From positions 1 to 64,000 of the forward strand of contig JAJTFK010000004.1 in NCBI GenBank assembly GCA_021298655.1: DNA of 64,000 nt, given 5' to 3'. Positions within the stretch are counted from its first letter, which is position 1. Each line of letters starts with the position of its first letter. The DNA is from Cryomorphaceae bacterium (lineage in GTDB: Bacteria > Bacteroidota > Bacteroidia > Flavobacteriales > Schleiferiaceae). A program made the position numbers and the translations under genes. Of this stretch, positions 1-64,000 are shown piece after piece. The notes beneath the pieces were generated by a model, which had not been told where the DNA came from, made no database searches, and saw only the letters and a list, made by a program, of their open reading frames with translations.

Positions 1-365
1 TAATCCAGGTTTCGGAGTTCGGGTACCAGCAGCGGAAGCACCGCCAAGCTGCTCAGGTGGTGCAGGGTAGCGGGTGCGGGTGTTCGCCCCAGGGGAAGCA
101 CCAGTTCCTCGCCGTCGCGGTAGGACGTTTGAGTGGATTCGCCCGACCGCAGTACGTGCCGCCGAAGATTGCCCTTGGCGTCCATGCTAACCTCGTTTTT
201 AATGCCGGAATAGGTTTGGTAGAAGGACGCGGCTTGGGGGCCGCGGCGAAGGGTCGTTTCGAGCTCCACGTTGGGGTTTTGAACCAGTGCGAAGCGGTCG
301 GTATGTGCGCTGCTGCAGGCGGTAAGGAGTCCGCCGCTAAAAAGCCAAAAAAGGACCCGAAGCAT
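1..365 (-). CDS. Lipoprotein, C-terminal part missing (window edge)
   Basis: The reading frame opens at an ATG at 365 on the minus strand and stays open to the window edge, so only the first ~121 residues are visible. The N-terminus is a lipoprotein signal: a short hydrophobic stretch (LFWLFSGGLLTAC) ending in a lipobox with Cys near residue 17, so the mature protein should be lipid-anchored in the envelope. The rest has no motif I recognise; it includes a stretch reading FYQTYSGIKNEVSMDAKGNL. It is divergent from exonuclease III with 27 bp between the starts. A different overlapping frame is also open here but lacks a plausible signal sequence. Function unknown. Confidence 0.65.
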   Translation of the reverse strand, partial: MLRVLFWLFSGGLLTACSSAHTDRFALVQNPNVELETTLRRGPQAASFYQTYSGIKNEVSMDAKGNLRRHVLRSGESTQTSYRDGEELVLPLGRTPAPATLHHLSSLAVLPLLVPELRNLD

Positions 366-380
366 GCGCTCAAGGTAATG

Positions 381-388
381 TACCTTCG
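381..388 (+). promoter_or_regulatory. -7 promoter box of the exonuclease III gene
   Basis: TACCTTCG, one mismatch from the Bacteroidota TAnnTTTG -7 box, four bases before the ATG at 393. A weaker box for the opposite gene (TTACCTTG read on the minus strand, 371-378) lies beside it. Confidence 0.45.
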
Positions 389-392
389 GCAC

Positions 393-1151
393 ATGAACAT
401 TATTTCGTGGAACGTAAACGGCCTGCGGGCCGTAGCGGGCAAAGGCCTGCACGGCATTATTCGCGACCTGAATCCCGACGTCATGGGTTTTCAGGAGATT
501 AAGTGTACGGTCGACCAAGCCAAAGAGGTTTTGGGCGGACTAGGCTACCACGTTGTGGCCCATGAGGCTGAAAAAAAAGGCTATTCGGGCACGGCGCTCA
601 TCAGCAAAGCGGAACCCTTGAGTGTGGCCTATGGAATGGGCGTTGAAGAGCACGAAGGCGAGGGGCGTGTGATCACGGCGGAATTTGACGACGTCTTCGT
701 GGTGACCACCTACGTGCCCAATTCGAAGGGCGATTTGTCGCGCATTCCGCAGCGCGCCCGGTGGGACCGCGACCTAACAGCCTATCTGGCGGGATTAGAT
801 GCGCGAAAGCCCGTGGTGCTGTGCGGCGACCTGAACGTGGCCCACAAGCCCATTGACTTGAGCAACCCGCAGTCGAACTACAACAAAACGCCGGGCTACA
901 CCCAGAGTGAGATCGACGGGTTCCAGTACCTGCTTGACGCGGGGTTTGCGGACTCGTGGCGCGAACAAAATCCAGGTGTTGCGAAGTACTCATGGTGGAG
1001 TATGCGGTCTGGTGCACGCGCCAAAAACATCGGCTGGCGCTTGGATTACCACGTGGTGTCGCGCCGTCTGATGGACTCGGTGGCGTCCACGGAAATTCAC
1101 GCGGAAGTTCACGGCAGCGACCATTGCCCGGTAAGGCTGGTTTTGGGTTAA
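393..1151 (+). CDS. xth: Exodeoxyribonuclease III (AP endonuclease)
   Basis: A 252-residue enzyme of the exonuclease III/APE1 family, which cleaves DNA 5' of abasic sites in base-excision repair and degrades 3' ends. The family motifs are in order: SWNVNGLRA at the N-terminus, QEIK with the metal-binding Glu, GDLNVAH with the catalytic Asp and Asn, and the C-terminal GSDHCPV with the catalytic Asp-His. The open frame extends upstream to 57, but that extension has no similarity; the ATG at 393 fits the family and follows a -7 box. It converges on the O-antigen-ligase-like gene with one base between the stops. Confidence 0.95.
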   Translation: MNIISWNVNGLRAVAGKGLHGIIRDLNPDVMGFQEIKCTVDQAKEVLGGLGYHVVAHEAEKKGYSGTALISKAEPLSVAYGMGVEEHEGEGRVITAEFDDVFVVTTYVPNSKGDLSRIPQRARWDRDLTAYLAGLDARKPVVLCGDLNVAHKPIDLSNPQSNYNKTPGYTQSEIDGFQYLLDAGFADSWREQNPGVAKYSWWSMRSGARAKNIGWRLDYHVVSRRLMDSVASTEIHAEVHGSDHCPVRLVLG

Positions 1152-1152
1152 C

Positions 1153-3033
1153 CTAACGGAGGTAGGCCTGCTTGGCCTCCAAGAAGGCGGCAAACAGAGC
1201 TTGGTCGTCGAGCTCGTTGCGCTGTAGCACGAGTTTTTGAACGTCGCGGTGCGCCACCGTTTCGGGGCACTGCCGCATAGCCTGGATCACCGCGTTGCGG
1301 TAGTCGGGCTGCTGGTAGTACGCCTCGTCGCCGAAGGCGGCGAAGAGGATTCCGGCCGCTTCCGCAGGCCGGTTTTGCGCCAACAGTGCATGGGCCAAGT
1401 GCATCTGCCCTCCGGGATGCCGCGGAGAACGCCGGAGAAGTTCGCGGTAGGCCTGTTCCGCTGCAGCCGCGTCGCCGCGGTATCGGTAGAGGTTGCCGAG
1501 CTGGTACCAGGTGACCACGTGGTGGGGGTGCAGTTCAAGGGACTGGCGGAAGTAGCCTTCGGCCTCGGCAAAGCTGTTTGCCGTGATCGGACCGCGCTGG
1601 GCCTCCAGGAACATGGACGACATGCCGGCGAAGTAGGGCGAAGGGTTTCCGAAGCGGTCCAGTTCGGTCCAGGCATCGAGGCTTTGAACGGCGCGCGGAA
1701 GGAGGTTGGCCGCATCTTGGCGGGCGTTGAGTGCCAGAAGCTCCTGCTGGTCGCGCTCCGACAAGCGGCCTTGATTGGCCGCGTAGGCATATACGCCCCC
1801 AAGCCCAACAATCAACACGGTCGGTAGCCATTGGGGCAGCCGCAATCGCGCCGTCTTGGTGATTGGACCGAGCATTCCGGCTCCAAGCATGAGCGGTATC
1901 CACACGGCGGCGCGTTCCAACGGAAACTCAAACATGCTGTAGCAGAAGACGATTACGGCCATGCCCGCAATCAAGGAGCTTGCTTCGTCGCGGCGGCTTC
2001 GCCACCATGCCACGGCCATGCCGACCCAAATAAGCAACCAGGATGCCAGTCCGGGGATGCCCTGTTCGGCGGCCACCCAAAGGGCGTCGTTGTGCGGACG
2101 CACTTCGGCCGTAACCCCTTCGGCAACCGACGGGTTCATGCCGCGCAGGCCGTAGCTTGGGAAGTGGATGCGCCATTGTCCGGCACCCACGCCGGTCCAG
2201 GGATGGGCTTCCAGCATGCTGCGGGAGTGCGACCAGAAAACCGCTCGGATGCGCAGGTTGGTGGGGTCCAATAAGTCCCTGCGAACGCGGGGCTGGGCTA
2301 CCAGTGCTGCGACGACCACTAGGGCGAACGCCAGTCCGCCCACCAAGGGCTTCCACGCCCGGGCGTTGGCGATCAAGGTCATCAGGGTCCATACTCCGGC
2401 GCCAATCCAAATGCTCCGGGTGCGCAGCAGGACCATGGCGACGATTGCCACAAGTCCGATGGCGAGGACCAGGGTTCGGGCGCTGCCGGTATGGCGCCGG
2501 TAGAGGAACCACACGGCTGGAATTCCGAGGGCCATTGCCGAGGAGGTGAAGTTCTTGTGTCCCATGATCCCCTGCGCCAGGTAGGGGTCGCTCAAGGCAT
2601 TACGGTGTTCGGTGAGGTCGCTGAACGCGGACCAGGCCTCGACCCCCGCGGCGCCCAGCACGGCCCACGCGAGCATCGGCACATTCCGAATTCCCATGCG
2701 CCAACCCAGAAGGGCTGCGGCGGCGTATCCCAGGTAGCGACCCAACGCGAGGTAGGCTTCGCTCGCGGCGTAAAGGGGAGCAAGCCAGATGCCTGCGGCG
2801 GCCGTAATGGCCAAGGCCAGGCTGCCCCAAACGCTGAGGTTGGGAAGGCCTGCGTCCTCCTCGCTGGATCGCGTGTACTGCCAAATACCCAAGCCCATGA
2901 TCAGCGCCGCGGCTCCTAGGTGCATCGGCCAGTGGGAGGTATCGCCCAACTTCTGAGCAAAGGGTAGGGCGGGCAGCGCAGCAAAAGCCGCGCCCGCAGC
3001 CAGGGCAATCCAATGGGGTCGAGCGTCGTTCAT
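1153..3033 (-). CDS. O-antigen ligase/polymerase-like membrane protein with C-terminal TPR repeats
   Basis: A 626-residue polytopic membrane protein. Residues ~1-400 form about ten or more hydrophobic segments; a Wzy_C-type region contains RTRSIW, HPWTGVGAGQW and PHNDALWVAAEQGIPG, the conserved loop of the O-antigen ligase / polymerase family. Residues ~480-600 form TPR helices (for example YFRQSLELHPHHVVTWYQLG followed by a repeat). Such fusions are common in Bacteroidota and are thought to ligate or polymerise surface glycans, or to be protein O-oligosaccharyltransferases; which one cannot be told here. The ATG at 3033 is preferred over an upstream start because it begins before the first membrane segment and follows a TATTTTTA box. 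Confidence 0.8.
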   Translation of the reverse strand: MNDARPHWIALAAGAAFAALPALPFAQKLGDTSHWPMHLGAAALIMGLGIWQYTRSSEEDAGLPNLSVWGSLALAITAAAGIWLAPLYAASEAYLALGRYLGYAAAALLGWRMGIRNVPMLAWAVLGAAGVEAWSAFSDLTEHRNALSDPYLAQGIMGHKNFTSSAMALGIPAVWFLYRRHTGSARTLVLAIGLVAIVAMVLLRTRSIWIGAGVWTLMTLIANARAWKPLVGGLAFALVVVAALVAQPRVRRDLLDPTNLRIRAVFWSHSRSMLEAHPWTGVGAGQWRIHFPSYGLRGMNPSVAEGVTAEVRPHNDALWVAAEQGIPGLASWLLIWVGMAVAWWRSRRDEASSLIAGMAVIVFCYSMFEFPLERAAVWIPLMLGAGMLGPITKTARLRLPQWLPTVLIVGLGGVYAYAANQGRLSERDQQELLALNARQDAANLLPRAVQSLDAWTELDRFGNPSPYFAGMSSMFLEAQRGPITANSFAEAEGYFRQSLELHPHHVVTWYQLGNLYRYRGDAAAAEQAYRELLRRSPRHPGGQMHLAHALLAQNRPAEAAGILFAAFGDEAYYQQPDYRNAVIQAMRQCPETVAHRDVQKLVLQRNELDDQALFAAFLEAKQAYLR

Positions 3034-3040
3034 ACGGGTA

Positions 3041-3048
3041 TAAAAATA
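3041..3048 (-). promoter_or_regulatory. -7 box for the O-antigen-ligase-like gene, inside a terminator T-tract
   Basis: TATTTTTA on the minus strand, seven bases before the ATG at 3033. The same bases form the T-rich tail of the terminator that ends the ribosomal operon. Confidence 0.4.
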
Positions 3049-3073
3049 AAGCACCCCGCGCGTGGCGGGGTGC
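3041..3073 (-). terminator. Intrinsic terminator of the rpsF-rpsR-rplI operon
   Basis: On the minus strand a perfect 9-bp GC-rich stem (GCACCCCGC, 3051-3059, pairing with 3065-3073) with a five-base loop is followed by TTTATTTTTA. It lies 24 bp past the rplI stop. Confidence 0.85.
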
Positions 3074-3096
3074 TTCCGTTCAAAGGTTTAAAGCGA

Positions 3097-3549
3097 TTAG
3101 GCTTCTACCGGCACTACTTCGAAGTGGAAGTCCACTACTACGTCGCGGTGCAGGCGAACCTTCGCGCTGTTCTTGCCCGATACCTTGATCGAACCGCCGG
3201 CGATTTGGATGTACTTCTTGTCGATTTGGTGACCAAGCTTGGCCAGCTCCTCGGCAACATCTTGGTTGGTGACGGCTCCGAAGAGCTTGCCACCGGTACC
3301 CGCCTTAGCTTCAATCTTCAGCTCTACGCGGCGCAGGGCTTCAGACGTCTTCGTTGCGGCATCGACCATCTTCGCTTCCTTGTGGGCGCGCTGGCGAAGG
3401 TCTTCGGCCAAAACTTTTTTCGCTGACTCGGTTGCCAGAATGGCGTAACCTTGCGGGATCAGGTAGTTGCGGCCGTAGCCGTTCTTCACCGATACGACGT
3501 CGTCCTTGAATCCAAGGTTCTCTACGTCTTGCTTGAGAATAACTTCCAT
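3097..3549 (-). CDS. rplI: 50S ribosomal protein L9
   Basis: 150 residues, the usual length of bL9, which binds 23S rRNA near the L1 stalk. The N-terminal rRNA-binding domain starts MEVILKQDVENLGFKDDVV and carries the glycine-rich NGYGRNYLIPQGYA segment; the connecting helix and C-terminal domain follow. It is the last gene of the S6-S18-L9 operon and is followed by a strong terminator. The start sits nine bases after the rpsR stop. Confidence 0.97.
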   Translation of the reverse strand: MEVILKQDVENLGFKDDVVSVKNGYGRNYLIPQGYAILATESAKKVLAEDLRQRAHKEAKMVDAATKTSEALRRVELKIEAKAGTGGKLFGAVTNQDVAEELAKLGHQIDKKYIQIAGGSIKVSGKNSAKVRLHRDVVVDFHFEVVPVEA

Positions 3550-3558
3550 GGCGTCCGC

Positions 3559-3846
3559 TTATTTAAGGTTGTCGGCTACGTAGGGCATGAGGGCGAGGTG
3601 ACGGGCGCGCTTAATAGCTTGAGCCAATTTGCGCTGGTACTTCAGTGAAGTGCCCGTGAGGCGACGGGGAAGGATCTTGCCCTGCTCGTTCACAAAGCGA
3701 AGGAGGTAGTCGGGATCCTTGTAGTCGATGTGCTTGATGCCGTACTTCTTGAAGCGGCAGTACTTCTTCGAAACCGAAGAATCAATCGCGATCGGCTGGA
3801 GGTAGCGGATTTCGCTCGTACCGGTGGGTTCTAAATTCGTGCTCAT
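3559..3846 (-). CDS. rpsR: 30S ribosomal protein S18
   Basis: 95 residues, bS18 of the small-subunit platform, partner of S6. The conserved core [20 protein letters not shown] and the basic C-terminal [20 protein letters not shown] are visible. The N-terminus is longer than in E. coli S18, as in other Bacteroidota. It lies between rpsF (three bases upstream) and rplI, the classic operon order. Confidence 0.97.
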
Positions 3847-3849
3847 TGC

Positions 3850-4185
3850 TTAAGCGTTTTTAACCTTTTCACGGCGCTTTGAAGCGTACTCCACACCATG
3901 CTGGTCCAGAACTACGGTCAAAAAGCGAAGAACGCGCTCGTCGCGCTTCATATCCACTTCCAGAGTGGCAATCAGGGAAGAAGGAGCGGTGAACTCTACC
4001 AAATTGTAGAATCCAGACTTCTTCTTGTCGATGGGGTACGCAAGCTTGCGCAGGCCCCAACGCTCTACGTTGATGATGGAACCACCGGCGGCTTTAATGC
4101 TGCTGGTGTATTTATCCACCGTTTCCCTTATCTGATCATCAGACAAGACGGGATTTAGGATGAAAACGGTTTCGTATTGTTTCAT
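3850..4185 (-). CDS. rpsF: 30S ribosomal protein S6
   Basis: 111 residues, bS6, which binds S18 on the 30S platform. It begins [19 protein letters not shown] and contains the typical [18 protein letters not shown] strand-helix region. The open frame reaches back to 4266, but the ATG at 4185 matches the family start and is preceded by AAGGAA and a promoter box. First gene of the operon. The predicted leader is only about 20 nt, too short for an S6:S18 autoregulatory RNA unless a second, more distant promoter exists. Confidence 0.97.
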
Positions 4186-4209
4186 TAGAAAAGTTCCTTT
4201 AAGGGGGCG

Positions 4210-4217
4210 CAAAGATA
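4210..4217 (-). promoter_or_regulatory. -7 box of the rpsF operon
   Basis: Perfect TATCTTTG on the minus strand, 24 bases before the rpsF ATG. Confidence 0.6.
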
Positions 4218-4225
4218 CGCAAAAA

Positions 4226-4699
4226 TCACTTCGAAACCCGCACCGGATTGAGGTCGACGAGTTCAAAGTAATCGCGCAGCACCCGGTCGGGCCGCTGGCG
4301 GTGCTTGAACGCGTACAGTCCTTGGTGCCAGTGCGTTTGGGCCCCGGCCGTATCGGGGTTCCAGTATCCGAGCGAATCGGGGCGCACCACCGTGGGGCGG
4401 CCCGGTGGGTTGCCCCGAACCCACCTCAGGTGGGCTTCCTGGGTATACGTGTTGATTCGAATCACGAAATGGCCGGAATCGCCCCGCACCTTGGGCGTGT
4501 ACACAAAAATCCCGTTTCCCACTTCGCCGCGCAGGTAGTGAATGCTCCGGATGTTTTTGAAGTACAGGTGCCGATTTTCCTGCATGTCCGTGCGGTAGGA
4601 TTCGTCCACCGGGGCGGGTTGGTAGGTGGCCCACGCCAGGCAGAGCCCAACGGCAATTGCGCTGAGGGCACCGGCAAGCAGGCGGCGTTCGGAAAGCAT
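4226..4699 (-). CDS. Hypothetical membrane-anchored protein
   Basis: 157 residues. One N-terminal hydrophobic segment ([20 protein letters not shown], residues ~7-26) suggests an anchor or uncleaved signal, followed by a soluble, probably periplasmic domain containing [19 protein letters not shown] and several Trp/Tyr-rich strands. I do not recognise a family. It is upstream of and co-oriented with rpsF, but the rpsF promoter lies between them, so it need not be co-transcribed. It is divergent from the carotenoid gene (49 bp). Confidence 0.6.
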
Positions 4700-4736
4700 A
4701 CCTCGTAAACAACCCGAACGGCTTTGTGTTCAGTCC

Positions 4737-4744
4737 TACCTTTG
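4737..4744 (+). promoter_or_regulatory. -7 box of the carotenoid gene
   Basis: Perfect TACCTTTG, four bases before the ATG at 4749. Confidence 0.6.
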
Positions 4745-4748
4745 AACC

Positions 4749-5375
4749 ATGCCGTACCGAATTGCGCTTTTAATCGTAGTGGTGACCCATGCCGTGGGCG
4801 CCCTTGGACTTCGCACACCCATGGCTGGTTGGATGGTGTTGCTCACGCCCATCCACCTGCTGCTGACCTTCGGATTGCTCTTTTGGTTTTCGGACCGATC
4901 GGAGCGCCTCAAGGCAGCACTTTTGGCGGTTTTTGGCCTTGGGCTTGGCGTAGAAATCCTGGGCGTGAATACGGGATTCCCCTTTGGCGACTACGTCTAC
5001 CTCGAAGGCCTTGGGCCCAAAATTCTCGAAACTCCCTGGCTAATCGGGGTGAATTGGGCGCTGCTGGGTTTGGCCACGGCGTCTTTTTCGACGGCATTTT
5101 TGGAGGAAGGAACCCGGCTTCAGCGGGCGCTGCTGGCCTCGGTACTGATGCTTAGCCTGGACATCTTGATGGAGCCGGTTGCGCACGCCCACCGGCTTTG
5201 GCTGTTTGCCGGAGGTGTGGCTCCCTGGCAAAATTACCTGTCGTGGTTCGTGGTTGCCTTCGTCGCTCAATGGATGCTTGGGCGCAGCGTTTCGCCGAAC
5301 CGCCTTGCCGCGCCCGTTTTGGTTGCGCAAGCAAGCTTTTTTGCCCTTTCGTGGCTGTGGCCTTTAGCGCGCTAA
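4749..5375 (+). CDS. Carotenoid biosynthesis protein (CruF/DUF422-type hydratase)
   Basis: 208 residues with about six to seven hydrophobic helices. The family signature is the loop EILGVNTGFPFGDYVY around residues 75-90, followed by a later SLDILMEPVAHA segment. DUF422 proteins include CruF, which hydrates the 1',2' double bond of acyclic carotenoid ends; Bacteroidota members are linked to pigment synthesis. No other crt gene is in the window, so the pathway is inferred from the family only. It is monocistronic by appearance, with dnaX 24 bp downstream behind its own promoter. Confidence 0.75.
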   Translation: MPYRIALLIVVVTHAVGALGLRTPMAGWMVLLTPIHLLLTFGLLFWFSDRSERLKAALLAVFGLGLGVEILGVNTGFPFGDYVYLEGLGPKILETPWLIGVNWALLGLATASFSTAFLEEGTRLQRALLASVLMLSLDILMEPVAHAHRLWLFAGGVAPWQNYLSWFVVAFVAQWMLGRSVSPNRLAAPVLVAQASFFALSWLWPLAR

Positions 5376-5379
5376 GCTG

Positions 5380-5387
5380 TAGGTTTG
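5380..5387 (+). promoter_or_regulatory. -7 box of dnaX
   Basis: Perfect TAGGTTTG, 12 bases before the ATG at 5400. Confidence 0.55.
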
Positions 5388-5399
5388 CATCAACGCTCC

Positions 5400-7196
5400 A
5401 TGGAACAGAATTACCTCGTATCTGCCCGAAAATATCGACCCGCGGCCTTTGCCTCGGTCGTGGGGCAGGCGCACGTAACCGAGACCTTGGAGCACGAGGT
5501 GGTCAGCGGACGATTGGCCCAAGCGCTGCTCTTTACGGGGCCGAGGGGCGTTGGTAAAACGACCTGCGCGCGCATTCTCGCCCGACGGATCAACGAAGTG
5601 CACACCGGCGAAGGCCTGGACTACAGCTTAAATATTTTTGAGCTCGACGCGGCCTCGAACAACACCGTCGACGACATTCGCCAACTTATTGATCAGGTGC
5701 GCTTTGCGCCCCAGGTGGGTACCTACAAGGTCTACATCATCGACGAGGTGCACATGCTGTCTCAGGCGGCATTTAATGCGTTTTTAAAAACCCTGGAGGA
5801 ACCGCCGGCGCACGCCGTCTTCATTTTGGCCACCACCGAAAAGCACAAGGTGCTGCCCACCATCCTTTCGCGGTGTCAAATTTTTGATTTTAAGCGCATT
5901 GGCATAGGGGATATTGCCGAGCACCTCGCGTGGGTTGCGGCCCAGGAGGGCATAGATGCCGCGCCCGAGGCCTTGCACGCCATTGCCGAGAAGGCGGACG
6001 GTTCCCTTCGGGATTCCCTGTCCATTTTTGATCGAATTGCCGCGTTTACTCAAGGTGGAACAATCAGCTACGAACGCGTTCGCCAGAATTTGCAGCTCGT
6101 AGATCGGGCCTTGTTCGTTGCCCTGTGGGAGTCCATTGAGGCAGCTGACCGGGCATCGGTGCTTACCGCCATTCAGGATGTGATCGATCAAGGATTTGAT
6201 TTACAGCGTTTTTTAGTAGGGTTTACCGGCTACGTTCGGGAACTCCTCCTGGCGCACCACCCGGCTACCGTGGCCTTGCTCGATGTGCCCGAGTCGGCGA
6301 AAAAGGGGGTGCTCGAGGCGTCAAGTCGGGCGCCGGTTGCTCGTGTGGCCTCGGCTTTGAAGCGCCTCGTTGCAGCCGACGCCGGCTACCGCGCGGCGAG
6401 CAATGCGCGCTGGCACGTAGAAGTCGCCCTGCTGGACTTGATTGACGCGGAAGCCCCGGACGAAAAAAAAAAGTCCCGTAGCGAACTAAGCGCCCCAGCC
6501 AGGGAATCCATCCCGGCGCCAACCCAGCCGGTCAAGGCAGACCTTCCGGAAGCACCACCCAGCGCGGCCGTCCCCGCCCCCGAGGTCCCAAGCCCCCCTT
6601 TGGCAGCGGTGCCGGAATCCACGGCGGAACGCGAACCGGCCACCGAGGCAGCGATCGCAGAGCCCGTGCGGGAACCGCGAACGGGCACGGAGGCTAAAAT
6701 TCGGCGTACCGCGTTTTCGCTCAAGGACTTAAGTGCGCCAGCTGCTGCTTCGTCGGTGCCGGTCCCGCCGCAAAATGAGCCCGAGGAACCGGACGAGGTT
6801 GCGAACGATCTGGGGGTTGTGGAGCGGCGCTTGCGCCCGTTTACCCAAGAGGCTTTGGAGACCGCCTGGCTCGAATCCGCTACGTCCCTGGACGAACTTC
6901 CCGTGATCAAGGCCATTGTTCAGCAGGTCAAGCCCGTTCGCGAAGACGACTCCCTGGTGCGGGTAACGGTAGAGAACGAACTTCAGGAAGAGTACCTTAA
7001 TTCCGTTCGAGATCGGGTGATCCCCTTTCTGCGTCAAGCGCTTCACAACGACTCCATTAAACTGCGCACCGTAATTGAGGAGGGTGCGGTGAATGCGCGC
7101 CTCGTATACACGCCCGACGAGCGCTACGCCTTTTTGTTAGAAAAAAATCCATATTTAGATGATTTTCGAAGAGAATTTCAGCTAGATATCGAGTAA
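5400..7196 (+). CDS. dnaX: DNA polymerase III subunit tau (with predicted gamma by slippage)
   Basis: 598 residues. Clamp-loader ATPase: Walker A GPRGVGKTT at residues ~47-55, Walker B IIDEVH at ~113-118, sensor-1 TTEKHK and the SRC finger in LSRCQIFDFKR. The zinc-binding four-cysteine insert of E. coli DnaX between Walker A and the ELDAASNN segment is absent; I recall the same from flavobacterial homologues. Domain III ends near residue 350, followed by a Pro/Ala/Glu-rich linker (~360-480) and a tau-type C-terminal domain. At the domain III/linker junction an A10 tract could shift the frame into immediate stops and yield gamma. ATG 5400 is chosen over a TTG at 5385, which lies within the promoter spacing. 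Confidence 0.95.
   Translation: MEQNYLVSARKYRPAAFASVVGQAHVTETLEHEVVSGRLAQALLFTGPRGVGKTTCARILARRINEVHTGEGLDYSLNIFELDAASNNTVDDIRQLIDQVRFAPQVGTYKVYIIDEVHMLSQAAFNAFLKTLEEPPAHAVFILATTEKHKVLPTILSRCQIFDFKRIGIGDIAEHLAWVAAQEGIDAAPEALHAIAEKADGSLRDSLSIFDRIAAFTQGGTISYERVRQNLQLVDRALFVALWESIEAADRASVLTAIQDVIDQGFDLQRFLVGFTGYVRELLLAHHPATVALLDVPESAKKGVLEASSRAPVARVASALKRLVAADAGYRAASNARWHVEVALLDLIDAEAPDEKKKSRSELSAPARESIPAPTQPVKADLPEAPPSAAVPAPEVPSPPLAAVPESTAEREPATEAAIAEPVREPRTGTEAKIRRTAFSLKDLSAPAAASSVPVPPQNEPEEPDEVANDLGVVERRLRPFTQEALETAWLESATSLDELPVIKAIVQQVKPVREDDSLVRVTVENELQEEYLNSVRDRVIPFLRQALHNDSIKLRTVIEEGAVNARLVYTPDERYAFLLEKNPYLDDFRREFQLDIE
6462..6489 (+). other. Predicted slippage/frameshift site in dnaX
   Basis: Codons 355-358 form GAA AAA AAA AAG, a run of ten A (6463-6472). 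A -1 shift (or one extra A in the mRNA) reads Lys-Val-Pro and stops at TAG 6479-6481; a +1 shift (or one lost A) stops at TAA 6487-6489. Either gives a ~360-residue product ending just after domain III. A possible stem pairs 6490-6494 with 6115-independent downstream bases at 6515-6519, with an inner 4-bp stem; its distance from the tract (17 nt) is long for a stimulator. Confidence 0.6.
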
Positions 7197-7213
7197 AACT
7201 GCGGTTTCTTTGA

Positions 7214-7221
7214 TACTTTTG
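7214..7221 (+). promoter_or_regulatory. -7 box of icd
   Basis: Perfect TACTTTTG, eight bases before the ATG at 7230. Confidence 0.6.
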
Positions 7222-7229
7222 CATTCCTT

Positions 7230-8456
7230 ATGCAGAAGATAAATGTTGCAAATCCCGTCGTCGAACTCGACGGCGACGAAATGACCCGGGTCATCTGGTC
7301 GTTTATTAAAAACAAGCTGATCCTTCCCTACGTGGACGTAGACATCAAGTACTACGACCTGAGCATGGAGCACCGCGACGCGACCAACGATCAGGTCACG
7401 GTGGACGCAGCCGAGGCGATCAAGAAGTACCACGTGGGCATCAAGTGTGCCACGATTACGCCCGACGAACAGCGCGTTCGCGAGTTTAACCTGAAGCAGA
7501 TGTGGAAGTCGCCCAACGGCACCATCCGCAACATCCTCGACGGAACCGTGTTCCGCGAGCCCATTGTGATGGCCAATATTCCGCGCCTGGTAACCACGTG
7601 GAATAAGCCCATCGTCATCGGCCGCCACGCCTTTGGCGACCAGTACCGCGCCACCGACACGACGATCAAGGGAAAAGGCAAGCTCACGATGACCTTCACC
7701 CCAGAGGACGGCGGCGAACCCCAAACCTGGGAGGTGTACCACTTCAAAGGCGACGGCGTGGCCCTGAGCATGTACAATACCGACGAATCGATCGCAGGTT
7801 TTGCGCGCAGCTGCTTTAACATGGCCCTCGATAAGAAGTGGCCGCTTTACTTGAGCACCAAAAACACCATTCTCAAGAAGTACGACGGACGCTTCAAGGA
7901 CATCTTTGAAGAAATCTACCAAGCCGAGTTCAAGGCCAAGTACGAAGCCGCGGGCATCACCTACGAGCACCGCCTCATTGACGACATGGTGGCTTCGGCC
8001 CTGAAGTGGAACGGTTCGTTTGTTTGGGCCTGCAAAAACTACGACGGCGACGTGCAGTCCGACACGGTGGCTCAAGGTTTTGGTTCGCTCGGACTCATGA
8101 CCTCGGTACTGATTACGCCCGACGGCCAAACGATGGAGGCCGAGGCCGCTCACGGAACCGTGACGCGCCACTTCCGCCAGCACCAGCAGGGCAAGCCAAC
8201 CAGCACCAACCCGATCGCCTCGATTTTTGCGTGGACGCGCGGACTGGCGCACCGCGGCAAGCTCGACGGCAACGCGGAGCTGATTCGTTTTTGTGAAACG
8301 CTGGAGCAGGTCTGCATCGACGTGGTGGAGCGCGGCCTGATGACCAAGGACTTGGCGGTGTGCATTCACGGCAACGACGTGAAGCACGGAGCACACTACC
8401 TGTACACCGAGGAGTTTTTGGACGCGCTCGATGCCGAGCTGCGCGCCCGGCGCTAA
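7230..8456 (+). CDS. icd: NADP-dependent isocitrate dehydrogenase (eukaryote-like type)
   Basis: 408 residues, the length of the homodimeric type II (eukaryote-like) enzyme that oxidises isocitrate to 2-oxoglutarate in the TCA cycle. It opens with [20 protein letters not shown] and contains [17 protein letters not shown] with the substrate-binding residues, [14 protein letters not shown], the metal-binding LIDDMVAS and the cofactor region [10 protein letters not shown]. The stop TAA shares bases with the stop of the convergent GT2 gene (CTAA, 8453-8456). Aconitase, the preceding pathway step, is 7 kb downstream. Confidence 0.95.
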
Positions 8457-9298
8457 GCGCGGATTTTTAGTGCCGCCATTGCGGCGAGCACCATGTTTTT
8501 AGCCGAAGGGCCTGCCGCGAGGTAGGCCTTTTTTGCTTCGACGAAGCGGCCGGCCTTGTGGAGGCTGCGGGCTTTCTGGCGGGTGAGTTCGCGTTCGGCC
8601 TCGAGGAGTACGGTTTCTGGAATCCAGCCTCGCTGCACGAACTGCGCCCAGCGAAGGCGGATTTTGGTGCTGTGGGACTCGAGTTCCGACGACATGCCCT
8701 GGCCGATGCGGTAGCGGGTGAAGGGTTCGTCGGTCCATCGAACCGGCCGAACGCCTTCGGTCCAAAGCCGGAGCCAGAGTTCGAGGTCTTCGGTGCCTTC
8801 GAGGCTTCGGGCGGTGTCAAAGGGGTGGGATCGGGCCACGTCCGCCCGGAGGGCGCAGGCACTGGGGGCGACCGCCGGCCGCTTGAGTACCCAGTCGCTG
8901 ATGTGCGCGGGGTGGTCGCCCTGCCTGAGGTTCAGCAGCCGGGTGCCGTCCCATTCCCGAACGGGATGGTAGATCCATTGCGCATCGAGGTACTGGTTGA
9001 GCGCCGACTGCAGGTGCTCGTGCCAGGTTCGTTCAAAGCTGTCGTCGGCGTCCAAAAAAGCTATCCAGTCGCCCGTTGCTGCGGCTACGCCCGTATTGCG
9101 CGCGGCGCCCAGGCCCAGGTTCTCGGCGTGCCGAATGGCGCGCACGTTGGGCCAGTTCCAGGATGCCACGAGGTCGGCGCATCCGCCCGGCGAGGCGTCG
9201 TCGACCACGAGGACTTCGTGGGCCTCCGAGGCGCTAACCACGGCCTCGCGCAGCGTGGCTTCCGACCGAAAGCAGGGAATGACGACCGAAATTTTCAC
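8453..9298 (-). CDS. Glycosyltransferase family 2
   Basis: 281 residues from a GTG start. The GT-A fold motifs are [16 protein letters not shown] at the N-terminus, [11 protein letters not shown], the [11 protein letters not shown] segment and the metal-binding LDADDS near residue 90. It should transfer a sugar from an NDP-sugar during surface glycan assembly; specificity unknown. The GTG at 9298 overlaps the TGA of the upstream GT2 gene (GTGA), so the two are translationally coupled. A longer upstream frame exists in the track of the neighbouring gene but has no similarity. The tail (~230-281) looks helical and TPR-like. Confidence 0.85.
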
Positions 9299-10359
9299 GT
9301 GGCTCGGGGCATAAAATGCTTCGGGAATGCCCGATGCAGGGTACGGCGTAGGGGTTCTTTGAGCCCGAGAAGTTCGAGGCTCCGCACCGCAAGCCGCACG
9401 AGTCCCTCGTAGGGAATGTGCAGCAAAACCAGGGGGTGCAGCGCCATAAAACGGCGAAAAAGTGCCCAGTTTACTCGAATGTTGGCGCGGCGGCGGCCCA
9501 AACGCCAATCTTGGCGGTACAGCGAGTGGGTCCACCAAGCGGCCACGTTGCGGTAGGCCCGACGAAGGCGTTGGCGCTCGGGATGGTGGTGCGCCGCAAT
9601 GTAGTCCACCAGGGCGAGGAGCTCTCGGTACACGTCGCCTGTTTCGTTCGCTTTCTGGCGCGCGGTATGGGGGTGAATCCTGAAGTAGTTCAGTACTTCG
9701 GGAACAAAGGCAATGCTGCTGCGCTCCAGCAACTTGATGTAGGTCATCCAGTCGCCGTTGAGCTTCCAAGTGGGATCTGCGCCACCTACCTCGCGGAAGG
9801 TGGCCAATCGGAACAGGGCCCCTGAGGCGTTGGGCACGACGTTGTGGAGGAGCATGTACTGGCGGATTTCGTCTTCGCCGTTGTTTCGGTAGCCGCGTTC
9901 CCAGCGCTGGGCCTCGTCGCCGTAGACGTATCGATAATGCACGTCAAATGTGTGGAGCGCCGTGCCCTGTTCGTCGATGAGCATCGACTGGGCGTAGGCG
10001 ATGCCAAGTCCGGGATCGGACTCCAGTTCGCGGACCAAAACCTCCAAAAGCATCGGGTCGGCGACGTCGTCGCTTTCGGCGATCCAGAGGTAGGTTCCCC
10101 GGGCCAACGCCGCCGCCTTGTTCCATTGGGCAAACGGACTTCCGGAGTTTTGGTCGTTGGGATGCACCGACCAGCGGGGCCTGCCGGCGGCGAATTCCGT
10201 CAGGATCTTTAGGGATTCGTCGGGTGAAGCGTCGTCCAAAAGTAGGACCTCAACGTCGGTAAACGTCTGATTGGCAATGCTTTCAAGACGCTCCTTGAGG
10301 TAGCGCGCATGGCGGTAATTGGGTACCGCCACGGTAACTAAAGGAGGGCGCTCGTGCAT
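9295..10359 (-). CDS. Glycosyltransferase family 2
   Basis: 354 residues. N-terminal GT-A domain with VTVAVPNYRHARYLKERLES, VLLLDDASPDESL and the acidic AESDDV motif in the DXD position near residue 95. The C-terminal ~100 residues are Arg-rich and amphipathic, suggesting association with the inner membrane. First gene of a coupled pair of GT2 genes, divergent from a sulfotransferase. Promoter box TAAGTTTG lies four bases before the ATG. The donor and acceptor are unknown. Confidence 0.85.
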   Translation of the reverse strand: MHERPPLVTVAVPNYRHARYLKERLESIANQTFTDVEVLLLDDASPDESLKILTEFAAGRPRWSVHPNDQNSGSPFAQWNKAAALARGTYLWIAESDDVADPMLLEVLVRELESDPGLGIAYAQSMLIDEQGTALHTFDVHYRYVYGDEAQRWERGYRNNGEDEIRQYMLLHNVVPNASGALFRLATFREVGGADPTWKLNGDWMTYIKLLERSSIAFVPEVLNYFRIHPHTARQKANETGDVYRELLALVDYIAAHHHPERQRLRRAYRNVAAWWTHSLYRQDWRLGRRRANIRVNWALFRRFMALHPLVLLHIPYEGLVRLAVRSLELLGLKEPLRRTLHRAFPKHFMPRAT

Positions 10360-10363
10360 CCCC

Positions 10364-10371
10364 CAAACTTA
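10364..10371 (-). promoter_or_regulatory. -7 box of the GT2 pair
   Basis: Perfect TAAGTTTG on the minus strand, four bases before the ATG at 10359; three bases away from the -7 box of the divergent sulfotransferase gene. Confidence 0.5.
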
Positions 10372-10374
10372 ATG

Positions 10375-10382
10375 TACCTTCA
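10375..10382 (+). promoter_or_regulatory. -7 box of the sulfotransferase gene
   Basis: TACCTTCA, a two-mismatch TAnnTTTG box six bases before the ATG at 10389. Confidence 0.35.
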
Positions 10383-10388
10383 GCCCCC

Positions 10389-11312
10389 ATGCGCACCGTA
10401 CTGTTTGGAATGCCGCGAAGTGGCACAACCTATGGGTTTTCCCTGCTTTCGGAAGCGCTGCGTGCCCAAGGTGAAGTGCACGAAGTTTTTGAGCCCAACC
10501 GGCTGGAGCACGGTTTCTTTCACCGCCTCGACGGCATGAAATGGCCGGACCGGGACCAAACCTTGGTCAAGATCCTGTACAGCAGCCCCGAAATGCACGG
10601 CTGGTCCGGTGAGGCCGCTGCGGAAGCTTTTGCGCACTACGACAAAAAGGTGTTTTTGGTTCGCGATCCCCGCGACCGCTGGATTTCGGGCTTCTTTTAC
10701 CGATGGTTTTACGTGCACCAGCCGGACCCGGCGGAATTTGCTCGGGCCCACGCCCTGGTTCGCGCCAAGGAGGCCCGTCCGGGCTCTGTGCCCTTTCACC
10801 GCCTGCACGCCGACGACGCGGAGGCCTTAGCGCGCCATGCTGCCGACCAAAAGCACAAGCTGGATGAGCTTTCGGCCTTTTTGGACCGGCTCCGCGCCGA
10901 AGGGTGGTTTGTTTGGCACTACGAAGACCTCGTAGACCGCAATTGGGCCAGCCTCGAAGCCTACTTGGGTAGTGCGCTTAAGGGGGAACAGGACCTTCGC
11001 GGAAACTTTAGGCATGTGGCCCGAAGCCAAGCTCATAGTGATTGGCGCCGCTGGTTTACCGACGAAGACGTGGACTTTTACCGGCCTGTTTTTGAAGGCT
11101 ACCTTGCGGCCCAAGGATACGACGCGACCGACTGGAAGCTCGACTACCCCGCGTCGCTGCCGGCCAAACAGGGTTCCGACTACATGTATGGGTTGTTTCA
11201 CCATCCCCGCGGGCCGCACGCACTTCCGGTGCCCTGGAGCGCGCGCCTGATCGGGGCGGCCCGGACCTATGCGAGCCTAAGCCTCAAAGCTTTAGGGCTT
11301 AAAAAACCCTAG
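10389..11312 (+). CDS. Sulfotransferase family protein
   Basis: 307 residues. The N-terminal VLFGMPRSGTT is the PAPS 5'-phosphosulfate-binding P-loop, and VFLVRDPRDRWISGFFYRW near residue 95 is the 3'-phosphate-binding motif, so it should transfer sulfate from PAPS to a hydroxyl or amine acceptor. It sits between two GT2 genes and a polysaccharide ABC exporter, so a glycan acceptor is likely but inferred. It ends in a CTAG block shared with the convergent exporter ATPase gene (11309-11312). Confidence 0.85.
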   Translation: MRTVLFGMPRSGTTYGFSLLSEALRAQGEVHEVFEPNRLEHGFFHRLDGMKWPDRDQTLVKILYSSPEMHGWSGEAAAEAFAHYDKKVFLVRDPRDRWISGFFYRWFYVHQPDPAEFARAHALVRAKEARPGSVPFHRLHADDAEALARHAADQKHKLDELSAFLDRLRAEGWFVWHYEDLVDRNWASLEAYLGSALKGEQDLRGNFRHVARSQAHSDWRRWFTDEDVDFYRPVFEGYLAAQGYDATDWKLDYPASLPAKQGSDYMYGLFHHPRGPHALPVPWSARLIGAARTYASLSLKALGLKKP

Positions 11313-12412
11313 GACCAGCGCTGGGGCTGCAGCGCCATGGGGCGCGGAGTGGGGTAATCCCGTCCCTGCCAAAGGCCATGCTGAACCTCGATTTGACCCG
11401 CATTCGGCACCTCGTCTTCGAGGAGTCCGTTTCGAAACAGCCTCAAATGGATCCGGTACCGGCCGCTGCTCAGTGCGAGCTCGGGAAGTTCGAGCGCGCA
11501 ACCCGTGGCGGATTCACTCAGGACCCATCCGGATTGGAGGCTGCTCCATAGGGTCAGCGCGCTTCCGTCGATTCGTTCCACGCTCAGGCGCACGTCGAGG
11601 TTCTTGGCCGATGCAGGTTTTGACATCGACCACGTTACCGTCAACCGAGCGGGCGTTCCGGTGACCCATGGTCCTTCGAGGCGCAGTTCCGTGGCCCGAA
11701 CGTCGCCCAGCCCCGGGCGCACCGAGGCCTCAGGCCAGGCGGTGGCGTCGATTTGGCTCGCCAGGTAGGCGTCGCAGACGGCGTCGGCGGGTCCGTCCAT
11801 GCGCAGTACGCCGTCTTCCAGCCAAAGTACGCGGTCGCAAAGGCGCCGTACCTGACTCAGTTGGTGGGCGACGTAGACGACACTGCGGCCGGATGACCGC
11901 CAATTGGATTCGATGAAGGAAAGGCTCTTGGCTTGAAAGGCGGCATCGCCCACGGCCAAGACCTCGTCAACTACGAGCACGTCGGCCGGCAGGTGCGCGG
12001 CGACCGAAAAACCGAGGCGCAGCTGCATTCCGCTCGAGTAAAACTTAACGGGCTCGTCCAGGCGGTCCGCCACTCCCGCGAATTCGGCAATGGCCGGGAG
12101 GAGTTCGGCGACCTGATTTCGGCTCATTCCGAGCAGCACGCCCCGCAGGTAGGCGTTTTCGCGTCCGCTTAGGTCGGGATGAAACCCCGAGCCAACCTCC
12201 AGAAGGCTGGCCATGCTGCCGTGCACGCGGTAGCTACCTTCGTCGGGGTGCAGCAGTCCGCTTAGGGTCTTCAGGAGGGTTGACTTGCCCGCCCCGTTTG
12301 CGCCAACGATACCAACCACTTCGCCTTCACCGACCCGGAGGTCAATGCGTCGAAGGGCCCAGCGGCCCCCTAAATTTTTGCCGAGGTTGGTGGCTTCGAT
12401 GCGCGGAACCAT
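11309..12412 (-). CDS. Polysaccharide ABC transporter, ATP-binding protein (Wzt/TagH-like)
   Basis: 367 residues. Walker A GIVGANGAGKSTLLK near residue 40, signature YSSGMQLRLGFSVA in place of LSGGQ (typical of the Wzt/KpsT/TagH class), Walker B VLVVDEVLAVGD. Residues ~245-367 form an additional beta-rich domain like the Wzt C-terminal carbohydrate-binding domain, here without a recognised specificity. It powers export of a lipid-linked glycan across the inner membrane with the permease encoded just upstream; the start ATG overlaps the permease stop (TAATG). Confidence 0.88.
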   Translation of the reverse strand: MVPRIEATNLGKNLGGRWALRRIDLRVGEGEVVGIVGANGAGKSTLLKTLSGLLHPDEGSYRVHGSMASLLEVGSGFHPDLSGRENAYLRGVLLGMSRNQVAELLPAIAEFAGVADRLDEPVKFYSSGMQLRLGFSVAAHLPADVLVVDEVLAVGDAAFQAKSLSFIESNWRSSGRSVVYVAHQLSQVRRLCDRVLWLEDGVLRMDGPADAVCDAYLASQIDATAWPEASVRPGLGDVRATELRLEGPWVTGTPARLTVTWSMSKPASAKNLDVRLSVERIDGSALTLWSSLQSGWVLSESATGCALELPELALSSGRYRIHLRLFRNGLLEDEVPNAGQIEVQHGLWQGRDYPTPRPMALQPQRWS

Positions 12413-13236
12413 TAGATAAACTCATTAAGTCGACGCGAACGCCACCTCAGGGTGAGGAGTCCGCCAAAAAATCCCAAAACTCCCGAGGCCGCCGAAATGA
12501 GGTGGGCCGGTTGCCAAACGTCCCAACCCAACCAAGCCCAGCGAAAGCCGTCTGCCATGGCTACCGCCGGGTTGAGCCAATACAGGATTCCCCATCCCTT
12601 GGGTTGGAAATTTGCCGAAGGCAGCGCGATCGGACTGATAAAAAATAAAACCTGAAGCAGGATGGGCAGTACCGCCAGGAGGTCTCGGCGGCGAACGCTC
12701 ACCGCGGCAGCGAAGTAGGCCCAGCCAAGGGAGGCAAGGGCGGTGTACGCAGCGGCAAGGGGTACGCGTACCAGGGCCATCGCCTGGAGTTCGCCGACGA
12801 CGGCCAAGCCCAAGATCAGCAGGGCGCAACCTACGCCAAAGTCAGCGAAACCGACAACGGCCTTCGCCGTCGGAAGGGCGGCCCGCGGAAAAGCCGCTTT
12901 GCTCACCAGCGCCTGGTTGGCAATCAGGCTGCTTGCGCCCTGGCTTACCGTAAACTGAAACCAGATCCAACCGGGCAGCGCCACGGCCAAATTGAGCCCA
13001 AATTGCCGCATTCCTTCGGGGGGGAGGCCAAAAACCCGACCCAAAACGAGGGTGAGCGCGGTGATGAGGGCCAGCGGCTGAAGTACCGCCCACACCCAGC
13101 CGAGGCGCGTTTGGGTGTAGCGTAGTTTGAGGTCGCGTCGGGCGAATGCGAGGGTCACGACCTGAAGCGATTGCGCGGTGCCCGCACCGACCTTCCACCA
13201 GGGGTCCTGGGCCGACACCTCCCGAAGCTTACTCAT
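12412..13236 (-). CDS. Polysaccharide ABC transporter permease (Wzm-like, ABC-2)
   Basis: 274 residues from the chosen ATG, with six hydrophobic helices and the ABC-2 features RRDLKLRYTQTRLGWVWAVLQP at the N-terminus and a FFISPIALP loop before the last helices. It partners the Wzt-like ATPase immediately downstream. The ATG at 13236 is chosen because it overlaps the stop of the upstream gene in an ATGAGTAA arrangement; an ATG five codons earlier at 13251 is possible. Confidence 0.88.
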   Translation of the reverse strand: MSKLREVSAQDPWWKVGAGTAQSLQVVTLAFARRDLKLRYTQTRLGWVWAVLQPLALITALTLVLGRVFGLPPEGMRQFGLNLAVALPGWIWFQFTVSQGASSLIANQALVSKAAFPRAALPTAKAVVGFADFGVGCALLILGLAVVGELQAMALVRVPLAAAYTALASLGWAYFAAAVSVRRRDLLAVLPILLQVLFFISPIALPSANFQPKGWGILYWLNPAVAMADGFRWAWLGWDVWQPAHLISAASGVLGFFGGLLTLRWRSRRLNEFI

Positions 13237-14482
13237 AGCGAAGGGCTTCAATGGGATCTAAGGCAGCGGCCTTTCGAGCAGGGTACCATCCCGAAATAAT
13301 GCCCACGGCGACCGAAACGCCCAGGGCCAGCAGCATCCACTTGACGGGCAGCACCGTATCGGCGTCCATTGCAAAAGCCAGCCCGTTCCCCACCGCGAGT
13401 CCCATGATGATTCCAGCCACACCGCCCAGCACGCTGACCAGAACGGCCTCGGCCAAGAACTGCACGACGATGACCTGAGCGCTGGCGCCCAAGGCCTTGC
13501 GGGTTCCGATTTCGCGGGTGCGCTCGGTAACGCTCACCAGCATGATGTTCATCAGGGCTATCGACGCGCCTAGGAGCGTAATCAACGCGATCAACGCGGC
13601 TCCGGTGCTCACGGAACTCAAGGATTCAATGAGCATGGCCGAAATGCTGTCGCTTCGGCGCACGTTAAAATTGTCTTCGGCCCCAGGTTTAAGGCGGCGG
13701 ACGGAGCGCATTACCGCCGTGGCGCGCGCAATGCTGGCGTCCAGTGATTCCGCACTGGGTGCCTTGATGCTGATCACGTAGCTGGCGGACGGGTCGGCGT
13801 AGGCCAAGTGCGCCGTACGCAGGGGCAGGTAGACGACCTGGTCGCTGGACATGAACGAGCTGCTGCCTTTGGGCGCCGTAACCCCCACCACGGCATAGGG
13901 CTTGGCGCCCACGCGAATGATCTTGCCCAGGGCTCCGCCTTCGGGAAAGAGCTTGCCGGCCACATCGGAGCCCAGCACCGCCACGGCGCGGGCCTCGTTT
14001 TGCTCCACCGACGAAAAAAATCGGCCTTCGGCAACTTCCAGCCCCTGGGTCTCTGGGTAATCGGCGTCGGCAGCGTGAATGTTCACGTTCGGATTGGTTT
14101 TGGCGCCCTCGTGCTGTACTTCCATGGCACCGGCCACGTTGTCGCCCACGCTGGCCACATAGCCTTCGGCGGCCATGCGGTCGCGCAGTTTAAGGGCCTG
14201 AAGCAGCGGAATGGGGGGCTGAGGCTTTTCCTTAATGCCGCGCCGTCCGATTTGGATTTGCATCCCGCCCTGCTGAATGGTGAAGGTGGTGGCGCCCATG
14301 CTCGAAAACTGCTGGGTAATCGATCCTTCCATCACGCTCGTGGCCGTAAGCATTCCAACGAGCGCGGTTATTCCAATGGCAATGATGAGGGCCGTGAGGA
14401 CCGCGCGAAGCATTTGGGCCTTTAGGGCCTGTACCGCCATGCGAAGGGCTTCAAGAACGACGGGGGTGGAGAGGCGAGCCAT
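13229..14482 (-). CDS. MacB-like ABC transporter permease
   Basis: 417 residues: one N-terminal membrane helix (VLTALIIAIGITALVGML), a ~200-residue periplasmic MacB_PCD-type domain (from VMEGSITQQFSSMGATTFTI) and an FtsX-type C-terminal domain with three helices around MLVSVTERTREIGTRKALGA. MacB-type systems act as mechanotransmitters for lipoproteins, toxins or antibiotics. No MacB-type ATPase is adjacent. The gene is translationally linked to the Wzm-like permease, which may be convenience of operon packing. Promoter box TACCTTTA at 14492-14499. Confidence 0.88.
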   Translation of the reverse strand: MARLSTPVVLEALRMAVQALKAQMLRAVLTALIIAIGITALVGMLTATSVMEGSITQQFSSMGATTFTIQQGGMQIQIGRRGIKEKPQPPIPLLQALKLRDRMAAEGYVASVGDNVAGAMEVQHEGAKTNPNVNIHAADADYPETQGLEVAEGRFFSSVEQNEARAVAVLGSDVAGKLFPEGGALGKIIRVGAKPYAVVGVTAPKGSSSFMSSDQVVYLPLRTAHLAYADPSASYVISIKAPSAESLDASIARATAVMRSVRRLKPGAEDNFNVRRSDSISAMLIESLSSVSTGAALIALITLLGASIALMNIMLVSVTERTREIGTRKALGASAQVIVVQFLAEAVLVSVLGGVAGIIMGLAVGNGLAFAMDADTVLPVKWMLLALGVSVAVGIISGWYPARKAAALDPIEALRYE

Positions 14483-14491
14483 AGAATTGGG

Positions 14492-14499
14492 TAAAGGTA
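14492..14499 (-). promoter_or_regulatory. -7 box of the MacB-like / Wzm / Wzt operon
   Basis: TACCTTTA on the minus strand, nine bases before the ATG at 14482. Confidence 0.45.
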
Positions 14500-14541
14500 A
14501 TGGTGCGCGCGTGGTCTACATTTTGCACCTTTGCAGCCGAA

Positions 14542-15366
14542 ATGACCAAGATTTATGCCGCGCTGACGCTGTGGCTTGCTGCGGTGGCCGTGGCGAGTGC
14601 CCAGTACGTGTACCACGACTTTACCGATACCACGGTGTCGACGAACCAAGGCTTTGCGGACGTCGATTTCAACAACGACAGCATCGCGGACCTTCGGTTT
14701 ACCCTGCTGCGCGACACGGGTACCACCGGGTTGATTTCCATCGTGTACGTTTCGCCCCTCGACAGCGCGCGCATTCAGGTTGCGGGTCAAAAACGCGGAT
14801 CCTACTACTACCCCGATCGCCTCGCGGTGGGGGACTCCATTTCGCGGTCGTCGTCGCTTTGGCAGGGTTTTGCGGCGCCCACCTACTTGGGCTACCTCGA
14901 CTACCGCTACGCCGGGCAGCACGACCCCTTTGTGCAGTGGCAGGCACCCTATGCCGACGGATTTCTCGCCCTGCGCCGCAACGTCAACGACACGGTGGTA
15001 AACGGTTGGGTGCGTTTGGCCATTGCCGCCGACGGCAAGTCGTTTACCCTCAAGGATGCGGGCTTCCAAGCGGCCGACGACAGCCTAATGTTTGCGGGCC
15101 ACATTTGGATTGGTGTTCAGGAGCCGCAGGCCCTGGCGGGGTTCACCTGGTCGCAGCACGATGACCGCATCGAGCTTACGCGCCCCGCCACAACGCATCC
15201 CCGCCGCGTCGCCGTGGTCGAGTCTACGGGCCGCATCCTGTTTCGAGGGAATTGGGTGGATTCCACCTTGGCGTTGCCCACGTCGGTGCTCCCGTCGGGG
15301 ACCTACTGGGTGCGTACCGAGGGCCCCGAAGGCGTTTGGAGCTTTGGCTTTCGCGTCGGCCGCTAG
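14542..15366 (+). CDS. Secreted protein with T9SS type-A-like C-terminal tail
   Basis: 274 residues. A cleavable signal peptide (TKIYAALTLWLAAVAVASA) precedes a beta-rich, Asp/Tyr-rich body. The last ~70 residues resemble a type-A Por-secretion sorting domain: VAVVESTGRILFRG, then LPSGTYWVRTEG and a basic end at FRVGR. Such domains direct export by the type IX system and attachment to the surface. The body matches nothing I recognise. ATG 14542 is chosen because it starts the signal peptide; the frame is open back to 14500. A CACCTTTG element lies upstream. Confidence 0.65.
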   Translation: MTKIYAALTLWLAAVAVASAQYVYHDFTDTTVSTNQGFADVDFNNDSIADLRFTLLRDTGTTGLISIVYVSPLDSARIQVAGQKRGSYYYPDRLAVGDSISRSSSLWQGFAAPTYLGYLDYRYAGQHDPFVQWQAPYADGFLALRRNVNDTVVNGWVRLAIAADGKSFTLKDAGFQAADDSLMFAGHIWIGVQEPQALAGFTWSQHDDRIELTRPATTHPRRVAVVESTGRILFRGNWVDSTLALPTSVLPSGTYWVRTEGPEGVWSFGFRVGR

Positions 15367-15396
15367 GCTATAAAAAAAATTAGAATTTCCGCCCGA

Positions 15397-15409
15397 ATTC
15401 TTGAAGAAT
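15397..15409. promoter_or_regulatory. Palindrome upstream of the aconitase promoter
   Basis: ATTCTT-G-AAGAAT, six-base perfect arms, plus a further AGAATT half-site at 15382-15387. It lies about 28 bp upstream of the -7 box, where an activator or repressor could bind. No regulator is assigned. Confidence 0.35.
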
Positions 15410-15436
15410 CTCGGACAAAAACCCCGATTCGCGGCG

Positions 15437-15444
15437 TATTTTTG
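15437..15444 (+). promoter_or_regulatory. -7 box of the aconitase gene
   Basis: Perfect TATTTTTG, 16 bases before the ATG at 15461. Confidence 0.55.
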
Positions 15445-15460
15445 CTGAAATTCTCCGATT

Positions 15461-17716
15461 ATGGTTTTTGACCTTGACATGATTAAGGCGTTTTACGCCG
15501 GATACGAAGCCAAAGTGAACGCCGCCCGAGTCGTACTGGGCCGTCCCTTGACGCTTTCTGAAAAAATTCTCTACGCGCACCTCTGGGAGGGCGAGGCCCA
15601 AGAGGCCTTCCAGCGCGGCGCTTCGTACGTTGACTTTGCGCCGGACCGCGTCGCCATGCAGGATGCTACGGCCCAAATGGCCCTGCTCCAGTTCATGTCG
15701 GCTGGCCGGAAAAAGGTTGCGGTTCCCTCGACGGTCCACTGCGACCACCTTATTCAAGCCCGTGTGGGCTCGTCGGCCGACCTCCAGGAGTCCATCAACA
15801 AGTCCAACGAGGTATTCAACTTCCTGGCTTCGGTTTCGAATAAATACGGAATCGGATTCTGGAAGCCCGGTGCGGGAATCATCCACCAGGTGGTCCTTGA
15901 AAACTACGCCTTCCCCGGCGGCATGATGATCGGCACGGATTCGCACACGGTGAATGCGGGCGGACTCGGAATGGTCGCCATTGGCGTCGGCGGTGCCGAT
16001 GCGGTGGACGTGATGGCCGGAATGCCTTGGGAACTCAAGTTTCCGAAATTGATCGGCGTGAAGCTGACCGGCCGAATGAACGGCTGGACTTCGGCCAAAG
16101 ACGTCATCCTCAAGGTGGCGGGAATCCTTACCGTTAAGGGCGGTACCGGCGCCATCGTAGAGTACTTCGGCGACGGAGCGGTTTCCCTAAGCTGCACGGG
16201 CAAGGGCACCATCTGCAACATGGGCGCTGAGATCGGCGCGACCACGTCAACATTTGGCTACGACGACAGCATGGAGCGCTACCTGCGGGCTACCGGCCGC
16301 GCGGACGTGGCGGATCTGGCCAACGGACTCCGAGCCGAACTCACGGGCGACGCCGAAGTCTACGCCAACCCGTCGAAGTACTTTGATCAGGTGATCGAAA
16401 TCGACCTGTCGACCCTGGAACCCCACCTGAACGGCCCGTTCACGCCCGATTTGGCGACGCCCATTTCTCAAGTTCGCGCCCTGGCCGAGAAAAACGGCTG
16501 GCCGATGAAGGTCGAGGTCGGCTTGATTGGATCGTGCACCAACTCATCCTACGAGGACCTTACCCGCGCTGCGTCCATTGCGCGCCAGGCCAAGGCCAAG
16601 AACCTCAGCGTGGTTTCGGAATACAGCGTCACGCCCGGTTCGGAGCAGGTGCGCTTCACGGCCGAACGCGACGGCTTACTGGACGTTTTTGAAGAAATCG
16701 GCGGCAAGGTGTTTGCCAACGCCTGCGGACCCTGCATTGGCCAGTGGGCCCGCGAAGGTGCCGACAAGCAAGAGAAGAATACGATTGTGCATTCGTTCAA
16801 CCGCAACTTCAGCAAGCGCGCCGACGGAAACCCCAATACCCACGCGTTTGTAGGATCTCCCGAACTGGTTACTGCGTTGGCCATCGCCGGCGACCTCGGA
16901 TTTAATCCGCTCAAGGACACGCTGGTGAACGCCAACGGCGAACGCGTCATGCTTGATCCGCCCACCGGCGTTGAATTGCCCGCCAAGGGCTACGCCGTCG
17001 AAGACGCGGGCTACCAGGCTCCGGCCGAAGACGGAAGCGGCGTGACCGTAGACGTCAAGCCCGACAGCCAGCGACTCCAGCTGCTCGAGCCCTTTACGGC
17101 TTGGGACGGCGCCAACATCCATGGTGCCAAGGTGCTGATCAAGGCCCAGGGCAAGTGCACCACCGACCACATTTCGATGGCCGGTCCCTGGTTGCGCTAC
17201 CGCGGTCACCTCGACAACATCGCGAACAACACGCTGATCGGTGCGGTCAACGCCTTCAACGGCGAAACCAATTCGGTGCTGAACCAACTCACCGGCGAGT
17301 ACGGCGAGGTTCCGGCCGTACAGCGCGCCTACAAAGCCGCAGGGGTTCCCACGCTGGTGGTGGGCGACCAGAACTACGGCGAGGGTTCGTCGCGCGAACA
17401 CGCCGCCATGCAGCCGCGCCACCTCGGCGTGCGCGCCGTACTGGTGAAGAGCTTTGCCCGCATCCACGAAACCAACCTCAAAAAGCAGGGCATGCTCGCG
17501 CTGACCTTCGCCAACGAGGCCGACTACGACAAAATCCAGGAGCGCGATACCGTGGACTTTGCCGACTTGACCGACTTTGCTCCGGGCAAGCCGCTGACCC
17601 TCGTGTTCCGCCACCAGGACGGCAGCGAGGACCGCATCGCGGCCAACCACAGCTACAACGCGCAGCAGATCGCGTGGTTCCGCGCCGGTTCGGCCCTGAA
17701 CATGATTGAAAAGTAG
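15461..17716 (+). CDS. acn: Aconitate hydratase (mitochondrial-like)
   Basis: 751 residues, the size of mitochondrial-type aconitase, which isomerises citrate to isocitrate. 4Fe-4S ligands are visible as the Cys of [12 protein letters not shown] near residue 355 and the Cys pair of [10 protein letters not shown] near residue 420. Other family landmarks are [22 protein letters not shown] and the C-terminal [11 protein letters not shown] swivelling domain loop. An ATG a few codons in ([10 protein letters not shown]) is a possible alternative start. A strong terminator follows directly. Symbol used generically; the subfamily is not AcnB. Confidence 0.95.
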
Positions 17717-17737
17717 GTTGGGTCGTGCCCAAACCGG

Positions 17738-17770
17738 ACTCCGGCTGCGCAGGCAGCCGGAGTTTTTTTT
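17738..17770 (+). terminator. Intrinsic terminator after the aconitase gene
   Basis: Perfect 11-bp stem ACTCCGGCTGC (17738-17748) pairing with 17753-17763, four-base loop, followed by eight T. Confidence 0.92.
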
Positions 17771-17803
17771 GCCCTACCGGTTTCGGCGCGCAGCAATAGT
17801 TCC

Positions 17804-17811
17804 TACTTTCG
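17804..17811 (+). promoter_or_regulatory. -7 box of the MFS gene
   Basis: TACTTTCG, one mismatch, seven bases before the ATG at 17819. Confidence 0.45.
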
Positions 17812-17818
17812 GTACCCA

Positions 17819-19114
17819 ATGAACCACGACCCCGCAACACGCCGAGTTCACCACGGGTGGGCCATGTACGACTGGGCCAATTCAAGCTATTCGCTTGTCA
17901 TTGGAACCGCCATTTACCCGATTTACTACAGTGCGGTGATGGAGGCCGCGGGCCGAACGCAGTTTTCGCTGTGGGGCCTTGCCTTCAGCACCACGGCCGC
18001 CTACACCTTTTGCATGGCGGCAGCCTACCTGGTCGTGAGCCTCGGAACCCCATACCTCAGTGCCTTGGCCGAGGTATCGGGCAGCAAAAAAGCCTTCATG
18101 CGCCGGTTCATTTACACAGGAACTCTGGCGTGCTTTGCCATGTACTTTTTCACGGCGGAATCGCCCCTCCTGGGGCTCATCACCCCCTTCGTGGCCTCGA
18201 TTGCTTTTGCGGGAAGCCTGGTCTTTTACAACAGCTACCTCCCCGAAATCGCAGCGCCCGAGGAACAGGATTCGTTGAGTGCTCGGGGTTTTGCCTTGGG
18301 CTACTTCGGTTCCGCCTTGATGCTCATGGCCGCACTGGCCTTCATTCAAAACCCGGGCTGGTTTGGGTTGGACGGCCCCGGGCTGATCACGCGCTGGACC
18401 TTTGTCGCCGTCGGTGTCTGGTGGCTCGGTTGGGGCGAGTACAGCCTCCGCCGCCTGCCCGAGGGCCACGCTGTCGGAAACCGCCAAAAAGGATGGATCC
18501 GCGCGGCCTACCAGCAGCTTTTTGACGTGGCCAAGTCGTTTCGCGCCACCGTCGGCCTGGAGCGCTTTGTCCTCGGATTCTTTTTTGCCTCGGCCGGCGT
18601 CCAAACGGTCATCCTCATCGCTACGCTGTTTGGAAGCCAAGCGCTGCAGCTCGAAACCTCCGCCCTCATCACCACCGTGCTGCTGATTCAGTTCGTCGGC
18701 ATCTTGGGATCCTGGCTTTTTGCCCGCTTGAGTCGGTTGATGGGCAACATTCGAGCGCTCTTATTGGCCGGCTTTCTGTGGATGCTCGTTACGTTTTTGG
18801 CCTACTTCATCCAGTCGGAGCTGCAGTTTTACGTGCTCGGTGCCGGGGTCGGATTGGTGTTGGGCGGAATCCAATCGCTGGCGCGTTCCACGTTCAGCCA
18901 GCTGCTTCCCCGAGCCGAAGAGCACGTGGTCTACTTCAGTTTTTTTGACGTGGCCGAAAAGCTGGCGACCGTTTTGGGAATGCTGGCAGTGGGATGGCTC
19001 GAAACCCTGACGGGAGATCTGCGCCTTGCGGCCATGCTGCTGTCGGGATTTTTTGCTGTGGCCATTGTTTTGTGGGTTCGGGTACCGTGGCGCAGGGCGG
19101 CGCATGCGGCATAG
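17819..19114 (+). CDS. MFS transporter, UMF1/Atg22-like family
   Basis: 431 residues with about 12 membrane helices. The N-terminus HHGWAMYDWANSSYSLVIGT is characteristic of the UMF1 (Atg22-like) major facilitator group, widespread in Bacteroidota. Atg22 exports amino acids from yeast vacuoles; substrates of the bacterial members are not known. SLARSTFSQLLPRAEEHVVYFSFFD near residue 350 is another group landmark. It stands alone between the aconitase terminator and the cytochrome-lipoprotein operon. Confidence 0.85.
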   Translation: MNHDPATRRVHHGWAMYDWANSSYSLVIGTAIYPIYYSAVMEAAGRTQFSLWGLAFSTTAAYTFCMAAAYLVVSLGTPYLSALAEVSGSKKAFMRRFIYTGTLACFAMYFFTAESPLLGLITPFVASIAFAGSLVFYNSYLPEIAAPEEQDSLSARGFALGYFGSALMLMAALAFIQNPGWFGLDGPGLITRWTFVAVGVWWLGWGEYSLRRLPEGHAVGNRQKGWIRAAYQQLFDVAKSFRATVGLERFVLGFFFASAGVQTVILIATLFGSQALQLETSALITTVLLIQFVGILGSWLFARLSRLMGNIRALLLAGFLWMLVTFLAYFIQSELQFYVLGAGVGLVLGGIQSLARSTFSQLLPRAEEHVVYFSFFDVAEKLATVLGMLAVGWLETLTGDLRLAAMLLSGFFAVAIVLWVRVPWRRAAHAA

Positions 19115-19120
19115 CTTTTG

Positions 19121-19128
19121 TACTTTTG
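19121..19128 (+). promoter_or_regulatory. -7 box of the cytochrome/YceI/DUF5777 operon
   Basis: Perfect TACTTTTG, six bases before the ATG at 19135. Confidence 0.6.
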
Positions 19129-19134
19129 GGCATA

Positions 19135-19503
19135 ATGAAAACGTTTTCGGTTATTTTTTCGCTCGCAGCCGCACTAATTCTGGCCTCGGGCTGCTACTAC
19201 GACAACGCGGAACAGCTTTACGGTACGGGCGGATCCTGCGATTCGACGGCCACCTGGACGGTGGATGTCCAGCCCTTGATTCAGGCGCAGTGCGTGGGTT
19301 GCCACCAAGGTGCGGGTGCCAGCGGCGGGTTGGATTTGAGCTCGCACGCCAACGTTCAGTCATCCGCCCTGACGGGCTCGCTCATCGACCGTATTCAGCG
19401 CCCGGCGGGCGATCCCTTAGCCATGCCTCCCAGTGGGCCCCTTTCACCCTGTGCTAAAGCCAAAATCCGTGTCTGGGAGCGGGGAGGCGCCTTACCCAAT
19501 TGA
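19135..19503 (+). CDS. Monoheme c-type cytochrome-like lipoprotein
   Basis: 122 residues. Signal with lipobox (ALILASGC, Cys ~20) followed by one c-type heme site CVGCH near residue 61 and a MPP motif (AMPPSGPLS) that could supply the distal Met ligand. The module from CDST onward (VDVQPLIQAQ-CVGCHQG-GL-L) resembles planctomycete-type cytochrome C domains and is clearly homologous to the second half of the diheme lipoprotein three genes downstream. First gene of a four-gene operon with YceI and a DUF5777 protein; expected in the periplasm, lipid-anchored. Confidence 0.75.
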   Translation: MKTFSVIFSLAAALILASGCYYDNAEQLYGTGGSCDSTATWTVDVQPLIQAQCVGCHQGAGASGGLDLSSHANVQSSALTGSLIDRIQRPAGDPLAMPPSGPLSPCAKAKIRVWERGGALPN

Positions 19504-19505
19504 TT

Positions 19506-20045
19506 ATGAAAAAGTCCGCCCTGTTTCTGGCCCTGACGCTCGCCGTTTCGGCGTCGGCCCAAAAGCTCACCAGCAAGGATACCTACGTGCACCTCAACGC
19601 ATCTACGCCCGTTGAGGACATTGATGCGGTGCTGACCAACGCGGTGGGAATCCTGAATACCGAAACCAACGAGGCGGTTTGGCAGCTCCAAATTCAGTCG
19701 TTTACGTTCAAGCGCGCCCTGATGCAGGAGCACTTCAACGAGAACTACATGGAATCCGAAACCTACCCCAAAGCGACCCTAAAGGCCAAGATTGAGGGCG
19801 TCAAGGATTGGAAGAAGCCCGCGACCTACAAGGGCGGCATCAAGGGAAGCATGGAAATCCACGGAGTTGCCAAGGACATGTCCATTCCCGTTACCATTAC
19901 CGTGAACAAAGACGGAAGCGTGACCATCGAAAGCGAATTTTCGGTGCGCACGGCGGACCACAACATTAAAATCCCAACCATGGTCGTTTCGAAGGTGGCC
20001 GAAGTGGTTAAGGTTACGGTTAAATCCACGCTGAAGGGTGCGTAG
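19506..20045 (+). CDS. YceI family periplasmic protein
   Basis: 179 residues with a signal peptide (KKSALFLALTLAVSASAQ) and a YceI-type beta-barrel domain; recognisable parts are FTFKRALMQEHFNENYMESETYPKA (quoted in two parts here: FTFKRALMQEHF and NYMESETYPKA) and the closing strands of the lipocalin-like fold. YceI proteins bind polyisoprenoids or related hydrophobic molecules. It begins two bases after the stop of the cytochrome lipoprotein and overlaps the start of the DUF5777 gene by eight bases. Confidence 0.85.
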   Translation: MKKSALFLALTLAVSASAQKLTSKDTYVHLNASTPVEDIDAVLTNAVGILNTETNEAVWQLQIQSFTFKRALMQEHFNENYMESETYPKATLKAKIEGVKDWKKPATYKGGIKGSMEIHGVAKDMSIPVTITVNKDGSVTIESEFSVRTADHNIKIPTMVVSKVAEVVKVTVKSTLKGA

Positions 20046-20931
20046 TTTACTGCTGGGGTTCCTCTTCGCTGCAGCGGCTGGTTCAGCCTGGGCTCAGGAC
20101 GATTTGCTTTCGGAGTTGGACGCCTTAGCGCCCCCGGCGCCGAAGCAGTTTGCCTTCGCGACCTTCAAGGGTACCAAGGTGGTCAACGGCGCCACGGTAG
20201 AGATGCCGGGTTCGGGAGTGGGCCAGTTCATTGTGGGCCACCGCTTTGGGGCGCTCAACGACAAGCCCCTGTACAACCTCTTTGGCATGGACGTGGCCCA
20301 GATCCGTTTTGAGTATTCCTACAATCCGGTTTCTTGGCTGAATGTGGGCGCGGGACGCTCATCGGGCAGCAAGACCTACGACGGCTTCACCAAGGTCCGG
20401 TTGCTTCGCCAATCTAAGGGCGGAAGGGGTCTGAACAGCCCCATCACCGCGGTCTGGTATTCCTCGATGACCCTGACCACGGTACCGTTTACCGACGGTT
20501 TTGATCACTTTTTCTCGGACCGATTGGCCTACGCCCACCAGCTGCTTCTTGCGCGCAAAATGGGCGAGAAGATTTCGATTCAGGTGGCGCCGACCCTGGT
20601 GCATTTTAATCTGGTTCCGCTGGCGAGCGACCGAAACGATCAGCTGGGACTTGGCCTGAGTGGGCGCTACAAGCTTACCCAGCGGATGGCCTTGACGGCC
20701 GAAACCATGCTCCGCCAAACGCCCTTTTCGGGTACCCACACGCCCATCAGCATCGGGCTGGACGTAGAGACCGGCGGCCACGTGTTTCAGTTTCACGTGA
20801 CCAACGCCCGCTCGATGGCCGATCCGCAGTGGATGATGCAGACGCCCGGGAGCTGGGCCAAGGGCGACGTGTTTCTCGGATTTAATATTTCCCGTGTGTT
20901 TACCCACGTTAAACCCAAAGAACTGCGATGA
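20038..20931 (+). CDS. DUF5777 family outer-membrane beta-barrel protein
   Basis: 297 residues from a GTG start that overlaps the YceI stop. Signal peptide SLLLGFLFAAAAGSAWAQ, then alternating amphipathic strands with family features FATFKGTKVVNGATVEMPG, FIVGHRFGALN and a YNLFGMDVAQIRFEYSY stretch. DUF5777 proteins are predicted outer-membrane barrels of Bacteroidota with no assigned function. Placement between YceI and heme lipoproteins suggests a role in an extracytoplasmic redox or isoprenoid-linked process. It ends in ATGA shared with the diheme gene. Confidence 0.8.
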   Translation: MRSLLLGFLFAAAAGSAWAQDDLLSELDALAPPAPKQFAFATFKGTKVVNGATVEMPGSGVGQFIVGHRFGALNDKPLYNLFGMDVAQIRFEYSYNPVSWLNVGAGRSSGSKTYDGFTKVRLLRQSKGGRGLNSPITAVWYSSMTLTTVPFTDGFDHFFSDRLAYAHQLLLARKMGEKISIQVAPTLVHFNLVPLASDRNDQLGLGLSGRYKLTQRMALTAETMLRQTPFSGTHTPISIGLDVETGGHVFQFHVTNARSMADPQWMMQTPGSWAKGDVFLGFNISRVFTHVKPKELR

Positions 20932-21584
20932 AAAAGCTTTTTTCGTTGGCCGGAGCAGTGATGCTGGCCGCGTGCACGCACTTGCCCGATGTGCCCGATC
21001 CGACGCCGGAACCCTGCGATCCGGGCATCGTTGATTTTACCAACGAAATCTACCCGATGATTCAGTCCAACTGCGCCATGAGTGGATGCCACGTCGGGCC
21101 CTACCCAGCGGACGGGATAAATCTTTCTACCTACGCCGGAATTCGCGCTGAAGTGAAGCCCGGAGATCCGAACGACAGTGAATTGTATGAGGTGCTGTTT
21201 GAGTCCGGAGACGATTTGATGCCTCCGCCACCCATGGCGCCCCTGAGTGCGGCGCAGAAGGCGCGCATCCGCCTGTGGATTGAACAGGGCGCTAAGGAGA
21301 CCAACTGCGCCGGGGCATGCGATTCCACGGCGGCCACCACGTATGCTGCCGTAATTGCTCCCATGCTCCAAGCCAACTGCGTAGGCTGCCATCAGGGTAC
21401 CAATCCTTCGGGCGGTATTCGGTTAACGACGTATGCGGAAGCCGCCGACGCGGTAGCTACCAAGGGCCTTGTGGACGCCGTACACGGAACCAACGGCCGC
21501 GCGCTCATGCCGCCAGCGGGCCAAATGTCCGACTGCAACGTGGCCCTGCTTGAGCGTTGGGTTCGCGCCGGCATGCCCCAGTAG
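20928..21584 (+). CDS. Diheme c-type cytochrome-like lipoprotein with a CX4CH site
   Basis: 218 residues. Lipobox GAVMLAAC (Cys ~16), then two homologous modules. Module 1 carries CAMSGCH (residues 49-55), an unusual CX4CH heme site, and LMPPPP as possible Met ligand; module 2 (from CDST, ~residue 126) carries the normal CVGCH and LMPPAG. Module 2 closely resembles the monoheme lipoprotein at 19135, so the operon encodes three copies of one domain. Likely periplasmic, lipid-anchored electron carrier; partner unknown. Start overlaps the DUF5777 stop by four bases. Confidence 0.75.
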   Translation: MKKLFSLAGAVMLAACTHLPDVPDPTPEPCDPGIVDFTNEIYPMIQSNCAMSGCHVGPYPADGINLSTYAGIRAEVKPGDPNDSELYEVLFESGDDLMPPPPMAPLSAAQKARIRLWIEQGAKETNCAGACDSTAATTYAAVIAPMLQANCVGCHQGTNPSGGIRLTTYAEAADAVATKGLVDAVHGTNGRALMPPAGQMSDCNVALLERWVRAGMPQ

Positions 21585-21603
21585 GCCAGGCGATACCGTA
21601 TCT

Positions 21604-21635
21604 GGACCCGCCTCGGCGCTGCTCGAGGCGGGTCC
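21604..21635. repeat. 12-bp perfect inverted repeat abutting the lhgO promoter
   Basis: GGACCCGCCTCG (21604-21615) pairs with CGAGGCGGGTCC (21624-21635) across an eight-base loop. It begins 20 bp after the diheme-cytochrome stop and ends one base before the lhgO -7 box. It may be the terminator of the upstream operon (only four T follow) or an operator. Confidence 0.6.
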
Positions 21636-21636
21636 G

Positions 21637-21644
21637 TACTTTTG
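21637..21644 (+). promoter_or_regulatory. -7 box of lhgO
   Basis: Perfect TACTTTTG, six bases before the ATG at 21651. Confidence 0.6.
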
Positions 21645-21650
21645 TGTCCT

Positions 21651-22823
21651 ATGGAACAGTATGATTTCATCGTGGTCGGTGGCGGAATTGTGGGGGCCGC
21701 GGTGTACTACAAGTTGGCTACCGCCCACCCGGAGGCCAAAATCGTTTTGCTGGAGAAGGAGTCCGCTCTGGCGAGCCACCAAACCGGACGCAACAGCGGC
21801 GTGATTCACTCGGGTCTTTACTACAAGCCGGGCTCGCTCAAGGCCCGAACCTGCTTGGACGGCTACCGGCAAATGCTGGACTTCGCCGCCGAACACGGGG
21901 TGAAGCACGACGTTTGCGGCAAAATAGTTGCGGCCGTGGGGCCCGAGGAGGAGGCCCGACTGGAAACCCTGCGGCTCCGGGGCGCCGAAAACGGCTTGGA
22001 CGGACTGCGTTACCTGAGCGATCAGGAGTTGCGCGAACGCGAACCCGAGGCGTCGGCGACCAAAGCCCTGTTGGTGCCCCAAACCGGCATCATTCACTAT
22101 GCCGACGCGGCCGAGGCCATGCTTGCGGCGGGCCGTGGCGCGGTGCGCTTGAACACCCAGGTTACTGGGTTTACCCGCGACGGCGTGCAAACAAGCACGG
22201 GCAGGATTCGCGGCAAGCACGTCCTCGTCTGTGCAGGCCTCCAAAGCGATCGGCTTGCCCGGCTCGACGGGGTGGACGCAGGACTGCGCATCGTGCCGTT
22301 CCGCGGCGACTACTACGAGCTTAGTCCGCGCGCCCAAGCCAAGGTTAGGCACCTGATTTACCCCGTGCCGGATCCGAATTTTCCGTTTTTGGGCGTGCAC
22401 TTCACGCGCATGATTCACGGCGGCGTCGAGTGCGGACCCAATGCCGTGTTCAGTTTTGCGCGCGAGGGCTACACCAAGACGGCCTTTGATGCGGGCGACG
22501 CGGCTGCGGCCCTGAGTTATGCCGGTACCTGGAAGCTGTTCGCCAAGCACTGGCGCTACGGGCTGGGCGAGTACGAGCGGGCCTTCAGCAAGCAAAAATT
22601 CCTTGCCGCGCTGCAGCGGCTGATTCCGAGTTTGCGTCCTGAGGACTTGCAGCCCGGTCGGGCGGGCATCCGTGCCCAGGCACTGCGCCGCGACGGAAGC
22701 CTCGAAGACGATTTCGTGCTCCGCCAGGGCGAACGAGCCTTCCACGTGCTCAATGCGCCCTCGCCCGCCGCAACGGCTTCGCTGGCCATTGCCGACGAAA
22801 TTTTGCGCCAGGCAATACCTTAA
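21651..22823 (+). CDS. lhgO: L-2-hydroxyglutarate oxidase/dehydrogenase
   Basis: 390 residues, FAD-dependent DAO-fold enzyme oxidising L-2-hydroxyglutarate to 2-oxoglutarate and passing electrons to oxygen or the quinone pool. FAD-binding VVGGGIVGAAVYYKL at the N-terminus; the diagnostic SHQTGRNSGVIHSGLYY segment at residues ~45-62; LIYPVPDPNFPFLGVHFTR and the late GIRAQALRRDG near the C-terminus. The TAA stop lies in a TTAA block shared with the convergent deacylase gene. Confidence 0.92.
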   Translation: MEQYDFIVVGGGIVGAAVYYKLATAHPEAKIVLLEKESALASHQTGRNSGVIHSGLYYKPGSLKARTCLDGYRQMLDFAAEHGVKHDVCGKIVAAVGPEEEARLETLRLRGAENGLDGLRYLSDQELREREPEASATKALLVPQTGIIHYADAAEAMLAAGRGAVRLNTQVTGFTRDGVQTSTGRIRGKHVLVCAGLQSDRLARLDGVDAGLRIVPFRGDYYELSPRAQAKVRHLIYPVPDPNFPFLGVHFTRMIHGGVECGPNAVFSFAREGYTKTAFDAGDAAAALSYAGTWKLFAKHWRYGLGEYERAFSKQKFLAALQRLIPSLRPEDLQPGRAGIRAQALRRDGSLEDDFVLRQGERAFHVLNAPSPAATASLAIADEILRQAIP

Positions 22824-23821
22824 GGCCAGTCGCTTTCGCGGCCCACATGAAACAGGGCGTCGCCGCGGTGCACCAAGGGCATGTTGTTGTGGCCGATGAT
22901 GAAGCCATCAAAGGGCGCAAAAACCTTGACGGAATAGGAGTCGTAGGGGTTTCGGATGCGCCCAATGAGCTCGCCTTCCGCAATGGCTTGACCGCTTTCG
23001 CGTTCAAACGAAAAGAGTCCGCTCGCCTCGGCCCGAACCCAGGTAGTCTGGCTGAGGTGCCGGGGGGCGCTTCCCTTGCCGTGGCGGTCCTTCAGGCCGC
23101 GGACTTTGGGGGTTTTGTGGGCGTACATGCCCAAGCTCGAAAGCAGGCGTTTGGTGCCGCGTATGGCGTCTTTGACGGCGGACTCCTCCAGGCGCATGCT
23201 TTCGCCTCCTTCGTACACAATAATCGGAACGCCCATGCTGCGGCCCTGGGCGCGCAGCGAGCCCGGGATCAACGACGACGCCATGGACATGGGGGCACCA
23301 AAAGCCCGGGCGTATCGAATGGCATCGGGGTCTTCGGGATCGTAGCGAACCTGGGGGGAGTTGGTCCGGCTGGCGCCGCCCGTGTGAAAATCCAAGGCCA
23401 GGTCGATGTGGGGCAGCACCTTGTCGGTGAGGGTATGGGCCACGAGGCTCGCGAGTGAACCCTGGGTGGAGCCGGGAAAGCTGCGGTTGACGTCTTTGCC
23501 GTCGGGGACTTCGCGGCTAAAGAACAAAAAACCGTAGACGTTGATGATCGGTATCGCCACGACGGTTCCGCAGGGAAGGTCGTTGAAAAGCCGGAGCGAC
23601 ATCATGCGGCGCACCGCCTCGATTCCGTTGACCTCGTCGCCGTGGAGGCCTCCGCTGAGCAGCACCGTAGGGCCGGGCTTTTCGCTCCGAAACACGTGCA
23701 CCGGCATGTGGATTTCGGTACCGGACAGCAGGCGGGCAATTTGAAGATCGACCGTTTTGGCGGACCCGGGAGGAATCACCGTGTCGCCGAGCACCATCGG
23801 CACGACCTCGGGGTACTTCAT
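22820..23821 (-). CDS. Succinylglutamate desuccinylase/aspartoacylase family deacylase
   Basis: 333 residues. Zinc-carboxypeptidase-like fold: zinc ligands in SGGLHGDEVNGIE near residue 58 and a histidine in LALDFHTGG near residue 140; a C-terminal beta domain with biotinyl-like features (FAPFDGFIIGHN) follows. Members remove acyl groups from amino acids, but this subgroup (also linked to RimK-type systems) has no firm substrate. Its ATG overlaps the purB stop (ATGA), so it is co-transcribed with purB. No arginine-catabolism gene is near. Confidence 0.85.
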   Translation of the reverse strand: MKYPEVVPMVLGDTVIPPGSAKTVDLQIARLLSGTEIHMPVHVFRSEKPGPTVLLSGGLHGDEVNGIEAVRRMMSLRLFNDLPCGTVVAIPIINVYGFLFFSREVPDGKDVNRSFPGSTQGSLASLVAHTLTDKVLPHIDLALDFHTGGASRTNSPQVRYDPEDPDAIRYARAFGAPMSMASSLIPGSLRAQGRSMGVPIIVYEGGESMRLEESAVKDAIRGTKRLLSSLGMYAHKTPKVRGLKDRHGKGSAPRHLSQTTWVRAEASGLFSFERESGQAIAEGELIGRIRNPYDSYSVKVFAPFDGFIIGHNNMPLVHRGDALFHVGRESDWP

Positions 23822-25158
23822 TGACCCGTGTAGTTGGTCGGCGTAATGGCGCGCAGCTCCGCGCGAACTTCTTCGGATACGGGCAATTCCGCCACGAACT
23901 CCGCGATGACTTCGGGGGTAATGCGGTCCGACTTGCGCGTCAGGGCCTTTAGGGCCTCGTAGGGTTTGGGGAATCCTTCGCGCCGCAAAACGGTCTGGAT
24001 GCCCTCGGCGACGACTTCCCAGTGGCCTTCGAGGTCGGCGGTCAGGGCGGATTCGTGGACGACGAGCTTGCCCAGTCCGCGCTGCAGGCTGGCGTAGGCC
24101 AAAAGGCTGTGGCCGAGAGGCATTCCCAGGTTGCGGAGCACGGTCGAATCCGTCAGGTCGCGCTGCAGGCGGCTGACGGGAAGTTTGGCAGCCAGGTGCT
24201 CCAGCCAGGCGTTGGCGATGCCCAGGTTGCCTTCGGCGTTCTCAAAGTCAATCGGGTTCACTTTGTGGGGCATGGCCGACGAGCCCACCTCGTTGGGATT
24301 GATGCGCTGCTTGAAGTAGTCCATCGAGATGTACTGCCAGGCGTCGCGGGCGAGGTCCACCAAAATGGTATTCAGTCGCTTAAGTCCGTCGAAGTAGGCC
24401 GCCAGGTGGTCGTAGTGCTCGATTTGTGTGGTGGGGTGGCTCCGCTTTAGGCCCAGTTCGTCGCGCAGGAAGGCCTCGCCGAAGGCGTGCCAGTCCGTGC
24501 CGGGGTAGGCCACGGTATGGGCGTTGAAGTTGCCGGTGGCTCCGCCGAACTTGCCGGCGAAGGGCACGGCGTCGAGCAAGGCGAGCTGCTGGCTAAGTCG
24601 CTCGCGGAACACGCGCCATTCCTTGCCAAGTCGGGTAGGGGAGGCCGGTTGGCCGTGGGTGCGCGCCAGCATCGGCAGTCGATCCCACTCGCGGGCCTGG
24701 GCCTCGAGGCGGTCGATGAGGGCAACCAGCGCGGGACGCAGCACGTCTCGGTGGGCTTCGAGCAACGACATCGGGATGGCGGTGTTGTTTACGTCCTGGG
24801 AGGTGAGTCCGAAGTGAATGAACTCGGCGCGGTCGGCGAGGCCCAGGGGCTCAAATCGTTCTTTGAGGAAGTACTCGACGGCCTTCACGTCGTGGTTGAT
24901 GGTGGCCTCGATTTCTTTGATTCGCACGGCGTCGGCCTCAGTGAACTCGGCGTAGATTCGGTGAAGCTGCTCCTTTTGGTCCGCACTGAGGGCGGGAAGC
25001 CCCTTGAGGTTGCGCGCCGACAGGGCAATGAAGTAGCGAACCTCTACGAGGACGCGGTAGCGCATCAAGCCAAATTCCGAAAAGTAGGGGCTAAGGGCCG
25101 AAGCGTGCTTGGTGTAGCGGCCGTCGAGCGGCGAGAGCGCGTGCAGGGCGTGGTTCAT
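23818..25158 (-). CDS. purB: Adenylosuccinate lyase
   Basis: 446 residues. Catalyses two fumarate-releasing steps of purine synthesis (SAICAR to AICAR, adenylosuccinate to AMP). The fumarase/aspartase superfamily signature is SSAMPHKVNPIDFENAEGN near residue 292; HFGLTSQDVNNTA and ARTHGQPASPTRLGKE contain the catalytic and substrate-binding residues. Start LDGRY segment (LSPLDGRYTKHA) is typical. Upstream lies the orphan HsdR-N gene on the same strand, nine bases away. Confidence 0.95.
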   Translation of the reverse strand: MNHALHALSPLDGRYTKHASALSPYFSEFGLMRYRVLVEVRYFIALSARNLKGLPALSADQKEQLHRIYAEFTEADAVRIKEIEATINHDVKAVEYFLKERFEPLGLADRAEFIHFGLTSQDVNNTAIPMSLLEAHRDVLRPALVALIDRLEAQAREWDRLPMLARTHGQPASPTRLGKEWRVFRERLSQQLALLDAVPFAGKFGGATGNFNAHTVAYPGTDWHAFGEAFLRDELGLKRSHPTTQIEHYDHLAAYFDGLKRLNTILVDLARDAWQYISMDYFKQRINPNEVGSSAMPHKVNPIDFENAEGNLGIANAWLEHLAAKLPVSRLQRDLTDSTVLRNLGMPLGHSLLAYASLQRGLGKLVVHESALTADLEGHWEVVAEGIQTVLRREGFPKPYEALKALTRKSDRITPEVIAEFVAELPVSEEVRAELRAITPTNYTGQ

Positions 25159-25167
25159 GGTGCGTTC

Positions 25168-25599
25168 CTAAAGCGCAAAGGTACCAAATTGCGGCAGGTC
25201 CGGCGGGAGTTCCCTGCCGTCGGCCGTGAAAATTCGGTCCCGAACGCCGTTGGTGATCCAGCCCCAAGCCGCGCCGAGCGGCAGGTTGTAGCGCATCCAC
25301 TGCAGGCAAACCGCGTCATTCAAGGCTATTTGGGGCGCCTTGCACTCTACCAGCATCCAGGGGGTACCTTGGCGGAATACCACGGCATCAAAGCGTTTCG
25401 CCCGACCGTGAACCGTCAAGCCACGTTCTACGGCAATGGATTCCGGCGGGCACTGCGCCTCGAGCATCAGGCGCCGAAGGCTGTGCTGGCGAACGAATTC
25501 CTCGGGGGTTCCGGCCACCCATTTGCGCCGAAACGGGTCCCAAAGCCGACCCGAAGGGTCGGCAATCAGGTTGGGGTTAGGCCATTTTTCGCGCTCCAC
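25168..25599 (-). CDS. Orphan type I restriction enzyme HsdR N-terminal-like nuclease domain
   Basis: 143 residues from the preferred GTG at 25599 (154 from the ATG at 25632). It contains FDAVVF-(x)-MLVECKAPQ, the D-(x)n-ExK nuclease signature of HSDR_N_2, after TPEEFVRQH. Bacteroidota commonly carry it as a lone gene without HsdM or HsdS, and none is here. GTG is preferred because homologues I recall begin about 30 residues before TPEE and a CACCTTTG box lies just upstream; the ATG would share CATG with the divergent acyltransferase. It runs into purB. Confidence 0.75.
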   Translation of the reverse strand: MEREKWPNPNLIADPSGRLWDPFRRKWVAGTPEEFVRQHSLRRLMLEAQCPPESIAVERGLTVHGRAKRFDAVVFRQGTPWMLVECKAPQIALNDAVCLQWMRYNLPLGAAWGWITNGVRDRIFTADGRELPPDLPQFGTFAL

Positions 25600-25614
25600 T
25601 TCGCAAAGGTGATG

Positions 25615-25622
25615 TAGATTTG
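25615..25622 (+). promoter_or_regulatory. -7 box of the acyltransferase gene
   Basis: Perfect TAGATTTG, eight bases before the ATG at 25631, at the very 5' end of (or inside) the divergent HsdR-N gene. Confidence 0.5.
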
Positions 25623-25630
25623 TTGAATTC

Positions 25631-26392
25631 ATGAAGAAGATCCGCCGACTGCCGTACCGAGATCCCTTTGGCTATCCGCTGTGGGCAAAGCGCATGGTGA
25701 TTTTTTGGTTTGGCACGGTGACCTGGTATCGGTTGAACCGCATTCACCGAACCCGGGTGGAGGGCATGGAGCACCTCAAGGACCTTCCCGACGACAACGT
25801 GCTTTTTGTGAGCAACCACCAGACCTACTTCATGGATGTGGCCTCGATGTTTCTCGCATTCATGCACCACAAAAACGGCATGCCCAACCGGGTGGACCGC
25901 TGGTGGCCGGTGCTGAATCCGCGCATGAATTTGTTTTTTATTGCGGCTAAGGAGACGATGAAGTCCGGACCCTTGCCCCGCCTGCTGTCGCTCGCGGGAT
26001 CGGTCAGCATCAAGCGCACCTGGCGCGAAGCCGGCAAGGAGATCAATCGGGGCGTGGATCCAAAGGACCTGGATAACATCCGGAAGGCCATTAAGGTGGG
26101 TTGGGTTATTACCTTTCCCCAGGGCACGACCAAGCCCTTTGCGCCCGGCCGCCGCGGCACGGCCCACATCATTCGCGACCTGAATCCCATCGTGGTGCCG
26201 GTGGTCGTGGATGGGTTTCGCCGCGGATTTGACAAGAAGGGCCTGCGCGTGAAAAAGCGCCGGGTTGAGTTGACGCTTCGATTCAAGGAACCGCTTCATT
26301 TTGCGGCCGAGGCGACTCCGCAGCAAATTTTAGATCAAGTGATGGTGGCCATTGAGCAAGTGAGGCCACCGGAAGCGGTAGGTAATGCGTAA
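25631..26392 (+). CDS. plsC: 1-acyl-sn-glycerol-3-phosphate acyltransferase-like
   Basis: 253 residues, PlsC-fold acyltransferase for phospholipid or related lipid synthesis. The catalytic motif appears as NHQTYFMD, with five residues between His and Asp instead of the usual four; this spacing is one I also recall in flavobacterial members. The second motif is FPQGTTKPFAPGRRG near residue 165, corresponding to the FPEGT block, followed by PVVVDGF. One hydrophobic segment near residue 20 suggests membrane association. Symbol by family; substrate not proven. Confidence 0.82.
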   Translation: MKKIRRLPYRDPFGYPLWAKRMVIFWFGTVTWYRLNRIHRTRVEGMEHLKDLPDDNVLFVSNHQTYFMDVASMFLAFMHHKNGMPNRVDRWWPVLNPRMNLFFIAAKETMKSGPLPRLLSLAGSVSIKRTWREAGKEINRGVDPKDLDNIRKAIKVGWVITFPQGTTKPFAPGRRGTAHIIRDLNPIVVPVVVDGFRRGFDKKGLRVKKRRVELTLRFKEPLHFAAEATPQQILDQVMVAIEQVRPPEAVGNA

Positions 26393-26397
26393 TTTTC
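26390..26397 (+). promoter_or_regulatory. -7 box of the MbnP-like gene
   Basis: TAATTTTC followed by G, four bases before the ATG at 26402; it overlaps the TAA stop of the upstream gene. Confidence 0.35.
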
Positions 26398-26401
26398 GGA
26401 C

Positions 26402-27175
26402 ATGAAAAATGCTTGGTTCGCCGTATGCGTTGCGGCTCTTGGTTTCGCGGGTTGCGAGGCGACGTTTGTGGAGCCCGATCCCGCCCGCGATCAGCGCAAC
26501 ATCGTGCTGCGCCACTTTTACTACTTCAAGGGCGATTTAATCGACACCAACAAGGTTTTTGCCCTGGACGGTTCGGGTACCCAAATTCGGTTTAAAAACA
26601 TCGAAATGGCCATGGGTTTTTACCATTTTGAAAACCACCTGGGCGACACCATTTACCCCGTAAAGGGCGATACCACCGAGTTTTCGGTGACCTCAACCTC
26701 TTCGCTGTACGACGCGTTCACCCGAATCTATGAGCTACCGTCGGGAACCTATTCGGGCCGTCACTGGTGGCGAATCGGGCTGGACAGCGCCCAAAATGCG
26801 GTGCCCACGACCTCGTGGTCGCCCGAAAGTCCGATGAACCGCTTGGTGCGCCCCAACGGCGGCTACAACGCCGTGGTCATCGAAGGTTGGTGGAAGTCGC
26901 CGACCGATACCACGCAGGATAAGCCCTACAAGCCGTTTAAGTACACGATTAGTTCGGCGGCCTTTAACGAACTGCTCGAGTACCAGTCCCAGTTCACGGT
27001 GCGCAAGGGCCGCGACGTCAACGTGAACATTGTGTTCAAGGCCAACTTGCTGCTCGAAAACGTCGACCCCGCTTTGGTGGACCAAATCGATATTGATCCG
27101 AGCAATCCGCTGTTTTACCCGCTGCTTCCATCGTTTAGGCTGAACCTGTTGAAGGCCTACCAGATTCAGCTCTAG
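26402..27175 (+). CDS. MbnP-like lipoprotein
   Basis: 257 residues with a lipobox (AALGFAGC, Cys ~19). The mature part reads like the MbnP family: early IVLRHFYYFKGDLID, IRFKNIEMAMGFYHF, a GTYSGRHWWRIGLDSAQN segment around residue 120 and a Trp-rich NGGYNAVVIEGWW turn. Some MbnP proteins bind copper through a kynurenine-modified Trp made by the diheme enzyme MbnH; no MbnH is adjacent. Assignment rests on pattern memory rather than a search, so an unrelated beta-sandwich lipoprotein is possible. Confidence 0.55.
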   Translation: MKNAWFAVCVAALGFAGCEATFVEPDPARDQRNIVLRHFYYFKGDLIDTNKVFALDGSGTQIRFKNIEMAMGFYHFENHLGDTIYPVKGDTTEFSVTSTSSLYDAFTRIYELPSGTYSGRHWWRIGLDSAQNAVPTTSWSPESPMNRLVRPNGGYNAVVIEGWWKSPTDTTQDKPYKPFKYTISSAAFNELLEYQSQFTVRKGRDVNVNIVFKANLLLENVDPALVDQIDIDPSNPLFYPLLPSFRLNLLKAYQIQL

Positions 27176-27181
27176 GGTCCA

Positions 27182-28543
27182 ATGAACGTACATTTTATTG
27201 CCGTCGGCGGAAGTGCGATGCACAGCCTTGCGCTGGCGTTGGCGACCCGCGAGGGGGTGCGCGTAACCGGAAGCGACGACGCCATTTTTGAACCGAGCCG
27301 CAGCCGGCTTCTGGCAGCAGGCTTGCTTCCCGACCAAGAAGGCTGGTTCCCGGAGCGCATTCACGCCGGGCTCGACGCGGTCGTCCTCGGCATGCACGCC
27401 CGCGCCGACAATCCGGAGTTGCTCCGCGCTCAGGAGCTCGGCTTGCCCGTGTATTCCTACCCCGAATACGTTCAAAAGGCCTGTGAGCGCCAGACCCGCG
27501 TGGTCGTGGGGGGCTCGCACGGAAAAACCACGACCACGTCGATGCTGCTGCACGTACTGAAGTACTGGGATCGCTTGCCGGATTACTTAGTGGGTGCGCA
27601 GGTTCCGGGGCTTGACGCCTCGGTTCGCCTTCGCGGAATCGACGATTGGGCGGTGTTTGAAGGCGACGAATACCTGGCGTCGCCCCTGGATCCGCGTCCG
27701 AAGTTTCACCTATACAAGGCCCATGTCGGCTTGATTACGGGCATGGCCTGGGATCACGTCAACGTGTTCCCGACCCAAGAGGCTTATGCCGACGCGTTTC
27801 GCGGATTTTTGGCGTCGATGGAACCGGGCGGCACCCTGCTCTACTTTGAGGAAGACGCCGAGTTGGCGGCCCTGGTCGCCGCCGACACGTCGCCGATCCG
27901 CAAGATTCCCTACCGCACCCCGGACCACCGCCACGAAGGCATGCAGTGGTATTGGAAGACGCCCATGGGCGAACTTCCCATGAGCGTGATGGGGCGGCAC
28001 AACCTCGCCAACGCCGAGGGCGCGCGCTGGCTGGCTCAGGAAATGGGTATTCAGGAAGCGGACTTTTACGAGGCCATCGCCTCGTTTCAGGGTGCACAGC
28101 GCCGCTTGGAGCCTTTAGCGGATTCGCCGCGTCGAGCGGCCTACTTGGATTTTGCTCATGCGCCCTCCAAGGTAGCTGCGACCACGGCAGCGTTTGCCGA
28201 GAGCTTTGGCAACCGTCCCGTCTGGGGGTTGCTCGAGCTCCATACGTTCAGCAGCTTGAATCCGGACTTTTTGCCGGGGTACGCCGGTTCCTTAGATGGT
28301 CTGGACCGAGCCATGGTGCTATTTGATCCCGCTGCGGTGGCCCACAAAAAACTACCGCCCCTGGCCCCGGAAGCGGTTCAGGCTGCCTTTGGACCGCGTG
28401 TCGAAGTATACACCGACGCAGCGGAACTTCGTGCGGTTTTGGAACGCGATGCCCCCGATGAGCTCAATCTGCTCATCATGAGTTCCGGCAACCTGGGTGG
28501 ATGGGATGTGCGCCAGTGGGCGCCGACGTTCGTTTCGAACTAA
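27182..28543 (+). CDS. mpl: UDP-N-acetylmuramate:tripeptide ligase-like (Mpl-type Mur ligase)
   Basis: 453 residues, Mur ligase fold. N-terminal Rossmann domain begins MNVHFIAVGGSAMHSLAL; the ATP P-loop is GGSHGKTTTT near residue 111; EGDEYLASPLDPRPKF and the HNLANAEGA segment follow, then the C-terminal ligase domain. Mpl enzymes recycle the murein tripeptide by joining it to UDP-MurNAc. Early GMHARADNPEL is typical of the Mpl branch rather than MurC. Its stop shares CTAA with the convergent STAS-like gene. Confidence 0.85.
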   Translation: MNVHFIAVGGSAMHSLALALATREGVRVTGSDDAIFEPSRSRLLAAGLLPDQEGWFPERIHAGLDAVVLGMHARADNPELLRAQELGLPVYSYPEYVQKACERQTRVVVGGSHGKTTTTSMLLHVLKYWDRLPDYLVGAQVPGLDASVRLRGIDDWAVFEGDEYLASPLDPRPKFHLYKAHVGLITGMAWDHVNVFPTQEAYADAFRGFLASMEPGGTLLYFEEDAELAALVAADTSPIRKIPYRTPDHRHEGMQWYWKTPMGELPMSVMGRHNLANAEGARWLAQEMGIQEADFYEAIASFQGAQRRLEPLADSPRRAAYLDFAHAPSKVAATTAAFAESFGNRPVWGLLELHTFSSLNPDFLPGYAGSLDGLDRAMVLFDPAAVAHKKLPPLAPEAVQAAFGPRVEVYTDAAELRAVLERDAPDELNLLIMSSGNLGGWDVRQWAPTFVSN

Positions 28544-28890
28544 AGGTCGTCGCCTTCGTCGAGCAGCTGGCGCTGCATGTCTTCCATGCCGAAGTAGTCT
28601 TCGGCCTCGAGTACCGTTGGCACCACGGCGAGGTCTTCGTCAAACAGGTGCATTAGGGATTCCCGAACGATCAGAATGCAGGAAAACAACTCATCCATTC
28701 GCTCGGCTTGGAGGTCTTGAAGGTCTTCAACCCCCTCGAACTCTTCCGCGGCCAGCAGGTTTACCAGCATGTGGTCTTCGCGGTGCTTGGCGACCAGGGA
28801 TTTAAACTCCGCCACGCCGTCGAGGCCAAAGCTGTCTGCGCCCCAGCGAAGGTGAATAAATTGGGGCTTTCGTTCGAGTTTAAAGGACAT
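28540..28890 (-). CDS. Divergent STAS-domain-like protein
   Basis: 116 residues, acidic. It starts MSFKLERKPQFIHLRW and ends EAEDYFGMEDMQRQL plus an acidic tail, which resembles the STAS/anti-sigma-antagonist protein that sits beside rnz in many flavobacteria (ending in a similar EA-(D/Y)-M(E/D)E pattern). The phosphorylatable Ser of anti-anti-sigma factors is not evident, so a degenerate structural role is possible. The start overlaps the pyrB C-terminus by 11 bases. The frame is open upstream to 28992, but within pyrB. Confidence 0.55.
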   Translation of the reverse strand: MSFKLERKPQFIHLRWGADSFGLDGVAEFKSLVAKHREDHMLVNLLAAEEFEGVEDLQDLQAERMDELFSCILIVRESLMHLFDEDLAVVPTVLEAEDYFGMEDMQRQLLDEGDDL

Positions 28891-29830
28891 CCTGGGTGTT
28901 GGATTGCGATGCAAGAAGGTACAACACGGCCATTCGAACCGCAACCCCGTTTTCGACTTGGTCCAAGATGGCCGCATAGGGCGAATCCGCAACTTCCGAG
29001 GTCAGTTCAACCCCGCGGTTGATGGGGCCGGGGTGGAGTATGAGGGGAACCTTATCCAAGCGCTTGAGGCGGTCCATGGTGATGCCGTAGCGGCGGTGGT
29101 ACTCGCGGATGGACGGAAAAAATGCGCGGTCCATGCGCTCGTGCTGAACCCGAAGAACGTTGGCTACGTCTGCCCATTCCAGGGCGTCGTCCACTTCGGG
29201 AATCACTTCCACACCCAGCTCGTGAATGGCTCGAGGGATGAGCGTGGCGGGTCCGCTCACCGCAACCTGAGCACCCAATTTTTGAAGGCCGAAGATGTTG
29301 CTCAGTGCGACGCGAGAGTGCAGAATGTCGCCGACGATGACGACTTTTTTGCCTTCAAGGCTTCCGACGCGCTCCTGCATGGTGAAGGCGTCCAGTAGGG
29401 CCTGTGTGGGGTGTTCGTGGGTGCCGTCTCCGGCGTTGACAATATGGGCTGGCACGCGGTCGGCCAGAAACTGGGGCACCCCTGCGTCCGCGTGGCGAAT
29501 GACCACGACGTCGACCTTCATGGCCAATATGTTGTTGACCGTGTCGGTCAGCGTTTCGCCTTTTTTAACCGAGGAATTGGAGGCGGCAAAGTTGACGACG
29601 TCGGCCGAAAGGCGTTTTTCGGCAAGCTCAAAGCTCAAGCGGGTCCGCGTCGAGTTTTCAAAAAAGAGGTTGGCAATGGTAATGTCGCGCAGCGAAGGTA
29701 CCCGCTTAATCGGACGATTAATAACTTCTTTAAAGTGCCCAGCCCAGTGCAAAATAAGGTGGAGGTCTTCGGCGGGAACGTGCTGAAGGCCAAGGAGGTG
29801 TCGCGAGTGCAGCTTAGCGTTCCGGGGCAT
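28880..29830 (-). CDS. pyrB: Aspartate carbamoyltransferase catalytic subunit
   Basis: 316 residues. Condenses carbamoyl phosphate and aspartate in pyrimidine synthesis. The carbamoyl-phosphate loop is FFENSTRTRLSFELAEKRL near residue 55; the Ser/Lys loop SSVKKGETLTDT follows at ~85, and HPTQALLDAFTMQE at ~140; the aspartate domain ends with LHPGPINRGVEL. No regulatory pyrI is adjacent. It overlaps pyrR by 17 bases and the STAS-like gene by 11. Confidence 0.95.
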   Translation of the reverse strand: MPRNAKLHSRHLLGLQHVPAEDLHLILHWAGHFKEVINRPIKRVPSLRDITIANLFFENSTRTRLSFELAEKRLSADVVNFAASNSSVKKGETLTDTVNNILAMKVDVVVIRHADAGVPQFLADRVPAHIVNAGDGTHEHPTQALLDAFTMQERVGSLEGKKVVIVGDILHSRVALSNIFGLQKLGAQVAVSGPATLIPRAIHELGVEVIPEVDDALEWADVANVLRVQHERMDRAFFPSIREYHRRYGITMDRLKRLDKVPLILHPGPINRGVELTSEVADSPYAAILDQVENGVAVRMAVLYLLASQSNTQDVL

Positions 29831-30368
29831 AGGGTTGGGATTCGAGCAGTACGGATTCGAGGGTTTGGCCCTGCCAATTGAGCCGAACGCGTTCGTGGTT
29901 CAGGGCATCCACGCGTCGCCCCGAGTAGTCGGGCTGAATGGGGAGTTCGCGCGAAAACCGGCGGTCGATGAGCACACAAAGTTCCACGCGCTGCGGCCGC
30001 CCAAAATCACCCAAGGCGTCGAGCGCGGCCCGAACCGAACGGCCGGTGTAGAGCACGTCGTCAATCAGTACCACGCGCTTGCCTTCGATGAGCACATCCA
30101 TTTCGGTAGGACTCGCGGCCAGCGGTTCGTCGCGGCGCCGAAAGTCGTCGCGGTGAAAGGTGATGTCGAGCAGTCCGTGGGCGATGGGGCCGGTTCCAAA
30201 ATCGGACTCCAGTTGGGCCACCAGGGATTTGAGCAGCATGCTGCCGCGCGGTTGAATGCCGACCAGCACCGTCCGATTCCACGGAACGTGTACTTCGTTC
30301 AGCTGATGGCACAGCCTGCGCAGGGTGACTTCGCAGTCGCGCTGGGTTAAAAGCGTCTTTTGGACCAT
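29814..30368 (-). CDS. pyrR: Bifunctional pyr regulator/uracil phosphoribosyltransferase
   Basis: 184 residues, PRTase fold. The PRPP-binding motif VVLIDDVLYTGRSVRAAL lies near residue 105; the N-terminal VGIQPRGSMLL loop is typical of PyrR. In Bacillus PyrR attenuates pyr transcripts by binding leader RNA. Here the -7 box lies eight bases before the ATG, which leaves no room for an attenuator, so the enzyme activity or an unknown mode of control is more likely. First gene of pyrR-pyrB-STAS. The frame extends upstream to 30506 across the divergent promoter. Confidence 0.9.
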   Translation of the reverse strand: MVQKTLLTQRDCEVTLRRLCHQLNEVHVPWNRTVLVGIQPRGSMLLKSLVAQLESDFGTGPIAHGLLDITFHRDDFRRRDEPLAASPTEMDVLIEGKRVVLIDDVLYTGRSVRAALDALGDFGRPQRVELCVLIDRRFSRELPIQPDYSGRRVDALNHERVRLNWQGQTLESVLLESQPYAPER

Positions 30369-30376
30369 CGTGGCCT

Positions 30377-30384
30377 CAAAATTA
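30377..30384 (-). promoter_or_regulatory. -7 box of pyrR-pyrB
   Basis: Perfect TAATTTTG on the minus strand, eight bases before the ATG at 30368. Confidence 0.6.
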
Positions 30385-30425
30385 GGGCTTTTTTGCATCC
30401 CGCCCGCGTGCGACCTTTGGGCGAA

Positions 30426-31358
30426 ATGGACTTTTCTCGCATTGACTGGCGGATATTGGGGTGCAGCGCGGCCATTCCCGCTCCGGGGCATTATCCTTCG
30501 GCGCAATCGCTTCGCGTTGGCGGCACCTTAATGCTCCTTGACTGCGGCGAGGGGACCCAGATCCGCATTCGCGAGGTGGGCTTGCGCGGCGCCACCTTTG
30601 ACGTGATCTTGATTAGCCACCTTCACGGGGATCACGTTTTTGGCCTGCCCGGCCTGCTTTCTTCGTGGACGCTTCAGGGGCGCACCAAACCCCTGACCCT
30701 GGTTGGTCCTCGGGGGCTTGAGGCCTTTTTGTGCGGAATCAATGCGGCCAGCCAGGGTTCGTGGTCCTACCTCGTGGCGTTTCGCGTGGCGGAACCCGGA
30801 GTGGTTTTTGAAAACGAAGACGTGCGCATTGCGGCCCATCCGCTGGTACACCGAATTGAGGCTTGGGGCTATCGGGTGGGCGAAGTGGTGGCTCCGCGCC
30901 GCGTGCGCTACGAGGCTGCGGTCGCTGCGGGCTTGGAGCACGCCGATTTTCGGAGCCTTCAACTGGGCCGCGATGCCGTTACGCGCGGGGGAATTCCGGT
31001 TCGGAACGCCGAGGTTACCGACCCCGGAAGGCCGGGGTTTCAGATGGCCTATTTGAGCGATACGTCCTATGCTCCGGCCCTTGCCGACTTTGCGCAGGGG
31101 GTTTCGTTTCTCTACCACGAGAGTACCTACCTGGATCGGCATGCGGCCTTGGCACAAAAAACGGGGCATTCCACGGCCCGTCAAGCCGGTCAAATTGCCC
31201 AAGCGGCGGGGGCAAACTGCCTCGTCTTGGGTCATTTTTCGCAGCGCTACGCCCAATTGGCGGACTTTGCCACGGAGGCCAACGAGGCGTATTCCGGTCC
31301 GGTCTTGGTGGGCCGTAGCGGCATGAATCCGGTTGCGGAACGCTCGAATCAACCCTAA
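30426..31358 (+). CDS. rnz: Ribonuclease Z
   Basis: 310 residues, metallo-beta-lactamase fold; cleaves the 3' trailer of tRNA precursors. The zinc motif is LISHLHGDHVFGLPGLLSS near residue 62; further ligands lie in the AYLSDTSY and GHFSQRY segments near the C-terminus. ATG 30426 (MDFSRIDWRILG) is chosen over 30360 because the upstream part lies over the divergent pyrR promoter; a GACCTTTG box sits at 30412-30419. It converges on rho's terminator. Confidence 0.93.
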   Translation: MDFSRIDWRILGCSAAIPAPGHYPSAQSLRVGGTLMLLDCGEGTQIRIREVGLRGATFDVILISHLHGDHVFGLPGLLSSWTLQGRTKPLTLVGPRGLEAFLCGINAASQGSWSYLVAFRVAEPGVVFENEDVRIAAHPLVHRIEAWGYRVGEVVAPRRVRYEAAVAAGLEHADFRSLQLGRDAVTRGGIPVRNAEVTDPGRPGFQMAYLSDTSYAPALADFAQGVSFLYHESTYLDRHAALAQKTGHSTARQAGQIAQAAGANCLVLGHFSQRYAQLADFATEANEAYSGPVLVGRSGMNPVAERSNQP

Positions 31359-31385
31359 AAAAAAGCCGCCCGTTTGGGGGCGGCT
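31357..31385 (-). terminator. Intrinsic terminator of rho
   Basis: On the minus strand an 8-bp stem (AGCCGCCC, 31364-31371, pairing with 31378-31385) is followed by eight T. It lies 27 bp past the rho stop and overlaps the end of rnz, whose TAA is at 31356-31358. It lacks a T tract on the plus strand. Confidence 0.82.
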
Positions 31386-31411
31386 CGGGTTGCGGGTCCT
31401 GTGCGGGCGGC

Positions 31412-33181
31412 TTAGCCGTTCATGGAAACGAGGAATTCCTCGTTGTTGCGGGTCTTGCTCATGCGGTCCTCGAGGAACTCCATGGCTTCGACCGGCGTCA
31501 TGTCGGCCAGGTGTCGGCGTAGGATGTACATGCGGTTCAGTACCTCGGGCAGCAGAAGCATGTCTTCCTTGCGGGTTCCCGAAGCAATGAGGTCGATAGC
31601 CGGCCAAATGCGGCGGTTGGCAATGCGGCGGTCGAGCTGCATCTCCATGTTGCCGGTTCCCTTAAACTCTTCGAAGATGACTTCGTCCATTTTGGAGCCG
31701 GTGTCGATCAGCGCCGTGGCCAAAATCGTCAGCGAACCGCCGTTTTCAATATTTCGTGCCGCACCAAAGAAGCGCTTGGGCTTGTGGAGGGCATTCGCAT
31801 CGACACCTCCCGAAAGCACCTTGCCCGAGGCCGGGCTCACGGTGTTGTAGGCGCGCGCCAGGCGGGTGATGGAATCGAGCAATATCACGACGTCGTGTCC
31901 GCTCTCTACCAGGCGCTTGGCCTTTTCAAGGACAATGTTGGCTACGCGCACGTGGCGTTCGGCGGGCTCGTCAAAGGTCGACGCCACGACTTCGGCGTTC
32001 ACGCTGCGCGCCATGTCGGTTACCTCTTCGGGGCGCTCGTCGATGAGCAGAATGATCATGTAGACTTCCGGGTGGTTGGCCGCGATGGCGTTGGCTACCT
32101 CCTTGAGCAGGGTCGTTTTACCCGTTTTGGGTTGCGCCACGATGAGTCCGCGCTGGCCCTTGCCAATCGGAGAAACCAGGTCGATGATGCGCGTGCTGAT
32201 GGTGGCCTTTCGCCCGGTGAGGTTGAATTTCTCTTCGGGGAACAAGGGAGTCAGGTGCTCAAAGGCCACGCGGTCGCGAATGAAGTCGGGATTCTTGCCG
32301 TTGATCATGTGGACCTTGGTCAGCGGGAAGAATTTTTCTTGGTCGCGTGGAGGACGAACCTCACCGCGCACGGTGTCGCCCGTCTTCAGCCCATAGTGCT
32401 TGATTTGCTGCTGGGTTAATAGGACGTCGTCGGGCGAGTTCAGGTAGTTGTAGTCGCTCGAGCGCAGGAATCCGAAGCCCTCGGGCATGATTTCCACCAC
32501 GCCTTCGGTCGGGATTATTCCCTCGAATTCGTAAACAGGCTCTTGGACTTTGGGTTGACGGGGCTCACGGGGCTCGCGGGGTTCGCGGGGGGCGCGGTCG
32601 TCGCGCGGACCCCGGTCTTCTCGCGGGCTGCGCTCTTCCCAACCTTCGCGGCGCGGGCGGTCGTCCCGGGGTCCACGGTCTTCACGGGGTCCTCGGTCGT
32701 CGCGTTGGCTGCGTTCCTGGCGCGGACCGCGTTCTTCCCAGCCCTCGCGGCGCGGGCGGTCCTCTCGGGGCTCTCGGTCGTCGCGGGGAGCGCGGTCTTC
32801 ACGGGGTGCACGGTCGTCGCGTTGGCTTCGTTCCTGGCGCGGACCGCGCTCTTCCCAACCTTCGCGCCGCGGGCGATCTTCGCGCAGTGGGCGTTCGCCC
32901 TGCGGCGCGGCCGAATCGGCATCGGAATCCGAGGCGGCTCCTTCGCGCGTTCCGGCCTCGCTGCGTGCGGGTCGTCCGCGACGGCGTCCCTCGGCGGGAC
33001 CCGATTCCGGCGTGCGGTCCGCAGACGGCGTCGCGGCAGGCGCACCGCCTTCGCCGAGTTGCTGAATGGCTTCGAGGAGTTCGGGCTTGCGCAGGTAGCG
33101 CGCTTTGGGAACGCCCAATGATTCCGCTAATTCTTTAAGCTCGGGTAGTTTGCGGTCCGAGAGATCAGGCATTGACGCCAT
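31412..33181 (-). CDS. rho: Transcription termination factor Rho
   Basis: 589 residues, RNA-dependent helicase that ends transcription. Order: N-terminal Rho_N helices (1-45), an Arg/Asp/Glu-rich low-complexity insert (~65-210), the RNA-binding cold-shock domain with [10 protein letters not shown] and NYLNSPDDV (~230-300), then the ATPase: Walker [14 protein letters not shown] (~348-360), Walker B VVILLD (~431-436), Q- and R-loop regions up to [10 protein letters not shown]. The insert is a repeat array (separate entry). ATG 33181 is chosen; the frame is open to 33268, beyond the promoter box at 33258-33265. Confidence 0.95.
32558..32890 (-). repeat. Imperfect repeats coding the Arg/Asp-rich insert of Rho
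   Basis: Residues ~98-208 of Rho are built from units of about 39 residues beginning [11 protein letters not shown] and continuing with RDDR-, PRED- and PRDD- steps; two near-complete units and a shorter third are visible. DNA copies differ at many third positions, so the repeat is old or under codon drift. Confidence 0.75.
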
Positions 33182-33257
33182 ACCAATAAGGGTGTAAGGA
33201 ACTAAAAAACAGGAATGTAGAAGAGAAGTTGAACCGAATTCCGGCTCGTTGATGGAG

Positions 33258-33265
33258 CAAATATA
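33258..33265 (-). promoter_or_regulatory. -7 box of rho (long leader)
   Basis: Perfect TATATTTG on the minus strand, 76 bases before the rho ATG. The leader of roughly 70 nt is the longest seen for a gene in this window, consistent with Rho autoregulation, though that is inference. Confidence 0.5.
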
Positions 33266-33299
33266 CACGAAGCGTCGCTATACCTGAACTTTGCACATT

Positions 33300-33677
33300 A
33301 TGTGGCAGCGAATTCAAACCCTTTACATGGCCCTAGCGGCCGGTTCCATGTTTGCCGTGGGTGCGGCGAATCCAACGGAGTGGTCCTCACTCTTGGCTGG
33401 TCTGGGCGTGGCCCTGTTCACCGCAAACACCACCTACTTTCGGCACCGGCAGCGCCAATTTGTGGTCAATCGGGTCGGAATCCTGGCCGCCTTTGCCCTC
33501 GAGGTGGTCTACGTGATCCCGGTACTCAACGGCAGCCCAAACGCGGATCAATCTTGGTCCATAGCCCTTCCGTTGGTAGCGGTCGTGTTCGCGTCCATGG
33601 CGAACCGCGCCATCCAGTCCGATGAGGCTAAAGTCCGAGAGGCCGACAGTTTTCGCCCGAAGAAAAGAAAAAAGTAG
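33300..33677 (+). CDS. DUF4293 family membrane protein
   Basis: 125 residues with four hydrophobic segments. The start WQRIQTLYMALAAGSMF and the closing NRAIQSDEAKVREADSFRP are the two conserved ends of DUF4293, a small Bacteroidota membrane family with no known function, commonly next to rho as here. The C-terminus is highly basic (KKRKK). A GAACTTTG element lies at 33286-33293. Confidence 0.85.
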   Translation: MWQRIQTLYMALAAGSMFAVGAANPTEWSSLLAGLGVALFTANTTYFRHRQRQFVVNRVGILAAFALEVVYVIPVLNGSPNADQSWSIALPLVAVVFASMANRAIQSDEAKVREADSFRPKKRKK

Positions 33678-34205
33678 CTAGGGCTGGAGGGCGCCCCGCG
33701 CTCCGAGTTCAATTACCGCCAAATCGCATACCTGGCCGTCGCGCAGGGTGAAGCGAAGCATGGTTCGCACTTTGTGAAACCCGTGGACGCCGCAGGCCCC
33801 GGGGTTGATGCAAAGCACGCCCGACGGATCGCGTCCCACCCGCAAAATATGGGAGTGACCGCATATCAGGACGTCAGCGGGTTCGCTTCGAAGCGCAGCC
33901 TTGATCGACGCGGGCAATCGGCCTGCCGGACCGGCGATGTGGGTAATCCAGAACCGCAGTCCGCCCAGGGTAAAACGCTGGTCTTGAGGCCAAACACGGC
34001 GCAGTGTGGCGCCGTCAATGTTCCCGTAGACGCCGCGCACGGGCTTGCCCAGGGCCGCTAGCCGATCAACTACGTCGAGGGAGCCGACGTCGCCTGCATG
34101 CCAGATTTCGTCGGCCGCCGCCGCGTGGACCAGGATTCGGTCATCGAGGTGGCCGTGGGTGTCGGACAGCACGAGAATGGAGGGGGCGCTACCTTTGGCG
34201 TTCAT
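33678..34205 (-). CDS. YfcE/MJ0936-type metallophosphoesterase
   Basis: 175 residues. Calcineurin-like motifs in order: LVLSDTHG (residues ~11-18), WHAGDVGS (~36), GVYGNIDG (~58), and THIAGPAG / CGHSHILRVG with GHSH near 115. These bind two metals and cleave phosphodiesters; cellular substrate unknown. The ATG shares CATG with the divergent truA start. It abuts the DUF4293 stop at its 3' end. Confidence 0.88.
   Translation of the reverse strand: MNAKGSAPSILVLSDTHGHLDDRILVHAAAADEIWHAGDVGSLDVVDRLAALGKPVRGVYGNIDGATLRRVWPQDQRFTLGGLRFWITHIAGPAGRLPASIKAALRSEPADVLICGHSHILRVGRDPSGVLCINPGACGVHGFHKVRTMLRFTLRDGQVCDLAVIELGARGALQP
34190..34197 (+). promoter_or_regulatory. -7 box of truA, inside the divergent phosphoesterase gene
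   Basis: Perfect TACCTTTG, six bases before the truA ATG at 34204; these bases encode residues 3-5 of the opposite gene. Confidence 0.55.
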
Positions 34206-34995
34206 GGAGTCCCAAAGTTCGCACCTGCGTCGATACGCGCTTCGCCTGGCCTACCACGGCGCCGATTTTTTTGGTTGGCAGCGCCAGCCCGAAGGCCGAA
34301 CGGTGCAGGGTGTTCTGGAAACTTCGCTTGGGCAGTGGTTGCGCGCCGACGTTTCGGTGGTCGGGGTGGGCCGCACCGACACGGGCGTGCATGCGCAGAA
34401 TTACGTGGCGCATCTCGAGGTGGACCGCGAGGTGGACTGCGCCGAGCTCGTGTTCCGCATGAACCGCTTTTTGCCCGAGGACATCGTGTTTTTTGAGGCC
34501 GTACCGGTGGCCGACGACGTGCACGCCCGATTCAGTGCCGTGACCCGCGGCTATTCCTACCGGATTCAGCGCCGAAAAAGTGCGTTTGGACGCGATACCG
34601 CATGGCAGTACGAGCGCGAACTCAACCTGGATTTGCTGCGCGAAATGGCGCTGTCGATCCTCGGCGAGCATCATTTTGGGGCATTTGAACGGAGTGGCGG
34701 CGCCGACACCAACGGCATCTGCACGGTTCACCTCGCCCGCTGGGTGGTCGATGGGGAGGTCCTCGAGTTTCACGTAGTCGGCAACCGGTTTTTGCGCAAC
34801 ATGGTTCGGTCCTTGGTCGGAACCATGGTCGAGCAGGCCGTAGCCGACCGCGGAATGGCGGAATGGAACCGCATTTTTTCTAGCCAAAAAAGGACGGAAT
34901 CGGGCCCCTCGGCCCCGGCACACGGGCTTACCTTTGCGGGCGCGCAGTTCGCGGCGCCCCTGTTCGATGGCCGAGAAAACCCCCACTTCATCTAA
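34204..34995 (+). CDS. truA: tRNA pseudouridine(38-40) synthase
   Basis: 263 residues. Converts uridines 38-40 of tRNA anticodon arms to pseudouridine. The catalytic Asp is in GVGRTDTGVHA near residue 60; LAYHGADFFGWQRQPEGRTVQ is the typical N-terminal strand. The GNRFLRNMVRSLVGTM motif is at ~200. The frame is open back to 34045, but the ATG at 34204 matches the family start. It overlaps the ABC exporter gene by 29 bases. Confidence 0.95.
   Translation: MESQSSHLRRYALRLAYHGADFFGWQRQPEGRTVQGVLETSLGQWLRADVSVVGVGRTDTGVHAQNYVAHLEVDREVDCAELVFRMNRFLPEDIVFFEAVPVADDVHARFSAVTRGYSYRIQRRKSAFGRDTAWQYERELNLDLLREMALSILGEHHFGAFERSGGADTNGICTVHLARWVVDGEVLEFHVVGNRFLRNMVRSLVGTMVEQAVADRGMAEWNRIFSSQKRTESGPSAPAHGLTFAGAQFAAPLFDGRENPHFI
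34929..34936 (+). promoter_or_regulatory. -7 box of the ABC exporter gene, inside truA
   Basis: Perfect TACCTTTG, 30 bases before the ATG at 34967, within the last 70 bases of truA. Confidence 0.4.
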
Positions 34996-36757
34996 AAGCG
35001 TTAGCGGCAAGGCCTTTGACTGGGCCGTGCTGCGCCGCGTGCTGCGTTTTGCGCAGCCCTACCGGACGCTGCTCCTGAGCGCGGGCATATTGAGTGTGGC
35101 ACTCGGAGCCGTGACCACGGTCCGCCCCTACTTGGTCCAGCTCGCCGTCGATTTTGCGGTTGAAGACGGGAACCTCAGCATGCTGCGCTGGAGCATTGCC
35201 GCCCTCATGCTGACGCTGGTGCTCGAGGGCATCGGTCAATGGTTTTTTGTTTTGGCGACCAACGAGCTGGGTCAAAAGGTGATTCGCGACGTGCGGGTCA
35301 AGCTCTTTGGTCAATTGCTTCACTACCGTGCGGCGTTTTTCGACCGGACTCCCGTCGGACAACTCGTTACCCGCACCGTGAGCGACGTCGAAACTATGGC
35401 CGATATTTTTGCCGAGGGCCTTCTGGTCATTTTTGGTGATTTGTTCAAAATCGCGGTCATGGTAGTGGCCATGTTCCTGCTTTTTGATCCCGGAATGGTT
35501 GCGGTAAGCCTGTCGGTTGTGCCGATTTTGTATGTGGCCACGCGCTGGTTTCAAAAGAGCATCAAGGGGGCATTTACCGACGTGCGCAACCAAGTTGCGG
35601 CGTTAAATTCCTTTGTTCAGGAGCGGATTACGGGCATGGCCGTCGTCCAACTTTTTGGGCGCGAGGGCGAGGAAGCCCGTCGCTTTGACGCCATCAACCA
35701 ACGCCACCGCGACGCCAACATTAAGAGCATCTGGTACTTTTCGCTGTTTTTCCCCATTATTGATATGCTGTCGGCGCTGTCTATTGGCCTGGCCATTTGG
35801 TATGGCGGTTGGCGCTCGCTGGTTGCCCCGGGCAGCGTGAGCATCGGCGACCTAACGGCGCTGATCATGTTCATCAACATGCTCTACCGTCCGCTGCGCC
35901 AGCTCGCGGATCGGTTTAACACCCTTCAAATGGGAATGGTTGCCAGCGACCGCGTGCTCAAGTTGGTGGAGCAAACGGATCAGCTGGAGCGCCCCGGAAC
36001 CCACCAAGCACCCCATGTTCGGGGTCTGGTCGAGTTCGACGACCTCTATTTTGGCTACCTCGAGGACCAACTCGTGCTTCACGGCGTGACGCTGCGGGCG
36101 GAACCCGGCGAGATGCTCGCGTTGGTCGGGTCCACCGGCAGCGGAAAGTCTACCCTGATTGGCTTGCTGGCGGGCATGTACCACCCAAGCCGGGGCGACG
36201 TTCGGGTCGACGGCGTTCCGGTTCGCGCATGGGATTTTAACGCGCTTCGCAGCCGAATGGCCTTGGTTCAGCAGGATGTGTTTTTATTCAGCGATACCGT
36301 GCGCAACAACGTGACGCTGTACCGACCCATGCCCGATGAGCGAATTTGGGCCGCCGCCGCCGAAATGGGCATTAAGGACTTTTTGGAGGGGCTTCCTGGG
36401 GGCTTGGACTACGACGTCAAAGAGCGCGGCGGCATGCTCTCTACCGGCCAGCGCCAATTGCTTGCGTTTTTGCGCGCCTACCTAGCCAATCCCGACGTCC
36501 TGATTTTGGACGAAGCAACGTCCTCGGTGGATTCCCAGTCCGAAGCATGGATTCAAAAGGCAACCGAGCGGATCACCAAAGGCCGAACTTCGGTGGTGGT
36601 GGCGCACCGCCTGGCCACGGTCCTTCACGCCGACCGGATCGCGGTTCTGGAGCACGGGAAGGTTGTGGAACAGGGTACCCACCGCGAGCTGCTCGATCGG
36701 GCCGGGGTGTACGCCAACCTCTACGCCAAGCAGTTTTTTGGTTCCGAGGCCCGTTAG
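34967..36757 (+). CDS. ABC exporter, MsbA/multidrug type (half transporter)
   Basis: 596 residues: six membrane helices (~30-320) fused to an ATPase. Walker A LVGSTGSGKSTLIGL near residue 390, Walker B VLILDEATSSVD near 515, and the signature LSTGQ where most have LSGGQ. Homologues move lipids or drugs outward as homodimers; the cargo cannot be inferred. A long ORF starts at 34934, but MAEKTPTSSK at 34967 precedes the conserved part. Its TAG stop shares TTAG with the next, convergent gene. Confidence 0.9.
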   Translation: MAEKTPTSSKSVSGKAFDWAVLRRVLRFAQPYRTLLLSAGILSVALGAVTTVRPYLVQLAVDFAVEDGNLSMLRWSIAALMLTLVLEGIGQWFFVLATNELGQKVIRDVRVKLFGQLLHYRAAFFDRTPVGQLVTRTVSDVETMADIFAEGLLVIFGDLFKIAVMVVAMFLLFDPGMVAVSLSVVPILYVATRWFQKSIKGAFTDVRNQVAALNSFVQERITGMAVVQLFGREGEEARRFDAINQRHRDANIKSIWYFSLFFPIIDMLSALSIGLAIWYGGWRSLVAPGSVSIGDLTALIMFINMLYRPLRQLADRFNTLQMGMVASDRVLKLVEQTDQLERPGTHQAPHVRGLVEFDDLYFGYLEDQLVLHGVTLRAEPGEMLALVGSTGSGKSTLIGLLAGMYHPSRGDVRVDGVPVRAWDFNALRSRMALVQQDVFLFSDTVRNNVTLYRPMPDERIWAAAAEMGIKDFLEGLPGGLDYDVKERGGMLSTGQRQLLAFLRAYLANPDVLILDEATSSVDSQSEAWIQKATERITKGRTSVVVAHRLATVLHADRIAVLEHGKVVEQGTHRELLDRAGVYANLYAKQFFGSEAR

Positions 36758-37257
36758 CGCGTCACGCTGATGCCCTTGGCTTCAAGTTCGGTTAAGACCT
36801 GTTCCCACTCGTCCGGGCGGGTGATTTGAAAACCGAAGCTCGGGGCATTCGTTCGCGCAAAAAAAGCGTAGTGCCCTTCGTTAAACGCGTAGGCGATGAC
36901 GCGGTCGGCGCGCTTCCAGCCGGTCATCCGCACGCCGTAGCCCATAAAATCGCCCATGGGGTCGACCTTTCGGTGGGTAACGCGCACCACTTCGGACCAA
37001 TCCACGTGCTTGGGACCGATGTTGAAGGGGCGGTAGCTGATGTCAATCCCGCTGGGCCCCACGGCAATTCGGCAGGGCCGCATCAAAAGCCAGCCCGTAA
37101 AAACCTGAACCAACGAAATGATCAAGGCGGCAAGGAGTGCCTCGGTGTTCCACCCATCCTGACTCGCCAGGGCGAGCGTCATGACCAGGGTCGAGCCTCC
37201 CGTAATCGCAATAATCCATAGAAACGCCCTGGGTATTCGGAACTCTTCGCGGTACAT
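36754..37257 (-). CDS. Membrane protein with PH-like soluble domain
   Basis: 167 residues. Two N-terminal membrane helices (FLWIIAITGGSTLVMTLAL and ALLAALIISLVQVFTGWLL) are followed by a ~100-residue domain whose pattern (IAVGPSGIDISYRPFN, WSEVVRVTHRKV, the closing ITRPDEWEQVLTEL helix) resembles bacterial PH-like domains. Family not firmly identified, function unknown. A TATCTTTA box precedes the ATG at 37257. Confidence 0.7.
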   Translation of the reverse strand: MYREEFRIPRAFLWIIAITGGSTLVMTLALASQDGWNTEALLAALIISLVQVFTGWLLMRPCRIAVGPSGIDISYRPFNIGPKHVDWSEVVRVTHRKVDPMGDFMGYGVRMTGWKRADRVIAYAFNEGHYAFFARTNAPSFGFQITRPDEWEQVLTELEAKGISVTR

Positions 37258-37262
37258 GCGGC

Positions 37263-37270
37263 TAAAGATA
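37263..37270 (-). promoter_or_regulatory. -7 box of the PH-like gene
   Basis: TATCTTTA on the minus strand, five bases before the ATG at 37257. Confidence 0.45.
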
Positions 37271-37275
37271 GCGGA

Positions 37276-38160
37276 CTAGACCAGGTCTTCCAAGGCGGAC
37301 CGCAGATCGCCAAAGCGGTAGGTGAACCCGATTCCGCGCCATTTTTCGGCGGAACATCGCGTACTCATTAGGGCAATTTGGGCCATTTCGCCCAGCACCA
37401 ATCGAAGCGCGACGGCCGGCGGGGCCGGAACCCAAAAGGGTTTTCGGAGTACCGATGCCAGGGTGCGGCTAAAGTCCCTGTTGGTGGCGGACGCGGGTCC
37501 CACGCCGTTCCAAACGCCGCTCAGGCTTCGGTCGGTTGCCAAGCGCAGGATCATTTGGGCCAAATCGTCGACGTGGATCCAGGGCATCCAATGGCGGCCG
37601 CTGCCCAAGGCGCTACCGAGCCCCAAGCGAAACAGCGGAAGCAGGGTGCCGAGTACGCCGCCGCCCCGACCGAGGACAATGCCAATCCGAAGCTTGGCCA
37701 CCCGCATGCCCAGTTCCTCAAACCGGTCGGCTTGGGCTTCCCAAGCGCGGACCACATCGCCTAAGAATCCGGGTGCGCCTCCGTCGTCTTCGGTGTAGGT
37801 TCGATCCAGGCTGTTCGGGTAGATTCCGACGGCCGAAGCGCTAACCAATACTTCGGGCCGATGCTCCAAGGCTGCGAGTGCCCGGTACAGCGTTTCGGCA
37901 CCCTGAACGCGGCTGTCCATGATGGCGTTCCGGTGCTTGGCGGTCCAGCGCTCCGAAACCGAGGCGCCGGCCAAGTGGATTACGCCGTGAACGCCCTCGA
38001 GGGCGGCGGGGTCCACCGATCCTTGGGCCGGATTCCACGCAAATTCGCCCGGTTTTTTTGGGGTTCGCGTCAGAATTCGAACGTCATGGCCCTGAGACGT
38101 TAGTGCCCGGTGTACGGCGCGACCGACCAATCCACTTCCGCCCGTGATGCAGTAAATCAT
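37276..38160 (-). CDS. TIGR01777 family NAD(P)-binding epimerase-like protein (YfcH)
   Basis: 294 residues. Extended SDR fold with the nucleotide-binding ITGGSGLVGRAVHRAL at the N-terminus and HLAGASVSERW near residue 65; the C-terminal DUF1731 region includes RKPFWVPAPPAVALRLVLGEMA. Enzymatic activity of this family is unassigned. Short intergenic space to the upstream gene on the opposite strand (40 bp). Confidence 0.88.
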   Translation of the reverse strand: MIYCITGGSGLVGRAVHRALTSQGHDVRILTRTPKKPGEFAWNPAQGSVDPAALEGVHGVIHLAGASVSERWTAKHRNAIMDSRVQGAETLYRALAALEHRPEVLVSASAVGIYPNSLDRTYTEDDGGAPGFLGDVVRAWEAQADRFEELGMRVAKLRIGIVLGRGGGVLGTLLPLFRLGLGSALGSGRHWMPWIHVDDLAQMILRLATDRSLSGVWNGVGPASATNRDFSRTLASVLRKPFWVPAPPAVALRLVLGEMAQIALMSTRCSAEKWRGIGFTYRFGDLRSALEDLV

Positions 38161-38200
38161 ACTGGGTTAACCCGATCTTCGCAGCTCGGTTCATCAATCC

Positions 38201-38779
38201 ATGCATTCCCTCGAGCCCCACAGCGCCTGGCGCACGCGATACCTCGCCTCCGAAGATGCACGGAGTCCGTTTTATTTGGATCAAGGCGCCCCCAGCAACG
38301 GGGCCTACCACCAGATGTACGATTTTGTCATTCACCCGGAATGGGACGACATCGGCTGCGAAACGCTCTTTCTCAAGGTGCTCTTCGTGGACTACTCCGA
38401 GGGTTGTGCGGTGATTGAGTTCCTGGGCGAATGGAACGATGCCCTGCACAACGACGTGATGGAACTCAAGCGCCGGGTGATTGATCCGATGCTCGCCGAA
38501 GGCATCGTGCGCTTTGTGCTCGTTGGCGACAACCTGCTGAATTTTCATGCGGCCGACGCGGATTACTATGCCGAATGGGCCGAAGAAGTAGAGGCCGATG
38601 GGGGGTGGATCGTGGGCCTGAATTTCAGGGATCACGTTGCCGACGAAGTGGCGCGCGCACGTCTGGGCCGATACATCTGGACCGGACCCCGCTTTCGCTT
38701 GGCTTCGTGGCGGGCTCAAGACCCGCTGCGCCTTTGCCAGGCCGTCGAGGTCATGGTGCAGAAACGGCTAGGTATCTAG
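38201..38779 (+). CDS. Conserved hypothetical protein of Bacteroidota
   Basis: 192 residues, soluble, acidic. It opens MHSLEPHSAWRTRYLASEDA with a following SPFY, a start I recall from uncharacterised flavobacterial proteins, and contains FLKVLFVDYSEGCAVIEFLG and FVLVGDNLLNFHAADADYY. No catalytic motif is obvious. No function can be given. The gene stands alone, divergent from the epimerase gene and convergent with ilvE (35 bp). Confidence 0.7.
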   Translation: MHSLEPHSAWRTRYLASEDARSPFYLDQGAPSNGAYHQMYDFVIHPEWDDIGCETLFLKVLFVDYSEGCAVIEFLGEWNDALHNDVMELKRRVIDPMLAEGIVRFVLVGDNLLNFHAADADYYAEWAEEVEADGGWIVGLNFRDHVADEVARARLGRYIWTGPRFRLASWRAQDPLRLCQAVEVMVQKRLGI

Positions 38780-38814
38780 CCAACCGCAGCGCGGATCTCG
38801 GTACAAGAAACGGG

Positions 38815-39864
38815 CTAAAGCGCCACGCGGTGCATCCAACCGTGGCGGTCTTCGGCGCGTCCGTAGCGAATGTCGGACAGGGCGGCGCGAACGCGGGCGG
38901 CGATGCCGTCTTCGGGAACCGGAACGTGGTGCAGCGTCTCTTCCATGCCAAAGGCCTCGATGGGGCTGACCACCGCGGCGGTGCCCATGCCAAAGGCCTC
39001 GTTGAGTTCGCCCGCCCGGGCGGCATCGATGATTTCCGCTACCGAGATGGGGCGTTCCTCTACGGCGATGCCCCATTCGCGGCACAGGGTGAGGATGGAA
39101 TCGCGGGTGATTCCCGCCAGAATGCGGTCGCTCAGCGCAGGCGTAATCAGGGTTCCGCGCACGACAAACGCGACGTTCATGGTTCCGGCTTCCTCAAAGT
39201 ACTCGTGGTTGTGGTGGTCGGTCCACAAAACCTGTTGGTAACCCTGCTGTACGGCCTCGCGGGTGGCCAAAAAGGCGCCGCCGTAGTTTCCGGCTGCCTT
39301 CGCAAAACCTACTCCGCCCGAAGTGGCACGGGTAAAATGGCGCTCGACTTTGACGCGCACTGGCTTGGTGTAGAGTTCGCCCGAGGGACTCGTAACGATG
39401 CCGAAGGTGTATTCTTCCGACGGACGGGCGGTGATGAATTCGCTGCTGCCGAACAAGAAGGGGCGCAGGTAGAGCGATTGGTTGGCTCCGCGCGGAACCC
39501 ACTCTTGGTCCATCTTAATCACGGCATCAAGCCCGTCGATGAAGAGGCGCTCGGGGAGCTCGGGAATCATCATGCGCTCGCCGCTGCGATTTAGGCGCTT
39601 GGCGTTGTCCAATGGGCGGAACACGGCAATCCCGCCGTCGGCTTGACGGTAGGCTTTTTGGCCCTCAAACACCGCCTGACCGTAGTGCAGGGCATGCAGT
39701 GCAAGGCCTTGCTTCAGGGGGCCATAGGGTTCCACGCGGCCTTCGTCCCAGCTTCCGTTGGCGAATTCGGCGTAAAAGGCGTGGTCCGACAATCCCGATC
39801 CAAAACCGAGGTTGGCAAAGTCAACCTCGCTAAGGCGAGATTGGGTGGTGCGGATAATCTTCAT
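38815..39864 (-). CDS. ilvE: Branched-chain amino acid aminotransferase
   Basis: 349 residues, fold-type IV PLP enzyme interconverting Leu/Ile/Val and their 2-oxo acids. YGPLKQGLALHALHYGQAVFEGQKAYR holds the N-terminal substrate region (quoted: LHALHYGQAVFEGQK); the PLP lysine is expected in the VLWTDHHNHEYFEEAGTMN region's preceding strand, and the GTAAVVSPI motif binds the cofactor phosphate near residue 295. The frame starts upstream at 39900; ATG 39864 (MKIIRTTQSRL) is chosen. Its promoter overlaps that of the divergent DUF4920 gene. Confidence 0.93.
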   Translation of the reverse strand: MKIIRTTQSRLSEVDFANLGFGSGLSDHAFYAEFANGSWDEGRVEPYGPLKQGLALHALHYGQAVFEGQKAYRQADGGIAVFRPLDNAKRLNRSGERMMIPELPERLFIDGLDAVIKMDQEWVPRGANQSLYLRPFLFGSSEFITARPSEEYTFGIVTSPSGELYTKPVRVKVERHFTRATSGGVGFAKAAGNYGGAFLATREAVQQGYQQVLWTDHHNHEYFEEAGTMNVAFVVRGTLITPALSDRILAGITRDSILTLCREWGIAVEERPISVAEIIDAARAGELNEAFGMGTAAVVSPIEAFGMEETLHHVPVPEDGIAARVRAALSDIRYGRAEDRHGWMHRVAL

Positions 39865-39907
39865 GGGCAAAAAAAGGGTTGTGCTTGACGTCCGCGCCAA
39901 AGCGCTG

Positions 39908-39915
39908 CAAAGGTA
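39908..39915 (-). promoter_or_regulatory. -7 box of ilvE
   Basis: Perfect TACCTTTG on the minus strand, 43 bases before the ilvE ATG; two bases from the divergent -7 box. Confidence 0.5.
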
Positions 39916-39917
39916 CG

Positions 39918-39925
39918 TATTTTTG
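39918..39925 (+). promoter_or_regulatory. -7 box of the DUF4920 operon
   Basis: Perfect TATTTTTG, 19 bases before the ATG at 39945. Confidence 0.5.
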
Positions 39926-39944
39926 CAGGGTAAAACCCCCTGTT

Positions 39945-40490
39945 ATGCGTTCATTTATTGCCTTTGCCGCCGCCGCAGTGCTGCTCGCCGCCTGTTCCCA
40001 GAAACCCGCCGAGGAAGTCGTCGTGTACGATTACTTTGGCGATTCGGCTGCCATCGGAACCCCAGTCCTCACGGGGGCGGAAGTCCTCAAGCAGTTGGAA
40101 ACCAGCGACTCGATTTGGGTGACCTTCCAGGCGCCGATTCAGGCCATTTGCCAAACCAAGGGCTGCTGGATGGAAGTCCAGCTCGACTCCGCCACCACGG
40201 CACTGGTCAAGTTCAAGGATTACGCATTTTTTATGCCCATGGACGCCAGCGGCGAAACCGCAACGATTGCCGGCGCGGTTAAGAAAAAAGAACTCAGCGT
40301 GGAATGGCTTCAGGAGCAGGCCCGCGACGCCAACGAACCCGACAGCGTGGTTGCGGCGATTACCCAGCCTGAGGTGCGCTTGACGGTGATGGCTTCGGGC
40401 GTGGCGCTGCCGCAAAAGGCCCAGGCCGAAGGCGAGGCGGAGGCCAAGCCGGCCGCTGAAGCAGGGAACGAAGGCCACGATCATGAGTAA
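39945..40490 (+). CDS. DUF4920 lipoprotein
   Basis: 181 residues. Lipobox AAAAVLLAAC (Cys ~17), then the DUF4920 core: DYFGDSAAIGTPVLTGAEVL, FQAPIQAICQTKGCWMEV with two conserved Cys, and KFKDYAFFMPMDASG. The conserved ICQTKGCWM pair could bind metal or form a disulfide. The end is an acidic low-complexity tail finishing HDHE. Function unknown. It overlaps the next lipoprotein gene by eight bases, so the two are probably made together. Confidence 0.82.
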   Translation: MRSFIAFAAAAVLLAACSQKPAEEVVVYDYFGDSAAIGTPVLTGAEVLKQLETSDSIWVTFQAPIQAICQTKGCWMEVQLDSATTALVKFKDYAFFMPMDASGETATIAGAVKKKELSVEWLQEQARDANEPDSVVAAITQPEVRLTVMASGVALPQKAQAEGEAEAKPAAEAGNEGHDHE

Positions 40491-40935
40491 GATCGCGGTA
40501 GCCGCCGGCCTCCTGGCCGCGGTTCTGGTGGCCTGCCAACAGCAGGAATCCGCCCCTAAGCGCAATCCGCGCGTCGCGGAACCCAGCGAACTTGCGGCCA
40601 CGATGCGTACGATGACCGCCGACATGGAGGAGCTCCAAGCCAAAGCCCAAGCCGGTACCCTCACGCTGGCCGACGTCGAGTCGCTGCGCGCGGCCCACGA
40701 GCCAATCAAAACGGCTACACCCACCAAACCGGAAGAGATTAAGGAGAGCTATCCGGGCTTTGCCGAGGCCTACCTGGCCAACTTGGACGCGCTGTACGAC
40801 GCGCTGAAAAACCAGGCGGACCGCGAGGCCCAAATTGAGGCCTTCAACGCCGTAATTGCGACCTGCGAGTCCTGCCACCAGCAGCATTGCCCGGGACCGT
40901 TGGAGCGCATTCGCGGAATCAAGGTAGCCGAATAG
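40483..40935 (+). CDS. Cytochrome c'-like monoheme lipoprotein
   Basis: 150 residues. Lipobox LLAAVLVAC (Cys ~18), then a mostly helical body and a heme site CESCH placed near the C-terminus (residues ~128-132), followed by QQHCPGPLERIRGIKV. A C-terminal CxxCH after a four-helix body is the layout of class II cytochromes c'. A sulfide-rich CPGP turn is an unusual addition. Translationally coupled to DUF4920 upstream; its TAG overlaps the GTG start of mnmD (TAGTG). Confidence 0.7.
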   Translation: MSKIAVAAGLLAAVLVACQQQESAPKRNPRVAEPSELAATMRTMTADMEELQAKAQAGTLTLADVESLRAAHEPIKTATPTKPEEIKESYPGFAEAYLANLDALYDALKNQADREAQIEAFNAVIATCESCHQQHCPGPLERIRGIKVAE

Positions 40936-41564
40936 TGCTTCACGCCACGGCAGACGGTTCGTGGTCGGCTCGGCACCCAGAGTTTGGGGCGGAATTCCAT
41001 TCGCGCTACGGAGCCCTTCGGGAGGCCCAGCATGTTTTCGGTACCGAAGGCTTTTTCAGGTGGTGCGCCCTTAATCCCGGTGCCAAGGCAATCCGAGTAG
41101 CGGAGATGGGCCTCGGAACGGGCCTGAACGCGGTGCTCACGCGCCGCTGGGCATTGGAATCCGGGTTCGAGCTCCACTACGAGGCATGGGAGGCGTACCC
41201 CTTGCCCGACGCGGAACGCGCGGAGTTCGCCGACCGAATGAGCTGGTCGCCCGAAGAATGCCATTGGCTGGCGAACCTCCCGGTGCACGCCGACCCGGTG
41301 ACCTTGGATTCCGCGCTACCTAGGGCCGATTTTGATCTAGTTTACTACGACGCATTCGGCCCGGGCGTGCAGCGCGAATTTTGGACAGAACCCATGCTGC
41401 ACCGCTGGCTGGACGTGCTACGGCCGGGCGGAATTTGGGTGACCTACTGCGCCCAGGGCGTCGTGCGGCGGGCGCTCGCGGCGCGCGGCTGGACCGTCGA
41501 ACGCCCCCAAGGTCCCCCGGGCAAGCGCGAAATGCTCCGCGTCGTGCGACCTTTGCAGCCATGA
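40935..41564 (+). CDS. mnmD: tRNA 5-methylaminomethyl-2-thiouridine methyltransferase (MnmD)
   Basis: 209 residues from a GTG start that shares TAGTG with the upstream stop. Stand-alone MnmD domain (in E. coli fused as MnmC): SAM-binding VAEMGLGTGLNAVL near residue 57 and the DUF752 signature VYYDAFGP-(x)-W near 138-150, which methylate nm5s2U34 in tRNA wobble positions. ATADGS-(x)-HSRYGALREAQHVF is the usual N-terminal region. The nonhomologous upstream extension to 40887 is discarded. Confidence 0.9.
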   Translation: MLHATADGSWSARHPEFGAEFHSRYGALREAQHVFGTEGFFRWCALNPGAKAIRVAEMGLGTGLNAVLTRRWALESGFELHYEAWEAYPLPDAERAEFADRMSWSPEECHWLANLPVHADPVTLDSALPRADFDLVYYDAFGPGVQREFWTEPMLHRWLDVLRPGGIWVTYCAQGVVRRALAARGWTVERPQGPPGKREMLRVVRPLQP

Positions 41565-41998
41565 GCAAGCGCACCGTCCGGGTTTATGGATTCCTCGAAG
41601 ACGCCGACGGCCGGGTCCTGGTGAGCGCGGAACGCTTTCGGGGTCAGCCCCTGGTCAAGTACCCTGGCGGCGGGGTGGAGTGGGGCGAAGGCCTTCGCGA
41701 GGCCCTGGTCCGGGAATTTCTCGAAGAGCTTCAGCTGGAGGTCGTCGTTGAGGAGCTCATCTTTTTCAACGAGTTTTCGGTCATTTCGGCTTTTGATCCT
41801 CAGGTCCAGGTTTTTAGTTTTTTCTACCGGGTCCGTGCGCGGGGTCCCATGGCTTTTGCCACGTCGGCGCAGGTCGAAATCCCCGACGAAGACGGGGAAC
41901 GCGCGGTGTGGGTTTCTCGGGCGGACCTCGCCACGCTACCCTTTACCTACATGATTGAGCAAGAGGCTACTAAGGCCTTTTTGGCAGCTAGTTACTAG
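41561..41998 (+). CDS. NUDIX hydrolase
   Basis: 145 residues. The Nudix box reads GGGVEWGEGLREALVREFLEEL (positions ~37-58; pattern G-x5-E-x7-REFLEEL matches GX5EX7REUXEEXGU except the final GU, replaced by QL). It should hydrolyse a nucleoside-diphosphate-linked compound; substrate unknown. The ATG overlaps the mnmD stop (ATGA). It overlaps the convergent small conserved gene by 11 bases. Confidence 0.85.
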   Translation: MSKRTVRVYGFLEDADGRVLVSAERFRGQPLVKYPGGGVEWGEGLREALVREFLEELQLEVVVEELIFFNEFSVISAFDPQVQVFSFFYRVRARGPMAFATSAQVEIPDEDGERAVWVSRADLATLPFTYMIEQEATKAFLAASY

Positions 41999-42449
41999 TT
42001 GGAGGCTTTAGCCAAGAGCCCTGCAGTTCGCGGACGGGCGACCATTCCCCCTTGGTAGTGGCTACGCTGTCCAGAAAGCGGCCTTCCGATTGGCGCGCCT
42101 CGCTGAGCTTGAGGCGTTCCCAGCCTTGGCCGCGGTCGACGTAGACATGCATTCGGCCCAGCCAGTCAATCCCCAGTTGGTCGCCCAGCGCGCGGAGGGC
42201 GGCCATGCGGCTGTCGATGCTGCATCCGCTGGCCGCGGTTCGGGCTTCGTCGGCGGCAAGCGCGAGGACGCGCTGTTCCACGAGCCGGTATCCTGCGTAG
42301 ACGGGGGCGCCGTGCGCGGCCCAGGCTTCGCACAGGGCGTCAAGGCCACGCTCCAGGAGCGCCGCTTCGTCGGCCGTCCAGGGGCGGTCCGCCACAAAGC
42401 ACCAAAAACGGGCGGATTCGGGCAGTTCCGCCCACGGAATTAGCGGCAT
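41988..42449 (-). CDS. Conserved Bacteroidota protein often mislabelled ABC transporter ATPase
   Basis: 153 residues. It has PESARFWCFVADRPWTADEA at the N-terminus and the AASGCSIDSRM motif near residue 75, which I recall from a small flavobacterial family annotated 'ABC transporter ATPase'; there is no Walker A or B motif here, so that label is wrong for this protein. Function unknown. Last gene of the amidase-MCE-Fe-S operon, one base after the CCG protein gene. Confidence 0.72.
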   Translation of the reverse strand: MPLIPWAELPESARFWCFVADRPWTADEAALLERGLDALCEAWAAHGAPVYAGYRLVEQRVLALAADEARTAASGCSIDSRMAALRALGDQLGIDWLGRMHVYVDRGQGWERLKLSEARQSEGRFLDSVATTKGEWSPVRELQGSWLKPPTSN

Positions 42450-42450
42450 G

Positions 42451-43236
42451 CTAGAGTTCGTTGGCGGTGGCGATGGCCTCGGCGATGTCGAGCACCTGGA
42501 CTTGGCCTTCTTTGCCGTGGTGGGTCACGCCGTCGGTGAGCATGAGCTTGCAGAAGGGGCAGCCCACGGCAATGACGTCTGCGCCGGTAGCCAAGGCCTC
42601 CTCAGCCCGAACGTGGTGCACCTCGGCCGTACCGGCCTCGGGCTCCTTAAAAATCTGGGCTCCGCCCGCGCCGCAGCAAAATCCGTTTTTCTTGCTGCGC
42701 TTCATCTCGTGGATCTCGGCGTCGAGCTTCTCGAGCAGGGCCCGCGGCGCCTCGTACTCGCCGTTCACGCGGCCGAGGTAGCAGGGGTCGTGAAACACGA
42801 TGCGCTTGCCCTTAAAGCTCCCGCCCTCCACGCGAAGGCGGCCGTCGCGAAGCAGCTGCTCAATGAACTGGCTGTGGTGAAAAACCTCGTAGGATCCGCC
42901 CAGCTCGGGGTACTCGTTCTTCAGCGTGTTGAAGCAGTGGGGGCAGGCTGCGACGATTTTTTGCACGCCGTATCCATTCAGCACCTCAATGTTGGTTAAG
43001 GCCTGCATTTGGAACAGGAACTCGTTGCCGGCGCGGCGCGCGGGGTCTCCGGTGCAGCTTTCTTCGGCACCGAGGACCGCAAACGAAACGCCGGCCTGGT
43101 TCAGCAGCTTGGCCACGGCCTTGGTGACCTTTTTGGCGCGCTCGTCAAAGCTTCCGGCGCAACCGACCCAAAAAAGGACTTCGGCCGATTCGCCTCGGGC
43201 GGCCAGCTCGGCCATGGTGGGAACGTTCAAACTCAT
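42451..43236 (-). CDS. CCG-domain Fe-S protein (HdrB/GlcF-like subunit)
   Basis: 261 residues with two cysteine-rich CCG domains: CTGDPARRAGNE and CPHCFNTLKNEY in the first half, FHDPCYLGRVN and GFCCGAGGAQ with VGCPFCKLML in the second. HdrB-like subunits hold unusual Fe-S clusters and handle disulfide, lactate or glycolate chemistry. It is separated from its likely membrane partner (at 43652) by a HAD gene, with four-base overlaps on both sides. Substrate unknown. Confidence 0.85.
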   Translation of the reverse strand: MSLNVPTMAELAARGESAEVLFWVGCAGSFDERAKKVTKAVAKLLNQAGVSFAVLGAEESCTGDPARRAGNEFLFQMQALTNIEVLNGYGVQKIVAACPHCFNTLKNEYPELGGSYEVFHHSQFIEQLLRDGRLRVEGGSFKGKRIVFHDPCYLGRVNGEYEAPRALLEKLDAEIHEMKRSKKNGFCCGAGGAQIFKEPEAGTAEVHHVRAEEALATGADVIAVGCPFCKLMLTDGVTHHGKEGQVQVLDIAEAIATANEL

Positions 43237-43655
43237 GAAGGGTCGTTAAAAACTTCGATCGTCGCCGGGCGCTTGACCAGCGGGCTGAACGTGCCCGTGT
43301 AGCGCGTGGCCCGAACGATATGGTTGTCAATCCAGTGGTAGTTGCCGCCGCGGGGCTTGCCCATCAGCAGGCCGTGGTACGGAAACCCGTGGCGCTTTAG
43401 CCATTCCTCGGTCACGGCGCGGTGCTCCTCGGTGCGGCTTGTAAAAAACGTGATGATGTGCCCCTCGGCGTGCCACTCCTTGATCGTCTCGAGCGCGTCC
43501 GGGTACACGTTGGCGGTCGCCATGCGCTCGGGTTCCTCGTTCGGAATGTCGTCGCAGACGGTTCCGTCAATGTCAATGAGGTAGTTTTTGATGTGCTCGG
43601 GGAGCACAGGGCTGACCACTTCGCCGTCGACGACGGTTCGCTGCAGTTGGGTCAT
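43233..43655 (-). CDS. HAD-superfamily hydrolase (LNS2-like)
   Basis: 140 residues. HAD motif I LIDIDGTVCDD near residue 26-36, motif II FFTSRTEEH near 70, and a KPRGGNYHWIDNH stretch near 100 giving the conserved Lys and acidic residue. In Bacteroidota homologues are often misnamed phosphoheptose isomerase. It lies between the two Fe-S proteins with overlapping starts and stops, so it should be made stoichiometrically with them; substrate unknown. Confidence 0.82.
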   Translation of the reverse strand: MTQLQRTVVDGEVVSPVLPEHIKNYLIDIDGTVCDDIPNEEPERMATANVYPDALETIKEWHAEGHIITFFTSRTEEHRAVTEEWLKRHGFPYHGLLMGKPRGGNYHWIDNHIVRATRYTGTFSPLVKRPATIEVFNDPS

Positions 43656-44941
43656 GACTGAATCCAGTTGCCGCGGTCGGCCTGCGGATAAGCCCAGGGA
43701 GCCGCGTTGTTTTCAATGTTCCCCATGGCCACATTGACGGTGGACGGGGCGGCCGACTCTTCCATTACCAAATACTGGCGCATCTGCAGGATGATGTCGA
43801 GCGGATCAATATTCACCGGGCATGCTTCCACACAGGCGTTGCAGGTGGTGCAGGCCCAAAGCTCTTCGCGGCTGATCCAGTCGTCGAGCAGGGTTTTTTG
43901 GGTGGCGGACTCGCCGCCCGCCAGCACTTCGTCGACGCGGTCGCGGGTCGCCATCATGATGCGGCGCGGCGACAACTTTTTGCCGGTTTGGTTGGCCGGG
44001 CACTCGCTGGTGCAGCGTCCGCACTCGGTGCAGCTGTAGGCGTTCAAAAGGTTGGCGAAGTGCAAATCATGCACGTCTTTGGCTCCGAAGCGCGCGGGCG
44101 GAACCGCGTTGGGATCCGGTACGAAACTCGGGTCCATCATTGCCTTGATTTCGGTGGTGACCGAGTTCATGGCCGGAATCTGGCCGCGTGGGGCCAGCTT
44201 GCTGTACCACACGTTCGGGAAGGCCAGGATGATGTGGAAGTGCTTGCTCCGGGGCAGGTAGTTCAAGAACGCCAAGATGCCCACAAAATGCAGCCACCAC
44301 ATTGACGTGGCAAAGGCGCTCAGGGCCGAGGTACTCCAGCCACGGAAGAGTGGCAGCAGGAGCCCGCTGATCCACCAGGGAGAACTCGTAACGAGTTGCT
44401 CGTTGCTGGCCACTTGGTGCTGGTATTCCGCTGCGTTCATGAGCAGTAAGGCCGACATGAGGACGATTTCGATCACCAGGATGTTCACGGCGTCGCGCTG
44501 GGGCCAGCCGGCGAGGTCGGGGTGCTTCAGGCGCTCGGGACCGGCGACGAGCCGGCGGCCCAAAAAGACGACGCAGGCCACGATGACCAGGAAGCCGAGG
44601 ACTTCGAAGAAGTTCATCAAGCCGTCGTAGAAGCTGCCCAGGGGCGCGCGAAGCAGCCGGTGGGTGCCGAGCACTCCGTCCAGCAAAATTTCCAGGACTT
44701 CGACGTTGATGAGCACGAAGCCCACATACACAATCAGGTGCATGGCGGCGGCCAAGGGGCGCGGACCCATTTTTCCTTGGCCCAGTGCGACCCGCGCCAT
44801 GGTGGCCCAGCGCTCGCTCGTTCGGTCGTGTCGGCCCGAAGGGCGGGCGAGGGCTAAGCCGCGGCGGAGGCGGCGAACTTGGTAGGTAAAGCCGGCTACG
44901 CCCGCGGCGAGAACGGCACTAAATACGATGCTTGAAATCAT
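43652..44941 (-). CDS. Membrane Fe-S oxidoreductase subunit (HdrE/NarI-like plus ferredoxin domain)
   Basis: 429 residues. Five to six membrane helices in the first ~270 residues (including MHLIVYVGFVLINVEVLEIL), with several His that might ligate heme b as in NarI/HdrE, then two 4Fe-4S motifs: CTECGRCTSECP near residue 308 and CTTCNACVEACPV near 366. Together with the CCG protein this resembles a DsrKM/HdrDE-type quinone-linked oxidoreductase. It overlaps the MCE gene upstream and HAD gene downstream by four bases each. Confidence 0.82.
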   Translation of the reverse strand: MISSIVFSAVLAAGVAGFTYQVRRLRRGLALARPSGRHDRTSERWATMARVALGQGKMGPRPLAAAMHLIVYVGFVLINVEVLEILLDGVLGTHRLLRAPLGSFYDGLMNFFEVLGFLVIVACVVFLGRRLVAGPERLKHPDLAGWPQRDAVNILVIEIVLMSALLLMNAAEYQHQVASNEQLVTSSPWWISGLLLPLFRGWSTSALSAFATSMWWLHFVGILAFLNYLPRSKHFHIILAFPNVWYSKLAPRGQIPAMNSVTTEIKAMMDPSFVPDPNAVPPARFGAKDVHDLHFANLLNAYSCTECGRCTSECPANQTGKKLSPRRIMMATRDRVDEVLAGGESATQKTLLDDWISREELWACTTCNACVEACPVNIDPLDIILQMRQYLVMEESAAPSTVNVAMGNIENNAAPWAYPQADRGNWIQS

Positions 44942-45912
44942 TCTTCTTCGACGCGGCTGGGTCGGCGTCCGAACACCGACAATCGAACATAGCGCTCGGG
45001 ATGGTAGCGCAAATCAAGGAGCAATCGATCCAGGGACTGAACCGTTTTATCGATTTGGGTATACAGCGAATCCTGGGCGCTGAGCTTGCCCAAAGTGCCT
45101 TCGCCGTTGGCCAACCGACCCGTAACCACATCGAGGTTGCGGGAGGTCCGTTCCAAGGCGAGCATGGTCTGGCCAACGTTAGCCCGTCCGAGGGAATCCG
45201 AAATGTTGGCCACGTTCGCAAAAACCCGCTCCAACTCGTCGCGGTTGTCGGCAAGCGATTTGGACAGCTTCTCAAAATTCTGGGTGGCGCGTCCAAGCGA
45301 GGCGCGGTTCTCGGTCATGTAGGACGCCAGTTCCGTCGTGATTTCGTTCAAGTGAACCAAAGACTTGTTGACGTTGCTGAAGGACGACCGAAAATCTTGT
45401 TCTACGCCCCCCTGCAAAAATCCCGTCATGATCTGAACGGCCGTGTCCAAGGAAGCCAGCAGTTTTTCGGTTTTCACCTTAACCGGGAGCACTTCTTTGT
45501 TGATGGCGTCGCCAATCGACTCCTCAATCGCACTGCCCAACGTATCTCCGTCTTGAATGAGCTCCGTTCCCTTGCCGATTTGGATCGAAATCTCCTTGGC
45601 GCCGAGCAGGTCACTCGATTTAATCAGGGCCAGACTCGAGGCCGGAACCGGGTAGTCCGTATCGATGCGCATGGCAACAATGAGCCGCCCCGAAAGGTCC
45701 GGGTGAAAATCGATGGATTCAATGCGTCCGATGGCGTATCCGTTGATGGTTACGGGCTGGGAACCCATCAGCCCATCGACCCGATCGTAGACCGAGTACA
45801 CGGTGATGCCTTTATCAAACAAGCTGCTGTTTTTCAGGTACGAGATGCCAAAGTACACGATGACCCCCGCGAGGAGTACGGTAATTCCGGCTTTGAGTTC
45901 GCGGCTAAGCAT
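44938..45912 (-). CDS. MCE family lipid-transport protein (MlaD-like)
   Basis: 324 residues. One N-terminal membrane anchor (LKAGITVLLAGVIVYFGISYL), one MCE domain (~35-115: YDRVDGLMGSQPVTINGYAIG and the LLGAKEISIQIGKG strand), then a long helical region (~130-300). MlaD-like proteins form hexamers that shuttle phospholipids between membranes. No MlaE/MlaF genes are adjacent; it sits between the amidase and the Fe-S genes as in other Bacteroidota. Confidence 0.88.
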   Translation of the reverse strand: MLSRELKAGITVLLAGVIVYFGISYLKNSSLFDKGITVYSVYDRVDGLMGSQPVTINGYAIGRIESIDFHPDLSGRLIVAMRIDTDYPVPASSLALIKSSDLLGAKEISIQIGKGTELIQDGDTLGSAIEESIGDAINKEVLPVKVKTEKLLASLDTAVQIMTGFLQGGVEQDFRSSFSNVNKSLVHLNEITTELASYMTENRASLGRATQNFEKLSKSLADNRDELERVFANVANISDSLGRANVGQTMLALERTSRNLDVVTGRLANGEGTLGKLSAQDSLYTQIDKTVQSLDRLLLDLRYHPERYVRLSVFGRRPSRVEEE

Positions 45913-45922
45913 GGTCTACAAG

Positions 45923-47233
45923 TTAGGGTTTAAGAGCTTGATCTGCTTCATCGAGCGTAATTCGCGCGGAACCTCGATAGGCCACCACAAAAGCGTCGGC
46001 AAATCCAGCCTGGCGCGCGGCCGTCAGGGCCTCGATGGCCGAAGCACGGCTTGGATAGTGTCCTTGAAGGTAGCGGAACAGGCGCCCGTCTTTTACCACA
46101 AAAACGTCGCGAAGGCCGGAAAACGGCGATTCACTGAGGCTTTTTTCCAGGGCGCTCACGCTGAGCTGCAGGCTAAAGTACACTTCAGGCTTAACGGTCG
46201 CTGCCGCTGCGTCCGTTGCCGCTGGGGGCGAATCCGGAACCGAAGCGGCCACTGCGTTTTCCTTCACCGGCTCCGGGACGGCTGCGGGCGTGGGTTCCGT
46301 CTGGCGAACAAGTTCCGCTAGGGGAACGGCATCGTAGACCGGTGCGCTGGGCGCCGCGGCATTCGGAACGGCTGCGGGATCAGCGACGGGTTTGGCGGGT
46401 GTCTTCAGTGCCTCGTTGGCCGCAGATCCGCCCTCGCGGCGCACCTTGTACTGCGCAAACGACCGCGAAATCGCGCGGGCCATTTGATCTTGACCTTCTT
46501 CGGTCATCAAAAAATCCTCTTCGGCGCTGTTGGTAAGGAACCCCAGTTCAATCAGCACCGAGGGCATCGCCGTGCGGCTCGTCACGTAGAGCGGTTGCTG
46601 CCGCACCCCGCGGTCCTTGCGGCCTACGTCGTCGCGAAACGAATTCTGAATATGCTGGGCCAATTCAACGCTCTGCTGGATGAAGGCGTATTGGAACATC
46701 GTGAGCATGATGTAGGACTCGGGCTTGCTCGGGTCAAAACCCTCGTAGACTTCTTGGTTGTCCTCCTGCAAAATAACCGAGTTTTCGCGCATGGCCACGC
46801 GGTTTTCGTCGTCGTGGTCCTTGCCCATCACGTAGGTCGACGAGCCGTAGGCCGAGCGGTTTTCGGCCGCATCGCAGTGGATGGAGATGAATACGTCGCC
46901 TTGGGCGCGGTTGGCGATCACGGTGCGCTCGTGCAGGGTGGGGTAGACGTCGGTGCGGCGCGTCATCACCACCTTGACGTCGGGAAACCGCTCCTTGATG
47001 TACTGCTCCACCTTCAGGGCCACGGCGAGCGACACATCTTTTTCGGCTTTTTTGTACCGGCGGGTGCCCAGGTTGCCGGGGTCGGTGCCCCCGTGTCCGG
47101 CGTCGATAATTACCGTGCGGACTTCGTCACTCATTCGGGCAGCGGGCTGGAAGCCGGTCTGCGGAATTGCCAAGAGGGCAATCAAAACCAACGCCAGGCG
47201 TTGGTAGGTACTACTTTTGGTCACTGATTTCAT
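45923..47233 (-). CDS. N-acetylmuramoyl-L-alanine amidase (AmiC-type)
   Basis: 436 residues. Signal peptide (ALVLIALLAIPQTGFQ), then an Amidase_3 domain: zinc His and Glu from IIDAGHGGTDPGN near residue 42 and later SIHCDAAENRSAYG; RGVRQQPLYVTSR and VLIELGFLTNSAEE close the domain near 250. A Pro/Ala-rich linker leads to a C-terminal ~75-residue domain with SPOR-like features. It cuts peptide stems from septal murein. The ATG at 47233 shares CATG with the lptD start. First gene of the six-gene operon. Confidence 0.9.
   Translation of the reverse strand: MKSVTKSSTYQRLALVLIALLAIPQTGFQPAARMSDEVRTVIIDAGHGGTDPGNLGTRRYKKAEKDVSLAVALKVEQYIKERFPDVKVVMTRRTDVYPTLHERTVIANRAQGDVFISIHCDAAENRSAYGSSTYVMGKDHDDENRVAMRENSVILQEDNQEVYEGFDPSKPESYIMLTMFQYAFIQQSVELAQHIQNSFRDDVGRKDRGVRQQPLYVTSRTAMPSVLIELGFLTNSAEEDFLMTEEGQDQMARAISRSFAQYKVRREGGSAANEALKTPAKPVADPAAVPNAAAPSAPVYDAVPLAELVRQTEPTPAAVPEPVKENAVAASVPDSPPAATDAAAATVKPEVYFSLQLSVSALEKSLSESPFSGLRDVFVVKDGRLFRYLQGHYPSRASAIEALTAARQAGFADAFVVAYRGSARITLDEADQALKP
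47212..47219 (+). promoter_or_regulatory. -7 box of lptD, inside the amidase gene
   Basis: Perfect TACTTTTG, 12 bases before the lptD ATG; it encodes residues 5-8 of the amidase on the other strand. Confidence 0.6.
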
Positions 47234-49718
47234 GAACGTCGCTTCAAAGGTACACGCGTGCACCGCAATTATAGCGGGAATTATGTCGTTTTCGGCCTCG
47301 GCGCAGGGCGTGCTCGACGGCGACGGAATTCGATTCGCCTCCGAGAAGCAGGGCGTAACCCGCCCCGGCGCACATACCTCCATGCTCCAGGGCAAGGCCC
47401 GTGCCGAATCCGCGGAGTTTACCCTGGAAGCCGAGTTTATTTCCATCGACTGGAAGCTCCGCGAACTCAAGGCCTACGGTGCCCGTCAACCCGACGGCAG
47501 CTACGTGGGTCGGCCCGTGTTCACCCAGGGCGACCGCAAGATTGGCGCCGACACGCTCCGCTACAACTACGGAACCCAGCGGGGTTGGGTGTACCAATCC
47601 ACCAGCCAAGAAGGCGGCGGATTCCTCTCGGGCCGGCAGGTAAAAATGATTACCGACTCGAGCTACTACATTGGTTCCACGCGCTTTACTACCTGCAACC
47701 ACGTCGAACCGCACTTTGCCATCGTGGCGCCCCAGGCGCGCTTTGACGTGGGTAAGCGCATTGTTACGGGCCCAGCCTACCTCGAACTCGCCCACCTACC
47801 CACACCCTTGGCGCTGCCCTTTGGTTTTTTCCCCATGATCGACAAGCGCGCCTCGGGCTTCATCTTGCCCAACTTCGCCGACCGGCGTGAGTGGGGCCTT
47901 GGGTTGACGGGGTTTGGCCACTACTGGGCGCTCAACGACCACCTCGACCTGAAGCTGACCGGCGACCTGTATTCCCGCGGCTCCTGGGGCGTTCAGGCAC
48001 AGTCCAACTACCGCTACCGCTACCGTTTTTCGGGCGGACTTTCGGTTCAGGCCAACCGAACGCGCTACGGAGATCCGCGCTACGCCGACTACGGCCAGTT
48101 TTATGATGCCCGAGACTACCGCATTTCGTGGAACCATACCCAGGACGCCAAGGCGCACCCGAGCCGCAGTTTTTCGGCCCGCGTTGAACTCGCCACCGGG
48201 AGTTTTTTCAAGAACACCACCACCAACGCCGAGGATTTTTTGAAAAACGACCTGTCGTCGTCGATCAGTTTGGTGCAGCGCTTTCCCGGTACGCCCTTCA
48301 CCTTCACGGGCGCACTGCGCCACCGTCAAAACAACCAAAAGGGCACGCTGGCGCTTTCGCTGCCCGAATTCACCCTCGGAATGGCTCGGGTTCAGCCCTT
48401 CGCCCGCAAGGTTCGCAGCGGTTCCGCCAAGTGGTACGAGGGTATTGGCCTGACCTACAGCATGAACGGCCGAAACGAAACCCAAGGCCTGATCGAAGAG
48501 CTTCAGGATCCCTCGAGCCTTTTTGATCCGGCGCGCCTGCGAAGCGGGGTTCAGCACTCCGCGTCGCTCAACACCAACCTCAAGCTGCTGCGGTTTATCA
48601 CGATTAATCCGAGCGCCGATTGGGCCGAAAAATGGTATCCGACGGCGCTCAACTACCGCTGGGACGCCGACTCCCAGGCGGTCCGCTCCGATACCGTCAA
48701 GGGGTTTTTTGCCGCCCGCGAGTTTCGGGCCTCGGCCTCGGCCAATACGACCCTTTATGGATTGTTTCGCTTTCAGCGCGGACCCCTTTCGGCGCTGCGC
48801 CACGTGCTGTATCCCTCGGTGAGCGCGGTGCTGCGCCCCGATTTTTCGGACCCGCGATGGAATGTGTACCAAGAAATTCAGTCGGATACCGCCGGCACGC
48901 TCCAACGCTTCAACCGCTTTGACGGGTACACCTACGGAGCCCCCGGTGGCGGCCAACTGGGTGCCGTGCGCTTCAGGCTGCGCAACACGCTCGACGCCAA
49001 AGTGCGCGGTCGGGGGGACTCCGCGTCGGAACAAAAAATTAACCTGATTGACGACCTAAGCCTCGAAACCGGCTACAACGCGGCAGCGGCCACCCACCCC
49101 TGGGAAAACCTGGCAGTCCGCGCGTCGTCGTCCTGGGGCAAGGGAGCCTACCGAGTCAACTACCAGGGGCTGTTTGATTGGTACGGCATCGATTCCGCGG
49201 GCCTGCGCACCGAGCAATTTGCCGCGAGCATGGGCCAGGGTTTGCTGCGCCCAACCATGCATCAGTTTAGTTTGGACCTTCGCCTTCGGGGCGGTTCGTC
49301 TGAAGGGCGCCGCGCCCCAAAAATCAACGACTTGGGGCTCGAAGAGAACTACTTCGCCGACTACTACGCCCCCCTGGAACAGGCGAACTGGGCTGCGCCG
49401 TGGACCCTTAATGCGGGCTATTCGCTGCGCACGACGGCCCTCAAAACGGGCTACCAAACCACGCATGCGTTGCGGGTTGACGGCAGCTTGGACGCAACCC
49501 AAAACTGGAAAATTCGCTTTGCCAGCGGCTACGACTTGGCCAAAGGCGACTTCACGTTTACTTCGCTGGATGTGGTGCGAACCATACACTGCTGGCAGAT
49601 GAACCTGCGCTGGGTTCCCTTCGGCTACGCGCGCAGCTACACCATCGGCATGGGGGTGACCGCTCCCTTGCTCAATGCGCTTAAAGTGCAGCGCCGCCGC
49701 GGACTCGGCGACTACTAA
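47232..49718 (+). CDS. lptD: Putative LPS-assembly protein LptD (OstA/LptD family)
   Basis: 828 residues. Signal peptide (ACTAIIAGIMSFSASA), an N-terminal LptA/OstA-like beta-jellyroll region with FTLEAEFISIDWKLRELKA and QGDRKIGADTLRYNY, then a large barrel domain with many aromatic-ended strands (for example PFGFFPMIDKRASGFILPNF at ~205). LptD inserts LPS at the outer membrane; Bacteroidota versions are larger. The ATG at 47232 is required for the signal peptide, which supports the CATG overlap with the amidase. It overlaps the convergent pabA/trpG gene by 38 bases. Confidence 0.88.
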   Translation: MNVASKVHACTAIIAGIMSFSASAQGVLDGDGIRFASEKQGVTRPGAHTSMLQGKARAESAEFTLEAEFISIDWKLRELKAYGARQPDGSYVGRPVFTQGDRKIGADTLRYNYGTQRGWVYQSTSQEGGGFLSGRQVKMITDSSYYIGSTRFTTCNHVEPHFAIVAPQARFDVGKRIVTGPAYLELAHLPTPLALPFGFFPMIDKRASGFILPNFADRREWGLGLTGFGHYWALNDHLDLKLTGDLYSRGSWGVQAQSNYRYRYRFSGGLSVQANRTRYGDPRYADYGQFYDARDYRISWNHTQDAKAHPSRSFSARVELATGSFFKNTTTNAEDFLKNDLSSSISLVQRFPGTPFTFTGALRHRQNNQKGTLALSLPEFTLGMARVQPFARKVRSGSAKWYEGIGLTYSMNGRNETQGLIEELQDPSSLFDPARLRSGVQHSASLNTNLKLLRFITINPSADWAEKWYPTALNYRWDADSQAVRSDTVKGFFAAREFRASASANTTLYGLFRFQRGPLSALRHVLYPSVSAVLRPDFSDPRWNVYQEIQSDTAGTLQRFNRFDGYTYGAPGGGQLGAVRFRLRNTLDAKVRGRGDSASEQKINLIDDLSLETGYNAAAATHPWENLAVRASSSWGKGAYRVNYQGLFDWYGIDSAGLRTEQFAASMGQGLLRPTMHQFSLDLRLRGGSSEGRRAPKINDLGLEENYFADYYAPLEQANWAAPWTLNAGYSLRTTALKTGYQTTHALRVDGSLDATQNWKIRFASGYDLAKGDFTFTSLDVVRTIHCWQMNLRWVPFGYARSYTIGMGVTAPLLNALKVQRRRGLGDY
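47245..47252 (-). promoter_or_regulatory. -7 box of the amidase operon, inside lptD
   Basis: Perfect TACCTTTG on the minus strand, 11 bases before the amidase ATG; it falls on codons 5-7 of lptD. Confidence 0.6.
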
Positions 49719-50277
49719 GTGCCCAGTTTTTGAGCAGGGTCTGACCGTTTGGCGTAAGCACGCTTTCGGGGTGAAACTGTACCGCCCAAATGGGGTGTTC
49801 GGAATGCCGCATGGCCGCCAAATGGCCTTCGTGGTCCTGAGCCAGTTCGCGCCACTGGGCAGGCAGGTTGCGGCGGCCAACTACCCAGGAGTGGTACCAG
49901 CCCACCGGCATCGGGTTCGTTAGGCCGTCTTGGAGCGCGTCGGAGGCAACCCACGTGATCGGTCGAGCGATTCCGTGGCGGGGAATTCCGGTGTGCTCCA
50001 GGCTACCGCCGGTGAATTCGGCCAGGGCCTGCATGCCCAGGCAGACGCCCAACATGGGCGTGCGGCCAAAGTGCGCAGCAATGACGTCCATTAGGAAACC
50101 CGATTCGCGCGGAAGTCCGGGGCCAGGCGAAAGCACGAGGGCGTCGACCCCATGAAGGGCCTCGAGGGCGTCCGGCGCGTCGCAGCGGCGCACCACCACC
50201 GCGTCGAAGTGGGGTTCCAACAGGTGCACCAGGTTGAAGGTGAACGAGTCGCGGTTGTCGAGTACGCCGAGGGTCAT
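49681..50277 (-). CDS. pabA: Anthranilate/aminodeoxychorismate synthase glutaminase component
   Basis: 198 residues, class I glutamine amidotransferase: oxyanion loop SPGPGLPRESG near residue 50, nucleophile in GVCLGMQALAEF (Cys ~78) and AVQFHPESVLT with the catalytic His-Glu near 165. It supplies ammonia for anthranilate (TrpG) or 4-amino-4-deoxychorismate (PabA); no trpE or pabB is nearby, so the pathway is undecided and the symbol is provisional. TACCTTTG lies five bases before the ATG. Confidence 0.85.
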   Translation of the reverse strand: MTLGVLDNRDSFTFNLVHLLEPHFDAVVVRRCDAPDALEALHGVDALVLSPGPGLPRESGFLMDVIAAHFGRTPMLGVCLGMQALAEFTGGSLEHTGIPRHGIARPITWVASDALQDGLTNPMPVGWYHSWVVGRRNLPAQWRELAQDHEGHLAAMRHSEHPIWAVQFHPESVLTPNGQTLLKNWALSSRRVRGGAAL

Positions 50278-50282
50278 CGCAC

Positions 50283-50290
50283 CAAAGGTA
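50283..50290 (-). promoter_or_regulatory. -7 box of the glutaminase gene
   Basis: Perfect TACCTTTG on the minus strand, five bases before the ATG at 50277. Confidence 0.6.
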
Positions 50291-50306
50291 GTCCGCCCGC
50301 GCAGCC

Positions 50307-50314
50307 TAACTTTA
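50307..50314 (+). promoter_or_regulatory. -7 box of ridA
   Basis: TAACTTTA, one mismatch, four bases before the ATG at 50319. Confidence 0.4.
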
Positions 50315-50318
50315 GCCC

Positions 50319-50699
50319 ATGCTCCGATCCGTGACCACCGACCATGCGCCCGCCCCCATTGGCCCCTACAGCCAAGCGGTCTGGGCCGGCCCGAATTTGT
50401 TTATTTCGGGAATGATTGCCCTAACGCCCGAAGGCGAATTCCGCAACGATTCGCTCGAATCCGAAGTGCGCACCGCGCTGACCAACCTGATGGCGGTGCT
50501 TGAAAGCCAAGGCATGACGGCGGCCAACTTGGTGAAGTGCAGTTTGTTCCTTCGTGATATGGCTGATTTTGCTGCAGTTAACGCGATTTATTCGGAGTTT
50601 ATGGGCGACGCCAAGCCGGCCCGAGAGACCGTGGCGGTTTTGGGGCTTCCGAAGGACGCGCGGTTCGAAATTTCGGCGGTGGCCTACCTACCTTTGTGA
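50319..50699 (+). CDS. ridA: RidA family reactive intermediate deaminase
   Basis: 126 residues. Hydrolyses reactive enamine/imine intermediates from PLP enzymes. Family landmarks: APAPIGPYSQAV near residue 11, LFISGMIALTPEG near 27, and the catalytic Arg in the PARETVAVLGLPKDARFEISAVA region (quoted as PARETVAVLGL). The last codons contain the promoter box of lpdA. Confidence 0.92.
   Translation: MLRSVTTDHAPAPIGPYSQAVWAGPNLFISGMIALTPEGEFRNDSLESEVRTALTNLMAVLESQGMTAANLVKCSLFLRDMADFAAVNAIYSEFMGDAKPARETVAVLGLPKDARFEISAVAYLPL
50689..50696 (+). promoter_or_regulatory. -7 box of lpdA, inside the ridA C-terminus
   Basis: Perfect TACCTTTG, five bases before the ATG at 50702. It immediately precedes the ridA stop codon TGA at 50697-50699. 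Confidence 0.55.
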
Positions 50700-50701
50700 C
50701 C

Positions 50702-52087
50702 ATGGAATACGACGTACTGGTATTGGGCTCCGGCCCCGGCGGCTATGTGGCCGCGATCCGCGCTAGCCAATTGGGCTTGAAAACGGCGGTGGTTGAAAAA
50801 GAAAGCTTGGGCGGAGTCTGCCTTAACTGGGGCTGCATTCCCACTAAGGCGCTGATTAAGAGTGCGCAGGTGTTTGAGTACATTCAGCACGCCGAGGAAT
50901 ACGGAATTACGGTGAAGGATGCCAAGCACGATTTCGGCAAGGTGGTGGGCCGCAGCCGCGACGTCGCCAACGGCATGTCCAAGGGCATTCAGTTCCTGAT
51001 GAAGAAAAATAAAATCGACGTGCACATGGGCTACGGTACCCTGATGCCCGGCCGCAAGGTCGAGGTCAAGGGCGAGTCCGGAACCCAGGTGATCGGCGCG
51101 AAGCACATCATCATCGCCACGGGCGGACGCAGCCGCGTGCTGCCCAACCTGCCCCAGGACGGCAAAAAAATCATCGGGTACCGCGAGGCCATGGTGCTGC
51201 CCGAGCAGCCCAAGAGCATGGTGATTGTCGGCTCCGGAGCCATCGGGGTGGAATTCGCCTACGTCTACCACGCCATGGGGACTAAGGTGACCGTCGTAGA
51301 GTACCTGCCGCGCATTGTTCCGAACGAAGACGAAGAGGTCAGCAAGGCCCTCGAGCAAACCTTTAAGAAGAAGGGCATCGAGATCCTTACCGGCACCGAG
51401 GTGAAGTCGGTGGACACCAAGGGCAAAGGGTGCAAGGTGACCTACGCCGACGCCAAGGGCGAGCACACTATGGAGTGCGACGTGGTCCTGAGCGCAGTGG
51501 GTGTGACGACCAACATCGAAAACATCGGCCTGGAAAGCGTGGGTATTGCGGTCGACAAGGGCCGGGTGGTGGTAGACGACTTTTACCGCACCAACATTCC
51601 CGGTTACTACGCCATCGGCGACATTGTGAAGGGCCAGGCCCTTGCCCACGTCGCGTCGGCCGAAGGCATCATTTGCGTCGAGGCCATTGCCGGCCACCAT
51701 CCCCAGGCGCTGGACTACAACAACATTCCCGGCTGTACGTACTGTTCGCCCGAGATTGCGAGCGTTGGCTACACCGAGAAGGCGGCCAAGGAGGCCGGTT
51801 TTGATGTGAAGGTGGGCAAGTTTCCGTTCAGTGCTTCGGGCAAGGCTTCGGCCGCCGGCGCCAAGGACGGTTTTGTCAAGGTGATTTACGACGCGAAGTA
51901 CGGCGAGCTCCTTGGAGCCCACATGATCGGCGCCAACGTGACCGAAATGATTGCCGAAATCGTGGCGGCTCGCAAGCTCGAGACCACCGGAATGGAACTT
52001 TTGAAGGCCGTGCACCCGCACCCGACCATGTCGGAAGCGGTTATGGAAGCCACCGCGGCAGCCTACGGCGAGGTAATCCACCTCTAG
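50702..52087 (+). CDS. lpdA: Dihydrolipoyl dehydrogenase
   Basis: 461 residues, E3 of 2-oxoacid dehydrogenase complexes. FAD-binding VLVLGSGPGGYVAAIRA at the N-terminus, redox-active disulfide GGVCLNWGCIPTK (Cys ~41 and 46), NAD-binding MVIVGSGAIGVEFAYVY near 178 and the dimer-interface histidine in AVHPHPTMSEAVMEA. No E1 or E2 gene is adjacent; the fragment at 63930 may be an E1 13 kb downstream. The ABC ATPase gene follows three bases later. Confidence 0.95.
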   Translation: MEYDVLVLGSGPGGYVAAIRASQLGLKTAVVEKESLGGVCLNWGCIPTKALIKSAQVFEYIQHAEEYGITVKDAKHDFGKVVGRSRDVANGMSKGIQFLMKKNKIDVHMGYGTLMPGRKVEVKGESGTQVIGAKHIIIATGGRSRVLPNLPQDGKKIIGYREAMVLPEQPKSMVIVGSGAIGVEFAYVYHAMGTKVTVVEYLPRIVPNEDEEVSKALEQTFKKKGIEILTGTEVKSVDTKGKGCKVTYADAKGEHTMECDVVLSAVGVTTNIENIGLESVGIAVDKGRVVVDDFYRTNIPGYYAIGDIVKGQALAHVASAEGIICVEAIAGHHPQALDYNNIPGCTYCSPEIASVGYTEKAAKEAGFDVKVGKFPFSASGKASAAGAKDGFVKVIYDAKYGELLGAHMIGANVTEMIAEIVAARKLETTGMELLKAVHPHPTMSEAVMEATAAAYGEVIHL

Positions 52088-52090
52088 GTC

Positions 52091-53023
52091 GTGGCCCATC
52101 CCTACGCGCTCCGTGCCGACGGCCTCAGCCTGGCACGGGGCGCTTTTTTGTTGTCGGTACCCCAGTGGTCGGCGACGCCCGGCGAAATTGTGGCGCTTTA
52201 CGGGCCTTCGGGCTCCGGTAAGTCTACGCTGCTCTCGCTGCTGGCAGGCCAGGTGTTTGCCGACGAAGGCGACGTGTGGGTAGGGCGGAGCGCGCACGCG
52301 CGCGACCGACTCATCGCGGGCCATCCCGGGGTGGTCTGGGTGAAGCAGGATTTCGGGCTTTCGCCCTACCGCAGTGTACGCGACAACTTGCTTGATTTGG
52401 TGCTGGGCAAACTCGACGACGAAGAAGACCGCCTGGTACGGCGCATGATGCGCACCCTGGGCCTGGGAATGGACCCGTCGCGTCCCGCCCACAGCCTTTC
52501 GGGAGGTGAGCAGCAGCGCCTGTCGATTGGCCGAGCGCTTCTGGGACGTCCGCGCGTTTTGCTCCTCGACGAACCCTTTAGCCACGTGGACGGATACCAC
52601 AAAGAGCGGCTGCTGCAGCTTCTGTCCGCGTGGCAGCGCAAGACCCGCTGCACGGTGGTACTGGTGGCCCACGACGTGCGCGACGCCGCCCGATGGGCCC
52701 ACCGCATCGACGTAGTGCACGAGGGCCGTATCGTCGAGTCGGGCAGCGCGGAGCAGCTCTACAGCACCCCCCGAACCAAGCCCATGGCCTATGCCTGGGG
52801 GCCGGTCAACGAGCTCCCCGCGGCGCGGGTTCCCGCCGCGCTGCGCGACCACCCCAAGTCGTTTCGCCAGGGCCGGCGTTGGTTCCTGCGCCCCGAACAC
52901 CTCACGGTGGAGGTGCTCGAACGCGCGCTCGGTCCCGGTGCGGAGCTCGGTCGCTGGACCGAGGGCGGGGCGGACTGGCTTCATTTCGCCTGCGGCGGAT
53001 TCCGCTGGGTGCTCCGGTGCTGA
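52091..53023 (+). CDS. ABC transporter ATP-binding protein (partner unknown)
   Basis: 310 residues from a GTG start. Walker A LYGPSGSGKSTLLSLL near residue 38, signature LSGGEQQRLSIGRALL near 136, Walker B VLLLDEPFSHVDG, then a short C-terminal domain with FLRPEHLTVEVLE that resembles the TOBE-type regulatory region of uptake ATPases. No permease or binding protein gene is adjacent, so the transporter cannot be named. Encoded three bases after lpdA and probably co-transcribed with it. Confidence 0.85.
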   Translation: MAHPYALRADGLSLARGAFLLSVPQWSATPGEIVALYGPSGSGKSTLLSLLAGQVFADEGDVWVGRSAHARDRLIAGHPGVVWVKQDFGLSPYRSVRDNLLDLVLGKLDDEEDRLVRRMMRTLGLGMDPSRPAHSLSGGEQQRLSIGRALLGRPRVLLLDEPFSHVDGYHKERLLQLLSAWQRKTRCTVVLVAHDVRDAARWAHRIDVVHEGRIVESGSAEQLYSTPRTKPMAYAWGPVNELPAARVPAALRDHPKSFRQGRRWFLRPEHLTVEVLERALGPGAELGRWTEGGADWLHFACGGFRWVLRC

Positions 53024-53029
53024 TCCGTT

Positions 53030-53064
53030 AAAAAAAAACCGCCGGCTCCTTGCGGAACCGGCGG
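53030..53064 (-). terminator. Intrinsic terminator of the thrS-infC-rpmI-rplT operon
   Basis: On the minus strand a 7-bp outer stem (CCGCCGG, 53039-53045, pairing with 53058-53064) continues through one mismatch into three more pairs with a TTGC loop and is followed by nine T. It lies 26 bp past the rplT stop. Confidence 0.9.
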
Positions 53065-53089
53065 CTTCGTAGTAGTAGCTCTATTCGAT

Positions 53090-53434
53090 TTATTTTACCT
53101 TCTCCACAACGGCTTTGAACGCCTCCGGGTGGTTCATGGCCAAATCAGCCAAGACCTTGCGGTTGAGTTCGATGTTGTTGGCGTGGAGCTTGCCCATCAG
53201 CTGGCTGTAGGACAATCCGTGCATGCGGGCACCCGCGTTGATGCGGGCAATCCACAGGGCGCGGAAGTTGCGCTTTTTGGCGCGGCGGTCACGGTAGGCG
53301 TAACCTAGGGCTTTTTCGACGGCGTTTTTGGCGACCGTCCAAACATTTTTGCGGCGACCGAAGTAGCCTTTTGCCATTTCAAGGACGCGCTTGCGGCGCG
53401 CACGAGAGGCAACATTATTTACGGAACGTGGCAT
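53090..53434 (-). CDS. rplT: 50S ribosomal protein L20
   Basis: 114 residues, bL20, needed for early 50S assembly. Basic N-terminus [24 protein letters not shown] (positions ~8-31), the [20 protein letters not shown] helix region and the C-terminal [10 protein letters not shown] domain are typical. Last gene of the operon before a strong terminator. 107 bp separate it from rpmI; no L20 leader structure was recognised there. Confidence 0.97.
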
Positions 53435-53541
53435 AGAAAATTGATTTTTGGTAACGCGGACCGATTCGGTAGCAGACTACGTGGCGGACTCTTAGGGGCG
53501 TTTACGCAGGGTTAATTAAACCAGAGAACAACACAAAAGGA

Positions 53542-53736
53542 TTACAGAACGAGCTGCTCCTTCACAGATTTTACGTCGGAGGGGTGCACCAACGTAGCGT
53601 GGGTCAGGCGGCGCTTGCGGTCGGTGGCCTTCTTCGTGAGAATGTGGCTTTTGAACGCGTGCTTGCGCTTGATTTGGCCAGTGCCGGTCAGCTTGAATCG
53701 CTTCTTGGCGCTGGATTTGGTCTTCATCTTAGGCAT
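53542..53736 (-). CDS. rpmI: 50S ribosomal protein L35
   Basis: 64 residues, bL35: [20 protein letters not shown] followed by [11 protein letters not shown]. It lies between infC (24 bp upstream) and rplT in the usual order. Function is structural in the 50S subunit. Confidence 0.97.
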
Positions 53737-53760
53737 GGTACAGATCTATTATTTGAGCTA

Positions 53761-54324
53761 CTATTTCTTTTTGGTCGGAGCAATCAAGATAAACATGCGC
53801 TTTCCTTCGAGGTGGGGAAGTGCTTCAACCTTTCCGAGGTCGGCTACATCCTGCGCCAACTTGAGGAGCAGCAATTCACCTTGCTCTTTGTAGATGATGG
53901 AGCGGCCGCGAAAGAACACAAAGCTCTTCAACTTGGCCCCTTCTTCCAGGAACTTTCGGGCATGCTTTAGCTTGAATTCGTAGTCGTGGTCGTCGGTTTG
54001 GGGTCCGAAACGGATCTCCTTGATGACGACTTTCTGCGCTTTCGAAGCAATTTCCTTCTGCTTTTTCTTTTGATCGTACAGGAACTTCTTGTAGTCAATG
54101 ATTTTGCAGACGGGGGGGTCAGCGTTTTCCGCAATCATCACCAAATCCAGCTCTTCTGCTTCGGCCATGGCCTGGGCTTCGCGCGAACTGATGACAATGG
54201 GTTCTTGCCCTTCCCGCACCAGGCGGACTCGCGGCACACGAATGTGCTCGTTAATCTTGTGCGCAGCTTCCGGCTCGCGGTAGCCACGTCCTTGGCGGGG
54301 TCCCGAAGGTCTATTGTTCCTCAG
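53761..54324 (-). CDS. infC: Translation initiation factor IF-3 with a non-AUG start
   Basis: 187 residues if translated from CTG at 54324. The NTD starts KINEHIRVPRVRL, linker RSIIY/ KKKQKE region follows, and the CTD has VKEIRFGPQTDDHDYEFKLKHARKFL-like elements (quoted: EIRFGPQTDDHDYEFK). There is no ATG in frame before the GTG at 54237, which would cut off the conserved INEHIR strand; between the in-frame TAA at 54337-54339 and that point CTG is the only near-cognate codon upstream of the family N-terminus apart from an ATT at 54255. Non-AUG starts let IF-3 limit its own synthesis in E. coli (AUU); the same is inferred here. Confidence 0.88.
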   Translation of the reverse strand: MRNNRPSGPRQGRGYREPEAAHKINEHIRVPRVRLVREGQEPIVISSREAQAMAEAEELDLVMIAENADPPVCKIIDYKKFLYDQKKKQKEIASKAQKVVIKEIRFGPQTDDHDYEFKLKHARKFLEEGAKLKSFVFFRGRSIIYKEQGELLLLKLAQDVADLGKVEALPHLEGKRMFILIAPTKKK

Positions 54325-54354
54325 AGGGTTAAAGTTTTAAATTCATCTTGTAAC

Positions 54355-56289
54355 TCACAGTGCAGCAAGCCGTTGGGCAACTTCGGCACGTACGCGTTCC
54401 GCAAACTGGGCGGGCGTTTCGGCGCCGAGGTCTCCTTCGCCATGGCGGCGGACCGACACGGTTTGGGATTCCTGCTCTTTCTCGCCGACCACCAACATGA
54501 AGGGGACCTTTCGCACTTCCGCGTCGCGGATCTTGCGTCCGACCTTTTCATTCCGGTCGTCAACGAGGGCGCGAATATCGGACATTTCGAGCAGATTCAC
54601 AACCTGTTGCGCGTACTCGTTGAAGCGCTCCGATACCGGAAGCACCACCGCCTGCTCGGGGGTGAGCCACAGCGGGAAGTTCCCTCCGCAGTGCTCCAGG
54701 AGCACCGCCACAAAACGCTCCATGGAACCGAAGGGCGCACGGTGAATCATGACCGGTCGGTGCATTTCGTTGTCGGCTCCTTTGTATTCGAGCTCAAAGC
54801 GCTCGGGCAGGTTGTAGTCAACCTGAATGGTGCCGAGCTGCCATTCGCGACCCAGGGCATCGCGCACCATGAAGTCGAGTTTGGGCCCGTAAAACGCCGC
54901 TTCGCCGTACTCAATGACGTAGGGAAGTCCCTTGTCTTGGGCAGCTTTGATGATGGCCTGCTCGGCCTTGTCCCAGTTTTCGGTTGAGCCGATGTACTTG
55001 CTTGGGTTTTCGGGGTCGCGCAGGCTTACCTGAGCCTTGAACGACGGGAAATCAAGCGTTTTAAAGATGTAGAGCACCAGGTCAATCACCTTTTCAAACT
55101 CTTCGAGCAGCTGGTCGGGCATGCAAAAGAGGTGGGCGTCGTCTTGGGTGAATCCGCGCACCCGAGTCAATCCGTGCAGCTCCCCGCTTTGTTCGTAGCG
55201 GTACACGGTTCCGAACTCCGCAAACCGAAGCGGAAGGTCGCGGTACGAACGGGGCTGCGACTTGTAAATCTCGCAGTGGTGGGGGCAATTCATGGGCTTG
55301 AGCAGGTACTCTTCGCCTTCCAAGGGAGTATTAATCGGCTGGAACGAGTCCTTGCCGTACTTCTCGTAGTGGCCCGAACACACGTAAAGCTCCTTGTGGC
55401 CAATGTGGGGCGTAATGACGGGCAGGTACCCCGCTTTCTTCTGGGCCGTCTTCAAAAAATTCTCCAGGCGTTCGCGGAGTGCGGCGCCCTTGGGCAGCCA
55501 AAGCGGCAAGCCCTGGCCCACGCGCTGGCTGAAGGTGAAGAGCTCGAGCTCGCGGCCCAGCTTGCGGTGGTCGCGCTTCTTGGCCTCTTCGAGCAGCACC
55601 AAGTGCTCCTCGAGCATGCTGGCCTTGGGGAACGACACGCCGTAAACCCGTGTAAGCTGCGGATTGTGCTCGTTTCCGCGCCAATAGGCTCCGGCCACGT
55701 TCATGATTTTAGCCGCCTTGATGTAGCCCGTGTTGGGAATGTGTCCGCCACGGCACAAGTCGGTGAAGTTCGCGTGGTCGCAGAACGTAATCGTTCCGTC
55801 CTCGAGGTTTTCGATGAGTTCCGTTTTAAACGGATTCCCCGCGTAGGTGGCCAGGGCCTCGGCTTTGGTCACGGAACGCATGCGGAATTCCGCCTTTTCG
55901 CGCGCAAACTCGAGCAGTTGCTTTTCCACTTTGGCAAAGTCGCCCTCGCCAAAGGATTCGCCGCGAAAGTCGACGTCGTAGTAAAATCCGGACTCAATCG
56001 ACGGACCGATGGTGAGGTGGGCGTTGGGGTAAAAGTGAAGGATGGCCTGCGCCAAAACGTGGGCCGAAGAGTGCCAAAAAGCGGCCTTGCCTTCGGGCTG
56101 CTCCCAGGTGAAAAACACCAAGGTTCCGCTCGCGGCCAGGGGCTCATTTAGTTCGACGGTTTGACCGTTCCATTTGGCGGTCAGGGCATTTTGGGCGAGT
56201 CCGCGGCTAATGGATTCGGCCACCTGCATCGCGGTGGTTCCGGCGGAATACGAACGGACGGAGCCGTCGGGAAGGGTAATGTCAATCAT
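54355..56289 (-). CDS. threS: Threonyl-tRNA synthetase
   Basis: 644 residues. N-terminal TGS domain ([20 protein letters not shown]), editing domain with [16 protein letters not shown] (near 75) and a DCxGGH-type [10 protein letters not shown] motif, class II catalytic core with [11 protein letters not shown] (zinc Cys and His) and [26 protein letters not shown], and the anticodon domain. Start ATG 56289 begins the TGS domain; the frame is open upstream across the divergent promoters. First gene of thrS-infC-rpmI-rplT. The usual symbol is thrS. Leader is ~20 nt, with no T-box. Confidence 0.95.
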
Positions 56290-56314
56290 GGCTTCGCTAC
56301 AAGTGAAGAAGGCC

Positions 56315-56322
56315 CAAAGGTA
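56315..56322 (-). promoter_or_regulatory. -7 box of thrS
   Basis: Perfect TACCTTTG on the minus strand, 25 bases before the ATG at 56289. Confidence 0.6.
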
Positions 56323-56333
56323 GGTCGGGTCCG

Positions 56334-56341
56334 TATCTTTG
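56334..56341 (+). promoter_or_regulatory. -7 box of the menaquinone operon
   Basis: Perfect TATCTTTG, six bases before the menI ATG at 56348. Confidence 0.6.
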
Positions 56342-56347
56342 CCGGCC

Positions 56348-56782
56348 ATGACGCACGACGAAATTTTGGCGGTTTTGAACGGCCGCTGCGCGGGAACGCT
56401 GATGGAGACCTTGGGCATCGAATACACGGCGATGACGGCGGATTCGCTTACGGCGCGCATGCCGGTTACGCCCGGTCACCTGCAGCCGGTGGGCCTACTT
56501 CACGGCGGAGCCACGGTGGCCCTCGCCGAGACGGTGGGCAGCGCCGCATCCCAAATCTTTTTGGACGATCCGCACGGGTACGTCGCCGTCGGACTCGAAA
56601 TCGCGGCCAACCACGTTCGGAGTGCGCGGAACGGATTCGTGCACGGAACCGCGACCTTTTTGCATCGGGGGCGCACGACCCATGTGCTTGAGATTCGCGT
56701 GGTGGACGATGCCGGCAAGCTGATTTCGTTCGTGAAAATGACCAACGCGATTGTGCCGCGCGAACACAAAGAGCACTCGTGA
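56348..56782 (+). CDS. menI: 1,4-dihydroxy-2-naphthoyl-CoA thioesterase (hotdog fold)
   Basis: 144 residues, PaaI-type hotdog thioesterase: [19 protein letters not shown] near residue 50 carries the catalytic Glu; [15 protein letters not shown] and the [18 protein letters not shown] strands complete the fold. In first place of the men operon it most likely hydrolyses DHNA-CoA to DHNA. Its stop overlaps the menF start (GTGA). Confidence 0.85.
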
Positions 56783-57756
56783 ACGGACTGGCCTGGATTC
56801 GCGAAGCCGGTCAAGAGGCCCAGGCCTGGGAACTTGTTCCGTCGCCTCAGGGTTCCTTTGGCGTTGCACCCTTTCGGGGTGCGGTTCAGCGTTTTGATCC
56901 GGTCGATCGCGGACGCGGCGCCTTAGGGCGTACCTGGATGGCAGAGGCCCTCGGGCGCGTCGCGCTGCCGGCCCTTCACCCCGTGGATTCCCATGCCGCT
57001 GCCGACTACGTTCAGCTGGTGGAGCACGCACGCCAGGCCTGCGCCGACGGGGTACTTGAAAAGGTGGTGCTTTCGCGCCGCAAGGCCTACCACCGAAGCC
57101 GCGTGCAGCCCTGGGAAGCTTTTGAGCGCCTGTCGGATGCCTACCCGAACGCCACCGTGTTTTTGATTCAGACACCCGGCGCATCGCTGTGGATGGGCGC
57201 CACCCCCGAATGTCTTACCGAGGTCGTGGGTTCATCGGTGCGGACCATGTCGCTGGCCGGCACCCGCTTGCGGGGCAGTCAGGGCACTTGGGGACTCAAG
57301 GAGCGCGAGGAGCAGCACGTCGTCACCAAGGACATCGTGCAAATGCTGCAGGCTTTGGGCGTTGAATCGGTCCAGGTTGAAGGCCCCAGCGTGCTGGAGG
57401 CGGGGCCCGTCGAGCACCTTTGCAGCCACATCGAAGGCCGTTCAGCCGGTTTGAGTGCTTGGGACATCGCCGGAGCATTGCACCCCACGCCGGCCGTCGG
57501 GGGGCTTCCGCGGGCGCAGGCGCACGCCTTCATTCGGCGCCACGAGGGCTACGACCGCCGCAACTACGCGGGCTATTTTGGCTGGACGGCGGCGAATCGC
57601 TCCATTTTTCACGTGACGCTGCGCTGCGTAGAATGGGGTTCCGACGGGCTTCTGGGCTACGCGGGCGGCGGAATTACGGCGAAATCCGATCCCGTGGGCG
57701 AATGGGCCGAAACGGAGCAAAAACTTCAAACGCTCGAAAACGTTTTACTCGGGTGA
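56779..57756 (+). CDS. menF: Isochorismate synthase
   Basis: 325 residues from a GTG start overlapping the menI stop. Chorismate-utilising enzyme with LEKVVLSRRKAYHRS (~95), ATPECLTEVVGSSVRTMSLAGTR (quoted: TPECLTEVVG; catalytic Glu region), LHPTPAVGGLPR near 240 and the magnesium region NYAGYFGW. Converts chorismate to isochorismate. Could also act in siderophore synthesis, but the operon context argues for menaquinone. Confidence 0.9.
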   Translation: MNGLAWIREAGQEAQAWELVPSPQGSFGVAPFRGAVQRFDPVDRGRGALGRTWMAEALGRVALPALHPVDSHAAADYVQLVEHARQACADGVLEKVVLSRRKAYHRSRVQPWEAFERLSDAYPNATVFLIQTPGASLWMGATPECLTEVVGSSVRTMSLAGTRLRGSQGTWGLKEREEQHVVTKDIVQMLQALGVESVQVEGPSVLEAGPVEHLCSHIEGRSAGLSAWDIAGALHPTPAVGGLPRAQAHAFIRRHEGYDRRNYAGYFGWTAANRSIFHVTLRCVEWGSDGLLGYAGGGITAKSDPVGEWAETEQKLQTLENVLLG

Positions 57757-59327
57757 CGCGGACTTCGGCTCAGGAACTGGCGGCGGCCCTCAAGGGCCGT
57801 TTGGCGCAGCGTGCCTGGTCGGCGTGGGTGGCCTCGCCGGGAAGCCGCTGCGCGCCCTTGGTCCTGGCCTTTCGGGAGCTCGACGCGCCGTCGCAGGTAG
57901 TGCTCGACGAGCGGAGTGCGGCGCATTGGGCGCTGGGTGCGGCTGTTGCGTCCGGCAAGCCGGCCTTTGCGGTCTGCACCAGCGGCACGGCAGCCCTGAA
58001 CTACGGCCCGGCCGTGGCCGAGGCCTTTTACCAACAGGTTCCGCTGCTCGTGATCACGGCCGATCGACCTGCAGACCTCATCGACAACGGCCACGGGCAG
58101 AGCATCCGCCAAACGCGGATTTTTGACGACCACCTTGTGGCCAAGGGCCTGCTCGACGATCGGCAGTCCCTGGAATGGAACCTTGGCGTCCTCGACGAGG
58201 CCTTAGCGGGTTTGGCCTACGGGCCGGTTCACCTGAACGTGCCCTTGGCCGAGCCGCTGTACGCCGCAATTCCGCCGCACCCCTCTGCGCCGTGGCGGTC
58301 CGAGCCGCGATCCGCCCCCAAATTGTCGCTGCCCGATTTTGTTTGCTCGGCCCAAAATCCGCTGCTGGTCGTGGGGCAGTGGAACCCCTCGTGGGGCGAT
58401 GCCGAGCCGGCGGTGCGCCAACTGGCCCAAAAAGGCTGGGCCGTGGCCGCGGAACCGCTGAGCCAACTCCCCAGCGATGCCGCCGAGCACCTCGAAGACA
58501 CGGTGGGTGGTTCGATGCCCGACGTCGTCGTTACGGTCGGCGGAGCCTGGGTGGCCAAGAAGGCCAAGCAGGCCCTCCAAGGCCTTCCCCACTGGGCTAT
58601 CGGCCCGCGGAATCCCTTGCCCGACATGTTTGGCAACCTTCGGGCGCGCAGCTTGGCCGAGCCCATGGAAGCGCTTCAAGCGCTTGCCGAGCTGGCTCCC
58701 GATTTGGGGCGTTCCTGGACGCCGCGCAGTGCGCCCGCCCCGGCGCTCGACGGATGGCACGACCTTGCCCTGCACCGGGCGCTGGCCGAAGCGCTGCAGC
58801 CCGGTTGGGATGTGCACTGGGCCAATTCGACCCCCGTTCGCTACGCCAATTTCCTTTGGGGCCAGCATGCGTTTGGCCGCGGGATCCGGCACTTCAGCAA
58901 CCGGGGTGCCAGCGGCATCGACGGCATGACGTCCACCGCGTTGGGGGCGGCCTGGGTTTCGAAGCGACCGACCGTGCTCGTGACGGGCGAACTTGGATTC
59001 CTGTACGACGGCGGTGCGGGCATTGCCTACGAGGCGCTTCCTTCCCTGAAGGTGCTCGTTATCAACAACCAAGGAGGTCAAATTTTTCAGTGGCTCGACG
59101 GGCCGCGCGCGAGCGGGCTCCTCGACCGCCACTTTGCCTTCCGCCACGCGCGCTCCGTCCGCTTCGCGGCCGAAAACCAAGGATTTACCTACCGCACGGC
59201 GAACAACCTGGACGAATTCCGCACCCAATTGCCGGCCTTTTTAAACGATTCCGCTCCGGCGGTGTTCGAAGTATATACCGACCCCGACGCGTCGGAACGT
59301 GCCTGGAAGGGCCGTTTTGGCGCCTAA
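57753..59327 (+). CDS. menD: 2-succinyl-5-enolpyruvyl-6-hydroxy-3-cyclohexene-1-carboxylate synthase
   Basis: 524 residues from a GTG start overlapping the menF stop (GTGA). ThDP enzyme: [14 protein letters not shown] and [17 protein letters not shown] in the Pyr domain, [12 protein letters not shown], then [20 protein letters not shown] and [16 protein letters not shown] in the PP domain binding ThDP/Mg. Joins isochorismate and 2-oxoglutarate. Translation in other frames upstream (from 57420) is not coding. Its TAA forms part of the menB promoter box. Confidence 0.95.
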
Positions 59328-59332
59328 TTTTG
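59325..59332 (+). promoter_or_regulatory. -7 box before menB, built on the menD stop codon
   Basis: Perfect TAATTTTG whose first three bases are the menD TAA; eight bases before the menB ATG at 59341. Confidence 0.5.
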
Positions 59333-59340
59333 ACCCCATT

Positions 59341-60210
59341 ATGGCACAGCGCACTTGGACCCCGATCAAGGAATACTCCGACATCAAATTCGAATTCTTC
59401 GAAGGCATCGCGAAGATTACCATCAACCGCCCGCAGGTCTACAACGCCTTTCGGCCGGAGACCAACATTCAAATGATTGAAGCGTTTGACGTCTGCCGCG
59501 AGCGCAGCGACATCCGCGTCGTGGTCCTCACGGGCGAAGGCGAAAAGGCATTCTGCAGCGGCGGCGACCAGAACGTCAAAGGGGTAGGGGGGTACGTCGG
59601 TGAAGACGGCGTTCCGCGCCTCAACGTGCTCGACCTTCACAAGCGAATCCGCGAGATTCCGAAGCCGGTGGTAGCCATGGTCAACGGCTACGCCATTGGC
59701 GGAGGTCACGTGCTCCACGTGGTCTGCGACCTGACGGTGGCCAGCGAAAACGCCAAGTTTGGCCAGACTGGACCCAAAGTAGGCAGCTTTGACGCGGGTT
59801 TTGGCTCGAGCTACCTCGCCCGCCACGTGGGCCAAAAGAAGGCTCGTGAGATCTGGTTTTTGTGCCAGCAGTATACCGCCCAAGAAGCCTTTGACATGGG
59901 CATGGTAAACAAAGTGGTTCCGCTCGCCGAACTCGAAGACACGGTGGTGGAATGGTGCCAAATCATGATGATGCGTTCGCCCATGGCCCTGCGCATGATC
60001 AAGCGAGGACTCAACGCCGAGCTCGACGGACAGCGCGGACTCATGGAATTCGCCGGCGACGCCACCCTCATGTACTACCTGATGGAGGAAGCGCAGGAGG
60101 GCAAAAAGGCCTTCTTGGAGAAGCGCAACCTGGAGGAGGCGCAGGAGGGCAAAAAGGCCTTCTTGGAGAAGCGCAACCCCGACTTCGGCAAGTTTCCCAT
60201 CTTCCCCTGA
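59341..60210 (+). CDS. menB: 1,4-dihydroxy-2-naphthoyl-CoA synthase with duplicated C-terminal segment
   Basis: 289 residues, crotonase fold. [10 protein letters not shown] (~78), [17 protein letters not shown] (~114) and the [17 protein letters not shown] segment (~148) carry the oxyanion hole and active site. The C-terminus should end ...[18 protein letters not shown]; here the 16-residue unit [16 protein letters not shown] is present twice in tandem before PDFGKFP. The tail crosses between subunits in MenB hexamers, so the insertion may affect it. Start ATG 59341; upstream frame from 59299 is ignored. Confidence 0.95.
60085..60180 (+). repeat. 48-bp tandem duplication inside menB
   Basis: Copy 1 begins at 60085 and copy 2 at 60133. 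Over the 45 bases encoding [15 protein letters not shown] they differ at one third-codon position (GAA versus GAG at the second Glu). The period is 48 bases, in frame. Confidence 0.95.
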
Positions 60211-61142
60211 TGAAGGCCTGGATTGGCGCGCTGCGTCCGCGGACCCTTCCGTTGGCCCTCGCGACCATTGCGCTGGGTACCTTGCTCGCGGCCGACCGCG
60301 GCTACTTCGACGGCGTGCTGCTGGCGCTGACGGCGCTTACCGCTACGGCCTACCAAATTCTTTCGAACCTCGCCAACGACTTGGGCGACAGCCTTCGGGG
60401 TGCCGACCGGCACCGCGCGGAGGGTGCCGAACGCCGTGCGGTGGCGAGCGGAGCGTTGAGCGCCGCGGCCGTGAATCGCGCCGTCAACCTGACGACGGTG
60501 CTGGCCCTTGGCTTGACCGCAGCCACGTCTTGGTGGGGAACGCGTGGCATGGCTCCGGGCTATTTGTTGGGCTACCTCGCGCTGGGTGCGGCGGCCATTT
60601 GGAGCGCCCGTGGCTACACGTTGGGTCGGGCAGCCTACGGCTACCGTGGCCTCGGCGACGTGTTTGTCGTCGTGTTTTTTGGTCCGGTCGGGGTGGCTGG
60701 CGCCTACTTCTTGCAAACCCAGACCTGGGATTGGTTGATGCTGCTGCCGGGCTTGGCCATTGGGCTCTTCGCGGCCGGAGTACTAAACCTCAACAACATG
60801 CGCGACCTCGAGACGGACCGTTTGGCAGGCAAGAACACCTTGGCGGGCCAAATGGGGCTGGGTATGGCCAAGCTCTACCAAGTACTGCTCCTGTTCCACG
60901 GCTGGCTGGCCGCGGTCATGTTCATCTTTTTGCAGGCCCCGGTGACCTGCAGCCGCAGCTTCCTCTTCGCGGCCACCTTGCCCCTGATGACCGACACGGC
61001 GATCAAGGGCTGGAAGGCGAAGACGCCCGCCGAATTCGACAAGCTCCTCAAGCCCTTGGCGCTGCAAACGGTGCTTTTTGCGCTGCTGTTGGGCTACGGG
61101 CTGCTCGTCGACGCCAACGAGTGCAGCAAACCCTTGTTTTAA
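60210..61142 (+). CDS. menA: 1,4-dihydroxy-2-naphthoate polyprenyltransferase
   Basis: 310 residues, UbiA-type integral membrane enzyme with eight to nine helices. The first Asp motif is NLANDLGDSLRGAD near residue 50; the second is NNMRDLETDRLAGKNTLA near 195. It prenylates DHNA to demethylmenaquinone. Start ATG 60210 shares TGATG with the menB stop. The frame is open well upstream, outside any homology. Confidence 0.93.
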   Translation: MKAWIGALRPRTLPLALATIALGTLLAADRGYFDGVLLALTALTATAYQILSNLANDLGDSLRGADRHRAEGAERRAVASGALSAAAVNRAVNLTTVLALGLTAATSWWGTRGMAPGYLLGYLALGAAAIWSARGYTLGRAAYGYRGLGDVFVVVFFGPVGVAGAYFLQTQTWDWLMLLPGLAIGLFAAGVLNLNNMRDLETDRLAGKNTLAGQMGLGMAKLYQVLLLFHGWLAAVMFIFLQAPVTCSRSFLFAATLPLMTDTAIKGWKAKTPAEFDKLLKPLALQTVLFALLLGYGLLVDANECSKPLF

Positions 61143-61153
61143 CGTTTCAAACG

Positions 61154-62212
61154 GTGAAGGCGAGTTTTTGGTCGTACTCCTACACGTTTAAAACCCCTGC
61201 GGGCACCTCGCGCGGAATCCTTACCGCCAAACCCGCCTATTTTCTTGAAGTGGATGCCCAAGGCCTTCGCGGGCAGGGCGAGTGCGGACTGCTTCCCGGC
61301 CTTTCGGTCGACGACCGCCCCGACTACGAGCCGCAGCTGCAGGCGTTTTGCCGGGCACTCGAAGCGCTGGGTGAGGCCACCTGGGCCGATTGGGCCTCGG
61401 TCGGGGCCTTGGATCCCGCCTGGTCTCAGGCCTGGCAAGAATGGCCGTCCTTCGTCTTTGCGGCCGAGCAAGCCCTGCGAAGCTGGGCGGACCGCAGCCG
61501 CGGGGGCGACGGAACGCGCCACGCGACCACGCCCTTTGCCCGCGGCGAAGCGGGAATCCCCATTAACGGTCTACTCTGGATGGGGTCGTCGTGCTACCTC
61601 CACGACCAGTCCGAAGCGCGGCTCACCGAAGGCTTTCGCTGCCTTAAAATGAAGGTGGGTGCCCTGGACTTTGACGCGGAATGCGACGTGCTGCGCCACA
61701 ACCGCAGCTTGGATGCCCAGCTCGAGCTGCGCGTGGACGCGAACGGAGCGTGGTCGACGGACCTTGCCCTCGAGCGCATGCGCGCCTTGGCCGAGTTCTC
61801 GCTGCACAGCATTGAACAGCCCTGTGTCGCTTCGAACCGCGACGGACTAAGGGCGGCTGCGGCGAGCGGAACCCTGCCGGTGGCGCTGGACGAAAGCCTC
61901 ATTGGGCTGCACGAAGCCGCTGAACGCGACGCGCTCTTGGACGAGGTTAAACCACAGTACATTGTATTGAAGCCCAGTCTTTTGGGCGGTATAGTTTCAA
62001 GTGAAGATTGGATTCGTCGGGCCGAAGCTCGGGGCATCAAGTGGTGGATCACGTCCGCCCTCGAAGGAAGCATCGGGCTCAGTGCCATTGCTCAGTGGGC
62101 GTCAACATTGCCCGGCTTGGATGGCTACCAAGGCTTTGGAACGGGATCGCTGTACACCAACAACCTCCCGGCACGCACCGAAGTGCGCTCGGGCCAACTC
62201 TGGATGAAATGA
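61154..62212 (+). CDS. menC: o-Succinylbenzoate synthase
   Basis: 352 residues from the GTG at 61154. Enolase superfamily: catalytic Lys pair expected in CLKMKVG near 165, metal ligands Asp in RVDANGAW (~197), Glu in SIEQP (~223) and Asp in VALDESL (~247), plus VLKPSLLGG (~271) with the second Lys. Dehydrates SHCHC to o-succinylbenzoate. An open frame reaches back into menA, but the enolase N-terminal domain starts here. Stop overlaps menE start (ATGA). Confidence 0.92.
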   Translation: MKASFWSYSYTFKTPAGTSRGILTAKPAYFLEVDAQGLRGQGECGLLPGLSVDDRPDYEPQLQAFCRALEALGEATWADWASVGALDPAWSQAWQEWPSFVFAAEQALRSWADRSRGGDGTRHATTPFARGEAGIPINGLLWMGSSCYLHDQSEARLTEGFRCLKMKVGALDFDAECDVLRHNRSLDAQLELRVDANGAWSTDLALERMRALAEFSLHSIEQPCVASNRDGLRAAAASGTLPVALDESLIGLHEAAERDALLDEVKPQYIVLKPSLLGGIVSSEDWIRRAEARGIKWWITSALEGSIGLSAIAQWASTLPGLDGYQGFGTGSLYTNNLPARTEVRSGQLWMK

Positions 62213-63237
62213 GCCGAGGTCGTCCGCCCAAACCGCGCGCTCCCAAGGCGGAGATTGAGTTCAGCGCCGCCTGCTCGGCGTCGCGCCGCCGCGAGGTGCA
62301 GGTCGTCGTGGACTGGTGGCAATCCGACGCCCCGACGTGGACGCTGCACACCAGCGGAAGTACGGGGGCACCTAAAGAACTTGTGCTGCAGCGCGCCCAC
62401 ATTGTGGCCAGTGCCCAAGCCACCATCGCCGCCTTTGATCTTCGCGAAGGCCAGCGCAGTCCGCTGCTCTTGGCGGCCACGACGGCCGGCGGGTTCATGA
62501 TGGTGGTGCGCGCGCTGATTGCCGGGTTGCGCTTGGACGTGCTGCCGGTGGAGCGCCGACCGGCTACCCGACCCGGATTGCGCTACGACTTTGTGGCGCT
62601 GGTGCCGGAACAGGCTGCGGCATTGGCAGCCGACCCCAGCTTCAATCCCAAGGACTACCGCTGCACGCTGCTCGGCGGCGCCGACGTCCGTCCTGAGCTC
62701 GAGGCCCAGCTTGCCAGCTGGCCTCGGCCGATCTACCACGGCTTCGGCATGACCGAAACCTTGACCCACGTGGCCCTGCGCCAAATCGGCAAGGGGCGAA
62801 CGTACCGCGGTCTTCCTGGGGTGCTTTTTGCCCAAAAGGGCGAGGCCTTGGTCGTTGACGATCCGTCGCGTGGAGTTCGTGGCTTGGTTACGACTGACGC
62901 AGCCAAGGTGCTGTCAGCCAATGAATTCGAGTGGCTCGGACGCCTTGACGGTGCCGTCGTGAGCGGCGGCAAAAAGATTTTTCCCGAGGTGGTCGAGGCG
63001 GCCAGCGGCGCCGAAGGCGTCGCAGTGGGCGTCCCGAGCACGGAGTGGGGCCAGGCCCTGGTTTGGGTGGGAGCCCCCGGCGTGGACCTCGCTAGCATTG
63101 CCCAGAAATGGGAAGCGCTGCCGAGTTGGCAGCGCCCCAAGCACGTACTGCAGCACGCGATTCCGTATTTAGCCAGTGGCAAGCCCGACCGTCAGGCCGT
63201 GGCACGCTGGGCGGCTCAGGAGTTGGCCTTGCGGTGA
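62209..63237 (+). CDS. menE: o-Succinylbenzoate-CoA ligase
   Basis: 342 residues, a short AMP-forming ligase lacking much of the N-terminal part found in Bacillus MenE, as typical for Bacteroidota. P-loop [17 protein letters not shown] near 40, [12 protein letters not shown] near 173, the hinge Asp/Lys region [18 protein letters not shown] near 240 and the catalytic Lys in SGKPDRQAV near 325. Completes the menI-F-D-B-A-C-E operon. Overlaps the convergent aldolase gene by 22 bases. Confidence 0.93.
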
Positions 63238-63872
63238 TCTTCTAAGAACTTCTCCAGGCCGATGTCGGTCAGCGGGTGCTTGAGCAGCGCGGTAATGGCG
63301 CTGAGTGGGCCCGTCATCACGTCGGCACCGATGGTGGCGCACTCAATCACGTGCATCGGGTGGCGCACGCTGGCCGCTAGAATCTGCGTTTCGTAGCCGT
63401 AGTTGTCAAAAATCACGCGAATCGTCTCGATGAGGCCGAGTCCGTCGGTCGAAATGTCGTCGAGGCGCCCAATGAACGGCGAAACGTAGGTTGCGCCCGC
63501 TTTGGCAGCCAAAAGGGCCTGTCCCGCGCTGAACACCAGGGTGCAGTTGGTCTTGATGCCGCGGTCGCTGAAGTAGCGAATCGCCTTGACGCCGTCTTTG
63601 ATCATCGGGATCTTGACCACGATTTTTGGGTCGATTTCGGCCAGTAACTCGCCTTCGCGCACCATGCCGGCGAAATCCGTCGAGATAACTTCGGCGCTCA
63701 CGTCGCCGTCTACGATGCCGCAGATGGCCTTGTAGTGCTTGAGGATGTTGTCGGTTCCTGAAATGCCTTCTTTGGCCATCAGAGAGGGGTTCGTCGTAAC
63801 GCCATCAAGGATTCCCATGTCGTGGGCTTCTTTGATTTCGGCCAGGTTTGCGGTGTCGATGAAAAATTTCAT
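63216..63872 (-). CDS. fsa: Fructose-6-phosphate aldolase / transaldolase-like protein
   Basis: 218 residues, the small transaldolase family (MipB/TalC). [14 protein letters not shown] at the N-terminus, [12 protein letters not shown], the Schiff-base Lys in KIVVKIPM near 88, and [17 protein letters not shown] near 112. It may act as true transaldolase in the pentose phosphate pathway; short members cannot be separated from FSA by motif alone, so the symbol is provisional. A GACCTTTG element at 63906-63913 could be its -7 box. Confidence 0.9.
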
Positions 63873-63917
63873 GGCAATAAATCAGGGTAACGGTTTTAGT
63901 CCGCCCAAAGGTCGGGC

Positions 63918-63925
63918 TATTTTTG
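63918..63925 (+). promoter_or_regulatory. -7 box of the last gene
   Basis: Perfect TATTTTTG, four bases before the ATG at 63930. Confidence 0.55.
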
Positions 63926-63929
63926 TGCT

Positions 63930-64000
63930 ATGCAACCCCAATCCGCTTCTGATTTTTCCACCGAACTCCTGCGCGACTACCGCCTCGGAATCCTGAGCCG
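63930..64000 (+). CDS. Probable 2-oxoacid dehydrogenase E1 component, 5' end only
   Basis: Only ~23 codons are visible, reading MQPQSASDFSTELLRDYRLG and then ILSR. LLRDYRLGILSR resembles the first helix of the flavobacterial E1 proteins related to branched-chain 2-oxoacid dehydrogenase (where a D(Y/F)K/R-(x)-SR helix opens the alpha-like half). The match is short and from memory. Promoter box is clear, so the presence of a gene start is firmer than its identity. Confidence 0.45.
   Translation, partial: MQPQSASDFSTELLRDYRLGILS

Follow-up and report, generated by a model that had tools for sequence, protein, structure and literature searches.

A four-gene operon of a small Bacteroidota genome encodes lipid-anchored one-electron carriers, a YceI lipocalin and a small DUF5777 barrel. 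The protein families are all known, but their combination is undescribed in the literature we searched. The association of the three recurs across the phylum, and in some lineages the monohaem cytochrome gives way to a lipidated Rieske protein. We tentatively read the operon as a high-potential outer-membrane module whose carriers trade electrons one by one with a lipophilic molecule bound to YceI, perhaps as a repair system for lipid radicals.

Results

A predicted four-gene transcription unit

The window is the whole stretch analysed, 64,000 nucleotides from a Bacteroidota genome (1.6 Mb, 97% complete) whose closest named relatives are Cryomorphaceae/Schleiferiaceae MAGs. Four genes, encoding c1, YceI, DUF5777 and c2, lie head to tail in that order on the + strand (Table 1), flanked by an Atg22-like MFS gene and an L-2-hydroxyglutarate oxidase gene. 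The original prediction placed a single promoter box ahead of four abutting or overlapping genes, and the junctions agree: c1 and YceI are separated by 2 nt, YceI and DUF5777 overlap by 8 nt, and DUF5777 and c2 overlap by 4 nt. Between the box at 19121 and position 21637, the + strand holds no other TAnnTTTG. The next + strand box, at 21637, is the downstream oxidase gene's own, and a hairpin with a perfect stem lies 3' of c2, ending just upstream of it. Judged by sequence, the four genes are a well-bounded transcription unit.

Table 1 Features of the operon, in window coordinates
Feature	Position	Strand	Basis
Bacteroidota -7 promoter box TACTTTTG	19121..19128	+	Direct sequence; 6 nt upstream of c1 start codon
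c1, monohaem c-type cytochrome lipoprotein	19135..19503	+	Lipobox LASGC; CVGCH 19291-19305; distal Met97
YceI lipocalin, type I signal peptide, divergent MQEHFNENYMES subfamily	19506..20045	+	PF04264 48.3 bits (cut-off 23.7)
DUF5777, predicted 12-stranded outer-membrane beta-barrel	20038..20931	+	PF19089 254.8 bits; GTG start
c2, dihaem c-type cytochrome lipoprotein	20928..21584	+	Lipobox LAAC; 2 x PSCyt1
c2 haem motif CAMSGCH	21072-21092	+	
c2 haem motif CVGCH	21378-21392	+	
Terminator-like 12-bp hairpin GGACCCGCCTCG/CGAGGCGGGTCC	21604..21635	+	-30.8 kcal/mol, z -6.8

The c1 transcript is predicted to be leaderless or near-leaderless. The pattern TANNTTTG-N6-ATG was observed four times in the window against 0.15 expected, and TAnnTTTG boxes stand at 19121, 21637, 34190 and 56334. 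Genome-wide, 170 such boxes precede an ATG by 4-8 nt compared with 22 for the reversed pattern, so many genes of this genome appear to be leaderless or nearly so.

Two features beyond the operon deserve mention. The L-2-hydroxyglutarate oxidase gene (21651-22823) lies directly downstream, and the same pair, DUF5777 and then the oxidase, recurs at about 20 loci. Most of these belong to the same genus and some to other families, and the pairing hints that the module may be connected with quinone-reducing oxidation of 2-hydroxyglutarate. An MbnP-like lipoprotein is encoded at 26402-27175 (PF20243, 20.9 bits, below the cut-off of 27). The gene at 27182 starts like a UDP-N-acetylmuramate ligase, so an MbnH-type dihaem enzyme does not follow the MbnP-like gene.

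Cytochrome, YceI and DUF5777 genes cluster across the phylum

We read DUF5777 loci from a genome search (112 copies) and from named genomes (78). Since the named set comprises the top 80 of at least 581 loci and neighbouring genes were called mechanically as the longest open frames, the percentages given here are estimates. Counts were taken over 171 loci with enough flank, within four genes of DUF5777, against a background of 1325 distal genes. A PSCyt1-type cytochrome was present in 139 of the 171 loci (81%) versus 4 of the distal genes (0.3%), and YceI in 135 (79%) versus 3 (0.2%), an enrichment of several hundred-fold for each. Both neighbours were found in 113 loci, and a few loci had neither a carrier nor YceI. 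The proposed association of YceI, DUF5777 and cytochrome is thereby borne out across Bacteroidota.

Chance clustering of common families is ruled out by the distal-gene background and by the counts in the operon's own genome, where PSCyt1 matches are confined to the three domains of c1 and c2, DUF5777 is single-copy and YceI genes number three. The gene set also occurs in Flavobacteriales, Chitinophagales, Cytophagales, Bacteroidales and further Bacteroidota classes; culturable bacteria that carry it include Dyadobacter fermentans and a Hymenobacter strain (loci L238, L219). DUF5777 itself is present in 20 of 21 genomes of the same genus, 34 of 40 relatives and 157 of the 392 genomes in a phylum-wide sample (~40%), and it is retained in nearly all of the host's streamlined 1.6-Mb relatives. 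Within the genus, c1, YceI and DUF5777 are nearly constant, and c2 is missing from about half of the genomes. Most often the order runs dihaem, monohaem, YceI, DUF5777. In this operon the dihaem gene is instead the final one, a position that gene-order comparison marks as lineage-specific.

Three homologous haem domains with an ancient split

The PSCyt1 profile (PF07635) matches c2 at 44.7 bits and c1 at 21.5 bits, slightly below the cut-off of 22. Identity is 42% between c1 and the C-terminal half of c2 (E 3e-24), 32% between c1 and the N-terminal half (E 4e-15) and 36% between the two halves (E 5e-11); by these alignments the three haem domains are homologous. All of them combine CXXCH or CX4CH with MPP. 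The CDST, CxxCH and MPP motifs originally described as common to all three are indeed shared by c1 and the C-terminal half of c2 (CDST, CVGCH, MPP), but the N-terminal half has CDPG and CAMSGCH (CX4CH) and keeps only MPP. The companion claim placed the copies of one triplicated domain on either side of YceI and the barrel. It is right about homology; the split, however, is old, and dihaem and monohaem genes are normally adjacent. Across the phylum the N-terminal domain forms its own clade (39/40, support 0.92) and carries CX4CH in 55 of 55 proteins, so the domain split is ancient. The same two results rule out a recent triplication in this lineage. The domain tree does not separate c1 from the C-terminal domain of c2.

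Both cytochromes carry a lipobox. Among 124 c1 relatives the lipidated C20, the CXXCH motif and W114 are conserved in 100% and M97 in 98%. The presence of CcmF-like and CcmC-like cytochrome c maturation genes in the genome makes haem attachment to c1 and c2 plausible. The dihaem lipoprotein family starts CKH[E/D]P at the lipidated cysteine, with His at +3 in 94% of members; this residue is perhaps a haem ligand or a barrel contact. The mature c1 N-terminus reads CYYDNEEELYP and its family is acid-rich (1.92 vs 1.17 D/E at +2..+7, p 6e-8); we found no such enrichment behind the lipidated cysteine in the c2 family (p 0.53). The acidic residues of the c1 family fall at +4 and +6..+8, off the canonical positions of the LES, the Bacteroidota surface lipoprotein export signal (PMC5080379).

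A Rieske protein can take the place of c1

A Rieske [2Fe-2S] protein is a neighbour of DUF5777 in 11 loci, which spread over about four clades. None of these 11 encodes a monohaem c1-type protein, compared with 124 of 154 other loci; one locus excluded from the counts for its short flanks (L249) seems to hold both. On the DUF5777 tree the swap amounts to about four changes, and a tree-aware sign test, with too few pairs (five), is not significant (p 0.25). Each Rieske protein begins with a Tat-like or similar signal followed by a lipobox. Together with the mutual exclusion, this suggests that the constant need of the module is for one lipidated one-electron carrier. The strongest mechanistic clue is that a single slot is filled by two unrelated lipid-anchored one-electron proteins. 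Class-I His/Met cytochromes c and Rieske proteins both normally have high potentials, and the carriers of the module look high-potential. If the module is as it appears, the swap also offers a handle: function should survive an exchange of cytochrome and Rieske.

Predicted folds of DUF5777 and YceI

The PF19089 match covers profile positions 1-247 of 247, and Pfam assigns only DUF5777 to this protein. A model built from 78 natural sequences (pLDDT 93.6) has 12 strands and scores Z 16-17.6 against 12-stranded outer-membrane barrels such as KdgM, NanC and FapF; FadL-type hydrophobic channels align at Z ~12, below these. The strands alternate hydrophobic and polar faces and the C-terminal F288 is invariant. 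The model thus agrees with the earlier prediction of an outer-membrane barrel, and we confidently predict 12 strands around a charged lumen. Strand parity was used to assign residues to faces: R90, D115, K119, K174, R210, E222, D242 and E244 are near-invariant charges of the polar face, and H68, H189 and H248 are conserved with opposite parity, close to strand ends. DUF5777 contains no haem motif, and a PDB profile search with its alignment returned no match. MtrB-like chains are absent among the fold matches listed, which does not exclude homology. By general geometry, 12 strands leave too little room for a cytochrome inside the barrel, which makes an Mtr-like wire unlikely.

The YceI model (pLDDT 92.8) matches solved YceI structures at Z 14-19.6, among them the polyisoprenoid-binding structures 2x32/2x34 at Z 19. 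The predicted fold is the one known for isoprenoid or quinone binding, in line with the hydrophobic-ligand-binding type of protein suggested originally, and YceI proteins do bind polyisoprenoids (PMC9113575). A menaquinone-like molecule is a possible ligand; we infer that a high-potential carrier could oxidise menaquinol but not easily reduce menaquinone.

Accessory partners and regulators

Regulators adjoining DUF5777 loci include ECF sigma factors (~13), LytTR (5) and Crp-type (3) proteins, and two-component genes lie next to some copies, fitting a stress- or redox-controlled unit. A PF12869 OB-fold protein occurs 53 times among the scanned neighbours. A haem-copper oxidase was found in 80 of 80 DUF5777 genomes tested, and none of the 157 DUF5777 genomes in the phylum-wide sample is among the 16 that lack such an oxidase. 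This fits an aerobic role, although the link is weak because 376 of the 392 sampled genomes (96%) have such an oxidase.

Seven clusters without YceI (L044, L158, L165, L169, L172, L173 and L175) keep cytochrome c and stand with 4Fe-4S ferredoxin, NrfD, EB_dh haem-b or hexahaem proteins; together these may form a quinone-linked redox complex that has not been described. As this group retains cytochrome and DUF5777, carrier and barrel would be the core of the module and YceI its usual, not its sole, partner. YceI is thus missing from part of the modules, and a respiratory role may apply to some of them. At L218, L238, L141 and L173 the module adjoins RND metal efflux genes (CzcA/CusA-like, CusB with a heavy-metal-binding domain), a possible copper connection. 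Flavobacterial loci (L036, L119, L125, L131, L138, L113, L120 and L126) have an extra DOMON or plastocyanin-like protein that ends in a sorting tail for type IX secretion, and they also encode an ankyrin protein.

Discussion

A tentative mechanism and its alternatives

In our preferred reading, the narrow DUF5777 barrel would sit in the outer membrane as a dock or anchor. c1, with c2 where present, would act as lipid-anchored class-I cytochromes connecting DUF5777 to the pool of cytochrome c in the periplasm. YceI would be a periplasmic lipocalin carrying a lipophilic redox-active ligand, with which the cytochromes would exchange single electrons, presumably within a complex. By analogy with LcoA-BcnA of Burkholderia, electrons would most likely travel outwards to the outer membrane and quench radicals derived from its lipids or other lipids there.

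The same parts could run the other way. Class-I His/Met cytochromes and Rieske proteins are natural electron acceptors, and they might oxidise a hydrophobic or surface substrate, such as the YceI ligand, copper(I), Fe(II) or a reduced lipid, and feed the periplasmic cytochrome pool and a terminal oxidase. The haem-copper oxidase in every DUF5777 genome tested agrees with this, as do CusBA-type RND efflux or plastocyanin-like T9SS proteins at some loci, but no oxidase or dehydrogenase enzyme is constant in the cluster and metal genes stand beside few loci only; we consider inward oxidation rather unlikely. Passage of electrons to or from extracellular partners through DUF5777 and c1, perhaps surface-exposed, is unlikely. 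It would account for an outer-membrane barrel encoded together with lipoprotein cytochromes and for T9SS-exported DOMON or plastocyanin-like proteins at some loci, and the acid-rich c1 N-terminus faintly resembles known surface-export signals (PMC5080379). Those acidic residues are nevertheless off the canonical signal positions, the usual cluster has no multihaem protein and the cytochrome can be replaced by Rieske. Nor, as a matter of geometry, does a cytochrome fit inside a 12-stranded barrel.

We regard as distinctly unlikely a role in lipid or isoprenoid trafficking, in which YceI and DUF5777 would ferry a hydrophobic molecule towards the outer membrane or away from it, with the cytochromes only sensing or modifying this cargo. 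Polyisoprenoid binding by YceI proteins (PMC9113575) and the Z ~12 alignment with FadL-type channels speak for it. The electron carrier, however, is as constant as YceI and is retained where YceI is lost, and the FadL-like matches rank under other 12-stranded barrels. That these are adjacent envelope genes with independent functions is highly improbable: unrelated genes can share operons, but here the order is conserved across classes, the genes overlap by 8 and 4 nt, and enrichment over distal genes is several hundred-fold.

A more speculative extension, to which we give little credence, is that the conserved acid-rich N-terminal linker of c1 threads the DUF5777 barrel, whose lumen has near-invariant basic residues at R90, K119, K174 and R210. 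The carrier would thereby be held on the outer membrane or across it, and electrons could get to the cell surface or the lipid ligand with no multihaem wire. If so, DUF5777 and one lipidated carrier would make a new kind of minimal outer-membrane electron-transfer device. Returning to the exchange of single electrons with a YceI ligand, a module that is as it appears would be a common Bacteroidota outer-membrane redox system outside the respiratory chain, and possibly the answer of this phylum to lipid peroxidation.

Comparison with known systems

The original prediction of a redox operon lacking a defined function agrees with the literature: our searches on DUF5777 and on YceI in Bacteroidota found no functional study of this cluster and no paper naming DUF5777. 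The nearest counterpart is the LcoA-BcnA pair of Burkholderia, a cytochrome b561 and a YceI lipocalin for which lipid-peroxyl detoxification has been proposed (PMC9113575). Both systems genetically tie a YceI lipocalin of the isoprenoid- or quinone-holding type to a dedicated cytochrome, but in this operon the lipocalin goes with a predicted outer-membrane barrel and with lipid-anchored cytochromes of the c type (or Rieske), and cytochrome b561 is absent. Cbp2D of Cellvibrio likewise couples a YceI-type domain, X158, with c-type cytochrome domains (PMC8981238); it differs as a secreted single polypeptide with a cellulose-binding module and no barrel.

The porin-cytochrome analogy of the original prediction found no support. 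MtrCAB/Pcc systems also co-encode an outer-membrane barrel and haem proteins, but DUF5777 is predicted to have 12 strands in place of a large barrel, the operon lacks a multihaem cytochrome, its carriers look high-potential and the protein families are different. Barrel size and the presence of only one or two haem motifs per cytochrome place the operon outside the Mtr-type conduits. The monohaem porin Cyc2 similarly pairs one haem with one outer-membrane barrel, yet its haem domain is fused to a larger barrel; here c1 and DUF5777 are separate genes of other families. Because the operon lacks defining features of both LcoA-BcnA and the porin-cytochrome conduits, we set it apart from each and regard it as a variant, so far undescribed in the literature searched, of the YceI-cytochrome redox systems.
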